From the IMG/VR virus record IMGVR_UViG_3300030106_004152, positions 1 through 44,872 of that record: a DNA stretch of 44,872 nt; one strand, given 5' to 3'. Shown in pieces: positions 1 through 44,872 of the stretch. How positions within the stretch are numbered: position 1 is the stretch's first letter; each line of letters begins with the position of its first letter. The notes beneath the pieces were generated by a model. The model was given only the letters and a program-made list of their open reading frames with translations, was not told the DNA's origin and did not search any database. Source of the stretch: a virus. The position numbers and the translations under genes are program-made.

Positions 1-15
1 ACAAAAGAAAATAAT

Positions 16-405
16 ATGAAAGAAAATTATTTATATTTTGCTTTAACTGGAACAGCAGGTGATGGTGCTAATGATGCTGCTTGTTTTCCTGTGTCTCATT
101 TATTAGGGACTCAGGTTGCTAGCGCTACTACTACTAAGGTATTCCACACGGACTCTACAAATTTAACAGGTCTAAATGGAACTAGTGGTAAAGTAAATGT
201 TATTACATTAACACATGCTAACATTTCAGCTGACGCAAATATACACAAAAAAATAGCTAGAGCTATAGCTAGAATAGCAGCAAACCCAGGGAGTGGGAAA
301 GTATTAACCGTTGTAGACACCGCTAATGGTGTTGTTGCAGAGGAATTTGAAGCGTTAAATGACACGACTCAAGTAACTTGCACTACTATTGCTATAACAC
401 AATAA
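16..405 (+). CDS. Small virion-type protein, YLYF family copy 1
   Basis: A 129-residue protein with no signal peptide or membrane segment. It is rich in Ala, Thr, Val and Asn, the composition of a beta-sandwich virion decoration or head-fibre protein. The N-terminus (KENYLYF) and the later order of elements (CFPxxxLLG, a V-I-T-L strand, an Ala-rich helix, a terminal T-I-A-I-T strand) match those of the gene at 794 and, less closely, the gene at 415. The three look like tandem duplicates. The ATG follows an A-rich leader (AAAATAAT) without a Shine-Dalgarno sequence. A virion role is inferred from composition and neighbours; the exact function is unknown. Confidence 0.6.
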   Translation: MKENYLYFALTGTAGDGANDAACFPVSHLLGTQVASATTTKVFHTDSTNLTGLNGTSGKVNVITLTHANISADANIHKKIARAIARIAANPGSGKVLTVVDTANGVVAEEFEALNDTTQVTCTTIAITQ

Positions 406-414
406 CATATAACT

Positions 415-780
415 ATGAGACAAGATGCAAATTTTATGTACTTTAACATGGCTGATCCAGTCGCTTCAGGTTGGACAGATGATGGCAATATGTACAGATC
501 AAGTAGCTTAATGGCTATGAACTCTACAGCTGCTGGAGCAGCAACGATGTACTTTGAAGCAATACACAATGGTCACTTTGATGCACCAGATGATATTGTT
601 TTAGCTACTGATGCTTCAGGAGATGATGATGCTGATAGAGTTAATAGAGTAGCTGCAATGGATGCTATGGTATCTAAAGCTAACACGAGAAATAAAGACG
701 GTTTTGTTGTAGCTTTCAGCGAGATCGAGAATGTTAAACCAGGCGGGATTACAGGTATTACTGTAACTCTTGACTCTTAA
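415..780 (+). CDS. Small virion-type protein, YLYF family copy 2
   Basis: A 121-residue acidic protein beginning MRQDANFMYF and ending GITGITVTLDS. The end echoes the GVTITLQ ending of the gene at 794, and the start echoes the aromatic YLYF start of both neighbours. The middle holds an Asp-rich loop followed by an amphipathic helix (VNRVAAMDAMVSKA) where the sister proteins also have a helix. No catalytic motif is visible. It starts 9 bases after the previous stop, so it is probably co-transcribed. It is probably a paralogous capsid-decoration or tail-surface protein; a search would be needed to name it. Confidence 0.55.
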   Translation: MRQDANFMYFNMADPVASGWTDDGNMYRSSSLMAMNSTAAGAATMYFEAIHNGHFDAPDDIVLATDASGDDDADRVNRVAAMDAMVSKANTRNKDGFVVAFSEIENVKPGGITGITVTLDS

Positions 781-793
781 AAATAATTAAAAA

Positions 794-1639
794 ATGAAAA
801 CACCTTATTTATATTTTGGGAGAAAGGGTTACTACGCGCAAGCGGGTGTAGCACCTACTTCCAATGTAGCTGCTTTGACAGCTATAACAAATGCTAACGG
901 TGGTATGCTGCCGATAGTAAAAGCAAACTCAGTTGATCCACTAACATTGGGTTATAGAGTAGTTCACAAAGCTGTAGATGCTGTAGACGATAAAAGAGGA
1001 ACCGATTACACGAAAGATTGGGTTACTGGACAATTGTTTGCTGCAACTGGAGTTTGGGATGCTGATAAAAACCAAGATGATATTCAAGCTGGGCAAGTTA
1101 CAAATCTAACTAGTGCATCAGCTTTTATTGTTGGTTCTGGTGATCAAGTTGTTACAGTTGGTGATAACGTTGCAGCAGGTACTGCTGGAACTGTAGCAAC
1201 TGGTATAACTATGACAACTAACGATACTGTTTGGGTAGAAGAGCATCAATTTAATGCCGCTGTTTTACCAATAGCAACTATAGGGGCTGACACTTGTTTT
1301 CCAGCGACTTCTTTAATAGGTATTGAGCCCTTAGCTTATACAGCTGGTGCTGGTGCTAACGCGGGAACTCACTATGATGGAACTTCTTTAGATAAAACTA
1401 GATTAATATTTAAATCTGGTGATGCTGATAGAACTGTTGACACTGTTGACATAGTTCACACTGGTGCTAAGTTTAAAGAAATGTGCGATGCTATGGAAGA
1501 CTTATGTAATTCTAATGTTTATGATGAAATGGTAAAAGTACACTATCTACATAAACACGGACAATTTGTTCATAATGCTATATCTGGTAGAGGTATAAAT
1601 ATTTATGGAGTTACTATAACACTTCAGAATAGAGCTTAA
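794..1639 (+). CDS. Virion-type protein, YLYF family copy 3 (long form)
   Basis: A 281-residue protein whose N-terminus (MKTPYLYFGRKG) and C-terminal half match the layout of the gene at 16: CFPATSLIG, a strand, an Ala/Met-rich helix (FKEMCDAMEDLC) and a final GVTITL strand. An extra beta-rich segment of roughly 110 residues (about 50-160) separates the two parts. That segment is rich in Gly, Thr and Val (TVGDNVAAGTAGTVATG) and looks like an inserted surface domain. There is no signal peptide and no enzyme motif. It is probably a capsid- or tail-associated structural protein. Confidence 0.55.
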   Translation: MKTPYLYFGRKGYYAQAGVAPTSNVAALTAITNANGGMLPIVKANSVDPLTLGYRVVHKAVDAVDDKRGTDYTKDWVTGQLFAATGVWDADKNQDDIQAGQVTNLTSASAFIVGSGDQVVTVGDNVAAGTAGTVATGITMTTNDTVWVEEHQFNAAVLPIATIGADTCFPATSLIGIEPLAYTAGAGANAGTHYDGTSLDKTRLIFKSGDADRTVDTVDIVHTGAKFKEMCDAMEDLCNSNVYDEMVKVHYLHKHGQFVHNAISGRGINIYGVTITLQNRA

Positions 1640-1644
1640 TCTCC

Positions 1645-2085
1645 ATGAGATTAACAAGTCACGATTTACGTGATTTACAAATCCTTAAGTATTACAGGCT
1701 CGTTAGAAAATGGGCCTGTAAAACTTACGGGTTGACTGACGCAGATTTAGAACTTCTTATCTACTTAGATTGTAAAGGAAGATTCACTCGTCAAGAATTT
1801 ATTGACGGAACATATACCATGAGTTGGGATAAGAACCGTTGGGAAAAACTAAAGAGGAATGGTTGGATAGAAACGTGGAGACACAGAAACAGAACAACCA
1901 TCAAATACTCTGTATTCAAAACCTCTTTTAAATGCTCACACTTAATTAGTAGAATATATCGAATATTATTAGGAGAGGAAGATATACCTACATCAGAGAA
2001 AAGTGTGTTTTTTAATAACAAATCATACACCGATAAGGTAATGAATAAGTCTATCGATGATATGATAAAAGATAATAATAGATGA
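1645..2085 (+). CDS. Winged helix-turn-helix (MarR-like) protein
   Basis: A 146-residue basic protein. Residues about 25-95 read as a MarR-type winged helix: a helix (ADLELLIYLD), a second helix starting FTRQEF, a likely recognition helix (SWDKNRWEKLKRNGWI) and a wing with Arg/Lys/Thr (RHRNRTTIKYSV). The C-terminal 40 residues are polar. This fold binds DNA and usually represses or activates transcription, so it may control late genes. A structural role is possible given the virion neighbours. The stop overlaps the next start by four bases (ATGA), implying translational coupling to the holin-like gene. Confidence 0.5.
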   Translation: MRLTSHDLRDLQILKYYRLVRKWACKTYGLTDADLELLIYLDCKGRFTRQEFIDGTYTMSWDKNRWEKLKRNGWIETWRHRNRTTIKYSVFKTSFKCSHLISRIYRILLGEEDIPTSEKSVFFNNKSYTDKVMNKSIDDMIKDNNR

Positions 2086-2504
2086 TAGGAAATATAATAG
2101 GTGGTTTATTCAGCAAAGTAGTAGATAATGCAGAAGGAATACTTGACAAGGTTATTACAACAGACAAAGAGAGAGATGAAGCAAAGCTTGCTCTCAAAAG
2201 TTTATTACTCGAAGCCGAAAGAGAAGCTTTCGCGAAAGAAGTCGAGGACAGAAAGAGCGCTCGTGATATGTATAAAGACGATGCACTTATTCAAAAGATA
2301 CTTGCGTCATTATTCACGTTAGCATATTTTGGATTAAGCTTTATGATGTTTAGATACTTTGTAATGGGTGATCTAGAACTAGGAGAATTTGAGATAAGTT
2401 TTATCTCTACAATATTTGGCGCAATGAGCGCGAAAGTTAATACGGTTGTCGATTTCTTCTTTGGAGGATCGTCAAAAAAGAATGAACAACAAAATAATAA
2501 ATAA
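2082..2504 (+). CDS. Probable holin (3TM/GTA-type holin family)
   Basis: A 140-residue membrane protein. The N-terminal 65 residues form a charged amphipathic helix (DKERDEAKLALKSLLLEAER). It is followed by two hydrophobic segments at about 73-94 (LASLFTLAYFGLSFMMFRYF) and 103-127 (ending NTVVDFFFGGSSKK). The FFFG-[GS]-S-S-K end and the helix-then-TM layout are typical of the holin family with an amphipathic N-terminus (Holin_3TMs type). Such proteins permeabilise the inner membrane at the end of infection. Its start lies inside the stop of the preceding gene (ATGA). Family placement is from remembered pattern. Confidence 0.65.
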   Translation: MIGNIIGGLFSKVVDNAEGILDKVITTDKERDEAKLALKSLLLEAEREAFAKEVEDRKSARDMYKDDALIQKILASLFTLAYFGLSFMMFRYFVMGDLELGEFEISFISTIFGAMSAKVNTVVDFFFGGSSKKNEQQNNK

Positions 2505-2506
2505 TT

Positions 2507-3328
2507 ATGCAAAATAAATTTTTTACAGTAACAGCAGCGCCAGATATAGTAAATGGCGATATATCTAATTTCATGACTGGTGGTAGTGGTTCACCTTCTG
2601 CGGTTGAAATAGAGGCAAATGATATAGTTTTTGATTGGGCAGCTATTGATATTCCTAAAGGCGTAAACTTATTGAGAAGTGTTTCTGTTTGGATCAATAG
2701 TGAAGATGGTGCTGTTGACGCTGATCATGAAGCTTATGAGTTTCTAATAGCAAAGGCTTTTAATGGTAAAGCACCAGAATCGTTAGGTACACCAGGAGCT
2801 GCTATAACTGCAGGACATTTACGAGCAAACTTAATTGGAGCTTTCAAACTAGAAAATACAGATGATAAAACAATAACAGCAGCAGGTCCTTTACTTGGTG
2901 GTGAATTCTATACAGTAACTAGTAATGCTACAGCGGTTGCAACACCAAATTGGGGAAATTCACTTCCATTTGTAATAGATTGTGAAGGTAGTGGCACGAA
3001 TCCTGGCTACGATAAAATATATATTGCTTGTGTCACTAAAGGCGGAAGAAAATTTGGAACAGGCGTTCTCTATAACGGTAGTGATCACACCGCGGGCGAT
3101 CACAATATTAATTATGTTACTGTTGATGGTGTTGACGCTAGATTAGTATTTAGTGTTGGCGATAAAGTTTATCCACATAGAAGTGATGTTGCAATCCCCG
3201 GTGTGATAACAAAAGTGGAACAAAATACATTATATTTTTCAAAAATCAACTCCACGGTAGATTATGACAACAATGACGGAATGATGTGCGCTAATCCAAT
3301 TAGAATTAATTTAGGATTTGAAAGATAA
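2507..3328 (+). CDS. Hypothetical beta-rich virion protein
   Basis: A 273-residue protein with no signal peptide or membrane segment, made of alternating hydrophobic strands and Gly/Asp/Asn turns. It starts two bases after the holin-like gene, behind the typical TAATT leader. No enzyme motif is seen. The N-terminal part (residues 1-130) resembles a beta-sandwich (FDWAAIDIPKGVNLLRSVSV). The end is a short barrel-like region with a VGDKVYP turn. Context suggests a tail-tip, fibre or capsid-surface component. Function is not recognised. Confidence 0.5.
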   Translation: MQNKFFTVTAAPDIVNGDISNFMTGGSGSPSAVEIEANDIVFDWAAIDIPKGVNLLRSVSVWINSEDGAVDADHEAYEFLIAKAFNGKAPESLGTPGAAITAGHLRANLIGAFKLENTDDKTITAAGPLLGGEFYTVTSNATAVATPNWGNSLPFVIDCEGSGTNPGYDKIYIACVTKGGRKFGTGVLYNGSDHTAGDHNINYVTVDGVDARLVFSVGDKVYPHRSDVAIPGVITKVEQNTLYFSKINSTVDYDNNDGMMCANPIRINLGFER

Positions 3329-3338
3329 AAATTAAATT

Positions 3339-3707
3339 ATGGCATATAAACATAATACAGTAGAATACGGATTTGGACAAATGGGTAGTGTTTTTAGTGA
3401 TACTACTGGAGCTATTACTCCACCAGCAAATAAAGTGTTTGTGGCTATAACAATGCTAGCAGATACAGTGTTTAATAGTACTAATGGTTTAGTTGCTGAT
3501 AATGATATAACATCTGGAATAGAATATGCTGGAACAAATACTGCAGCACATGACGCTGTTCTTTCTCCTGACAGAGGAGAGTCTGGCGCTGGAGGTGATG
3601 TTATAGACAATGGAAACACTTTTCCAAAAGGTATAACAATATATGGCAGGTGGACAAAGGTAACCAATAATGCCGCAACACCAATAATGCTTTATATAGG
3701 AGACTAA
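3339..3707 (+). CDS. Small beta-rich virion protein
   Basis: A 122-residue protein with strands separated by Gly/Asn/Thr turns (ANKVFVAITML, KGITIYGRWTKV). It ends in AATPIMLYIGD. No signal peptide, cysteine or catalytic motif is visible. Size and composition fit a small tail or fibre accessory protein. The stop TAA shares its last base with the next ATG (TAATG), so it is probably translated together with the LamG-like gene. Confidence 0.5.
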   Translation: MAYKHNTVEYGFGQMGSVFSDTTGAITPPANKVFVAITMLADTVFNSTNGLVADNDITSGIEYAGTNTAAHDAVLSPDRGESGAGGDVIDNGNTFPKGITIYGRWTKVTNNAATPIMLYIGD

Positions 3708-4801
3708 TGTTAGGATTATCAAGTGGGTTAATATACCCTAATTATTTAGGTGGTATAAACCAACCAAGTGATGTTAGTAATTTACTAGGTTGGTGGGACT
3801 TTACAGATGCTTCGTCGATGTACACGGATGCTGGATCAACCAACGTTTCTAGTGATGAAGACAAAATATATCGAATAGATAATAAAGCTTACACTCAAGC
3901 TGGTAATGAAGCTATAGGTCAATTTCTACAACAAACAACAGAAGATGATAGACCTTTGTTTTACACCTCTGGTGGCACGAACTCAAAGAGTCATGCTTTT
4001 TTTTACCAAGAGTCAGGATCTGAATCTATGTATTTATTTGCTCACGCGTCAGTAGGTAATACAGTTTCTGGTAAACTATCTACAGCAACATATGATAATG
4101 ATACTCAAACAATATTTTTTGTTTATCACACAACAACTAGATATCCAGGTAGAATGACTCTTTTTGGATTATATGGTCATGATTATGATGCTGGTAGTGG
4201 TTTTTATGACAAGTATAAGTCGAGCGGTGAATTACAGTATAGAGTTATTCAACGAAGTGATACAGATGGCGATGGTGACACAGATAATGATGATGAATAT
4301 AGACCCGAGCTATACATGAGGCGTGGAGCATTAAATGGTTCTACTGGACCGCAAACAAGACAATGGGATCCAGTCGGTTTAGGTATTGGCTTAGAAGCTA
4401 CAACTGTTAAGTTTAGATATGATACCGCTATTGTAGACGGGCAAACTGCAACAACAACTTCAGCTCCATATTTGAGACCAGGAAGATTACTTAGGAATGG
4501 AGATAACTCTAACGGTATAAACTCTTCATTTAAAACTAGTGTATCAAATAGTGATGATAACACTGACACAAGTCTTAACTTGGGGGTTGATGGAACTATT
4601 AGTCCTTTTTCTGTTCAAGTGGGTGCGTTTTTAAATACTATTGGTGGTTCTCTATTTTCAACTTACGCATCACCAAGCACTGAGTTTCTTGCAGCAACAA
4701 GAGTGTATGAAATTATTTATTACAATAAAGTATTAAATCAGGAAGAAATAACAGGTGTTCAAAACTATATAGAAAATAAATACGGTGAACCACCTTACTA
4801 A
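3707..4801 (+). CDS. LamG/concanavalin-like tail or surface protein
   Basis: A 364-residue protein. It opens with a segment typical of LamG/concanavalin-like lectin folds (LLGWWDFTDASSMYTDAGST, residues about 26-45). It closes with the matching last strand and helix (YEIIYYNKVLNQEEITGVQN, then YIENKYG) near residues 335-360. Between them is a beta-rich body with an Asp-rich segment (DTDGDGDTDNDDE) that looks like a calcium-binding loop of the thrombospondin-3 kind. Such domains bind polysaccharide, so a host-surface binding role on the virion is likely. It overlaps the previous stop by one base. Confidence 0.6.
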   Translation: MLGLSSGLIYPNYLGGINQPSDVSNLLGWWDFTDASSMYTDAGSTNVSSDEDKIYRIDNKAYTQAGNEAIGQFLQQTTEDDRPLFYTSGGTNSKSHAFFYQESGSESMYLFAHASVGNTVSGKLSTATYDNDTQTIFFVYHTTTRYPGRMTLFGLYGHDYDAGSGFYDKYKSSGELQYRVIQRSDTDGDGDTDNDDEYRPELYMRRGALNGSTGPQTRQWDPVGLGIGLEATTVKFRYDTAIVDGQTATTTSAPYLRPGRLLRNGDNSNGINSSFKTSVSNSDDNTDTSLNLGVDGTISPFSVQVGAFLNTIGGSLFSTYASPSTEFLAATRVYEIIYYNKVLNQEEITGVQNYIENKYGEPPY

Positions 4802-4827
4802 TTAATAATTAAATAAAATAAAATATA

Positions 4828-5100
4828 ATGGCAAAAAAAGAAAAAACGGTTGAACTAAAACCTAAGGCAGATAAAATATCTGAAGAACACTTAAAGGAGT
4901 TGCAATCAATAGTAGGCACTATTAATCAAATCCATCTAGCAATAGGTAAAATAGAAGGTCAAAAACACAATCTTCTACATGATTTAGCTGTAACAAACAA
5001 CAAAGTAGCTGTGTTTCAAGAAACTTTAAATAAAGAATACGGTAATGATGATGTTAACGTAATGGACGGAACTATTAATTGGAAAAAAGATGAAAAATAA
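4828..5100 (+). CDS. Small coiled-coil protein upstream of packaging genes
   Basis: A 90-residue protein. It has a Lys-rich start, then a helix-turn-helix coiled coil at about residues 18-70 (SEEHLKELQSIVGTINQIHL, then HNLLHDLAVTNNKVAVFQET). A short conserved-looking tail follows (YGNDDVNVMDGTINW). The layout resembles a prefoldin-like helical hairpin, but that is only shape. It overlaps the next gene by 11 bases. With the two following genes it forms a small set just before the terminase. Function unknown; a chaperone or assembly role is possible given the GroES-like gene two places downstream. Confidence 0.55.
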   Translation: MAKKEKTVELKPKADKISEEHLKELQSIVGTINQIHLAIGKIEGQKHNLLHDLAVTNNKVAVFQETLNKEYGNDDVNVMDGTINWKKDEK

Positions 5101-5314
5101 TATCATTAGAAAAATTACCATAGGTAAAGATTATAAAAATGACTCCATGCATTACGCTGTTGATCAAGAGGTGTATGGAGGTCATAAAATTTGTGATATA
5201 ATAGAAGAGGAAGACAAGTATTCTATTTATATTAGAAAAGAAGAGGTAGTTATACCTTGGAAAGATTTTAATAAAAATATGGCTATATCTGTTGAATATA
5301 ACTTAGAATACTAA
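5090..5314 (+). CDS. Small hypothetical protein
   Basis: A 74-residue beta-rich protein (KITIGKDYKNDSMHYAVDQE, VYGGHKICDII, KYSIYIRKEEVVIPWKDF). It has one cysteine and no membrane segment. The start lies inside the end of the previous gene (11 shared bases) and its stop shares one base with the next start. This chain of overlaps argues that it is a real gene translated with its neighbours. Function is not recognised. Confidence 0.55.
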   Translation: MKNNIIRKITIGKDYKNDSMHYAVDQEVYGGHKICDIIEEEDKYSIYIRKEEVVIPWKDFNKNMAISVEYNLEY

Positions 5315-5901
5315 TGAATGCTTATAAAGATTATATTGTTAGTCCTATCGGTAGTCGCTATAATAACAGTGTTAAAATTGGAAAACAAGAGTTAATATTA
5401 AATACCGAAGTTTATAATCATCAGTTTGTAAATAGGTTAGCCAAAGTAATCGCTACTCCAATGTTATTTCAATCACCCATTAACGTGGGTGATGAAGTAA
5501 TAGTTCATCACAATATTTTTAGAAGATGGCACGATATAAAGGGTAGAGAAAAAAATAGTAGATCTTACTGGAAAGAAAATAAATACATAATATCAGAGGA
5601 TCAAATATACTTGTACAAGAAAAAACATTGGATGGCTATGCCAGGATTTTCATTTATAAAACCAATCAAACAAGATAATAAGTTTAGTTTAGAGAATGAA
5701 AAAGCTTTAATTGGTATAGTAAAATATTCTGATGGTATGTTTAAAAACAACGAATTAGTAGGTTTTAAACCAAGAATGCACTGCGAGGATTTCATTAACA
5801 ATGAAAGACTATATCGAGTTTTAAATAAATTTATTACAATTAAATATGAATATCAAGGAAACGAAGAAGAATATAATCCAAGCTGGACACAAAGCGGTTG
5901 A
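5314..5901 (+). CDS. GroES-like (co-chaperonin fold) protein, tentative
   Basis: A 195-residue protein. Residues 35-110 follow a GroES-like barrel pattern: LAKVIATP, then NVGDEVIVHHNIFRRW (compare the VGDxVxF turn of GroES), then an extended loop and ISEDQIYLYKKK. A second strand-rich stretch (GFSFIKPI, KALIGIVKYSD) may be a further part of the barrel. GroES-like proteins work with host GroEL to fold capsid proteins, which would fit a position just before the head genes. It lacks a clear mobile loop and is twice the usual length, so the call is tentative. The last 56 bases overlap the next gene. Confidence 0.45.
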   Translation: MNAYKDYIVSPIGSRYNNSVKIGKQELILNTEVYNHQFVNRLAKVIATPMLFQSPINVGDEVIVHHNIFRRWHDIKGREKNSRSYWKENKYIISEDQIYLYKKKHWMAMPGFSFIKPIKQDNKFSLENEKALIGIVKYSDGMFKNNELVGFKPRMHCEDFINNERLYRVLNKFITIKYEYQGNEEEYNPSWTQSG

Positions 5902-6118
5902 AGAGTTAATTAAAGTTGCTAGAGAAGAAATAGTTGATTCAGACGAGGATATATCAGCTGATAGATTAAAAAATGCGGCAGCTACGAAGAAGTTAGCTAT
6001 ATTTGATGCATTTGAAATATTAAATAGAATCCACGAGGAAGAAAATATGTTGGAAGGTAAAACTGAAGAGAAAAAGGAAAGTACTTTCAAAGGATTTGCA
6101 GAAGGAAGATCTAAATAA
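5846..6118 (+). CDS. Putative terminase small subunit or terminase-associated protein
   Basis: A 90-residue, almost wholly helical, charged protein (VEELIKVAREEIVDSDEDIS, AATKKLAIFDAFEILNRIHE) ending in FAEGRSK. It sits directly before the large terminase, sharing one base with its start (TAATG). Small terminases are often short helical proteins in this place, which is the main ground for the call. No DNA-binding motif can be named. Its start lies inside the previous gene, giving a 56-base overlap in another frame; no later in-frame ATG leaves a sensible protein. Confidence 0.45.
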   Translation: MNIKETKKNIIQAGHKAVEELIKVAREEIVDSDEDISADRLKNAAATKKLAIFDAFEILNRIHEEENMLEGKTEEKKESTFKGFAEGRSK

Positions 6119-8346
6119 TGTATAAGCAAACATTATATAAAGTAGTAGAACCTATAAAATCAAATACCATTAAAAGACTTAACAAGTCTAAAAAGTGGAA
6201 ATATGGTTATAATAAAGAAAATGATATTGTTGTTATTTCTAAGACTGGACAAATTGGTGAAATACTTGAAATCCAAGGTTTTCAAATAGCTTTACCTAAA
6301 CAACCAAAAGAAGTATATTCTTGTAGTAAAAAACAAAAAGAGCAAAAATGGAAACAGTTTCCAGCTAATCCTGATTTTAAAAGAATTAAAACAGTATTTG
6401 ATTGGCAAACATATCCAGATGATTTTAAAGAAAAACATTACGGATATATAGACGAAGAGTTTAGAAGAAGAGAAGAGGGATTTTGGTTTACGAACAATGG
6501 TAAACCAACGTATATAACGGGTACACACTATATGTATCTACAGTGGAGTAAGATTGATGTTGGTGCTCCAGATTATAGAGAAGCAAATAGATTATTCTTT
6601 ATATTTTGGGAAGCTTGTAAAGCTGATAATAGAAGTTATGGAATGTGTTATTTAAAAAACAGACGTTCTGGTTTTTCTTTTATGAGTTCAGCTGAAACAG
6701 TTAATCAAGCTACTCTTGCAAGTGATAGTAGGTTTGGTATATTATCTAAAACAGGTGCTGATGCTAAAAAGATGTTTACGGACAAAGTAGTACCTATTAG
6801 TTTAAATTATCCATTCTTCTTCAAACCAATACAAGATGGTATGGATCGTCCAAAGTCTGAACTAGCATATAGAGTTCCTGCTAAAAAGTTTACTCGTAAA
6901 AAAATGAGGGAACGTGAGGAACAAGATGACATGGAAGGTCTTGATACAACTATTGACTGGAAAAATACAGGTGATAATAGTTACGACGGTGAAAAATTAA
7001 ATTTACTAGTTCACGATGAAAGTGGTAAATGGGAGAGACCTGATAATATAAAAAACAATTGGAGAGTTACAAAAACTTGTTTGCGATTAGGTAGTAGAAT
7101 AATAGGTAAGTGTATGATGGGTTCAACAAGTAACGCATTAGATAAAGGAGGTGATAATTTTAAAAACTTATACAACAACTCAGATGTCACTAAAAGAAAC
7201 CGCAATGGACAGACTAAGTCAGGATTATATTCTTTGTTTATCCCTATGGAGTGGAACTACGAAGGATTTATTGATGAATATGGACAACCCGTGTTTAACA
7301 CTCCTAAAGAAAAAACATTTGATCCACAGGGAATAGAAATAGATTATGGAGTTATAGATCACTGGGATAATGAAGCAGAGGGATTAAAAGATGATCAAGA
7401 TGCTTTAAATGAATTTTATCGTCAGTTTCCTAGAACAGAAGAGCATGCATTTAGAGATGAAACAGGTAATAGTTTATTTAACTTGGTTAAGATATATGAG
7501 CAAATAGATTATAACGAGGGTATTAGAAACTCTTCAACAATAACACCTGGTAATTTTCAATGGACCAATGGAGTTAAAGATACTCAAGTTACTTTTAATC
7601 CAGATCCTAACGGTAGGTTTAAGGTTAGTTGGGTTCCAGGGCGAAAGTTACAAAATAACGTTATATTAAAAAATGGCGTAAAATATCCAGGTAATGAACA
7701 CATGGGGGCATTTGGCTGTGACTCTTATGATATATCAGGAACAGTTGATGGAACTGGATCAAAAGGAGCTTTACATGGGTTAACTAAGTTTTCAATGGAA
7801 GATGCCCCAGCTAATACATTCTTTTTAGAATATATAGCAAGACCACAAACGGCTGAGATATTTTTTGAAGACGTATTAATGGCTTTAGTATTTTACGGAA
7901 TGCCAATATTAGCAGAGAATAACAAACCAAGACTTTTATATTATCTTAAAAGAAGAGGGTATAGAAGGTTTAGCATGAATAGACCGGATAAGATTTGGAA
8001 CAAGTTGTCTACCGCAGAAAAAGAAGTTGGTGGAATACCTAACTCAAGTGAAGATATAAAGCAAGCTCACGCTGCTGCAATTGAAATGTATATCAATGAC
8101 CATGTTGGATTATTAGAAGATGGCACGTATGGTACGATGTATTTTAACGATACTTTAAATGATTGGTCAAAGTTTGATATAAACAAAAGAACAAAACACG
8201 ATGCTTCGATAAGCACTGGTTTAGCCATAATGGCTTGTAATAGGCATTTGTATAAACCAAACTTAGATAGAGAAAAAACCTCATTAAACCTAAACGTATC
8301 CAAGTATAACAATAAAGGATTTCAATCAACAATAATAAAAAATTAA
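6118..8346 (+). CDS. terL: Terminase large subunit (DNA-packaging ATPase-nuclease)
   Basis: A 742-residue packaging motor: it translocates DNA into the procapsid and cuts it. ATPase half: a degenerate Walker A at residues 180-187 (KNRRSGFS), a helical segment after it, Walker B at 296-301 (LLVHDE, catalytic E301) and a coupling motif near 335-338 (GSTS). Nuclease half: acidic strand AFGCDSYD (D535, D538) and a late Asp in KHDAS (D695), as in RNase H-fold terminase nucleases. The length fits the roughly 750 aa of crAss-like terminases. The canonical P-loop Lys is replaced by Phe186; a neighbouring K/R (K180, R182, R183) may serve. The portal gene follows four bases downstream. Confidence 0.85.
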   Translation: MYKQTLYKVVEPIKSNTIKRLNKSKKWKYGYNKENDIVVISKTGQIGEILEIQGFQIALPKQPKEVYSCSKKQKEQKWKQFPANPDFKRIKTVFDWQTYPDDFKEKHYGYIDEEFRRREEGFWFTNNGKPTYITGTHYMYLQWSKIDVGAPDYREANRLFFIFWEACKADNRSYGMCYLKNRRSGFSFMSSAETVNQATLASDSRFGILSKTGADAKKMFTDKVVPISLNYPFFFKPIQDGMDRPKSELAYRVPAKKFTRKKMREREEQDDMEGLDTTIDWKNTGDNSYDGEKLNLLVHDESGKWERPDNIKNNWRVTKTCLRLGSRIIGKCMMGSTSNALDKGGDNFKNLYNNSDVTKRNRNGQTKSGLYSLFIPMEWNYEGFIDEYGQPVFNTPKEKTFDPQGIEIDYGVIDHWDNEAEGLKDDQDALNEFYRQFPRTEEHAFRDETGNSLFNLVKIYEQIDYNEGIRNSSTITPGNFQWTNGVKDTQVTFNPDPNGRFKVSWVPGRKLQNNVILKNGVKYPGNEHMGAFGCDSYDISGTVDGTGSKGALHGLTKFSMEDAPANTFFLEYIARPQTAEIFFEDVLMALVFYGMPILAENNKPRLLYYLKRRGYRRFSMNRPDKIWNKLSTAEKEVGGIPNSSEDIKQAHAAAIEMYINDHVGLLEDGTYGTMYFNDTLNDWSKFDINKRTKHDASISTGLAIMACNRHLYKPNLDREKTSLNLNVSKYNNKGFQSTIIKN

Positions 8347-8349
8347 TAT

Positions 8350-10743
8350 ATGACAGAGTCTGTTATAAATTTTCCATCCCAAGCGGTTAGTGATATTGAG
8401 AAAATGTCAATGGAATATGGCGAAAAAGTCGCAAAAGCTATAAAACAAGAATGGTTTGATGGAACTAATAATAAGTTTCAAGGAAATATAAATAGTTTCC
8501 ATCAATTAAGACTATATGCTAGGGGGGAACAATCAATACAAAAATACAAAAACGAATTATCTATAAATGGTGACTTGTCTTATTTAAATTTAGACTGGAA
8601 ACCAGTACCTATTATCCCTAAGTTTGTTGACATAGTTGTCAATGGTATGGCACAAAGAAACTTTGAAATAAATTGCTTCTCTCAAGATCAACATGGTGTT
8701 AGTAAGCGAACAAAGTACATGGAGTCTATACTTAGAGATATGAAAAGTAAAGAATTCAATGATTTAGCTAAAGCCGCTTTTGATATAAATTTATACGAAA
8801 ATCCAAAAGAAACACTACCTGAAACACAAGAGGAATTAGCGCTACACATGCAACTTAATTACAAACAATCTATTGAGCTAGCTGAAGAACAAGCTATAAA
8901 TGTTTTAATGGAAGGTAGTAATTATGATTTAATAAGAAGACGTTGTCTTTATGATTTAACAACAATAGGTATTGGAGCCACTAAGACTACATTCAACTGG
9001 AGTGATGGAGCTAGAGCTGAATATGTTGATCCAGCTAACTTAGTTTATTCATACACTGAATCTCCTTATTTTGATGACATGTATTATGTTGGAGAAGTTA
9101 AAGAGATACCAATAAATGAATTAGTAAAACAATTCCCTGAATTAACTGAAGAAGACATAAAAGAAATATCAGAAAATTCTAATATAGCAACTCATAGCAA
9201 CAATAGATATAACACGGGTAGTGATAAAAATAAAGTTGAAGTATTATACTTTAATTACAAGACTCACGCAAATGATGTATATAAGCTAAAGAAAACAAGT
9301 AGTGGTGCAGAAAAAATCATTCCAAAAGACGATACGTTTAATCCACCAAACGATATGGATGGAGATTTTAGCAAGTTAGAAAGAGTTGTAGAAACAATGT
9401 ACGAAGGTGTGTATTTATTGGGTTGTCAAAAATTATTAAAATGGCAAATGGCTTCTAATATGATGAGGAGCGATTCTGACTTTAGTAAGGTAAAAATGAA
9501 CTATCAAGTTGTTGCACCGAGAATGTATAAAGGTAAAATAGAATCTATAGTTAGTAGAATAACTGGTTTTGCTGATATGATTCAGTTAACACATTTAAAG
9601 CTACAGCAAGTTATGTCAAGAATGGTACCAGATGGTGTTTATCTTGATGCTGATGGACTTGCTGAGATAGATTTGGGTAATGGAACAAACTATAATCCAC
9701 AGGAAGCTTTAAATATGTTCTTTCAAACTGGTAGTGTTATAGGTAGAAGTTTCACCTCTGATGGTGACATGAATCCAGGTAAGGTGCCAATACAGCAAAT
9801 TAATCATGGGGCAGCTGGGGGTAAAATGCAGTCATTAATTCAAACATATAATTATTATTTACAAATGATAAGAGATGTAACCGGATTAAATGAAGCTGTA
9901 GATGCTACAACTCCAGATAAAAATGCTTTAGTGGGTGTGCAAAAACTAGCAGCTGCTAATTCAAACACGGCTACGAGACATATATTACAATCAATGATGT
10001 TTTTGACAGTTGAGGTTGCTGAGTGTTTATCTTTAAGAATTTCTGATATTGTAGAATACTCACCTACAAAAAACGCTTTTATTCAAGCTATAGGTGCTCA
10101 CAACGTAGCAACACTAGACGAATTAAAAGAACTTCATCTTCATGATTTTGGTATATTTATAGAACTACTACCAGACGAAGAAGAAAAAATGTTATTAGAA
10201 AATAATATTCAACAAGCACTTGCTCAGCAGTTAATAGAACTAGATGATGCTATTGATTTACGTGAGGTTAGAAACTTAAAACTAGCTAATCAACTTCTTA
10301 AGGTTAAGAGAAAAAGAAAACTAGAGAGAGATCAGATAATTCAACAACAAAACATACAGGCTCAATCTGAAGCTCAACAACAACAAGTTCAAGCTCAAGC
10401 TCAAGCAGAAATGCAGAAAAATCAAGCTAAAGCAGATATAGACAGTCAACTAGAAGCTACAAAGAATCAATTGAAAATACAGTACTTACAACAAGAAGTT
10501 CAGTCTAAAAAAGATTTAATGATGTTAGAGTTTGAACTAAACTCTAAGATAAAGGGCATGGAAAAGAGCATCAATAACGAAAGAGAAAATATCAGAGAGG
10601 ATAGAAAAGATAAAAGAGTAGATAGACAAGCTGCTCATCAAAAACAAATGATAGGACAAAGAAAACAGGGTGATTCATTTAATAACTTTGAGTCATCAGG
10701 TAATGATATAGTTACAGGGGGAGCTAATTTAGACAGGTTCTAA
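8350..10743 (+). CDS. Portal protein
   Basis: A 797-residue protein directly after the terminase, where the portal is expected. The length matches large podovirus/crAss-type portals. Residues 1-650 are mixed alpha/beta. From about residue 658 on there is a long Gln-rich coiled coil (QIIQQQNIQAQSEAQQQQ, then LEATKNQLKIQYLQQ), then a Lys/Arg/Glu-rich stretch and a Gly-rich tail. This is typical of portals with a barrel/coil crown projecting into the capsid. The portal forms the dodecameric DNA channel and docks the terminase. No single motif proves the call; order, size and coil do. Confidence 0.8.
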   Translation: MTESVINFPSQAVSDIEKMSMEYGEKVAKAIKQEWFDGTNNKFQGNINSFHQLRLYARGEQSIQKYKNELSINGDLSYLNLDWKPVPIIPKFVDIVVNGMAQRNFEINCFSQDQHGVSKRTKYMESILRDMKSKEFNDLAKAAFDINLYENPKETLPETQEELALHMQLNYKQSIELAEEQAINVLMEGSNYDLIRRRCLYDLTTIGIGATKTTFNWSDGARAEYVDPANLVYSYTESPYFDDMYYVGEVKEIPINELVKQFPELTEEDIKEISENSNIATHSNNRYNTGSDKNKVEVLYFNYKTHANDVYKLKKTSSGAEKIIPKDDTFNPPNDMDGDFSKLERVVETMYEGVYLLGCQKLLKWQMASNMMRSDSDFSKVKMNYQVVAPRMYKGKIESIVSRITGFADMIQLTHLKLQQVMSRMVPDGVYLDADGLAEIDLGNGTNYNPQEALNMFFQTGSVIGRSFTSDGDMNPGKVPIQQINHGAAGGKMQSLIQTYNYYLQMIRDVTGLNEAVDATTPDKNALVGVQKLAAANSNTATRHILQSMMFLTVEVAECLSLRISDIVEYSPTKNAFIQAIGAHNVATLDELKELHLHDFGIFIELLPDEEEKMLLENNIQQALAQQLIELDDAIDLREVRNLKLANQLLKVKRKRKLERDQIIQQQNIQAQSEAQQQQVQAQAQAEMQKNQAKADIDSQLEATKNQLKIQYLQQEVQSKKDLMMLEFELNSKIKGMEKSINNERENIREDRKDKRVDRQAAHQKQMIGQRKQGDSFNNFESSGNDIVTGGANLDRF

Positions 10744-10774
10744 CCTAATTTTTAATATTTTATAAAATTTTATT

Positions 10775-11968
10775 ATGACAGAAGAAAACAAAGAGGTGCT
10801 TGAAGAAGTTACCGAAGAACAAGTTGAACAACCAGTGGAAGAGGTTGTTGAAGAAAAAACAGATGAATCTAAATTTGAAAGCGCTGGAGATGACAGTGTT
10901 ATTAAAGTAGATTTAAATAATCCACCATCTGAAGAAAGCGAAGAGGTTAAAGAAGAACCCGCTAAAGAAGAAAAGGTGGACGTAGTCGAGGAGTCAGTTG
11001 TGCAAGAAGAAGTACCTGTGTTAGAAGAGGTTACAGAAGAAGATACTAATGAAGTTAAAGAAGATGACATAGAGAAAACTGAAGAGGCAGTTAAAGACGC
11101 TGTAATTGAGGCAAAAGAAACTGGAGAACCATTACCTGAAAATATACAAAAACTTGTAGATTTCATGGAGGATACAGGTGGTGATTTACAAGACTACGTT
11201 AATTTAAACAGAGATGTATCTAAAATGGATAGCTCTGAAGTTCTTGATGAATACTATCGTGCAACTAAGTCTCATTTAACTCCAGAAGAAAGAAGCTTTA
11301 TGTTAGAAGAGAAGTTTAGTTACGATGAAGAGGTTGATGACCCTAAAGACATTAAGAGAAAGAAAATAGCCCTCAAAGAGCAAGTTGCCGAGGCTAAAGC
11401 CTATCTAGACGGGCAAAAGTCTAAATACTATGAAGATATCAAAGCTGGGTCAAAGTTGACCAAAGAACAACAAGAAGCTGTTGATTTCTTTAATAGACAC
11501 AGCAAGGATACTGAAAAGCAGAAGAAGTTAAATGAAGCTTCTGTTAAGGATTTTAACGAAAAAACTAATAAGGTTTTTAACGAAAATTTCAAAGGTTTTG
11601 ATTTTAAAGTTGGAGACAAAAAGTATAGGTTTAACGTTAAAGACGTAGATAAAGTTAAATCAAAACAAAGCAATATTAGTAATTTTATTAATATGTTTAG
11701 TGATAAAGGCGAATCTACAATTAAAGATGCTAAAGGTTATCATAAGTCTTTATTTACAGCAATGAATGCTGATGCTATTGCTAATCATTTTTATGAACAA
11801 GGAAAAGCAGATGCTACAAAAGCTAGAGTAGCTAAAGATAAAAATATTAATTTAGACCCTAGACAAACTCACGGTGAGACAAACGTTGGTGGTGTAAAAT
11901 ATAAAGTGATAGGTGAATCTTCTTCTGATATGAAAAATAGATCCTTTAAAATTAGAAAGAAAAATTAA
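10775..11968 (+). CDS. Acidic scaffold-like capsid assembly protein
   Basis: A 397-residue protein between portal and major capsid, the usual place of a scaffold. Residues 1-130 are very Glu/Val-rich and low in complexity (EEVTEEQVEQPVEEVVEEKT). A helical domain follows (LVDFMEDTGGDLQDYVNLNR, about 127-146) and then a long Lys/Glu coiled coil (KRKKIALKEQVAEAKAYLDG). The C-terminus is basic (FKIRKKN), as in scaffolds that contact the capsid shell with a positive tail. No protease motif is seen. A minor capsid or cargo role remains possible. Confidence 0.6.
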   Translation: MTEENKEVLEEVTEEQVEQPVEEVVEEKTDESKFESAGDDSVIKVDLNNPPSEESEEVKEEPAKEEKVDVVEESVVQEEVPVLEEVTEEDTNEVKEDDIEKTEEAVKDAVIEAKETGEPLPENIQKLVDFMEDTGGDLQDYVNLNRDVSKMDSSEVLDEYYRATKSHLTPEERSFMLEEKFSYDEEVDDPKDIKRKKIALKEQVAEAKAYLDGQKSKYYEDIKAGSKLTKEQQEAVDFFNRHSKDTEKQKKLNEASVKDFNEKTNKVFNENFKGFDFKVGDKKYRFNVKDVDKVKSKQSNISNFINMFSDKGESTIKDAKGYHKSLFTAMNADAIANHFYEQGKADATKARVAKDKNINLDPRQTHGETNVGGVKYKVIGESSSDMKNRSFKIRKKN

Positions 11969-11987
11969 CTTAAAAAAATTATAAATT

Positions 11988-13493
11988 ATGGCAATTTCAA
12001 ATCCAGGTGCCGGTCATTCCGGTGCTACAGGTCAGTTGAATAGTGTTGCTGCTCCACAAAAAGCATTACTATCTTCTAACTATATAGATTTTACGAGTGG
12101 CGCTGGTAACGACTGGGGTCAACAATATCTGCCTGACTTAATGGAAAAAGAAGCTGAAGTGTTTGGTAATAGAACAATTTCAGGTTTTTTATCTCAAGTT
12201 GGAGCAGAAGAGGCAATGTCCTCAGACCAAGTAGTTTGGTCAGAACAAGGTAGATTACATTTATCTTATACAGGTTCACTAGTTGTAAATACTGGTGTTA
12301 TAACTATAGCTAAAGATATTGATGGCAATGATATAACTACTACTCACGGTATACGACTTAACGATATGGTTATTTTAGCGACAGCTGAAGGAGCTATCAA
12401 ATGTCAAGTAGGTGTTGTAAGTGGTGCTGCTGTTACGTGTTATCCTTACGAGGATGCTGATATTGGTGACACTGCTGCTTTTACAGCGGGTGCTACGGTT
12501 GATGCTACGATATTAGTTATCGGTTCTGAATTTGGTAAAGGTGTTCAAGGCCAAGGAGCTACTACAGCTACTGTTAACAATGGTTATGGACAAGTTAAAC
12601 CTACTCATCAATCATTTTCTAACAAACCAATTATTATAAAAGATTACTATGAGATCTCAGGATCTGATGCTTCTCAAATTGGTTGGGTTGAAGTTTCTGG
12701 TGAAGCTGGACAAAACGGTTATCTTTGGTACTTAAAAGCTGAAGGTGATACAAGAGCTAGATTTGGTGATTATTTAGAAATGACAATGTTAGAAGCTGTT
12801 AAAGGTGTTGCTGCTGGAAGTACTGACGCTGATCACGGTGTTGGTGGTTTATTAGCTGGCAATACAATTGGTACAGAAGGTTTATTTGCTGCTATTGAAA
12901 CTAGAGGTAATGTAACTACTGGTGTAACAGGTGTTAACGCTGCTACTGACTTAGCTGAGTTCGATGCTATTTTAGCTGAATTCGATAATCAAGGTGCTAT
13001 TGAAGAAAACATGATGTTTGTAAATCGTTCAACTGCTTTAGCAATTGACGACATGCTTGCTTCAATGAATTCTTACGGAGCTGGAGGTACTTCTTACGGA
13101 GTGTTTGACAACGACGAAGATATGGCATTAAATTTAGGTTTCTCAGGATTCAGAAGAGGTTCTTATGACTTCTACAAATCTGACTTTAGATACTTAAATG
13201 ACAAAGCTACAAGAGGTAGTATTAACGCTAGAGATGCTGTTGCTCCTTTAAGAGGTGTAATTGTACCAGCTGGTGTTAGTACTGTTTACGATCAACAATT
13301 AGGAAAGAACCTTAAGAGACCTTTCTTACATGTTAGATATCGTGCTTCGCAAACTGAATCAAGAAAAATGAAAACGTGGACTACGGGTTCTGTAGGTGCT
13401 GCTACTTCTGATCTTGATGCAATGCAGGTGCATTATTTATCAGAAAGATGTTTAATCACTCAAGGTGCAAACAACTTTATGTTGATGAAGTAA
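11988..13493 (+). CDS. Major capsid protein
   Basis: A 501-residue protein after the scaffold-like gene and followed by a strong terminator, as expected for the most abundant virion protein. The N-terminal arm is Gly/Ala/Ser-rich. A charged block at about 72-92 (GAEEAMSSDQVVWSEQGRLH) is followed by a beta insertion (100-185). The core carries helices (ARFGDYLEMTMLEAVKGVAA) and a long loop region. The C-terminal part has PFLHVRYRASQTESRKMKTW. Size and order fit the HK97-fold capsid of crAss-like and related phages. Fold assignment is by context; no motif is diagnostic by eye. Confidence 0.75.
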   Translation: MAISNPGAGHSGATGQLNSVAAPQKALLSSNYIDFTSGAGNDWGQQYLPDLMEKEAEVFGNRTISGFLSQVGAEEAMSSDQVVWSEQGRLHLSYTGSLVVNTGVITIAKDIDGNDITTTHGIRLNDMVILATAEGAIKCQVGVVSGAAVTCYPYEDADIGDTAAFTAGATVDATILVIGSEFGKGVQGQGATTATVNNGYGQVKPTHQSFSNKPIIIKDYYEISGSDASQIGWVEVSGEAGQNGYLWYLKAEGDTRARFGDYLEMTMLEAVKGVAAGSTDADHGVGGLLAGNTIGTEGLFAAIETRGNVTTGVTGVNAATDLAEFDAILAEFDNQGAIEENMMFVNRSTALAIDDMLASMNSYGAGGTSYGVFDNDEDMALNLGFSGFRRGSYDFYKSDFRYLNDKATRGSINARDAVAPLRGVIVPAGVSTVYDQQLGKNLKRPFLHVRYRASQTESRKMKTWTTGSVGAATSDLDAMQVHYLSERCLITQGANNFMLMK

Positions 13494-13505
13494 GATACTT
13501 TATTT

Positions 13506-13540
13506 ATAAGGGCGGTCTAGTATCGCCCTTATATTTTTAT
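13506..13540 (+). terminator. Rho-independent terminator after the capsid gene
   Basis: A perfect 9-base-pair stem (ATAAGGGCG at 13506-13514 with CGCCCTTAT at 13524-13532) closes a 9-base loop and is followed by a T-rich run. It begins 12 bases after the capsid stop and should end capsid messages there, or tune how much of the next gene is made. Confidence 0.85.
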
Positions 13541-13562
13541 TAATTATATTATATATTATATT

Positions 13563-14405
13563 ATGGCAAAGAAAAAGAAAGAGACTATAGAAGAACCTGT
13601 AGTTGAAGAAACGGTTATTATGGAAGAACCAGTGGTTGAAACTCCTAAGGTAAAAAAAGAAGCTAAACCCGAACCAAAAAAAGATACTTGGAAGTATAAA
13701 GATAGAATCTATTACTTAAATGGTAGAAAAAAACCTTTAACGTATATTATTAAAGCTAGTGGTATATATTATTGGGACGAGGAAAAGGGATACGAAAGAG
13801 AGTTAAAGTACTGCTCTAATCAAAGAACATGTTTTGTTGATGAAATGAAAGGTGATCAAAGGCAAGAGCATATTGTTTTTAGATCTGGTGCATTACACGT
13901 TCCTAAATCTAAAACAGTTTTACAAAAACTATTATCACTGTACCATCCACATAGAGATAAACTTTACAGAGAATGGAAGCCTGAAGTTAAAGCTATGAAT
14001 GAGATTGACGTTCTTGAATTAGAAATAAAAGCATTAAATGCTGCTCAAGCATTGGATATTGATATGGCTGAAGCTGTTATGAGAGTGGAAATGGGTTCTA
14101 AGGTATCAGAGATTAGTTCTAAAGAGTTAAAACGTGACTTACTAATATATGCTAAGAAAAATCCTAAAATATTCTTAGACTTAGTTAATGATGAAAATGT
14201 AATGCTTAGAAACTTCGGTATTAAAGCTACTGAAATGGGGATATTAAAATTATCGTCAGATCAACGAACATTTAGTTGGGGTTCTAATGATAGAAAACTA
14301 ATGAATGTTCCATTTGATGAGCATCCATACTCAGCATTAGCTGCTTGGTTTAAAACTGATGAAGGAATGGAAATATATTCAAATATAGAAAAAAGATTAA
14401 ACTAA
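13563..14405 (+). CDS. Conserved-looking hypothetical protein between two terminators
   Basis: A 280-residue protein. Residues 1-40 are a Lys/Glu/Pro/Val low-complexity leader (KKKKETIEEPVVEETVIMEE). Residues 42-120 are beta-rich with two Cys (KYCSNQRTCFVDE). Residues 130-280 are helical and end in a distinctive segment (RTFSWGSNDRKLMNVPFDEH). No enzyme motif is recognised. It stands alone between the terminators at 13506 and 14426, so it may be expressed at its own level. Its place between capsid and neck genes suggests a head-completion or assembly role, but this is only context. Confidence 0.6.
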   Translation: MAKKKKETIEEPVVEETVIMEEPVVETPKVKKEAKPEPKKDTWKYKDRIYYLNGRKKPLTYIIKASGIYYWDEEKGYERELKYCSNQRTCFVDEMKGDQRQEHIVFRSGALHVPKSKTVLQKLLSLYHPHRDKLYREWKPEVKAMNEIDVLELEIKALNAAQALDIDMAEAVMRVEMGSKVSEISSKELKRDLLIYAKKNPKIFLDLVNDENVMLRNFGIKATEMGILKLSSDQRTFSWGSNDRKLMNVPFDEHPYSALAAWFKTDEGMEIYSNIEKRLN

Positions 14406-14425
14406 TAATCCTTTTAACTAATATT

Positions 14426-14455
14426 AATAGCCACTCATTATGGGTGGCTATTTTT
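14426..14455 (+). terminator. Rho-independent terminator
   Basis: The stem is AATAGCCACTC (14426-14436) with GGGTGGCTATT (14442-14452), with one T-G wobble and a 5-base loop, running into a T-tract (14449-14455, TATTTTT). It lies 20 bases after the stop of the preceding gene and separates it from the neck-protein operon. Confidence 0.85.
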
Positions 14456-14482
14456 ATTTAAGTGCTAACCTTTCTACTTATT

Positions 14483-14500
14483 ATGTAACTATAATATAGT
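14483..14500 (+). promoter_or_regulatory. Palindromic motif ahead of the neck operon (putative promoter/operator)
   Basis: ATGTAACTATA is followed by ATAGT. The inner 13 bases (ACTATAATATAGT, 14488-14500) are a perfect odd palindrome. The first 11 bases recur exactly at 25103-25113. The site lies just after a terminator and 25 bases before the next start codon, where a new promoter is expected. The role is inferred. Confidence 0.4.
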
Positions 14501-14525
14501 AAAATATATTTATAAAACAAGTAAG

Positions 14526-15275
14526 ATGATTAAGATAGATGACGTATATCAAAAGGTGTTAGTTTTAGCTAATAGAGAACAGAGAGGTTACTTAACGCCT
14601 CAAGAGTTTAATCTAATAGCTGATAAAGCTCAACTTGATATACTTGGTAATTATTTCCATGATATTAAAACAGCTCATTTAAAACCTAAAAATCAATCAG
14701 GTTTTGGAGATGAAATGGATATGTTATCTGAAAAACTACAGCCCTTTCGCAAAACAACTACAACTACGCTAAACCCAGACGCGAATAATGATGATGCTAT
14801 TTCTCCAACACTAGCTCTTCCAAATGATTTATATGCTATAGAAAGCATACACAGAAACGAAGGTGAGATTTTTGAATTAAGTAAAAAAGAAATACTATTA
14901 ACTGAAAATCACCCGTTAACAAAAGCAACAATTAATAGAACTGTTTACGTTAGAGAAGGTGCTGGTAGTGTAACACTGTATCCAACCCCAGTAGCAACTC
15001 AAGCTGTAGTTAATTTAGGCGTTGTTACACAAGGAGTTAACTTTACTGTTAATTACTTTAAAAAACCCGAGCTACCAAAATGGGGTTACGTAGTTGTTAA
15101 TGAGAAAGCATTATATAGCTCAACAAATAGCACTGATTTTGAATTACATGCTTCAGAAGAAGAAACTTTAGTTACTAGAATATTAGAGTTAGCTGGTATA
15201 GTTATAAATAGACCAGATTTACAACAAGCTGCTATGGTTGATAAGCAAATGACTAAACAAGAACAAAATAATTAA
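14526..15275 (+). CDS. Neck/ring (head-to-tail adaptor) protein 1
   Basis: A 249-residue protein that opens the operon after the second terminator. Its N-terminal helical pair (VLVLANREQRGYLTPQEFNL, about residues 12-31, then ADKAQLDILGNYFHD) is a pattern I associate with adaptor/ring proteins of crAss-like and marine podoviruses. The middle is beta-rich (TVYVREGAGSVTLYPTP), and the C-terminal helices (EETLVTRILELAGIV) end with a Gln/Lys tail. Such proteins stack under the portal to form the neck. Position before two further neck-type genes supports this. It is not a diagnostic motif match. Confidence 0.55.
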   Translation: MIKIDDVYQKVLVLANREQRGYLTPQEFNLIADKAQLDILGNYFHDIKTAHLKPKNQSGFGDEMDMLSEKLQPFRKTTTTTLNPDANNDDAISPTLALPNDLYAIESIHRNEGEIFELSKKEILLTENHPLTKATINRTVYVREGAGSVTLYPTPVATQAVVNLGVVTQGVNFTVNYFKKPELPKWGYVVVNEKALYSSTNSTDFELHASEEETLVTRILELAGIVINRPDLQQAAMVDKQMTKQEQNN

Positions 15276-15277
15276 TT

Positions 15278-16210
15278 ATGGGACTATTAGACAACCTAAA
15301 TCAATCCACATATTATAACACAACGTCCGTTAAAGGTACATATCAATTCACAACAATGGATAATATCATTACCGCATTTATGATAGCTTATGTTGGTGAA
15401 GACAAGATAATACCAAAGGTAAATAGAACAGATGTACAGTTTCATGCTATGCGTGCTATACAAGAGTTGTCTTATGATGTATTTAAATCAATCAAGTCTC
15501 AGGAGATAGAAGTAACAAATACTCTAAGAATGCCTCTACCGCATGATTATGTTAACTACGTGAAAGTAGTTAGATCAGATAGCAATGGTATAGAAAGAAT
15601 ATTATATCCTACAAATAAAACTTCAAATCCATTCCCTATAGAACAACAAACCACCCTTGGAGTTACTACATATAGTATTGGTGACAGTGGGTTAAACGAA
15701 CAAGATGACGATGGTGTAGCGGCTGTAAATCCGTTTCTTGAAAATGATAATGCACCATTTAGTAGTGACACTCTTAAAAATTACCAAAATCAAACACCTT
15801 CAGATGCTTATAGTGACGATACGACTGACATTGAAATAGATAGTAGAGGAAGAAGGTATGGTTTAGATCCACAACACACTCAGGCTAACGGTACGTTTTT
15901 TATAGATAATAGAACTGGAACTATTCACTTTGGATCATCATTAGCTGGAGAAACAATAATATTAAAGTATGTTAGTGATGGACTTGGAACTGATGAAGAA
16001 ATGGTTGTACATAAATTTTGTGAAGAAGCTGTTTACAAACATATAGCTTATGCTATTTTATCTACAAGATCCAACATACCAGAATACATAGTTGCTAGAT
16101 ATAGAAAAGAACGATTTGCTGAAACTAGAAAAGCGAAAATTAGATTATCAAATATTAAAATAGAAGAGTTTACTCAAGTTCTTAAGGGTTTAAGTAAACC
16201 AATAAAATAA
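15278..16210 (+). CDS. Neck/ring (head-to-tail adaptor) protein 2
   Basis: A 310-residue protein, two bases after the previous gene. The helical N-terminal part (DNIITAFMIAYVGEDKIIPK, residues about 29-48, then DVQFHAMRAIQELSYDVFKS) is followed by a beta domain (NTLRMPLPHDYVNYVKVVRS), an Asp-rich loop, and C-terminal helices with many Arg/Lys. This helix-plus-beta layout with an MPLP..Y strand fits tail-tubular/ring proteins that bridge portal and tail. The assignment rests on pattern and on its place before the stabilisation protein. Confidence 0.55.
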   Translation: MGLLDNLNQSTYYNTTSVKGTYQFTTMDNIITAFMIAYVGEDKIIPKVNRTDVQFHAMRAIQELSYDVFKSIKSQEIEVTNTLRMPLPHDYVNYVKVVRSDSNGIERILYPTNKTSNPFPIEQQTTLGVTTYSIGDSGLNEQDDDGVAAVNPFLENDNAPFSSDTLKNYQNQTPSDAYSDDTTDIEIDSRGRRYGLDPQHTQANGTFFIDNRTGTIHFGSSLAGETIILKYVSDGLGTDEEMVVHKFCEEAVYKHIAYAILSTRSNIPEYIVARYRKERFAETRKAKIRLSNIKIEEFTQVLKGLSKPIK

Positions 16211-16214
16211 TATT

Positions 16215-19200
16215 ATGCCAGAAATTAAACACACTTTTATAGGCGGTAAAATGAACAAAGATCTCGATGAGAGAATTGTTCCAAACGGTGAGTATAGAGA
16301 CGCTAAAAATATTCAGGTTAGAACAACAGATGGGGATGCTGCTGGTACTGTTCAAGGTATAAAAGGTAACTCAAATATAGGTGTTTTTAGTGAATACGTG
16401 GGGCTTCCAGGTACAAATCTTTTCACACAAACAGTAGGTAGTGTTGTTGATGAAAAAAACGATAATATATATTTTTTCATGGCAGCACCAAGTGTTGGTA
16501 CTATATCTTTAAGTAGTATAACTTCTTTAACTGAAGATAAAACAAGGGTGTTTACAGATGGTATAGTAGAGCAGAATGTTGATGGAACAACAACTCCAGT
16601 AATTATTGATGAGCACACGTTGATTACTTCAGTTCAAAATGCTTTCACAGCTAGTAGTTCAATAACTGGATATAACACTGAAGGTGATTTGTGGCAAGAA
16701 ATAAAAATAACAGATATTGTTCTTAAGGAAAAAATAAGGCCTGGAATGAAGATGGAGATTTTTAACGCTGAAGGAGTCAATCAAACCCCTGGAGCTTTTG
16801 TTAAGAGTGTATATGTTAATACTACTAATGATACTGTAATTACTTTACATACGGGTTATGATAGTGATGTTAGTACGCTAATTACTGATAATACTGGGTG
16901 GGTTAAATTTTCAAGCCCACGAGTTTTAAATTTTAATTACGATTCACAGATAACAGCAATAAATATTATTGATAATCTACTTATATGGACTGATGGTGAT
17001 AGTGAGCCAAAAAAAATAAATATAGATAGATGTAAAGCTGGTACACCTGCTTTTGTAGCTGATGAACATGTTATTAATGGTGATTTTTCAGAAGACATAA
17101 CGCTGAACACTAATAACGATCCCTTAGTGGGTTGGGCTACAACAAATGCTGTAAACTTAGGTGGAGAAACTGTCCCATCTGTGGGTGTCTACACAAATAG
17201 CGACGGAGTAAATGTTTTAACGCTAGTAGGACTACAACATTGGAATCCTGTTTATGACGATAATAACGGTGAGGTAAGACAAAATGTAACAGGTTTAATA
17301 CCTGGTGATACTTATGAATTTTCTTTTGACTATGTAATTACAGCAGGTACGCTAACCTCCGACTTAAATAACGCTATCGATATAAACACTTCTCTCACTG
17401 GATCTGGTACTCATACTGAGTCATTTGTAGCAACCACAGATACTTTAGATATTATATTTTACGGAACAAATGCCACATTACCAGCGGATGGTGCTGTTTA
17501 CGGAAATGTATTTAACGTCTCTCTTTTAAATACTGGAACAACCACATATTCACATACAAAATTATTTGTAAGCGATCCAACGGACATAGACTCTGATGAA
17601 TACATACCAATAACAGAACTAGAGGTTTACGACTTTGAAGGAGATAAAATTGATGATAGTATAAAAGAAGAACATATAACTGTTATAAAGAAAGCACCAC
17701 TTGTCGCACCATCAATAATACTAAATGAAACAGATAGAGGTCAAGGAGCGGCAACTGTAAATATAACTGGTTGTCCTTTTATTTCATCTACACCACAATC
17801 TTCAACAAGTGGATTAAATGTAAATGATATACGTATATTTACTAGTGATAATCTTGATTCTACTATTTTTAGAGTAAACGATATTTTATACTTTGATTCT
17901 TCTTACTTAGAATATAACGACGACCAATCAACAGTTTTGTTAGAGGTAGATCTTAGGATTACATGTAGATTTATGTCTTATTTAGACGATGATCAGAATG
18001 AGGTTTACGAAGCCACTAATACAATTAAGGTGGAGATTTCTAGCTTTCCAACAGAGTATTTAGATCACACAGTCACAGATTGGAGTGTGTCACTAAAGCA
18101 AAAAGAACCACTATATGAATTAAAGCTAGGTAGATTTGCATATAGATATGTATATGAAGACGGGGAGTACTCTACTTTTAGTCCTTGGTCTGAATTAGCT
18201 TTTTTACCTGGGTTTTTTGAATATGAATCTAGAGGTGGTCATAATGCTGGAATGAAAAATAATGTTAGGGAGATTATTATAAAAGATTTTGTTCCTTTTA
18301 AAACTAAACCTTTAGACGTAAAAAGTATTGACATACTATATAAGGCAACAAATTCAGCTAGTTGTTATGTTGTGAAAACAATATCTAGAGGTGTTGACGC
18401 AGAGTGGGAGTTGTTTTCACCTAACACCAACGATGTTACTGGAAACTTATCTGGACAACTACATATAACATCTGAAGCTATTCACACTATTATATCAGAC
18501 GATCAAATATTAAGAACATGGGATAACGTACCAAGATATGCTAGTAGTCAAGAGATAACAGGTAATAGATTATTATTTGGTAACTATGTCCAGGGTTATG
18601 ATGTACAACTACCAGTTGGTTTAACTCAAGAGATTATTAGCGAAGAAATAACTAGTATAAAATATCCAAACAAATCTATTAAATCCATGAGAGACTACAA
18701 GTGGGGAATGGTGTTTGGGGATAAGTATGGTAGAGAAACACCTGTTTTCACGTCTGGTTATACATCTGGATATTTAGATACTTATTCTAGTTTAACGGGA
18801 GATATATCTTTAAACAAAGAGTTTTGTAATACTAAAAACTACTTTAGATTAAAACAAACATGGGATAATCCAATAAATTTAAACAATGCCCCACCTGACT
18901 GGGCTGACTATGTTAAGTTTTATGTTAAAGAAACATCTAACGAGTATTACAATTTAGTACTAAATGGTTGGTATTATGCTGATGATATAGAGGATACAGT
19001 GTGGTTATCATTTCAATCAACAGACAGAAATAAAGTTGACGAAGAAACATACTTGATACTAAAAAGTGTAAATGGAGAAGCGAAACCAGTTAAGGAAAAC
19101 TCTAAATATAAAATAATATCAATATCAAATAGTGCTCCAGATTATATAAAAACAAAACACCTTGATATAGGTAATGTTCAAATAACACCAGGTGACGGAG

Positions 19201-22200
19201 CAACTGGGACTACAATATGGTCATCTGGTAACGGTGTTGATGTTACAAATACTATTCCAGATAACTTAATAACACCAGGTAATAAAGGTAGAATGTTCTC
19301 TATTGATACTAATGTTTGGGGAGGTATTTTTGGTATGGGTGCAAACAATATTGACGATAGACCTAGATCAATGAGTGCGTCTAAACTTAGTTTTAGAGTT
19401 CGTGGTACAGCAGGTAATGTTAGAAAATATACTAGATGGATCGAGATAACTAACTACAAACATGCTGGATCTACTGGTTTAAGTAATAGTACATCGAGCT
19501 CTGATTACTTTGACATATATTATGCTGAGGACATTGGGGATGAAGCAAACATGGTGCAAAGATTTCTAAATGATACATCTTTAGATTATACAGGAAGTGT
19601 AACTAATTTGACTTATCATTTTGAATTCAAAGAAGAGATTATTGAAAACACTCCAGAATTTGATGGAAGATTTTTTGTTAAAATTGAGATAGATCCTTCG
19701 CTTCGAAAAAATGTACTAAAAGAAGCAGTTACAACTGAACAATACGTTACTATAGGATCTTTTAATGTAGATTACATTGAAAGTGAGTCCACTACTTCTG
19801 CTCAATTACTTCAAGATGGCGTACAGTCAACTTGGGCTTGGGGACAGGGTGATGGTTGGTGGTATAATGCTTTTAACGAAGTAGATCAATGGACTAGTTT
19901 CTCAAACGGTGGTTCACCATATGCTTGGGATGGAAACCAGGGTCCCTCAAGTTTATCAGGACAATTATCAACTGGTGGGGTATATGCTGACTCTTATTAC
20001 GCATTTTCAGGATTAACGTTCTGGCAGGGTATGTTAAATGGTGGTGAAGGTAATCAAACGTGGTTAATGAATGATGATGGTTCATGGGAATATTATTATT
20101 GGGATGCTCCTAATATAATAATGATAGTCCCACAAGAACAAGCGATTTCTAGTGCTAATACTGATTTAAACGCTACAGCTGGAGGAAATTCCGTAAGTGG
20201 ATTAGGTGGTGGATTTGCGTGGTACTGTTGGGACGCTCAAACAAAGAGTTTTTGGTCTTCAAGAAAAGCTAGTAGAGCTAGTAGACCTTTTATTGATGCC
20301 GCTGCAATAGCAGGTACTAGACAAGGAAGTTACGTTGATTATGATGACTATCCACAATTTAGAACTATGACTATAGGTACCGCTGCTAATCAAAGACCAA
20401 CTGGTTTAGATGATGGTCAATTGACCAATCAAATAATGACAAACAATGGATTAACCTCCACAACACCTACCGCTGGTACCTTAGGTAGAATGTGTTTAGC
20501 TGTAACAGGGTACGCTTCTTACGCCTCAATGAATACCGCTGACAGACAGTTCATGGAGAAAATGAAAACAACAGGTACTATTTTTAGGTTTACTGGCGAT
20601 CCCGACAACATATATAGAGTTTTAATGGCGGAAGACTACGTGGATGCGGCGAATGACATGGACTGGTACAGTACTTACGACCATATAGAGGTTAGTCAAT
20701 ATGGTGGAAACAATATTAGATTAGGTTTTAGAATTAATTTTAGAAAGGTTGATGAAAGTACTAATGTTACTCATGATGGAATTGATGTTAGTAGCTTTGA
20801 TCCAAGGGGAACAGTTAGACATGATGGTACAGCATCTACGGGTATTGAAATACTTAGGCACACGAGAATAGGTGGTGGTCAAGTAATAGTGTTAAGTGAT
20901 ATGGCTGTTTTTGAGACAGAACCAAAAGAAGACACAGATTTAGATATATATTATGAGGGATCTAGCTCGCTACCACTAGTATTAAATGAGGAAAATATAA
21001 ATAATTTTGTACCAATGAAGTGTGGTATTTCTATTGAGAGACCAGACCAAGACACGATAAAAAATATTACTTTACCTCTAGCTCAATCTCTTGACATTGT
21101 TAACAACCCAACAAATATAGTTTCTAATATAATAGCAAAACCTCGCTTATTTAATACAGATTCAGTTTTACCATCAGATATAAATGGAGAATCTCCTCGT
21201 GGTATTGGAGACCCAATAGTGCATATAACAAATATAGATGGAGCAGGTACGGAGGTTGATCAAAGTAATGGTATATATGTAGGTGATTATATTGTTTTTC
21301 ATCATAAAAATGGAACTAGAACTAGATCAAAAATAACTGGGTTTTATGAAAAAATAACCACAACAAATACTGATGGTGATATTATAGGGACTAGATTTTC
21401 TCCGATTCATTCTCACGTTGGATCAATACAAGCTAATCCAAATGTTGATGGTTGGCCAAGTAATGTTGTAACGAGTGGAGATAATGATTGGGATTTTGCC
21501 GCTGGTAACTACATAAATACAATAACAATATTTGAAGACGAAATAGATGGAAATGTTTCAGGAACCGCACCCTTAGAGGTTGGTATGCAGATGGTTGGTT
21601 ACGTGGAAATAGATGCTGACACTGGAGATGAAGTTACAGATGGTTTAACAGGTATAGCTCCACCAGGAATTGTAGTAGAAGAAATACTACCTCCAGATGA
21701 CAACGGCGATTACATTAAGATTAAAGTAACCAGCGCTACAGACACACCGTTTTACTGGACGAAATCAGATGGTACTTTGCAAACTTGGGAAGATTTTAAT
21801 AGCGCCACTGGAGCCAATCAAATGGGTAGAAAATTTAAAGTCGAATTTATACATCCACCAACTGGTTATTACTCTATTGATAAAAATGCGTGGAAATATC
21901 AGGTTGACTTAGATTGGTTTAATTGTTATTCATATGGTAATGGTGTAGAATCAGATAGAATTAGAGATACATTTAATGCTCCACAAATAGATAACGGGGT
22001 TAGGGTTTCATCCACGTTCTCTGGTTATAGAAAAGAAAACAAGACTAGTGGGTTGATATACTCCGGAATATACAATTCTACATCAGAGGTGAATAATTTA
22101 AATGAGTTCAACATGTCTCAGAAGATAACTAAAGATTTAAATCCATCTTATGGTTCTATACAAAGGTTAAAAACTAGAGACACAGATGTTGTTGTTTTTA

Positions 22201-23099
22201 CTGAAGATAAAATATTAAAAGTTTTATCAAATAAAGATGCTTTGTATAATGCTGACGGAAACCCTCAGTTAACTGCTACTGAAATGGTATTAGGACAAGC
22301 TGTACCATTTGTTGGTGATTATGGAATATCTAAAAACCCAGAGTCATTAGCTTGGGATCAATACAGAATGTATTTCACAGATAAACAAAGAGGTGCTGTG
22401 TTAAGGTTATCAAGAGATGGCTTAACACCTATATCAAACGTGGGAATGAAAACGTGGTTTAGAGATAATTTAAAACTAGCCGATAGGGCTTTAGGCACCT
22501 TTGACGCAGTTAGTGGAGAATATAATTTAACACTAACTAAAACCGGTGGAGATTCTAATTATGATACAACAATATCTTTTAGTGAAGAATCTAAGGGATG
22601 GGTTAGTTTTAAATCATTTATTCCTTTAAATGGTGGATCAGTTAGTGGTTCTTATATAACATCTAACATGTATGTTATGTGGAAACACTATTTTTCTACT
22701 TCCTATAATACGTTTTATGCAAACTCATATGAATCATCTATTTCAGTTTTATTTAATGACTCACCTGGCACAATTAAATCTTTCAACTCTATCAACTATG
22801 AAGGTTCTCAAGCTAAAGTTGTTCAAAATACCACTGATACGAACGAGTTTTATAATTTAGACAGTAAAACAGGTTGGTATGTAAACTCTATAGAAACTGA
22901 CAAACAAAGTGGTACTGTTCCTGAATTCATAGAAAAAGAAGGTAAATGGTTTAATAAAATAAATGGTGTAGAAACTACTTTAAGCAACTTAGATACAAGT
23001 GAGTTTACAGTCCAAGGTGTTGGAGAGCCATATAGTGTATCATCAATATATTACCAAGGAGACACTACAACTGGTGGTGGATCAACGGTAGGAGGATAA
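16215..23099 (+). CDS. Giant stabilisation/tail-hub protein (tail tubular B-like role)
   Basis: A 2294-residue protein. The N-terminus has KMNKDLDERIVPNGEYRDAK (residues 13-32), and the C-terminal part has a propeller-like segment around 2034-2085 (DYGISKNPESLAWDQYRMYF, then RGAVLRLSRDGLTPIS). I associate both with the large stabilisation proteins of crAss-like and marine podoviruses, which sit below the ring proteins and anchor fibres. An inserted jelly-roll-like domain at about 285-438 starts VINGDFSED and contains PGDTYEFSFDY, as in carbohydrate-binding modules. A Trp/Tyr/Gly-rich insertion lies near 1205-1310. The C-terminus is Gly/Thr-rich. It is about twice the length I would expect, apparently through such insertions. 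Confidence 0.65.
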   Translation: MPEIKHTFIGGKMNKDLDERIVPNGEYRDAKNIQVRTTDGDAAGTVQGIKGNSNIGVFSEYVGLPGTNLFTQTVGSVVDEKNDNIYFFMAAPSVGTISLSSITSLTEDKTRVFTDGIVEQNVDGTTTPVIIDEHTLITSVQNAFTASSSITGYNTEGDLWQEIKITDIVLKEKIRPGMKMEIFNAEGVNQTPGAFVKSVYVNTTNDTVITLHTGYDSDVSTLITDNTGWVKFSSPRVLNFNYDSQITAINIIDNLLIWTDGDSEPKKINIDRCKAGTPAFVADEHVINGDFSEDITLNTNNDPLVGWATTNAVNLGGETVPSVGVYTNSDGVNVLTLVGLQHWNPVYDDNNGEVRQNVTGLIPGDTYEFSFDYVITAGTLTSDLNNAIDINTSLTGSGTHTESFVATTDTLDIIFYGTNATLPADGAVYGNVFNVSLLNTGTTTYSHTKLFVSDPTDIDSDEYIPITELEVYDFEGDKIDDSIKEEHITVIKKAPLVAPSIILNETDRGQGAATVNITGCPFISSTPQSSTSGLNVNDIRIFTSDNLDSTIFRVNDILYFDSSYLEYNDDQSTVLLEVDLRITCRFMSYLDDDQNEVYEATNTIKVEISSFPTEYLDHTVTDWSVSLKQKEPLYELKLGRFAYRYVYEDGEYSTFSPWSELAFLPGFFEYESRGGHNAGMKNNVREIIIKDFVPFKTKPLDVKSIDILYKATNSASCYVVKTISRGVDAEWELFSPNTNDVTGNLSGQLHITSEAIHTIISDDQILRTWDNVPRYASSQEITGNRLLFGNYVQGYDVQLPVGLTQEIISEEITSIKYPNKSIKSMRDYKWGMVFGDKYGRETPVFTSGYTSGYLDTYSSLTGDISLNKEFCNTKNYFRLKQTWDNPINLNNAPPDWADYVKFYVKETSNEYYNLVLNGWYYADDIEDTVWLSFQSTDRNKVDEETYLILKSVNGEAKPVKENSKYKIISISNSAPDYIKTKHLDIGNVQITPGDGATGTTIWSSGNGVDVTNTIPDNLITPGNKGRMFSIDTNVWGGIFGMGANNIDDRPRSMSASKLSFRVRGTAGNVRKYTRWIEITNYKHAGSTGLSNSTSSSDYFDIYYAEDIGDEANMVQRFLNDTSLDYTGSVTNLTYHFEFKEEIIENTPEFDGRFFVKIEIDPSLRKNVLKEAVTTEQYVTIGSFNVDYIESESTTSAQLLQDGVQSTWAWGQGDGWWYNAFNEVDQWTSFSNGGSPYAWDGNQGPSSLSGQLSTGGVYADSYYAFSGLTFWQGMLNGGEGNQTWLMNDDGSWEYYYWDAPNIIMIVPQEQAISSANTDLNATAGGNSVSGLGGGFAWYCWDAQTKSFWSSRKASRASRPFIDAAAIAGTRQGSYVDYDDYPQFRTMTIGTAANQRPTGLDDGQLTNQIMTNNGLTSTTPTAGTLGRMCLAVTGYASYASMNTADRQFMEKMKTTGTIFRFTGDPDNIYRVLMAEDYVDAANDMDWYSTYDHIEVSQYGGNNIRLGFRINFRKVDESTNVTHDGIDVSSFDPRGTVRHDGTASTGIEILRHTRIGGGQVIVLSDMAVFETEPKEDTDLDIYYEGSSSLPLVLNEENINNFVPMKCGISIERPDQDTIKNITLPLAQSLDIVNNPTNIVSNIIAKPRLFNTDSVLPSDINGESPRGIGDPIVHITNIDGAGTEVDQSNGIYVGDYIVFHHKNGTRTRSKITGFYEKITTTNTDGDIIGTRFSPIHSHVGSIQANPNVDGWPSNVVTSGDNDWDFAAGNYINTITIFEDEIDGNVSGTAPLEVGMQMVGYVEIDADTGDEVTDGLTGIAPPGIVVEEILPPDDNGDYIKIKVTSATDTPFYWTKSDGTLQTWEDFNSATGANQMGRKFKVEFIHPPTGYYSIDKNAWKYQVDLDWFNCYSYGNGVESDRIRDTFNAPQIDNGVRVSSTFSGYRKENKTSGLIYSGIYNSTSEVNNLNEFNMSQKITKDLNPSYGSIQRLKTRDTDVVVFTEDKILKVLSNKDALYNADGNPQLTATEMVLGQAVPFVGDYGISKNPESLAWDQYRMYFTDKQRGAVLRLSRDGLTPISNVGMKTWFRDNLKLADRALGTFDAVSGEYNLTLTKTGGDSNYDTTISFSEESKGWVSFKSFIPLNGGSVSGSYITSNMYVMWKHYFSTSYNTFYANSYESSISVLFNDSPGTIKSFNSINYEGSQAKVVQNTTDTNEFYNLDSKTGWYVNSIETDKQSGTVPEFIEKEGKWFNKINGVETTLSNLDTSEFTVQGVGEPYSVSSIYYQGDTTTGGGSTVGG

Positions 23100-23111
23100 A
23101 ATAATTTTTAA

Positions 23112-24689
23112 ATGAATTTTTCAATAGACATAATAGATATTATTAATAATAATTCTGGTGATATAACCTTCACTGTGAAACCCCCTTATAGACTAACTTC
23201 GTCTGTAAAATATGGTGGTACTAAACAAGAGCAGAAAATCTATAATATAATTGGGTTTAAAAAAACAAAAGGTAGAACAACGGTGGCAACCATTGAAATA
23301 GCAACACTGTCACAAAATCCTAGACGATTTTTTAAAAACAAACCATCTTTAAATTCTAATAGTAATATTACTTTAAAATGGATAAGTACTAAAAACACAA
23401 AAGTAGATAGTGGAGATAGACATCATAGGGAAAATAACTACCCAATATTATACACTTTTGACTTAATTTATAATGTTACTAAATCAACTAGCAAGCAGAG
23501 CGGCGTTACAGCTAATTTAATATATAAAGACCTTCCCCAACCTAAGCCAATATTTTCTCAGGGAAACACTGGTAATACAATTGTTGATATAGATTATGGA
23601 GCAAGTATTATTAATAAAAATGGTGAATCAAAAGTGATTAAACTAATTGGAACACCAGGTGTTGAGGGTAGATTGTCAATAACAGATGAAGTGGGTAACA
23701 ATGTTTTATCAACAAACGCTATATTAAAGCACCCAGGGTACTCATTTTCACCTGTGCCAACTAGTGTTGTTTATGATAGTGAAGGTAAAGAAACATTAGC
23801 TTTAAGGTGGAAAATACCATTTGATGGTATTTTTAAAATAAACATAGATTTTCCAAGTGTTATTTCTAGGTCAACAGCTGTTAACGGGTCTATGGCAGCT
23901 AGTGGTACTGATAAGATAAAGTTTGATAATTTAAGTAATGTTGAGGCTGGTGATAGAGTAATTTTAGTTTCTGCTCCCGATGAAACAACATCAATAGTTG
24001 TGACACATCTTAATCCTGACGGTGATGACGAAAACGAGTGTACAGTTGCTCCAAATTTAACAGCTGCTGACAATGCTGAAGTTCAATTTAAAAGATCTAA
24101 AAAATATACCATAAGATTACACAATGATGAATTTAGAGATGTACTTCTTTATAGTAGTAAAATGTTAACAAAATTAAAAAGTGGATGTGTTATAAATCAA
24201 TATATAGATCCAGTATTAACATTAAAAGCGTCAGGAAGTACTTCTTATACTATAACTCAATTCAACGGTGTTGCAACATCGTTAGGTTCAGGAGCAGCTC
24301 ATTATCACGAGAAAAAATATGCTGGTATAGCTTCTATTAGTTCTGATGAAGCAACTAAAAGAAACCCATCTATTATAAAGTCTGTTGATTTTAGTTATCT
24401 ACTAACAGCCTCAGGTGGTAAGGATTTTGAAATTATAAAAACACCTAGATTTCTCGCGAATACTCCACCTGAGTTTGGAGCTGATGGGAAGTACACAAAT
24501 GGGTCAAACTGGACCAACACTATACCAAGTCTCAATGGTGGTATGGAAGTTGATATAACAAATATAACCCTAGGAGCTGAAGGTAGTAACACAATATTAA
24601 TATCTGGTACGTTAAATATAATCAAATGGGGTATTGAAGACGTGACCATGGAAATAGATTTTGATAAAATATTTAATTATACATCATAG
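23112..24689 (+). CDS. Beta-rich tail or virion protein
   Basis: A 525-residue protein with many short strands (GDITFTVKPPYRLTSSVKYG). A basic, Asn-rich part follows near 60-110 with a His-rich turn (DRHHRENN). Later come Gly-rich Ig-like stretches (VEGRLSITDEVGNNVLST, VEAGDRVILVSAPDE). There is no signal peptide, membrane segment or enzyme motif. It lies between the giant stabilisation protein and a small beta protein, so a tail-hub or fibre-attachment role is likely. The specific function is unknown. Confidence 0.5.
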   Translation: MNFSIDIIDIINNNSGDITFTVKPPYRLTSSVKYGGTKQEQKIYNIIGFKKTKGRTTVATIEIATLSQNPRRFFKNKPSLNSNSNITLKWISTKNTKVDSGDRHHRENNYPILYTFDLIYNVTKSTSKQSGVTANLIYKDLPQPKPIFSQGNTGNTIVDIDYGASIINKNGESKVIKLIGTPGVEGRLSITDEVGNNVLSTNAILKHPGYSFSPVPTSVVYDSEGKETLALRWKIPFDGIFKINIDFPSVISRSTAVNGSMAASGTDKIKFDNLSNVEAGDRVILVSAPDETTSIVVTHLNPDGDDENECTVAPNLTAADNAEVQFKRSKKYTIRLHNDEFRDVLLYSSKMLTKLKSGCVINQYIDPVLTLKASGSTSYTITQFNGVATSLGSGAAHYHEKKYAGIASISSDEATKRNPSIIKSVDFSYLLTASGGKDFEIIKTPRFLANTPPEFGADGKYTNGSNWTNTIPSLNGGMEVDITNITLGAEGSNTILISGTLNIIKWGIEDVTMEIDFDKIFNYTS

Positions 24690-24692
24690 ATT

Positions 24693-25091
24693 ATGGCTTA
24701 TATAGATTTAACTTTTGACGAAATAAATAACTCAATGGAGGTGGGAGATGTTGTATATTACACTAATACTACTACGTCTGATGGATTTGAGGTGTCTAGT
24801 AATACAATTGTACAAGTCGGCACTATTGAAAGTATAACAACTGACACAAATCAGTATTTGAATGATGGTGAAACTGACAATCCAACTTATAATAAAAAAA
24901 TTGTAGTGGTTGATTGCGAATCTGATTTAACTCCTCCAACAACAAATGATTTTATTTTCTTTAGTAAAAACAACGTTATTAATGTATCTGCTGTAAAAGG
25001 TTATTATAGTTTAATTGAGTTTAAAAACAATAGTACGTCAGCTACTGAAATGTTTTCTGTTGGATGCGACATATCTGAAAGTAGTAAATAA
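24693..25091 (+). CDS. Small beta-rich tail-associated protein
   Basis: A 132-residue acidic protein made of strands (VGDVVYYTNT, IVQVGTIESITTDTNQYLND, KKIVVVDCESDL), resembling a small barrel or OB-like fold. It starts three bases after the preceding gene and is the last gene before the gap with the second copy of the intergenic motif, so it probably ends the neck/tail operon. No function is recognised. Confidence 0.5.
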   Translation: MAYIDLTFDEINNSMEVGDVVYYTNTTTSDGFEVSSNTIVQVGTIESITTDTNQYLNDGETDNPTYNKKIVVVDCESDLTPPTTNDFIFFSKNNVINVSAVKGYYSLIEFKNNSTSATEMFSVGCDISESSK

Positions 25092-25102
25092 TTAGCAAAA
25101 AA

Positions 25103-25121
25103 TGTAACTATATTCATAGTT
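25103..25121 (+). promoter_or_regulatory. Second copy of the intergenic motif (putative promoter/operator)
   Basis: ATGTAACTATA (25103-25113) is identical to 14483-14493, again followed by ATAGT (25117-25121). Here the arms form a 7-base inverted repeat, TAACTAT (25106-25112) with ATAGTTA (25117-25123), around a 4-base loop. It lies 14 bases before the acetyltransferase-like gene. No T-tract follows, so a terminator is less likely than a regulatory site. Confidence 0.4.
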
Positions 25122-25135
25122 AAATTAAATATAAT

Positions 25136-25555
25136 ATGAATAATAGTAAATTAATTTCGAGGAAATTAAAAGAAAGTGATTGGGATACTTTAAAACAGTG
25201 GTGGGATTATTGGCCTAGGGTAGAAGCACCAGACAAAGGTTTTTTACCAGACAACGGTACTGGTGGTTTAATGATCGAAGACAACGGCATACCTGTTATT
25301 GCTGGTTTTATTTATCAAACTAACTCTAATGCTGCTATGTTAGAATACGTAATATCAAATCCTAAATACAGAGGTAGAGACAAGAGAGATGCTGCATTAG
25401 AAAAATTAATAATTTCACTACAAGTTGTGGCTGAAAATTTAGGATTTAAAAACATGTTTACTATGGTGAGGAGTAAAAAATTTATTAACTTAAGAGGTAA
25501 GTTTGGTGGGATAATAGATCCTAGACCAAACTATACTATTATTAAAGCATTATAA
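25136..25555 (+). CDS. GNAT-family acetyltransferase-like protein
   Basis: A 139-residue protein with the GNAT layout. The opening is LISRKLKESDWDTLKQWW. A central strand pair follows (GLMIEDNGIPVIAGFIY), then a strand leading into the acetyl-CoA loop (YVISNPKYRGRDKRDAALEK, residues 71-90, compare the family's V-x-P-x-xRGxG pattern). After it come a helix and a strand near NMFTMVRS. It would transfer an acetyl group to an amine on protein or small molecule; the substrate is unknown. The loop has RGRDKRD where classical members have a second Gly, so activity is not certain. It heads a block of internal-protein genes. Confidence 0.6.
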   Translation: MNNSKLISRKLKESDWDTLKQWWDYWPRVEAPDKGFLPDNGTGGLMIEDNGIPVIAGFIYQTNSNAAMLEYVISNPKYRGRDKRDAALEKLIISLQVVAENLGFKNMFTMVRSKKFINLRGKFGGIIDPRPNYTIIKAL

Positions 25556-25556
25556 T

Positions 25557-26264
25557 ATGGGGTTTTATCCAGGAGGAAATCAAAGACAATCTACGCAAGA
25601 CCTACATGGTATGGACTACGTAAGAGATCTATTTAAACAAGCGGAGAACGTTAAAAATTGGAGAGAGAGAAAGATGTTGAAGACACAAGCTCAGGCAGAA
25701 CTTGCGGATTTTGAATTCAAGCGATTTAAAAACGTTTATTCAAACATAAGGATTTCAAATCCATATAGAGATATGGAGAATGAGTTTGAGGATTTAACTA
25801 TAAACCAACCAAGAGCTAATTTTGAAAGAGCCACACTACAACAAAGCCAGTCAAACATATTAAATACATTACGTAGAAGTACTGGCGCAGCTAATATATC
25901 TAGTGTAGCACAATCTTTGGTTGAACAAGGAAAAATAGCTAAACAAAGATCAGTTGCTGATATTAACCAACAGGTTAATAAAAACATGTTAACATCTGCA
26001 TCACAACAAATGGAGTTAGAAAGATTAGCTTCTTCTGGAAAAAACATGGAAGCTGAGTTTACTCAACAACAAATGGCGAAATTAATGAGTGTATCTCAAG
26101 ATCAAGTATTTAAATACCTAGATGATGAGCTACAAATAGATGCGGACGCTAGTAAAGATGCGTTTAGTCAATGGGGATCCATATTTAAAGGTGCGATGAC
26201 AGCGGCTGGTATGGGTTTAGGTGGATCATTTGGTGGTGGTTCAACACCACCCGCAGCTAGTTAG
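25557..26264 (+). CDS. Internal virion/ejection-type protein, copy A
   Basis: A 235-residue, mostly helical, Gln-rich protein (MELERLASSGKNMEAEFTQQ). It has a conserved-looking block FKRFKNVYSNIRISNPYRDM and a Gly/Ser/Pro tail (GLGGSFGGGSTPP). The next gene, at 26291, has the matching order LTRFSNIFEGTTVSNPYSNL, a Gln-rich helix and a Gly/Ser tail, so the two are paralogues. The helical, Gln-rich, Gly-tailed composition and the place before the giant gene fit internal (core) or ejected virion proteins. It starts one base after the previous stop. Confidence 0.55.
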   Translation: MGFYPGGNQRQSTQDLHGMDYVRDLFKQAENVKNWRERKMLKTQAQAELADFEFKRFKNVYSNIRISNPYRDMENEFEDLTINQPRANFERATLQQSQSNILNTLRRSTGAANISSVAQSLVEQGKIAKQRSVADINQQVNKNMLTSASQQMELERLASSGKNMEAEFTQQQMAKLMSVSQDQVFKYLDDELQIDADASKDAFSQWGSIFKGAMTAAGMGLGGSFGGGSTPPAAS

Positions 26265-26290
26265 TACAGTAGTAATTTAAACAATAAAAT

Positions 26291-26950
26291 ATGATAGGAT
26301 TTTTAGCAATTGGGCACACGATGTTAAAAAAACATCTTCAGCGCCAAAGAGAAACGTGGAGAAAAATAAGGATGTCTAGGGTAAAACAGGAGGAAGCTAG
26401 AAGAGATTTAACAAGATTTAGTAATATATTCGAAGGCACAACAGTATCCAATCCATACTCTAATTTAACTAATCCGTTTGCTGACTTAAAATTAGATCTA
26501 ACTAAACAAGCTGAGTTTAGTAGAGATCAGTTTCAACAAAACCAAGCTAACATGATAGGTGGTATAGCTGGATCTAGTGGTACTAGTGGTATGGCTAATA
26601 AAGTAAAATTACTATCACAAATGGGTATGGAAGCAGCACAAAAGTCAGCATCTAGTATTCAAAATATAAATCCATATTCAGCTCAGGCAGCTGCAAGAAT
26701 AGATAATTTAAAAAGATCAGGTAGAAATGTAACAGCCTTGTTTGACGCTAAAAAATATGCAACACTAATGGATATGGAGAAACTAAAAAGAGCTGGTTAT
26801 GAAGATCAAATAAAAAAAGACAAGGGTATAAGAGAGGAGGCAAATGCTAGATGGCAGGCTTTAATGGGGCAAATGGCCAGTATTGGTGGTGGTAGCACAA
26901 ATGTTTCAAATAGTCCAACAGCTAATTACGGTAACATTACAACAACGTAG
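26291..26950 (+). CDS. Internal virion/ejection-type protein, copy B
   Basis: A 219-residue helical protein. Its N-terminus differs from copy A (MIGFLAIGHTMLKKH), but it then shares the NPY-containing block (SNPYSNLTNPFADLKLDL), a Gln-rich helix (FSRDQFQQNQANMIGG) and a Gly/Ser/Asn-rich end. The first 12 residues are hydrophobic but too short for a sure membrane segment. As a tandem paralogue of the preceding gene it is probably a second core or ejection protein, perhaps in the same complex. Confidence 0.55.
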   Translation: MIGFLAIGHTMLKKHLQRQRETWRKIRMSRVKQEEARRDLTRFSNIFEGTTVSNPYSNLTNPFADLKLDLTKQAEFSRDQFQQNQANMIGGIAGSSGTSGMANKVKLLSQMGMEAAQKSASSIQNINPYSAQAAARIDNLKRSGRNVTALFDAKKYATLMDMEKLKRAGYEDQIKKDKGIREEANARWQALMGQMASIGGGSTNVSNSPTANYGNITTT

Positions 26951-26964
26951 TAATTTAATATTAT

Positions 26965-27906
26965 ATGAAAAAACAAGTAAGTCAAGTAGATATAGACAAC
27001 TTCTTAGAACACAACTTCGATAAGAGAGTTGAAGAGTGGTTACAGAAGACTAATGAGATACCGGAAAACGAAAGAGACGGTGTACACGATTTCATGACTG
27101 GTCTTAGAGAAGAATATATTAAAGTGCAAGATAGTGATGAAGATATTGATAAAGAGAAGTTAATGAGTAAGTATAAAAGATATATTACTGATGCTAGAGC
27201 TAGAGTTGATGATTCTATAGAACTAAGAGATCACATGGCTTTAATTAATAACACCTCAGAGTTAACTGGAGCTGGTTGGAAAAAATTTAAACGAAGTAAA
27301 CTGGGTCAAGAATTTAGTAGCGCTATGAATGGTGAAAAGAAAATGACTTGGCAAGGTGATATGGCTGGTTATATAATTGACGGAAGTTTTATGTCAATAT
27401 ATGATATGAGAAAAGTTCTTGATAAAAATACATTTGATGTGTCTAGCAGGAATGTTATTAATGGTGTTATAGATTACGCTCAAATGTTGGGATCTTATGA
27501 GGATGCTGGAGAGCTAGATATGTATGATATTGCTACTAAAATAAGAAATGAAGTAGTTTTAAAAGGAAATAGATATTCGTTAATTAATGACAATCATATT
27601 CCCACGGAAAACGGTAGTTTTAAACTAGATCTTGTGGGTAGGCTGCAGGAGATGACTTACGCTGATTTAGGTATAACAGATGAAATGATTAGCAATATAG
27701 ATGAAAACTTAGGGTCTGTTAAAGTTAGTGATGGTATAAATAGTGATGAAGCTGAAGTTATAGCAGATGAATTACTAAAAGATGATGAACTAACAAACGA
27801 ATACTTAACTAACTATTTTGCGCAGCACGTTAAAAGTCAGTATGACTTTTTGTATGGAAAACCAAAACAACAAAATAATTCAAAAGACGAAAACGAATTC
27901 GCATAA
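26965..27906 (+). CDS. Hypothetical virion-associated helical protein
   Basis: A 313-residue, acidic, mostly helical protein with no signal peptide or membrane segment. Segments such as KKMTWQGDMAGYIIDGSFMS and DEMISNIDENLGSV give no family match by eye. The C-terminal 25 residues are Gln/Asn/Lys-rich. Placed between the paralogous internal proteins and the 3610-aa giant, it is probably a partner in the internal or ejected complex. Function unknown. Confidence 0.5.
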   Translation: MKKQVSQVDIDNFLEHNFDKRVEEWLQKTNEIPENERDGVHDFMTGLREEYIKVQDSDEDIDKEKLMSKYKRYITDARARVDDSIELRDHMALINNTSELTGAGWKKFKRSKLGQEFSSAMNGEKKMTWQGDMAGYIIDGSFMSIYDMRKVLDKNTFDVSSRNVINGVIDYAQMLGSYEDAGELDMYDIATKIRNEVVLKGNRYSLINDNHIPTENGSFKLDLVGRLQEMTYADLGITDEMISNIDENLGSVKVSDGINSDEAEVIADELLKDDELTNEYLTNYFAQHVKSQYDFLYGKPKQQNNSKDENEFA

Positions 27907-27924
27907 AATAAATTTATTAACACG

Positions 27925-27942
27925 GGTAACTAACGATACAGT
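27925..27942 (+). promoter_or_regulatory. Degenerate copy of the intergenic motif before the giant gene
   Basis: GGTAACTA (27925-27932) followed by ACAGT (27938-27942) matches the copies at 14483 and 25103 in the GTAACTA core and the A-x-A-G-T end, with the same overall length. It ends directly at the start codon of the 3610-aa gene, which would be odd for a promoter; a translational or leader element is possible. Weak evidence on its own. Confidence 0.25.
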
Positions 27943-30900
27943 ATGAAAAGATATCAATTCAAATTGAACGGTGAAATAGTATATAAAAATGTTTCATCAG
28001 AAAACGAAGAAGCTTTCTTCAATAAATACGGCAAATACAATCCCACTCTAACAACTGATGAGCCGGGAAAGTCTCAAGGGACAAGTCTGTCCCAAAACAA
28101 TCAACAAAAAAATACGGAATCTATATTGGAAGATGGTTCTTTGGGGTCACCAGGGAGTAAACCATCGTATACTGTAGGTAAAGAAAGTGTAACTAGAGAT
28201 AAAATAAAGGAATTGCTAAATGACAAGGACTTCATTAAAAAAATAATGGAAGTTCCTGGTAATACAATTAACGTTTCTAACGACGATGAAATACAAGAGT
28301 TGATGAACTCAGCTGTAAGTAGTTACAAGGTTGAAAAACAAAAGCAGCAAGAAGGATTAAAAAATAAATCTTTTTTAAAAGACCATGGTATAGCCCCATT
28401 TCCGTTTCAAGATAAATCAATAAGTGATGTTCAAAGTACTTTAAAAAATTGGTGGCAAGGTAAGGGTGAGTTTGAAAAGAAAACTCCTAATACTTACGAT
28501 TTACCACTATCTGAACAATTCAAACAATTAAATATAACAGGAAGTGATTTAAAACGATCATCTGAGGAAGCCGTGAATAACAAGTTTGGACTTGGTTTAA
28601 ATAACGAGCAAACATTCGTTGAAACGTTAAATGAAATATATAAAGATCAACCAGTCAAATTTGATCAAGCTGTTGTTGGTAATGACGCGGTAAAAGTTTC
28701 AATTGGAAATGATGAATTAGGTTTTGATGATGGTTATGTTTTTCAACTAACTCATCAAAGCGGTGATTTAGTGGAAACTAATTTTATGGAGTATGGTATT
28801 GACGAGACTATAGCGCAAGATATAGTTAATCATATAAATTACAAAACAGATGATGAATTTGCTACAAAATTAAACTCCACACTTTTAGACGCTTTTACTG
28901 AGAATCAAGATTTAGCAAGCTATGCTTCATCACCAGAGGCTATGCAAAAGTTTTGTAATCAATTAGATTTATATCAAGGTATTACAGAGAAAAATAGAAT
29001 AAATAACGCTAAGTTATGGCAACCTATATCTATGGTTACAGGTAAGGAATATGTAAATATGGATGGTTCTTTAGCCATAGATACCAATGGTGATGGTAAG
29101 CCAGACACTAATTTTAGTTATAATTATTTATGGCAAAATAGAAATAGATTAAGCAACTTAATAGAAGCTGGTGAAGTAGGTGAAATAGAGAAAAGACAAA
29201 TCATAAAACATGGCAATCTAGATGAAATAGACAAACATATACGTAGAAACAATGTCGCTTATTTTGATATAGAGGATCAAGAATTAAAAAAACTAGGCAC
29301 ATTAATAGAGCTAGCTAAAGCTGGTAAGACTGTTGATGGTGATGGGAATAAAATAGATATAGATAGTGACGCGGCTAGTGAATTATTAAAAGAACTACAA
29401 GGTAAGAAAGATAAGATAATAAAAGAAAATAACTATGTAGATTTTTACGATAAAGAAACTGGGAAGTTCATTGGTTTAAACAAGATAAACTGGATTAGAA
29501 ACCCTGAGAATTCAGCTGAAATGATTAAAGTTGATGATGAGGGTAATATAATTCCAGGTGAAACTAGACCAGCTACAAAATCAGATGATGAACAACTTAT
29601 ACAAAGCTTAGCTGATGGTGAAGGTAATGAAACAAACATGACCGACGAGGAGTGGTTGATCGATCTGCGAAGAAAAGAGTACTTTAGAATGCTATACCTA
29701 TCTAAGTTAGCTCATGATAATATAGACGAAGTTAAGTACCACATGAGATGGTGGCAAGAAATAGGTGGTGCTCTTATTGATCCAAACAACAATAGTATGG
29801 ATAATGACGAGAGACAGTTAGCTAGAGCTTGGGGAGAAGGTGGTAGCGAGGATATATTTGATCTAGGAGGATACAGCGGTGCTAATCTAGGGTCTATGCT
29901 TATGAATGCGGGTGTTATGGGTGGTACTCCTAATTATAATCCAGAAAATCTTCTAGACAGAGATGAATTTACTAAGTTGGTAGGTGGATCTGATATAGCT
30001 AAAAGATTCAACGAATCATTAGAAAACTTTAGAGCATATAGCAAGGCACTTGATTTAAATGTTAATCCACTAGAAGCTGACATAGAACCTTATCATCACA
30101 CGTTATTAAATGGCTTAAGTCAAGCTTGGACTGGAGAGAATTTAGTTGGTGGTAGCGAGTTTAGTAAAAGTCAAATCGCGGATAACATAGAGCATAATTT
30201 AAAACCATATTACGACATCGAACCCATACGTAATAATTCTTATTACGGTAGAGGTGACACGGGTTGGGCTGCTGCTAGAAGTTTAGCTGATCTATCAACA
30301 AACACCGTAACAAACTTAACTCCACTACTCGCTGAGATAGCTATATTTAAAAAACTTGGTGGTTTAAAAAGTTTAAATAGAATAGCTCATAGTGGCGTAA
30401 GAAAAACACTTCCTACTGTTAGAGGTATAAATAAATCTTTTACAGGATATAGCAATAGTAGAGTATATGAAGGTTTGATGCATAAGGTGGTTGTACCTAT
30501 GATGGTAACACCTATCGAGTGGGGTATGTCAGAGTATGGCGGTGAAGCTTTAATGGGTGATGGTAGTGGACTATGGGATGGTCACACTATGCACTACAAT
30601 AAAGAAACTGGTAGGATGGAATTTAAACCACTTTTTGCCATGACAATGGGTGCAGCTGGAGGTGTTTTTAATGTTGGTAGTAAAGCATTTCACAGAAAAT
30701 ATATTGAGTCAGGCGCTAAAGCTTGGATAAACGGACCAGTGTATAACGTAGTAGCTAATAATATACCATTAAAAATAAACACTGGTAAAGTTGGTGCTGC
30801 AGGTAGAACAGCCGCAATAACAGGTGGTGAAATGCTTGGTCAAGGTTTAACAGCATCATCACTATTAACTATTGCTAGTGCTGTAGAGCAGGTTCATAAA

Positions 30901-33900
30901 GATTACGAGAATGGTATATTCCCTTGGACCGATGTTGATCCTGATTCTCCTGAAGGTAAAAAAAGATGGGAAGAGTGGAAGCAAATTACAAACTTTGAAC
31001 ACTTTGTTGCTACAACTATAGGCTTCTCAGCATTGGGTGCGCCAAAGGTTTTACCAAAAGTAAAGAAAACGTTTGAACAAGAAGCAGCTAAGATAACCAC
31101 TGATAATGTTATTACATTAGGATATAAAAATAAACTTAGTTTAAAAGATGAACAAAGAAGAGAAGATAATGGTTGGGAAACAGAAGATATAACCAATGCT
31201 AAAAAGAAAAAGATTTCTGAATCTAAGAAAATTATAAAAAACGCTCAAAAGAAAATAGAACAACTACAAGGAGAGAGAAAATTAACTCCAGGTGGTAAAC
31301 AAGAAATACAAGATCTAAATAAAACCATAGAAAAAGAAAAAGCTAATATAAATAGTTATAACGTAGCAGCGAAAGGTTTACATAACAGAAACAATGTTAT
31401 CGCGATGCAGAAGGGCTTAAAGAGTCAGAGGAAGTATCAAGAGTATTTACAGAAGACTTATGAAGAAGGTTTAGACATGTTGTCTGGAGAAAAGACAGCA
31501 GCGGGACTAGATAGGATTTCTAAAATGGGTTATGATGATTTCGAGAGATTTTTAGTTGAAAATGGCATAGCAGGTAAAGATGCTGAAACACATTATAGAG
31601 TAATGTTCGACGCTATAAAAGTGGCTGGTGACATGGCTAAAAATGTTTATAAGCTTGAGGGTAAAGAGTATGATAGATGGATGATGGATAACCATAGATT
31701 GGTTCAAAATCAACTACAGCAAATGATGCTAGGTAATCAATCAAGAGAAAACCCAGGAAACAAATCACACGTAGATATTCAATTAAAAAAATTAAAAGAA
31801 AGACAGAAGCAATTACAGGAAAACATGGATTTGTCTCTATCTAAATATAACAAGAAGTTTGCAAAAGAATCAAAGAATTACAATGCTTACTTAAAGAAGG
31901 TTATTGAATCTAGTTTTAAGGACAAAAGATACGTTGAGATACCATCAACACTAGATTTTAAAAAACAGGTTGAGGAAGACGGCGGGACATGGGAGGAAGC
32001 TATGAACGCATATATATCCGCTGATGGAAAAAGAATATTTATAGATGGCGAAAGAGCTTTAAAAAATAAATCTTTAACAGATGGTATACATGAAATAACA
32101 CACATGCTACTTTTTGACTATCTTAAAGAAACTGTAACACGTGATGGTAGAAAAGAAAGAGTTATATCTGAAAGAGGTAAAGCTGTTATAGATTACATGT
32201 TAGATCAATTAAAGCCTGAAGAAAGACAAATGGTCGAGGACTTAGTTGAATTAAACTATAAGTATGATGTTGTTGATATTAGACCGGATGGTAAATTAGT
32301 TTATAGAGCTAAAGATGGTAAGTCAACAACAACAAAGAAATCAAAAGCTAAAGTTAATGAAGAAAGAGATTACTACGAGGAGTACGTAACTAAGTTAGCT
32401 GAGCTTGTACGTAAAGGCAAAATAAAACCTAGTGTAGATCTAAGTCAAAGAGTTGGTAAGGCTTTATTTCCTGTAATAAGATTTTTCAATAAAAACGCCT
32501 ATAAGTTTGATTTAAATCAAGCTGATAGTAAAAAAGCTGGGGAGGACTTATTGAAGTTTGTTGATTGGATGGGTACTAGAGGTTTAGATAAAAATGTTTT
32601 AGATGTTGGAGGAGTTGGTAGTGTTGAAGGTAAAAGTAATATTACTAAAAATAGAGACATCAATAACATGGTGCCAAATCTAAAGACAGGTTCACCAGAG
32701 ATAGTAAAAACAAATACTAACATATCTAATGCTGTTATAGAAAGAGCTAAACAAAAGTTTGGTAAAAACTGGAGAGAGGTATTAACAAGTGATACAGCTG
32801 AAAACAAGGCTAAACAAAAAGAATTTGTAAAAGAGACAACTGACCTAAGAAATGATATAGTAGATAATAATATTAACGTAGCTAGATATATGGCTAACCA
32901 TCCTAAGTATGGTGGTAAAGGTAAATTTAACACACAGTTAAGTAAGGAGGGTTTAGTTTCACCTGAAGAGTTTTTTAATTCATTTAGAAAAGAATTAGTT
33001 GAGTTAAGTAACACTTGGAATCCAGCTAAGAATCCAGAGATTGGAGCTTATTTATTTGATATTATAAAGTATAGATACCCAGGTATAATGGAAACATTAA
33101 AGGGTGGTAGAATAGCCGATGTCACTAGATCTATAACAACAGAGGACGGTAGAGAGATAAGTATTGAATCTATAGATAATTATGAAAGGTTTGAATCTCA
33201 AAATATATTAGAGGTAGAAGCTAGAAAAAGAGAGGCAGGAAGAATACAAGAGGAGTATGGCGGCTACATTGAAATGTCTAAACTTAGAAATGAAATAGGT
33301 ATAGAAGATGTTCACAAAGCTGAAATATTTAGAAAAGTTCAAATGGATTTAATGTCTGTTAGCACTAAATCACCATTAGATATTTCACAAAAAGATTTTT
33401 TAAAGTCTCTAAACGAGGCTACAAAATGGACTCATTATGATTTACTGTCTGAAGTATTAACTCCACTTAAAATGGAGAAATATAGAAAAATTATACTAGA
33501 GTCTATACCAATCTCTCAACTTAGAGACATGCAAAAACACCTGCCTCAAGGACAAGTATTTGTAGAGGCGTTAAAGCATCCTACGAAATCCAAGTGGAGT
33601 TCTGAAAGAGAAATAGAGGAGTTTATGGGTATACACGGTAAAACAGAGTATAATCCCACTGGAAAAAACTTACTACCAGAAATGAAAAAACTTTATGATT
33701 CATTTTCGCGAGTACCAAAAGATCAGAGAACTAACATGCCTGAGTATATTGAATATAAGAAGAAAATAAAATCTGGTTTCCCAAATGTATGGCGCAGAAG
33801 AAATGTTGACTCAAACGTCTGGAGCACTTGGTTGCAAAGCAAGTATTTAGGTAAAAGACAGAAAGTTGAAAGATCCGGTACCAAAGGTAATAATAGAGAA

Positions 33901-36900
33901 AACGTTTTAAGAAAACTATCAACATCGTTAACTAAGGATGTTATACCAGAATTACTAGCAGACAAGTCCTTTATTGATCGATACATGACATCTAAGGGAC
34001 TCGAGGGTCAGATAGAGGCTAAAGCATTAATAGATCAGTTTGTTAATAAGATAGACAGAAATCAAGGTTTACAGTTTAAGAAAGATGTTGAGGGAATGAT
34101 AACTGAAGCTCAAAGAAAGAAGCTTGAAAAAGATCGTATTAGCATGGAGCTAACTCAAGCTGGTGCTCAATCGATAAAAAGAATGTATGATTTAGTTAAC
34201 AAGATAGCTGAAGTTGGTTTACATAATGTCTACGATCTTAAAACAAAGTCAGGTGAAAAACTGAAATTAGAAGATGGTGTAGAGCTAACCGCAGAAATGA
34301 AGAAGCAGTTTAAGAATTTAGAAAATTCTGAAGCTAAATTTGTTTTTGAAGAGTTAGTGCTTAAGGATAAGGTATTTAATCATGAGGGTAATATAAAGGT
34401 TAAAGAGATATTACAAGGAGTAGATGCGGGTCGTAAGCGTAGTATTGGTTTTGAACAATTTATCATAGATAGGTTTAAAGAAATAAATGGATTAAAACTA
34501 TTAACAGAGAAACAAACTGAAAAAGGAGATTTACCAGATGTTCATGGAGAGTTGTTTGGTAAAATGTTCAATGTTGAAGTTAAAATGCCTAATGCTAGAC
34601 TCGGTAGTTTTACTGGTGGTGTAGATATTAGAAACAACAAAATGCTACCGGTTACAACACTAAACTTTAATAAAGTTAGAGACAGAGCTCAAGTAGAAGA
34701 ATTACTTAAAGACGCTTTAAAAGGTTGGAAAGAGATAGGTAAATACTACAAGAAACTATCTAAATTCCCAGGTATATCTAAAAGAGATAAAACACTTTTA
34801 TCTAACTTCAACAAACACAATAGTCCTATTCCCGAGTGGGCGTTTAAATCTGCTTTAGAAGCTGGTCTCTATAATCAAGCTAGATCAACAGGTGTTTTTA
34901 CAGAAAGACTAATAGAGGATATGTATAGGTACAAAAAACATCCATCAAACTACATGTTGTGGTTAGGCAGAGGTCTTCTTCATTTAGGTAGAAACACTCA
35001 CGGATTAAACACCACTAAACTAACTGGAGAATTCTATGGTAGTTGGGGTCATAGCAAAAGTTCTATATCTGGTGAAACAACAAAGCATGAAGCTTTTGTA
35101 ACTAAAGAAAATCCGTTAGGCAAAATTGATGCTAATGGTTTGGTTTCTACTAGTCTAAGATTTATACCAACAGCTAAACAAATTACTAGTAAAAATTCCA
35201 AAATAGATATAACTAGCAAGCAAGGTATTGAAAACTTTAATAAAAGTATAAAGGAAGCTGAAGCCATAAGACAACAAAGTGCTGCTAAACAAAAACAAAA
35301 AATTACAGCTTCTAAAGCTGTGGAGAATATAAGAAATTATATAGAGGCTAGAAATAAAAAAAGAGGAATGTCCACTTTTGATTTTGACGATACATTAGCA
35401 TTTACTAAATCTGGTGTTAGAGTTACAACGCCAAACCCTAGTGGTTTACCTAGACCAGGTAGAAAAGTTATATTCTTAGCTGGTGGAGCTGGTAGCGGTA
35501 AAGGTAATGTCGTTAGTAAATTAAATCTTGAGAAACTAGGAATGAAAATAGTTAACCAGGATATATCATTAGAATGGTTAAAGAAAAACTCAGGACTACC
35601 TGAAGACATGAGGGATTTAACTAAAGCGCAAAAAAGCACGCTTGGTAAATTAAGTGCTCAAGCTAGAGGTATTGCTAAGAGAAAAATGATGAAGTTTCAA
35701 GGTAAAGGTGATGGAGTTGTGATTGATGGTACAGGTGGGTCTGTTAAGTCAATGGAGAAACTAGTAAAAGAATTCGCTGACAAAGGATATGATGTTAGCA
35801 TGTTGTTCGTTGACACATCACTAGATGTTGCTTTAGCTAGAAATAGAGCTAGAAAAGAAAGATCTCTACTAGATTTTATTGTTGAGAAAAATCACAAAGC
35901 TGTGCAAGAAAACAAACCGGTGTTTAAAGAAATGTTTGGTGAAAGATTCATGGAAATAAATACCGATAAATTAAAAATGACCGATCCAATGCCCAAAGAG
36001 CTCACGGTAAAGATAGATGATTTTATTAAAAGCTATGAGAAGACTAGGATAGATGCTGAAGAGTTTGCATTAAGAGGTGAGGAAATATTAAAGCGTGGTG
36101 GTGAATTTGATTTCTCAGAATTTAATAAAGTTGTTGAAGGAACTGAAGGACCATATTTGCAAAAAGCTATAGAAAGAGCTAAAAAATATGGAACAAAAGA
36201 TATGTTTGTTTTAACAGCTAGACCTATGGAATCTGCTATTGCTATACAGCAGTTTTTAAAATCACAGGGATTAAATATTCCTATAGAAAACATAACTGGA
36301 TTAGCTAATAGTTCTGGTAACGCAAAAGCTAAATGGATGTTAGAAAAGTTTGCCGAAGGATACAACGATATGTATTTCGTAGATGACGCTATGCCAAACG
36401 TAAAAGCTGTTAAAAAAGTATTAGACCAACTAGACATTAAGTCTAATGTTGTTCAAGCTAAAATACAAAAGAATAAAGATTTATCTTTAGAAATAAACAA
36501 AATGTTATCTAGACAATCTAGTATAGATTTTAATAGAAAAATATCATTAGCTGAAGCTAGATTGTTGGGTAAAGGGAAAGGTAAGTTTGACTATTTTGTA
36601 CCACCATCAGCGGAGGATTTCCAAGGACTTTTATATAAGCTTTTAGGTAGAGGTAAGCAGGGTGAGGCTGATATGAAGTTTTTTAAAGAAAATCTTCTTG
36701 ATCCTTTCGCTATTGGTATTAGAGATTTAACAATCACAAAGCAAAAAATGGCCGATGAGTATAGTGCTCTTAGAAAAAAATCTAAAGATATTGATCTTAG
36801 TAAAAATGTAGAAGGTACACCATTTAATAATAATCACGCTGTTAGAGTTTTTCTTTGGGAGAAAGCAGGATTTGAGATTCCAAATATTTCTGAAGCTCAG

Positions 36901-38775
36901 AAAAAAACTTTAGTAGATCACGTTAATAATAATTCTAAGCTACTTAATTATGCTGAAACACTAAGTGCTATAAGTAGATTAAATGAGGGTTATATAAAAC
37001 CAAGTGAATATTGGGAGATAGAAAATATAGCCAGTGATTTAAATACTATAACTAGAGGACAAACTAGATCTGGATTTCTAGCAGATTGGATAGCAAATAA
37101 AAATATAATATTCTCTAAAGAGAATTTAAACAAAATACAATCTATACATGGAAAGTGGTATAGAGAATCATTAGAAAATATGCTTTATAGAATGGAGACC
37201 GGGACTAACAGAATGACAGGTACAGATGGTGTCTCTAAAGAGTGGACGGATTGGATAAATGGATCAGTTGGAGCAACAATGTTCTTAAATATGAGATCTG
37301 CAATACTACAAACTATATCAACAGTTAACTTCACAAACTGGGCTGAAAATAATCCAATAGCTCAAGCAAGAGCATTTGCTAATCAACCTCAGTATTGGAA
37401 AGACTTTGCATTCATAATAAACTCCCCAATGTTAAGACAAAGGAGAGCAGGTTTAGAAATAGATGTATCAGCTAGTGAGTTAGCAAATATATTTGAAACT
37501 AGCGGGAAAAATCCCAAAGCTGTATTGAGATATATCTTACAAAAAGGATTTTTACCAACTAGAATTGCAGATAGTTTTGCAATAGCACTAGGTGGAGCTC
37601 CTTATTATAGGAATAGATTAAACATGTATATGAAGCGTGGTTTATCTAAGGCAGAAGCTAAAGAAAGAGCGTGGTTAGATTTTCAGGAATTAGCAGAACA
37701 AACACAGCAGTCATCTAGACCAGATTTAATATCGCAGCAACAAGCTGGTCCAATGGGTAGAATAATACTAGCTTGGCAAAATACGCCAATGCAAATGACT
37801 AGATTAATGAAGAAAGCTTTGTCCGACTTGGTTAATCGTAGAGGAAGTGATAAACAAAATATATCTAGAATATTATATTATGGGTCAATACAGAATCTAT
37901 GGTTTTATGCTCTTCAATCTGGGTTAGGTTGGTTAATGTTTGGTAGTGATCAAGAGGAGATGATAAAGAAAAAAGAACTACAAGTTTTAAATGGCTCATT
38001 CGATACGGTGCTTAGAGGTACGGGTGTTTATGGTGCGGCTGTATCAACTATTAAAAATACGTATTTAAAGTATAGAGCTGAAAAAAATAAACCTAGATGG
38101 AAAAGAGATCAAGCCAACACTATAATAGAGGCAATAAATCTTTCTCCACCAATCGGTGCTAAAGCTAGAAAAGTGTATTCAGCTATATCATCTTATGATA
38201 AGTTCGACGCTAAGGGTGTTAGTAAGGAAATTGGGTTAAGAATAGAAAATCCAGAACTATACGCTACAGCAAACTTTATTGAAGCTGCCACAAACTTCCC
38301 TATGGCTAGGATCGTTAACAAGGCTAATAATTTAGAAGAGTTAGTTACTGGTAATCACGAGTGGTGGCAAAGAGCAGCCATGCTTGGTGGATGGAGTAGA
38401 TGGAACGTGGGGGCTAAAGATGAGGAGTTAGAAGCAGCAAAGGATGCTGCTTATGAAAAAGGGAAAGAACGAAAAAAGCAAGAACGAGAAGAAGAAAAAA
38501 TCAAAAAGAAAAAAGAAGAAGAAGCTGAAAAGAAAAGAAAAGGTATTAAAACAGTTAGATGTTCTGGAAAAAATTCATCAGGCAAGCGATGTAGTTTAAC
38601 AACGGAAACAACAGCTAAAACATGGAAGTGTTTTCATCATGCAGCTTTTAAAGATGGTATGGATAGAGACGGTGATGGTATAAAAGAATATAGATGTACA
38701 GCCACTAAGTCTAATGGTCAAAGATGTAAGAATAAAACTGAGAATAAAAACAAGAGATGTTATGCTCATCAATAA
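27943..38775 (+). CDS. Giant multi-domain virion protein (probable ejected polyvalent protein)
   Basis: A 3610-residue single chain. In order: a short N-terminal beta segment; a Ca-loop-like DTNGDGKPD (380-388); hydrophobic patches (about 785-985); a coiled coil (about 1085-1145); a metallopeptidase motif HEITH (1383-1387) with Glu 1479/1480 as possible third ligand; long helical regions; a PD-(D/E)XK nuclease motif (E2171, D2199, E2212, K2214); a HAD phosphatase (D2480/D2482, T2758, K2795 or K2797, D2814/D2815) split by a P-loop kinase (2514-2521 GGAGSGKG, D2540, D2595); a hydrophobic and amphipathic region (about 3100-3370); a Lys/Glu helix; and two Cys3His zinc modules (3540-3610). Such proteins are packed in the virion and injected with DNA to disarm or repair the cell. 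Domain calls are by motif. Confidence 0.75.
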   Translation: MKRYQFKLNGEIVYKNVSSENEEAFFNKYGKYNPTLTTDEPGKSQGTSLSQNNQQKNTESILEDGSLGSPGSKPSYTVGKESVTRDKIKELLNDKDFIKKIMEVPGNTINVSNDDEIQELMNSAVSSYKVEKQKQQEGLKNKSFLKDHGIAPFPFQDKSISDVQSTLKNWWQGKGEFEKKTPNTYDLPLSEQFKQLNITGSDLKRSSEEAVNNKFGLGLNNEQTFVETLNEIYKDQPVKFDQAVVGNDAVKVSIGNDELGFDDGYVFQLTHQSGDLVETNFMEYGIDETIAQDIVNHINYKTDDEFATKLNSTLLDAFTENQDLASYASSPEAMQKFCNQLDLYQGITEKNRINNAKLWQPISMVTGKEYVNMDGSLAIDTNGDGKPDTNFSYNYLWQNRNRLSNLIEAGEVGEIEKRQIIKHGNLDEIDKHIRRNNVAYFDIEDQELKKLGTLIELAKAGKTVDGDGNKIDIDSDAASELLKELQGKKDKIIKENNYVDFYDKETGKFIGLNKINWIRNPENSAEMIKVDDEGNIIPGETRPATKSDDEQLIQSLADGEGNETNMTDEEWLIDLRRKEYFRMLYLSKLAHDNIDEVKYHMRWWQEIGGALIDPNNNSMDNDERQLARAWGEGGSEDIFDLGGYSGANLGSMLMNAGVMGGTPNYNPENLLDRDEFTKLVGGSDIAKRFNESLENFRAYSKALDLNVNPLEADIEPYHHTLLNGLSQAWTGENLVGGSEFSKSQIADNIEHNLKPYYDIEPIRNNSYYGRGDTGWAAARSLADLSTNTVTNLTPLLAEIAIFKKLGGLKSLNRIAHSGVRKTLPTVRGINKSFTGYSNSRVYEGLMHKVVVPMMVTPIEWGMSEYGGEALMGDGSGLWDGHTMHYNKETGRMEFKPLFAMTMGAAGGVFNVGSKAFHRKYIESGAKAWINGPVYNVVANNIPLKINTGKVGAAGRTAAITGGEMLGQGLTASSLLTIASAVEQVHKDYENGIFPWTDVDPDSPEGKKRWEEWKQITNFEHFVATTIGFSALGAPKVLPKVKKTFEQEAAKITTDNVITLGYKNKLSLKDEQRREDNGWETEDITNAKKKKISESKKIIKNAQKKIEQLQGERKLTPGGKQEIQDLNKTIEKEKANINSYNVAAKGLHNRNNVIAMQKGLKSQRKYQEYLQKTYEEGLDMLSGEKTAAGLDRISKMGYDDFERFLVENGIAGKDAETHYRVMFDAIKVAGDMAKNVYKLEGKEYDRWMMDNHRLVQNQLQQMMLGNQSRENPGNKSHVDIQLKKLKERQKQLQENMDLSLSKYNKKFAKESKNYNAYLKKVIESSFKDKRYVEIPSTLDFKKQVEEDGGTWEEAMNAYISADGKRIFIDGERALKNKSLTDGIHEITHMLLFDYLKETVTRDGRKERVISERGKAVIDYMLDQLKPEERQMVEDLVELNYKYDVVDIRPDGKLVYRAKDGKSTTTKKSKAKVNEERDYYEEYVTKLAELVRKGKIKPSVDLSQRVGKALFPVIRFFNKNAYKFDLNQADSKKAGEDLLKFVDWMGTRGLDKNVLDVGGVGSVEGKSNITKNRDINNMVPNLKTGSPEIVKTNTNISNAVIERAKQKFGKNWREVLTSDTAENKAKQKEFVKETTDLRNDIVDNNINVARYMANHPKYGGKGKFNTQLSKEGLVSPEEFFNSFRKELVELSNTWNPAKNPEIGAYLFDIIKYRYPGIMETLKGGRIADVTRSITTEDGREISIESIDNYERFESQNILEVEARKREAGRIQEEYGGYIEMSKLRNEIGIEDVHKAEIFRKVQMDLMSVSTKSPLDISQKDFLKSLNEATKWTHYDLLSEVLTPLKMEKYRKIILESIPISQLRDMQKHLPQGQVFVEALKHPTKSKWSSEREIEEFMGIHGKTEYNPTGKNLLPEMKKLYDSFSRVPKDQRTNMPEYIEYKKKIKSGFPNVWRRRNVDSNVWSTWLQSKYLGKRQKVERSGTKGNNRENVLRKLSTSLTKDVIPELLADKSFIDRYMTSKGLEGQIEAKALIDQFVNKIDRNQGLQFKKDVEGMITEAQRKKLEKDRISMELTQAGAQSIKRMYDLVNKIAEVGLHNVYDLKTKSGEKLKLEDGVELTAEMKKQFKNLENSEAKFVFEELVLKDKVFNHEGNIKVKEILQGVDAGRKRSIGFEQFIIDRFKEINGLKLLTEKQTEKGDLPDVHGELFGKMFNVEVKMPNARLGSFTGGVDIRNNKMLPVTTLNFNKVRDRAQVEELLKDALKGWKEIGKYYKKLSKFPGISKRDKTLLSNFNKHNSPIPEWAFKSALEAGLYNQARSTGVFTERLIEDMYRYKKHPSNYMLWLGRGLLHLGRNTHGLNTTKLTGEFYGSWGHSKSSISGETTKHEAFVTKENPLGKIDANGLVSTSLRFIPTAKQITSKNSKIDITSKQGIENFNKSIKEAEAIRQQSAAKQKQKITASKAVENIRNYIEARNKKRGMSTFDFDDTLAFTKSGVRVTTPNPSGLPRPGRKVIFLAGGAGSGKGNVVSKLNLEKLGMKIVNQDISLEWLKKNSGLPEDMRDLTKAQKSTLGKLSAQARGIAKRKMMKFQGKGDGVVIDGTGGSVKSMEKLVKEFADKGYDVSMLFVDTSLDVALARNRARKERSLLDFIVEKNHKAVQENKPVFKEMFGERFMEINTDKLKMTDPMPKELTVKIDDFIKSYEKTRIDAEEFALRGEEILKRGGEFDFSEFNKVVEGTEGPYLQKAIERAKKYGTKDMFVLTARPMESAIAIQQFLKSQGLNIPIENITGLANSSGNAKAKWMLEKFAEGYNDMYFVDDAMPNVKAVKKVLDQLDIKSNVVQAKIQKNKDLSLEINKMLSRQSSIDFNRKISLAEARLLGKGKGKFDYFVPPSAEDFQGLLYKLLGRGKQGEADMKFFKENLLDPFAIGIRDLTITKQKMADEYSALRKKSKDIDLSKNVEGTPFNNNHAVRVFLWEKAGFEIPNISEAQKKTLVDHVNNNSKLLNYAETLSAISRLNEGYIKPSEYWEIENIASDLNTITRGQTRSGFLADWIANKNIIFSKENLNKIQSIHGKWYRESLENMLYRMETGTNRMTGTDGVSKEWTDWINGSVGATMFLNMRSAILQTISTVNFTNWAENNPIAQARAFANQPQYWKDFAFIINSPMLRQRRAGLEIDVSASELANIFETSGKNPKAVLRYILQKGFLPTRIADSFAIALGGAPYYRNRLNMYMKRGLSKAEAKERAWLDFQELAEQTQQSSRPDLISQQQAGPMGRIILAWQNTPMQMTRLMKKALSDLVNRRGSDKQNISRILYYGSIQNLWFYALQSGLGWLMFGSDQEEMIKKKELQVLNGSFDTVLRGTGVYGAAVSTIKNTYLKYRAEKNKPRWKRDQANTIIEAINLSPPIGAKARKVYSAISSYDKFDAKGVSKEIGLRIENPELYATANFIEAATNFPMARIVNKANNLEELVTGNHEWWQRAAMLGGWSRWNVGAKDEELEAAKDAAYEKGKERKKQEREEEKIKKKKEEEAEKKRKGIKTVRCSGKNSSGKRCSLTTETTAKTWKCFHHAAFKDGMDRDGDGIKEYRCTATKSNGQRCKNKTENKNKRCYAHQ
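34435..34770 (+). other. PD-(D/E)XK nuclease-like domain within the giant protein
   Basis: Residues about 2165-2276. Helix GFEQFIIDRFKEI carries E2171. A turn follows with D2199 (in PDVHGELFG), then strand FNVEVKM with E2212-V-K2214. This E...D...ExK order is the classical active site of the restriction-enzyme/resolvase-like fold. It would cut DNA (or RNA) using Mg2+. Confidence 0.6.
35368..36465 (+). other. HAD phosphatase with nested P-loop kinase within the giant protein
   Basis: HAD motif I (FDFDDTLA, D2480 and D2482) is followed within 40 residues by Walker A (GGAGSGKG, 2514-2521), NQD (D2540), VVIDGTGG (D2595) and an Arg-rich lid (ALARNRARKERS). Only then do HAD motifs II (VLTARP, T2758), III (GNAKAKW) and IV (YFVDDA, D2814) come. 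The kinase is thus inserted where HAD enzymes carry a cap. The pair resembles polynucleotide kinase/phosphatase chemistry. Confidence 0.65.
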
Positions 38776-38778
38776 ATG

Positions 38779-38793
38779 TGTAATAATAATAGT
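38779..38793 (+). promoter_or_regulatory. Shortened copy of the intergenic motif before the fibre block
   Basis: TGTAATAATAATAGT keeps the TGTAA start and ATAGT end of the copies at 14483 and 25103, with a shorter middle. It lies in the 37-base gap between the giant gene and the 59-aa gene, 19 bases before the latter's start. Weak alone; notable because the gap positions agree. Confidence 0.25.
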
Positions 38794-38812
38794 ATAACAA
38801 AAAATTTAAAAT

Positions 38813-38992
38813 ATGATAAATTGGATTAATTCCTGGAAAGCAGGTAATAAAAAAGATAGATATGAATTAGCATTGAGAATAAGTACCTTAACGGTATTTG
38901 AATTAATGTTTTGTCCGTGTTGGGAATGTAAGAATAAAGGTAAATGTGCGAGATTTAGATTTATGATTTTAAACTTTGGATTTGAAATATAA
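38813..38992 (+). CDS. Small Cys-cluster protein (59 aa)
   Basis: An ATG at 38813 opens a 59-codon frame ending in TAA at 38990-38992, three bases before the tail-fibre start. The protein begins MINWINSWKAGNKKDRYELA. It has a cluster FCPCWECKNKGKCARF (C34, C36, C39, C45) that could bind one zinc ion, and a hydrophobic end (FMILNFGFEI). The frame fills the gap neatly, has the usual A-rich leader and no other explanation, so it is probably real. Function unknown; a regulator or small virion protein is possible. Confidence 0.5.
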   Translation: MINWINSWKAGNKKDRYELALRISTLTVFELMFCPCWECKNKGKCARFRFMILNFGFEI

Positions 38993-38995
38993 AAT

Positions 38996-40858
38996 ATGAA
39001 ATGGATAGGCCAGCATATATGGGATTTTATATCTAGGTTTCGTTCTAAGGTTTACCTTGAGGATGTTGCTAATGCTGGATCTGATACAGATGCTTTTTTA
39101 GTAAAGAAAGCGGACGGTGAGATTGCTATAAGAACCGGTGCAGAAGTATTATCTGATATTGGTGCGTCAGCTGAATCTTCTGATTTAGAAATAAGTAATG
39201 CTAGTGACAATAGAGTTGTAACATCTAGTGGTGGAACAGATTTAAACGCTGAAGCTAATCTAACCTTTGATGGAACCGCTTTGACCTCTCAAGCTGTAAC
39301 AAATACATTTACTCACTCTACAACTGGGCAGATTGAAATAATTAATACAGGTAATAACACTACATCGGGACTTTTAAAATTAACAAATAATAGAGGACAA
39401 GTTGGTGTTGACGGAGACACTGTTGGTAAAATCCAGTTTAGAGGAAATGATGATGATGGAGGAAGTGGTAACATGACTCAATATGCTGAAATTGAAGTTG
39501 AATCCTCTGAAACCGCAAATAGTTCTGAAAGAGGTAGAGTCTATGTTAAAGTTGCGTCCCCAACGGAGCGAGCAGCATTAGATCTACACGCGTCGGCTGA
39601 TAATGTTATAAACGCGGGTATTGGTTATGGTGCAACATCAACAACAACAATAGCTGGAACGTTAACTATGGGTAGTACTAGTGCTATAGACAATAATGGT
39701 ATAATACAGGTTGCTAGTCAACCACAAATAACAACTCTAGGTGGTGTTTTCACTGGATCAGCTAATCAATTACTCACTGATGATGGGGATGGAACGGTAA
39801 CATCTGAGAGTAATTTAACTTGGGATGGTGACGATTTTAAAATAGTTTCAGCGACAACACTTAAACCAGTTTTAACATTAGAATCAACTATTCTATCTAA
39901 CAAACCACCTAAATTTAGTTTTTACAAAAATAGAACTGGTACAGACGGTGATTTTATAGGGGAGATATCTTGGGATGGTAAAGATGCTTCTAATAATGAT
40001 GAAGCATACAGTGCCATAAGCGTGAGAATTGAAGAAGCTACCCACACTGATGAAGCCGCAAGAGCTAATTGGAGTTTAATGACTAGCAATGGTAGTAGTG
40101 CGATACAAAGAAATTTTATTTCAGGACTTGGTAGTGCTAGTGCTAACACTGTTAATGTTACAATAGGATATGGAACAGCGTCAGAAACTACAATAGCTGG
40201 AAAACTGGATGTAGAAGCTGCAATTGATGTTAATAACGATGGTTATATTACCTGGATAAATGCCGGGGGTCATAGTACAAGAATGAATGGCTACCATGGA
40301 ACAACAAGTCGAACATTACAACTTCCTGATGAGACCGGGGTTCTTGCGGTAAGTGAGAGCACTAAAGGTAAACAATACTGGCATCATACTTTTGGTGGAT
40401 ACAAAACCAATGTAAACAATACAACTGGTTATTATTTTCAATATAGAAATGGTAATGACGCTTGGAATAATTTTGACAGCTCAATTTCAAGTATATCGCA
40501 ATATGATTCTTACGCTGGGTTTTTAATTGCGCCAAGAGATGGTACAATAGAAAATGTTAAAATAGTTGGGTATACTTCACATAGTACTGGTGGTGGAGGT
40601 AGTGGTAATGAGTTTGCTTTTTATTTCAAAAAAGCTGCTTCATCTAGTGGCGCTAGTGCTGTCAGCCTTACCGACATGTTTAATACTAGTGATATAACCC
40701 CTAGTGCTACATCTAATAGAACATTCTCTCATACAGAGGATTTTTCATCTAGCAACTCTTTTAGCGAAGGTGATGTACTATATTGTTTTATAAGAAAAAC
40801 AGCTACAGCTGGTGTTACAAACTTTTATTTTACTTTAACAATAAGTGGGTATTGGTAA
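38996..40858 (+). CDS. Tail fibre / receptor-binding protein
   Basis: A 620-residue protein. The N-terminus MKWIGQHIWDFISRFRSKVY (1-20) is a pattern I associate with fibres of marine phages and probably docks to the tail. Next come linker strands (EVLSDIGASAESSDLEIS). Two similar beta domains follow at about 112-228 and 290-408; both end in IGYG-x5-TTIAG. The C-terminal 160 residues (from WHHTFGGYKTN, with a GGGGSG loop) form a beta sandwich that is the likely receptor-binding tip. Trp and Tyr are frequent at the tip. The next two genes are small beta proteins, probably fibre-associated. Confidence 0.7.
   Translation: MKWIGQHIWDFISRFRSKVYLEDVANAGSDTDAFLVKKADGEIAIRTGAEVLSDIGASAESSDLEISNASDNRVVTSSGGTDLNAEANLTFDGTALTSQAVTNTFTHSTTGQIEIINTGNNTTSGLLKLTNNRGQVGVDGDTVGKIQFRGNDDDGGSGNMTQYAEIEVESSETANSSERGRVYVKVASPTERAALDLHASADNVINAGIGYGATSTTTIAGTLTMGSTSAIDNNGIIQVASQPQITTLGGVFTGSANQLLTDDGDGTVTSESNLTWDGDDFKIVSATTLKPVLTLESTILSNKPPKFSFYKNRTGTDGDFIGEISWDGKDASNNDEAYSAISVRIEEATHTDEAARANWSLMTSNGSSAIQRNFISGLGSASANTVNVTIGYGTASETTIAGKLDVEAAIDVNNDGYITWINAGGHSTRMNGYHGTTSRTLQLPDETGVLAVSESTKGKQYWHHTFGGYKTNVNNTTGYYFQYRNGNDAWNNFDSSISSISQYDSYAGFLIAPRDGTIENVKIVGYTSHSTGGGGSGNEFAFYFKKAASSSGASAVSLTDMFNTSDITPSATSNRTFSHTEDFSSSNSFSEGDVLYCFIRKTATAGVTNFYFTLTISGYW
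39331..40220 (+). repeat. Tandem duplicated domain in the tail fibre
   Basis: Two related coding units (about 39331-39680 and 39865-40220) each end with IGYG, five to six residues, then TTIAG. The shared ATAGCTGG octamer lies at 39650 and 40193, 543 bases (181 codons) apart, in the same frame. The duplication is old: the protein pattern is kept better than the DNA. Confidence 0.5.
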
Positions 40859-40874
40859 TAAATAAATTAATATT

Positions 40875-41192
40875 ATGGCTATAACTAAATTTACAGACGA
40901 TAAAACAAACAATAAGTATGATGATGTTATCCCGTCTAACACAGATGACATGGACATTGAAAAGCTTTTTTTAAAAAAATTAGCAGACAAACTTGATGAG
41001 GGTTTAGATAAAACAAATGAGCATATAAACAAAATTATAACAGTAGGCTCTAATACAACATTATCATTTGGAGACTTAACGTCCACAACAGTTAAAGGTG
41101 TTACAACGTACACCTTAGCTTTGACAGCTACTAGGGATTTTGGTGGTAAAGTGGGTAGTCAAACTAAATCAATAACATTAACGCTAACGTAA
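40875..41192 (+). CDS. Fibre-associated small protein
   Basis: A 105-residue protein. The N-terminal half is charged and helical (MDIEKLFLKKLADKLDEGLD). The C-terminal half is Thr/Val/Ser-rich beta (STTVKGVTTYTLALTATRDF) and ends KSITLTLT. This helix-then-strand form could be a trimeric coiled coil with a beta head, as in fibre accessory proteins. It is 16 bases after the tail fibre. No family recognised. Confidence 0.5.
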   Translation: MAITKFTDDKTNNKYDDVIPSNTDDMDIEKLFLKKLADKLDEGLDKTNEHINKIITVGSNTTLSFGDLTSTTVKGVTTYTLALTATRDFGGKVGSQTKSITLTLT

Positions 41193-41199
41193 TACAACT

Positions 41200-41499
41200 A
41201 TGTCAAGATACACAAACATAGCATCGGCAACCACAACCACCTTAATAGCTAAGGATGGTGTTAGAAATGGTGTTATTAGAAAATTAACGATAGTTAACCA
41301 CGATTTAACTGACGACTGTAGAATAACGCTATACTTAGATGATGGGGCTGGTAGCCCAACTATATACACTTTAACGGAAACAACAATACCACCGTTAGTA
41401 ACACTTGTTTTAGAAGATAATCTAACGTTTGATTCTTCAATGTATAGTTTAAAAATAACCACAAGTACAACAGCAGATTTAACCGTAATAATTAAATAA
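41200..41499 (+). CDS. Small beta-sandwich virion protein
   Basis: A 99-residue protein of alternating strands (NGVIRKLTIVNHD, CRITLYLDDGAG, YSLKITTSTTADLTVIIK). This pattern is typical of small phage surface proteins that fold as an Ig-like or jelly-roll sandwich. It has no signal peptide. It abuts the lysin-like gene: its TAA ends one base before the next ATG. It is probably part of the fibre or tail surface; the exact role is unknown. Confidence 0.5.
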   Translation: MSRYTNIASATTTTLIAKDGVRNGVIRKLTIVNHDLTDDCRITLYLDDGAGSPTIYTLTETTIPPLVTLVLEDNLTFDSSMYSLKITTSTTADLTVIIK

Positions 41500-41991
41500 A
41501 TGAATTTAGAAGTAATTAGATTTTCTAGTGGTACTGATAGTACCAATGGAATATTATTTGAAACCATCGAACAAGGTAATGATATAGATGGTAGTTTTAA
41601 ACAAAGAAAATTTTTAGCATACACATTAGAAGATGAACAACGAAATGAAAAAGTATATGGCGAGACGAGAATACCAAATGGAACCTACGAACTGGATCTT
41701 AGAAAAGTTGGTGGGTATCATGCAAAGTATTCAAAACGCTTTCCTCACATTCACATTGGGATGCTTCACGTTACTAATGTGCCTGGTTTTGAGTATATAC
41801 TTATACATTGTGGTAATACTGACGAGCATACAGCTGGTTGTCTCCTCGTTGGGGACTCGCAAGAAAACAACCAAATCACGAAGGACGGTTTTATAGGTAA
41901 ATCGACTCAAGCATATAAGAGAATATACCCACGTATAGCTGAAGCTATTGATTGTGGAGAAAAAGTAACAATAACATACAAAACTATATAA
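41500..41991 (+). CDS. DUF5675 family protein, probable cell-wall active enzyme
   Basis: A 163-residue protein matching the DUF5675 pattern: LAYTLEDEQRNEKVYGETRI, PNGTYELDLRKVGGYH, GMLHVTNVPGFEYILIHCGN and TAGCLLVGDS. His103 (IHCGN) and Cys114 (TAGC) are spaced like the His and Cys of L,D-transpeptidase (YkuD) active sites. It may therefore cut or rearrange peptidoglycan peptides, as a lysin or a virion enzyme. There is no signal peptide, so export would need the holin or another route. The stop shares one base with the next start (TAATG). Confidence 0.65.
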   Translation: MNLEVIRFSSGTDSTNGILFETIEQGNDIDGSFKQRKFLAYTLEDEQRNEKVYGETRIPNGTYELDLRKVGGYHAKYSKRFPHIHIGMLHVTNVPGFEYILIHCGNTDEHTAGCLLVGDSQENNQITKDGFIGKSTQAYKRIYPRIAEAIDCGEKVTITYKTI

Positions 41992-43043
41992 TGAAAAAAA
42001 TATTAATTTTATTTTTGCTTGTTAGTACTGTTTGTACTGGGCAAATAAAAGACTTCTTTAAATACTCAACGCTTTATACATCTATGACAGTGGGTACATC
42101 TTTTGTTGAAACAGAAGATTATATTGCTGTAGATAAAGGCTACGAAAACGTAACAGAAATTAACCCATATGATTATAATTTAACGATTGGCTTAAGAAAA
42201 ATAGCTCGAATGGATTATGAGTATAAGGTTAAAACGTGGTACTACGGAACTGAAGATGGAGTAAGTGACAACGTAACAATAGGTAATGCTATTGGTTGGG
42301 AATACTTACTTAACTATTCTTTTATTCGTGAACGTGGAGAAAAGTTTAATAATCAAAATTTTTGGTTAAGATATTTAGGTAATAGCTGTGTAACAAAACT
42401 ACAGTATACAGACAATCAAAGAGTTAACCTAAGGTTTGGCTCGTTTGACACTAGATTTAGATTAACAAAAGGTAATTGGGATTTTACTGTTGGTGCTGTA
42501 GCTAGAATACACCCTGTTTACGGTGTAACACCAATAGATGATTTTTGGATTCCAGGAGAAAATACTTTTCAAGACCTAGCAGAAGACTTTGGGTACGCGT
42601 CAGAACCTTGGATACAAGGATTTTACATCGACCAAAATTGGTATGATGTTAGTGGTGGAGACTCTCTCCTGATCGCTACCTCCAATGACGAGTTCTTCCA
42701 CCACTATTTTGGAGACGCAGTTGCACGATTTAACGAACGTGAACTAGAAAAGTTAGGATTACAAAGAGAGCTAAGTGCTGTTATAGGGTTAGCTTACTAT
42801 AAATATACACCTAAACTATGGTTACATGTTTGGGCTAATTGCTTGCCGCTACATTATGGTTTAGATGAATATTCATTTGAATATGGAGAAGAAAAATATG
42901 ACAATATCGAATGGGATGCTGGTATTGTATTTGGCTCAAGGATTACTAAATCACTTGGGATGTTTATTGAAGGGACTCATATGAAATACTGGGAAAAACC
43001 AGTATATGAAGTGAAGTTTGGTTTTAACTATTTAATATTTTAA
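41991..43043 (+). CDS. Secreted outer-membrane beta-barrel-like protein
   Basis: 350 residues from the ATG at 41991. A longer reading from 41952 would lie inside the previous gene and hide the signal peptide. The signal peptide is MKKILILFLLVSTVCTGQ, typical of Flavobacteria. The mature part is rich in alternating aromatic and polar strands (YNLTIGLRKIARMDYEYKVK, NFWLRYLGNS, WDFTVGAVARIHP) and ends in YEVKFGFNYLIF. A terminal Phe with alternating hydrophobics is the hallmark of barrel insertion by the BAM machinery. A phage-coded outer membrane protein could block superinfection or alter the host surface; this role is inferred. Confidence 0.6.
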   Translation: MKKILILFLLVSTVCTGQIKDFFKYSTLYTSMTVGTSFVETEDYIAVDKGYENVTEINPYDYNLTIGLRKIARMDYEYKVKTWYYGTEDGVSDNVTIGNAIGWEYLLNYSFIRERGEKFNNQNFWLRYLGNSCVTKLQYTDNQRVNLRFGSFDTRFRLTKGNWDFTVGAVARIHPVYGVTPIDDFWIPGENTFQDLAEDFGYASEPWIQGFYIDQNWYDVSGGDSLLIATSNDEFFHHYFGDAVARFNERELEKLGLQRELSAVIGLAYYKYTPKLWLHVWANCLPLHYGLDEYSFEYGEEKYDNIEWDAGIVFGSRITKSLGMFIEGTHMKYWEKPVYEVKFGFNYLIF

Positions 43044-43045
43044 TT

Positions 43046-43324
43046 ATGGCTTTTAAAATGAGAGGTTGGTCCGCCTTTAAAAAAGAGACAAATCTTCCTG
43101 AAGAAGAACAACAGAGAATAACTGACAAAAGGGATGCAGACGCAAAAAAAGCTTGGGATTTGTATGGTGCTACAGATCCTGATGGTAACAAATTATCATG
43201 GGAAGAAAAGAAAAAACAAGTTACAGAGGCTCGTAAGAATAATCCTAATTGGGAAAGCGAAATTGAACTAAACGAAGATGGCACCGTAAAACCAATAACC
43301 CCTGAAAAAAGAGATGAAAAATAA
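43046..43324 (+). CDS. Small MAFKM-type protein 1
   Basis: A 92-residue, highly charged protein starting MAFKMRGWSAFKKETN and continuing as a Glu/Lys/Asp-rich helix (PEEEQQRITDKRDADAKKAW) with a second helix (SWEEKKKQVTEARK). The first five residues equal those of the cut gene at 44736, and both follow the same A/T leader. No signal peptide or membrane segment. It lies between two exported-protein genes. Function unknown. Confidence 0.5.
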   Translation: MAFKMRGWSAFKKETNLPEEEQQRITDKRDADAKKAWDLYGATDPDGNKLSWEEKKKQVTEARKNNPNWESEIELNEDGTVKPITPEKRDEK

Positions 43325-43341
43325 ATTTAAAAAATGAAATT

Positions 43342-43995
43342 ATGAAGAAATATATTATAATACTATTTGCGTTTATTGGCTCGTTCATCAATGCGCAAGA
43401 ATACGATTTTCAAGAAATGTGTTTAGCATGTGCTGAAGCACAAGGTTATTACTGTGGAGATGATCCAGCAAACTGGACTCAATATTCACCAATGGGATGT
43501 GTACAGAACTCTTGGTTAAATGATGGGTGGGTAGACTGTGTAGATGAAGGCGATGAGAATGGAGCTGTTCCAACTTCTCCAGCAGATTGCGCTCCTCCAC
43601 CACCAGAATGTGATACAGTTTTTGTTGAAATAATTGAATATGAAACATTATTTGATACAATATATAATACGATATATGAAACAATAATTGAATACGATAC
43701 GATCGTCGAAATTGATTATATACAACAAACTGATACAATAATTATATACGATAATATATTAGATACACTATTTATTGAGATTCCAGTTGTTGAGTATGAT
43801 ACTATCATAGAGATACAATATGAAGAAATAGTGGAATATATTGATTGTGATTCAGGTTTACCTTGCAACTCAAGTATTATGGAGATAGTGGATAAATCAA
43901 AACAAAATAGTGTAATATATAATATCAAGGGACAAGCGGTTTTAACAAGAGAAGGTTTATATATAGAAAACGGTAAAATTTATTATAAAAAATAA
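43342..43995 (+). CDS. Secreted protein with T9SS-type C-terminal sorting-like domain
   Basis: A 217-residue protein. The signal peptide is MKKYIIILFAFIGSFINAQ (1-19). Residues 20-90 are Cys-rich (C27, C30, C38, C53, C66, C83, C90), probably disulphide-bonded. Residues 91-167 are repeats around D-T-I/D-T-V and Y-E/Y-D (DTIYNTIYETIIEYDTIVEI). The last 40 residues (VIYNIKGQAVLTREGLYIEN, then GKIYYKK) match the pattern of Bacteroidota type IX sorting domains (YDLxGR...KGIYIxNGKK..K). The protein is thus probably exported by the Sec system, then by the host T9SS to the surface. It is the best host marker in the window. Its role is unknown. Confidence 0.6.
   Translation: MKKYIIILFAFIGSFINAQEYDFQEMCLACAEAQGYYCGDDPANWTQYSPMGCVQNSWLNDGWVDCVDEGDENGAVPTSPADCAPPPPECDTVFVEIIEYETLFDTIYNTIYETIIEYDTIVEIDYIQQTDTIIIYDNILDTLFIEIPVVEYDTIIEIQYEEIVEYIDCDSGLPCNSSIMEIVDKSKQNSVIYNIKGQAVLTREGLYIENGKIYYKK
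43612..43845 (+). repeat. Imperfect D-T-I / Y-E-T repeat region in the secreted protein
   Basis: Residues 91-168 of the gene at 43342 are built from degenerate units of about 5-10 residues (DTVFVEIIEY, ETLFDTIYNT, IYETIIEYDT, DTIIIYDNIL, EYDTIIEIQY). The composition is almost only I, Y, D, E, T, V and F. It could form an extended beta stalk between the Cys-rich head and the sorting domain. Confidence 0.5.
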
Positions 43996-44339
43996 TGGCA
44001 AAAGAATTATCAGAAGACAGTAAGTTTCAAATAAGTATAAAAACTTTAATTGCTATAGTTGTTGCTGTTGCAACGGTTATATCAGCATACTTTGGGTTAA
44101 TGGCAACAATCAACTCTAAGTTTGGAGAACTAGAAACAAAAGTTCAACAGGCTTTAGAATTACCAAAACCTGGAACAGGTATATATACAATTGACATGGG
44201 TGATCCGGCTGCTACAAACACGTGGCCTCCAACTAGAATGGAGTTTAATATGAAAGATCAAATGGCTCGTAACCAAATTGATGCGTTAGTTAAGGAAGTA
44301 GATGAATTGAAAGACGAAATAAAATTATTAAGAAAATGA
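43995..44339 (+). CDS. Membrane-anchored coiled-coil protein
   Basis: A 114-residue protein with one membrane segment at about residues 17-38 (LIAIVVAVATVISAYFGLMA) and a C-terminal coiled coil (ARNQIDALVKEVDELKDEIK). A Pro/Thr-rich linker lies between them (GTGIYTIDMGDPAATNTWPP). The N-in/C-out layout with a coil fits an inner-membrane spanin-like or lysis-timing protein, but it lacks other spanin marks, so this is tentative. It shares one base with the previous stop and four (ATGA) with the next gene. Confidence 0.5.
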   Translation: MAKELSEDSKFQISIKTLIAIVVAVATVISAYFGLMATINSKFGELETKVQQALELPKPGTGIYTIDMGDPAATNTWPPTRMEFNMKDQMARNQIDALVKEVDELKDEIKLLRK

Positions 44340-44734
44340 TTAAACAAATAGAAATTTCAAACTATATTTACATCTTAATAATGTTACTTGCTTTTGGTTG
44401 CGGTACTGTTATGGGTCAAGATTTTATTAATGGTGATTTTAAAGAGCGTATAGCTAAAGACATTGTTGCTGTTGAATTTTGGGCTGATTGGAATAAAACT
44501 AATCAATTTGCCGAATTAAACAAACTAAAAGAATGTGAGTCGTATAGGTTGGACATAATGGCTAACTCTGATATACAAACTAAGTATAATATAACAGCTA
44601 TACCAACTGTTGTTATATTTGATAATGGAGTAGAAAAAGTTAGGTTTGGAGCTAATATAATGTTTCAACTTGAAGCTGATAAAAAAACAATACAGAATTC
44701 TGTTGATACAATAATACTAAATAAATTTCAATAA
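44336..44734 (+). CDS. Exported thioredoxin-like protein lacking the CxxC active site
   Basis: A 132-residue protein. A hydrophobic export segment (residues 10-28, with CGTVMGQ at its end) is followed by a thioredoxin fold: strand VAVEFWADW, a helix, LDIMANSDIQTKYNITAIPT (cis-Pro P90) and VVIFDNGVEKVRFGA. The usual WCxxC is here W52-N53-K54-T55-N56, so both redox cysteines are replaced by Asn. C22 might be a lipid-attachment site (FGC) but the lipobox is poor. It therefore cannot act as a disulphide reductase; it may bind a partner, act as a decoy or help virion or envelope folding. It is translationally coupled to the previous gene (ATGA). Confidence 0.6.
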   Translation: MIKQIEISNYIYILIMLLAFGCGTVMGQDFINGDFKERIAKDIVAVEFWADWNKTNQFAELNKLKECESYRLDIMANSDIQTKYNITAIPTVVIFDNGVEKVRFGANIMFQLEADKKTIQNSVDTIILNKFQ

Positions 44735-44735
44735 T

Positions 44736-44872
44736 ATGGCATTTAAAATGAAATATAAAAATCTACAGGGAGTTGTAGATGAATTAAAAGGAGCAGTAAA
44801 AGCTCATGGTAAACAAGCTAAGGTAATTGAAGAACACATTAGCGAAATGAATAAAAAAACACCATTGAAAAA
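44736..44872 (+). CDS. Small MAFKM-type protein 2 (cut by window edge)
   Basis: An ATG at 44736 opens a frame that runs to the end of the window (45 codons seen). It starts MAFKMKYKNLQGVVDELKGA and continues as a charged helix (KQAKVIEEHISEMNKKTP). The first five residues equal those of the gene at 43046. The gene begins one base after the thioredoxin-like gene. The C-terminus lies outside the window. Function unknown. Confidence 0.5.
   Translation, partial: MAFKMKYKNLQGVVDELKGAVKAHGKQAKVIEEHISEMNKKTPLK

Follow-up and report, generated by a model that had tools for sequence, protein, structure and literature searches.

The question raised by this locus is why a phosphatase should be interrupted by a complete kinase in a very large phage protein, and on which substrates and at which stage of infection such a pair would act. 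The window, i.e., the whole stretch of DNA analyzed, is a 44.9-kb record from an uncultured virus that encodes a crAss-like terminase, portal, virion proteins, and muzzle. The crAss-like muzzle protein gene (16215..23099, + strand; PF25729, E 1.8e-6; phrog_14478, E 2e-122) lies upstream of a giant ORF, P0001 (27943..38775, + strand; 3610 aa, open throughout), and serves as a context marker. From its HExxH motif and domain layout, the giant is a polyvalent-type protein, and it bears both a HAD phosphatase and a kinase.

Architecture of the nested unit

Residues 2475-2845 of the giant form a HAD phosphatase into which a complete P-loop kinase is inserted after motif I. The N-terminal piece of the phosphatase (residues 2475-2503; 35365..35451, + strand) carries motif I, DFDDT (D2480, D2482), and the first strand of a flap hairpin. 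The nested kinase (residues 2507-2696; 35461..36030, + strand) displays a Walker A motif GGAGSGKG (2514-2521, with K2520), an NQD motif with the base D2540, VIDGTG with D2595 (DGTG at 2595-2598), and a RNxxRxxR lid (2633-2640), while the C-terminal piece of the phosphatase (residues 2700-2845; 36040..36477, + strand) harbors LTAR with T2758, K2795, and D2814-D2815. In Pfam, residues 2509-2641 match AAA_33 (E 1e-10) and Zeta_toxin (E 5e-7); each match exceeds the cut-off of its family, the Zeta_toxin profile scoring 29.8 and 33.6 bits vs. a cut-off of 22.3.

In the AlphaFold2 model of the nested unit (pLDDT 84.5, pTM 0.77), the kinase (approximately model residues 40-230) tips a β-hairpin made of strands 26-31 and 232-237, which comes after HAD motif I. 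A two-stranded hairpin at this place is the flap capping HAD active sites; since the kinase is inserted at the tip of this flap, which is a cap site, it would adjoin the phosphatase active site. None of the catalytic residues of either domain varies among the 56 nested sequences (the window protein and 55 relatives, including loci from a second scan), which excludes chance motif matches, and the identical nesting in 55 other contigs excludes a mis-joined contig. Both domains are under strong purifying selection: for eight pairs, dN/dS was 0.01-0.12 in the kinase and 0.006-0.22 in the C-terminal part of the HAD (0.09-0.32 for the whole giant gene), values that also exclude a degenerate relic. 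Judging from sequence, both domains are catalytically complete and apparently active, and it is very probable that the giant has a kinase as well as a phosphatase activity.

Nested, tandem, and empty forms

A scan of viral contigs yielded 80 relatives, most of them arranged like the window. However, in about 20 giants (L061-L081), around a quarter of the relatives, the site is empty: motif I of the same HAD runs straight to motif II. These orthologues without insert prove the nesting, so that the claim of an earlier note on this DNA, namely a HAD phosphatase split by an inserted P-loop kinase with its motifs at particular residues, is borne out; they also indicate that the pair is not obligatory. 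In a tandem form (L059, L060, and L095), an intact HAD is directly followed by the kinase, as in mammalian PNKP where the HAD also precedes the kinase. The kinase is found beside the HAD in giants in these two positions, nested and tandem. One divergent nested form, L099, has a second partial HAD match approximately 150 residues downstream.

In a HAD tree computed without the kinase, the nested state requires three changes, although this tree comprises only 145 columns, leaves some forks open, and has L099 as a long branch. The empty L061 and L062 branch within the nested clade and are best read as a clean kinase loss. In the kinase tree, the tandem copies fall among the nested ones, so the kinase has probably been relocated within giants. 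On these comparisons, the kinase is a module that can be removed from, or moved around, a HAD that is itself near-universal.

No cultured phage with the nested unit turned up among the 50,697 phage records searched. A tblastn search of these records with the giant (E 1e-3) gave isolate-phage matches to the kinase and a weak match to the HAD only, known cargo proteins being unmatched. Among prokaryote genomes, only two HAD relatives were found, both kinase-less and in metagenome bins, which are probably phage contigs. A literature search, incomplete in coverage, returned no description of a nested HAD-kinase.

Fold and class of the two halves

When compared by VIA-align, the kinase best matched the Pnkp kinase of Clostridium thermocellum (Cth; Z 17.4, rmsd 2.8, 165 aligned), with which O-phosphoseryl-tRNA kinase (PSTK; Z 16.4) is tied, followed by zeta (14.2), T4 Pnkp (14), and adenylate and other small-molecule kinases and AvrRxo1 (Z 13-14). 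The HAD was predicted apart, from the empty-site orthologue L064 (pLDDT 84.9) and not from the split HAD of the window. Its six top matches were T4 Pnkp 3'-phosphatase (Z 11.4, rmsd 2.7, 126 aligned) and Pnkp1 (10.9), other HADs reaching 10.7 at most; this margin is slim, a Z of 11 for a Pnkp phosphatase being barely above other HADs. The structure prediction proposed in the earlier note gives P-loop and HAD folds, with Pnkp enzymes as the best matches for each half, the kinase tied with PSTK and zeta lower.

At the sequence level, a broadened kinase profile scores zeta toxin (35.6 bits) and T4 Pnkp (34.8 bits) nearly alike, but the T4 Pnkp match spans the lid whereas the zeta match ends before it. 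The HAD was matched in 18 of the 23 members of phrog_415, "polynucleotide kinase"; the HAD has no detectable sequence similarity to T4 Pnkp, and a HAD profile gave no meaningful match among PDB sequences. The class of the kinase, Pnkp/PSTK/zeta (DxTN), is secure. The acceptor arginine of T4 Pnkp, R38, located three residues after the base, is replaced here by L2543, a leucine in 56 of 56 sequences. Mammalian PNKP also lacks an R38-type acceptor arginine, so its absence rules out the T4 subtype but not the activity.

Probable virion delivery and free relatives of the kinase

The giant contains an HExxH zincin-like metallopeptidase motif, HEITH (residues 1383-1387; 32089..32103, + strand), which is conserved among giants: 69 were found in the giants of relatives vs. 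0.75 expected from shuffling, once per giant in nearly all and N-terminal to the HAD. A zincin peptidase is predicted from this motif only. In BLASTP among relatives, the N-terminal 2400 residues align in just 4-11, while the last 900 align in approximately 70 at 54% identity. Along the window, 27943-35000 of the giant is barely alignable between relatives, in contrast to 36040-38772, which is well kept. A Pfam run on the N-termini of other giants gave no informative match. Ahead of the HAD, at 34528-34590, a PD-(D/E)xK-like pattern DLPDVHGELFGKMFNVEVK might belong to a nuclease domain. The C-terminus (38551-38772) displays two Cys/His knuckle-like repeats (CxGKNSSGKRC...CFHH and CTATKSNGQRC...CYAHQ), kept by many relatives.

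Other members of the kinase family are mostly free proteins of approximately 225 aa, some of them in T4-like phages. Among T4-like phages, the kinases of Pelagibacter phage HTVC008M, Methylophilales phage Melnitz, and Agrobacterium phage Atu_ph07 are 30-35% identical to the nested kinase and have the same motifs; in all three there is no HAD in the chain. In Melnitz, HTVC008M, and most related metagenomic contigs, the kinase is free and has a capsid-targeting-like leader, unlike in Atu_ph07, where it lies in the middle of a 778-aa protein (L084, 2221-4557). An example of such a leader is MKTFAELQE↓GVYDP, while T4 internal proteins start with MKTYQEFIAE↓A, and the T4 protease cleaves after L/I-x-E (PMC9026906). 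The pattern [LIM]xE[GA] occurs in 46 of 50 distinct kinase leaders vs. 48 of 447 control ORFs from the same loci. Leaders ending in LxE↓G are seen on the free kinases of L098, L101, L116, L125, and L161 and on approximately 45 others. Cleavage of these leaders and packaging of the free kinases in the capsid are predicted, which is simple to check in cultured T4-like phages.

Other phage contigs include two lineages with a separate gene of the same HAD family 1-3 kb from the kinase gene. Nevertheless, free kinases mostly lack a nearby HAD, and most HAD genes were found without a kinase within 6 kb. Several further arrangements were observed. Klebsiella phage Matisse (L168, 2501-3854), a T4-like phage, has a kinase gene whose product begins with the leader MKSFKQF...LTEA, and a HAD gene comes immediately after it; the two (P0005 and P0006) were not counted as the same pair, since this HAD looks different and is annotated as a deoxyribonucleotidase. 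In L138 (8603-9625), a free HAD of the same family is joined to a domain that shows HECWH, an HExxH-like motif. In L094 (4778-6655), two family kinase genes are adjacent, the second being the closest free relative of the nested kinase.

Regarding delivery, the genes after the muzzle in crAss001 encode the virion cargo proteins gp45-gp50 (PMC10172136), and phage polyvalent proteins comprise zincin-like peptidases (Iyer et al., 2017, PMC5512222). The place of the giant after the muzzle, its HExxH zincin motif, and the capsid-targeting-like leaders of the free kinases make it likely that the giant is delivered with the virion, the T4-type leaders providing independent support. The earlier note had described a giant structural chain of the virion: the giant and its nested unit stand, "structural" does not, injected polyvalent cargo being the better reading, and its place in the virion is suggested by the features just listed.

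Proposed function and alternatives

Healing of nucleic-acid ends is the leading single hypothesis, although its probability is judged to fall somewhat short of even. It is favored because separate searches with the two halves each gave a Pnkp enzyme as the best solved match. According to this model, the giant, probably packaged in the virion as a polyvalent protein, would bear a two-activity phosphate-transfer unit in which the HAD phosphatase is the constant core and the kinase an insertion in its cap. Once injected, and perhaps cut free by the zincin peptidase of the giant itself, the unit would add phosphate to 5'-OH ends through its kinase and strip 3' or cyclic phosphates through its HAD, so that broken host or phage RNA or DNA ends would be made ligatable or otherwise processable before phage gene expression. 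A broader proposition can only be made tentatively and is rather doubtful: that virions deliver pre-made end-healing enzymes in general, as a nested kinase/HAD in an injected polyprotein in crAss-like phages and as capsid-targeted free kinases in T4-like phages, breaks being healed before phage gene expression.

End healing is put forward as a hypothesis and not as a result because the T4 acceptor arginine is missing and the ligase found is a DNA ligase only. Among 18 related records, which are fragments, no RtcB was detected and RNA ligase PF09511 gave no match, its control giving none either. An ATP-dependent DNA ligase is present in 14 of the 18, and six PF09414 matches were rejected as RNA ligase since they coincide with it. 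With no RtcB and no separate RNA ligase in these contigs, nothing points specifically to the countering of anticodon nucleases that the earlier note had envisaged. RNA ends are nonetheless not excluded by the missing RNA ligase, since T4 Pnk also promotes RNA decay without ligase (PMC3014915).

Other substrates have to be considered. Instead of polynucleotide ends, the pair could phosphorylate and dephosphorylate small nucleotides or defence signals derived from nucleotides (nucleosides, NAD derivatives, linearised cyclic oligonucleotides), thereby blunting early host defence. The kinase fold is indeed common to PSTK, to adenylate and other small-molecule kinases, and to AvrRxo1, the acceptor arginine of T4 Pnkp is absent, and a role of polyvalent proteins as carriers of signal-targeting enzymes has been proposed (PMC7824862); the preference of each half for a Pnkp enzyme speaks against it, and this reading is considered unlikely. 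Alternatively, the kinase could be a zeta-toxin-like sugar kinase phosphorylating UDP-N-acetylglucosamine, which would weaken the wall or reprogram the host while the HAD acts separately. Zeta scores highest by sequence with the broad kinase profile, Pfam Zeta_toxin is above cut-off, UniProt gives a near relative the name UDP-N-acetylglucosamine kinase, and polyvalent and MuF proteins are described as including kinases like zeta (PMC5512222). However, the kinase has a Pnkp/PSTK-type lid, which the profile match to zeta does not reach, the arginine of the zeta GTGR motif is G, A, or N here, and the structural match is poorer than that of Cth Pnkp (Z 14.2 vs. 17.4), so that a sugar kinase is held to be improbable.

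That the kinase is a mere passenger in a tolerant loop, kept or lost by recombination and functionally unlinked to the HAD, would fit with its absence from approximately 20 giants, its loss within the nested clade (L061, L062), and the permissive nature of a loop tip. Yet one and the same kinase family accompanies one and the same HAD family, whether nested, in tandem, or as a separate gene, and purifying selection on both domains is strong; there is little probability of such an unlinked passenger. The coupling of the two activities can be tested directly on the naturally occurring nested, tandem, separate, and empty forms.

Comparison with known systems

With regards to T4 Pnkp (PseT) and bacterial Pnkp1, the likeness consists of a P-loop kinase and a HAD phosphatase in a single chain, with an NxD base, a RNxxR lid, and the four HAD motifs; by fold, nothing matches the HAD half better than these enzymes, which also rank among the top matches of the kinase half. 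In T4 Pnkp, however, the domains are side by side and R38 is present. Known phage repair enzymes, e.g., T4 Pnkp, which works with a co-encoded RNA ligase, are made after infection, whereas the nested unit is part of a 3610-aa chain in a setting where no RNA ligase was found; a virion-borne kinase/phosphatase, if true, would already be active at the first attack on the phage genome and host RNA. Zeta toxin and PezT (UNAG kinases) share the Pfam Zeta_toxin match and the GTG motif but differ in their lid, RNxxRxxR here, and in the GTGR arginine, GTG[GAN] being found in 56 of 56 sequences; no antitoxin gene was noticed here.

The polyvalent proteins of Iyer et al. (PMC5512222) are also very large multidomain chains with a zincin-like HExxH and enzymes able to act early in infection, although in the passages found a kinase nested in a HAD is not described and crAss-like phages are not mentioned. 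While the giant, beyond its kinase and the weak HAD match, is without sequence match to isolate phages such as crAss001, it resembles crAss001 gp45-gp50 (PMC10172136) as a large protein whose gene follows the muzzle, virion carriage being described for the crAss001 proteins and likely for the giant.
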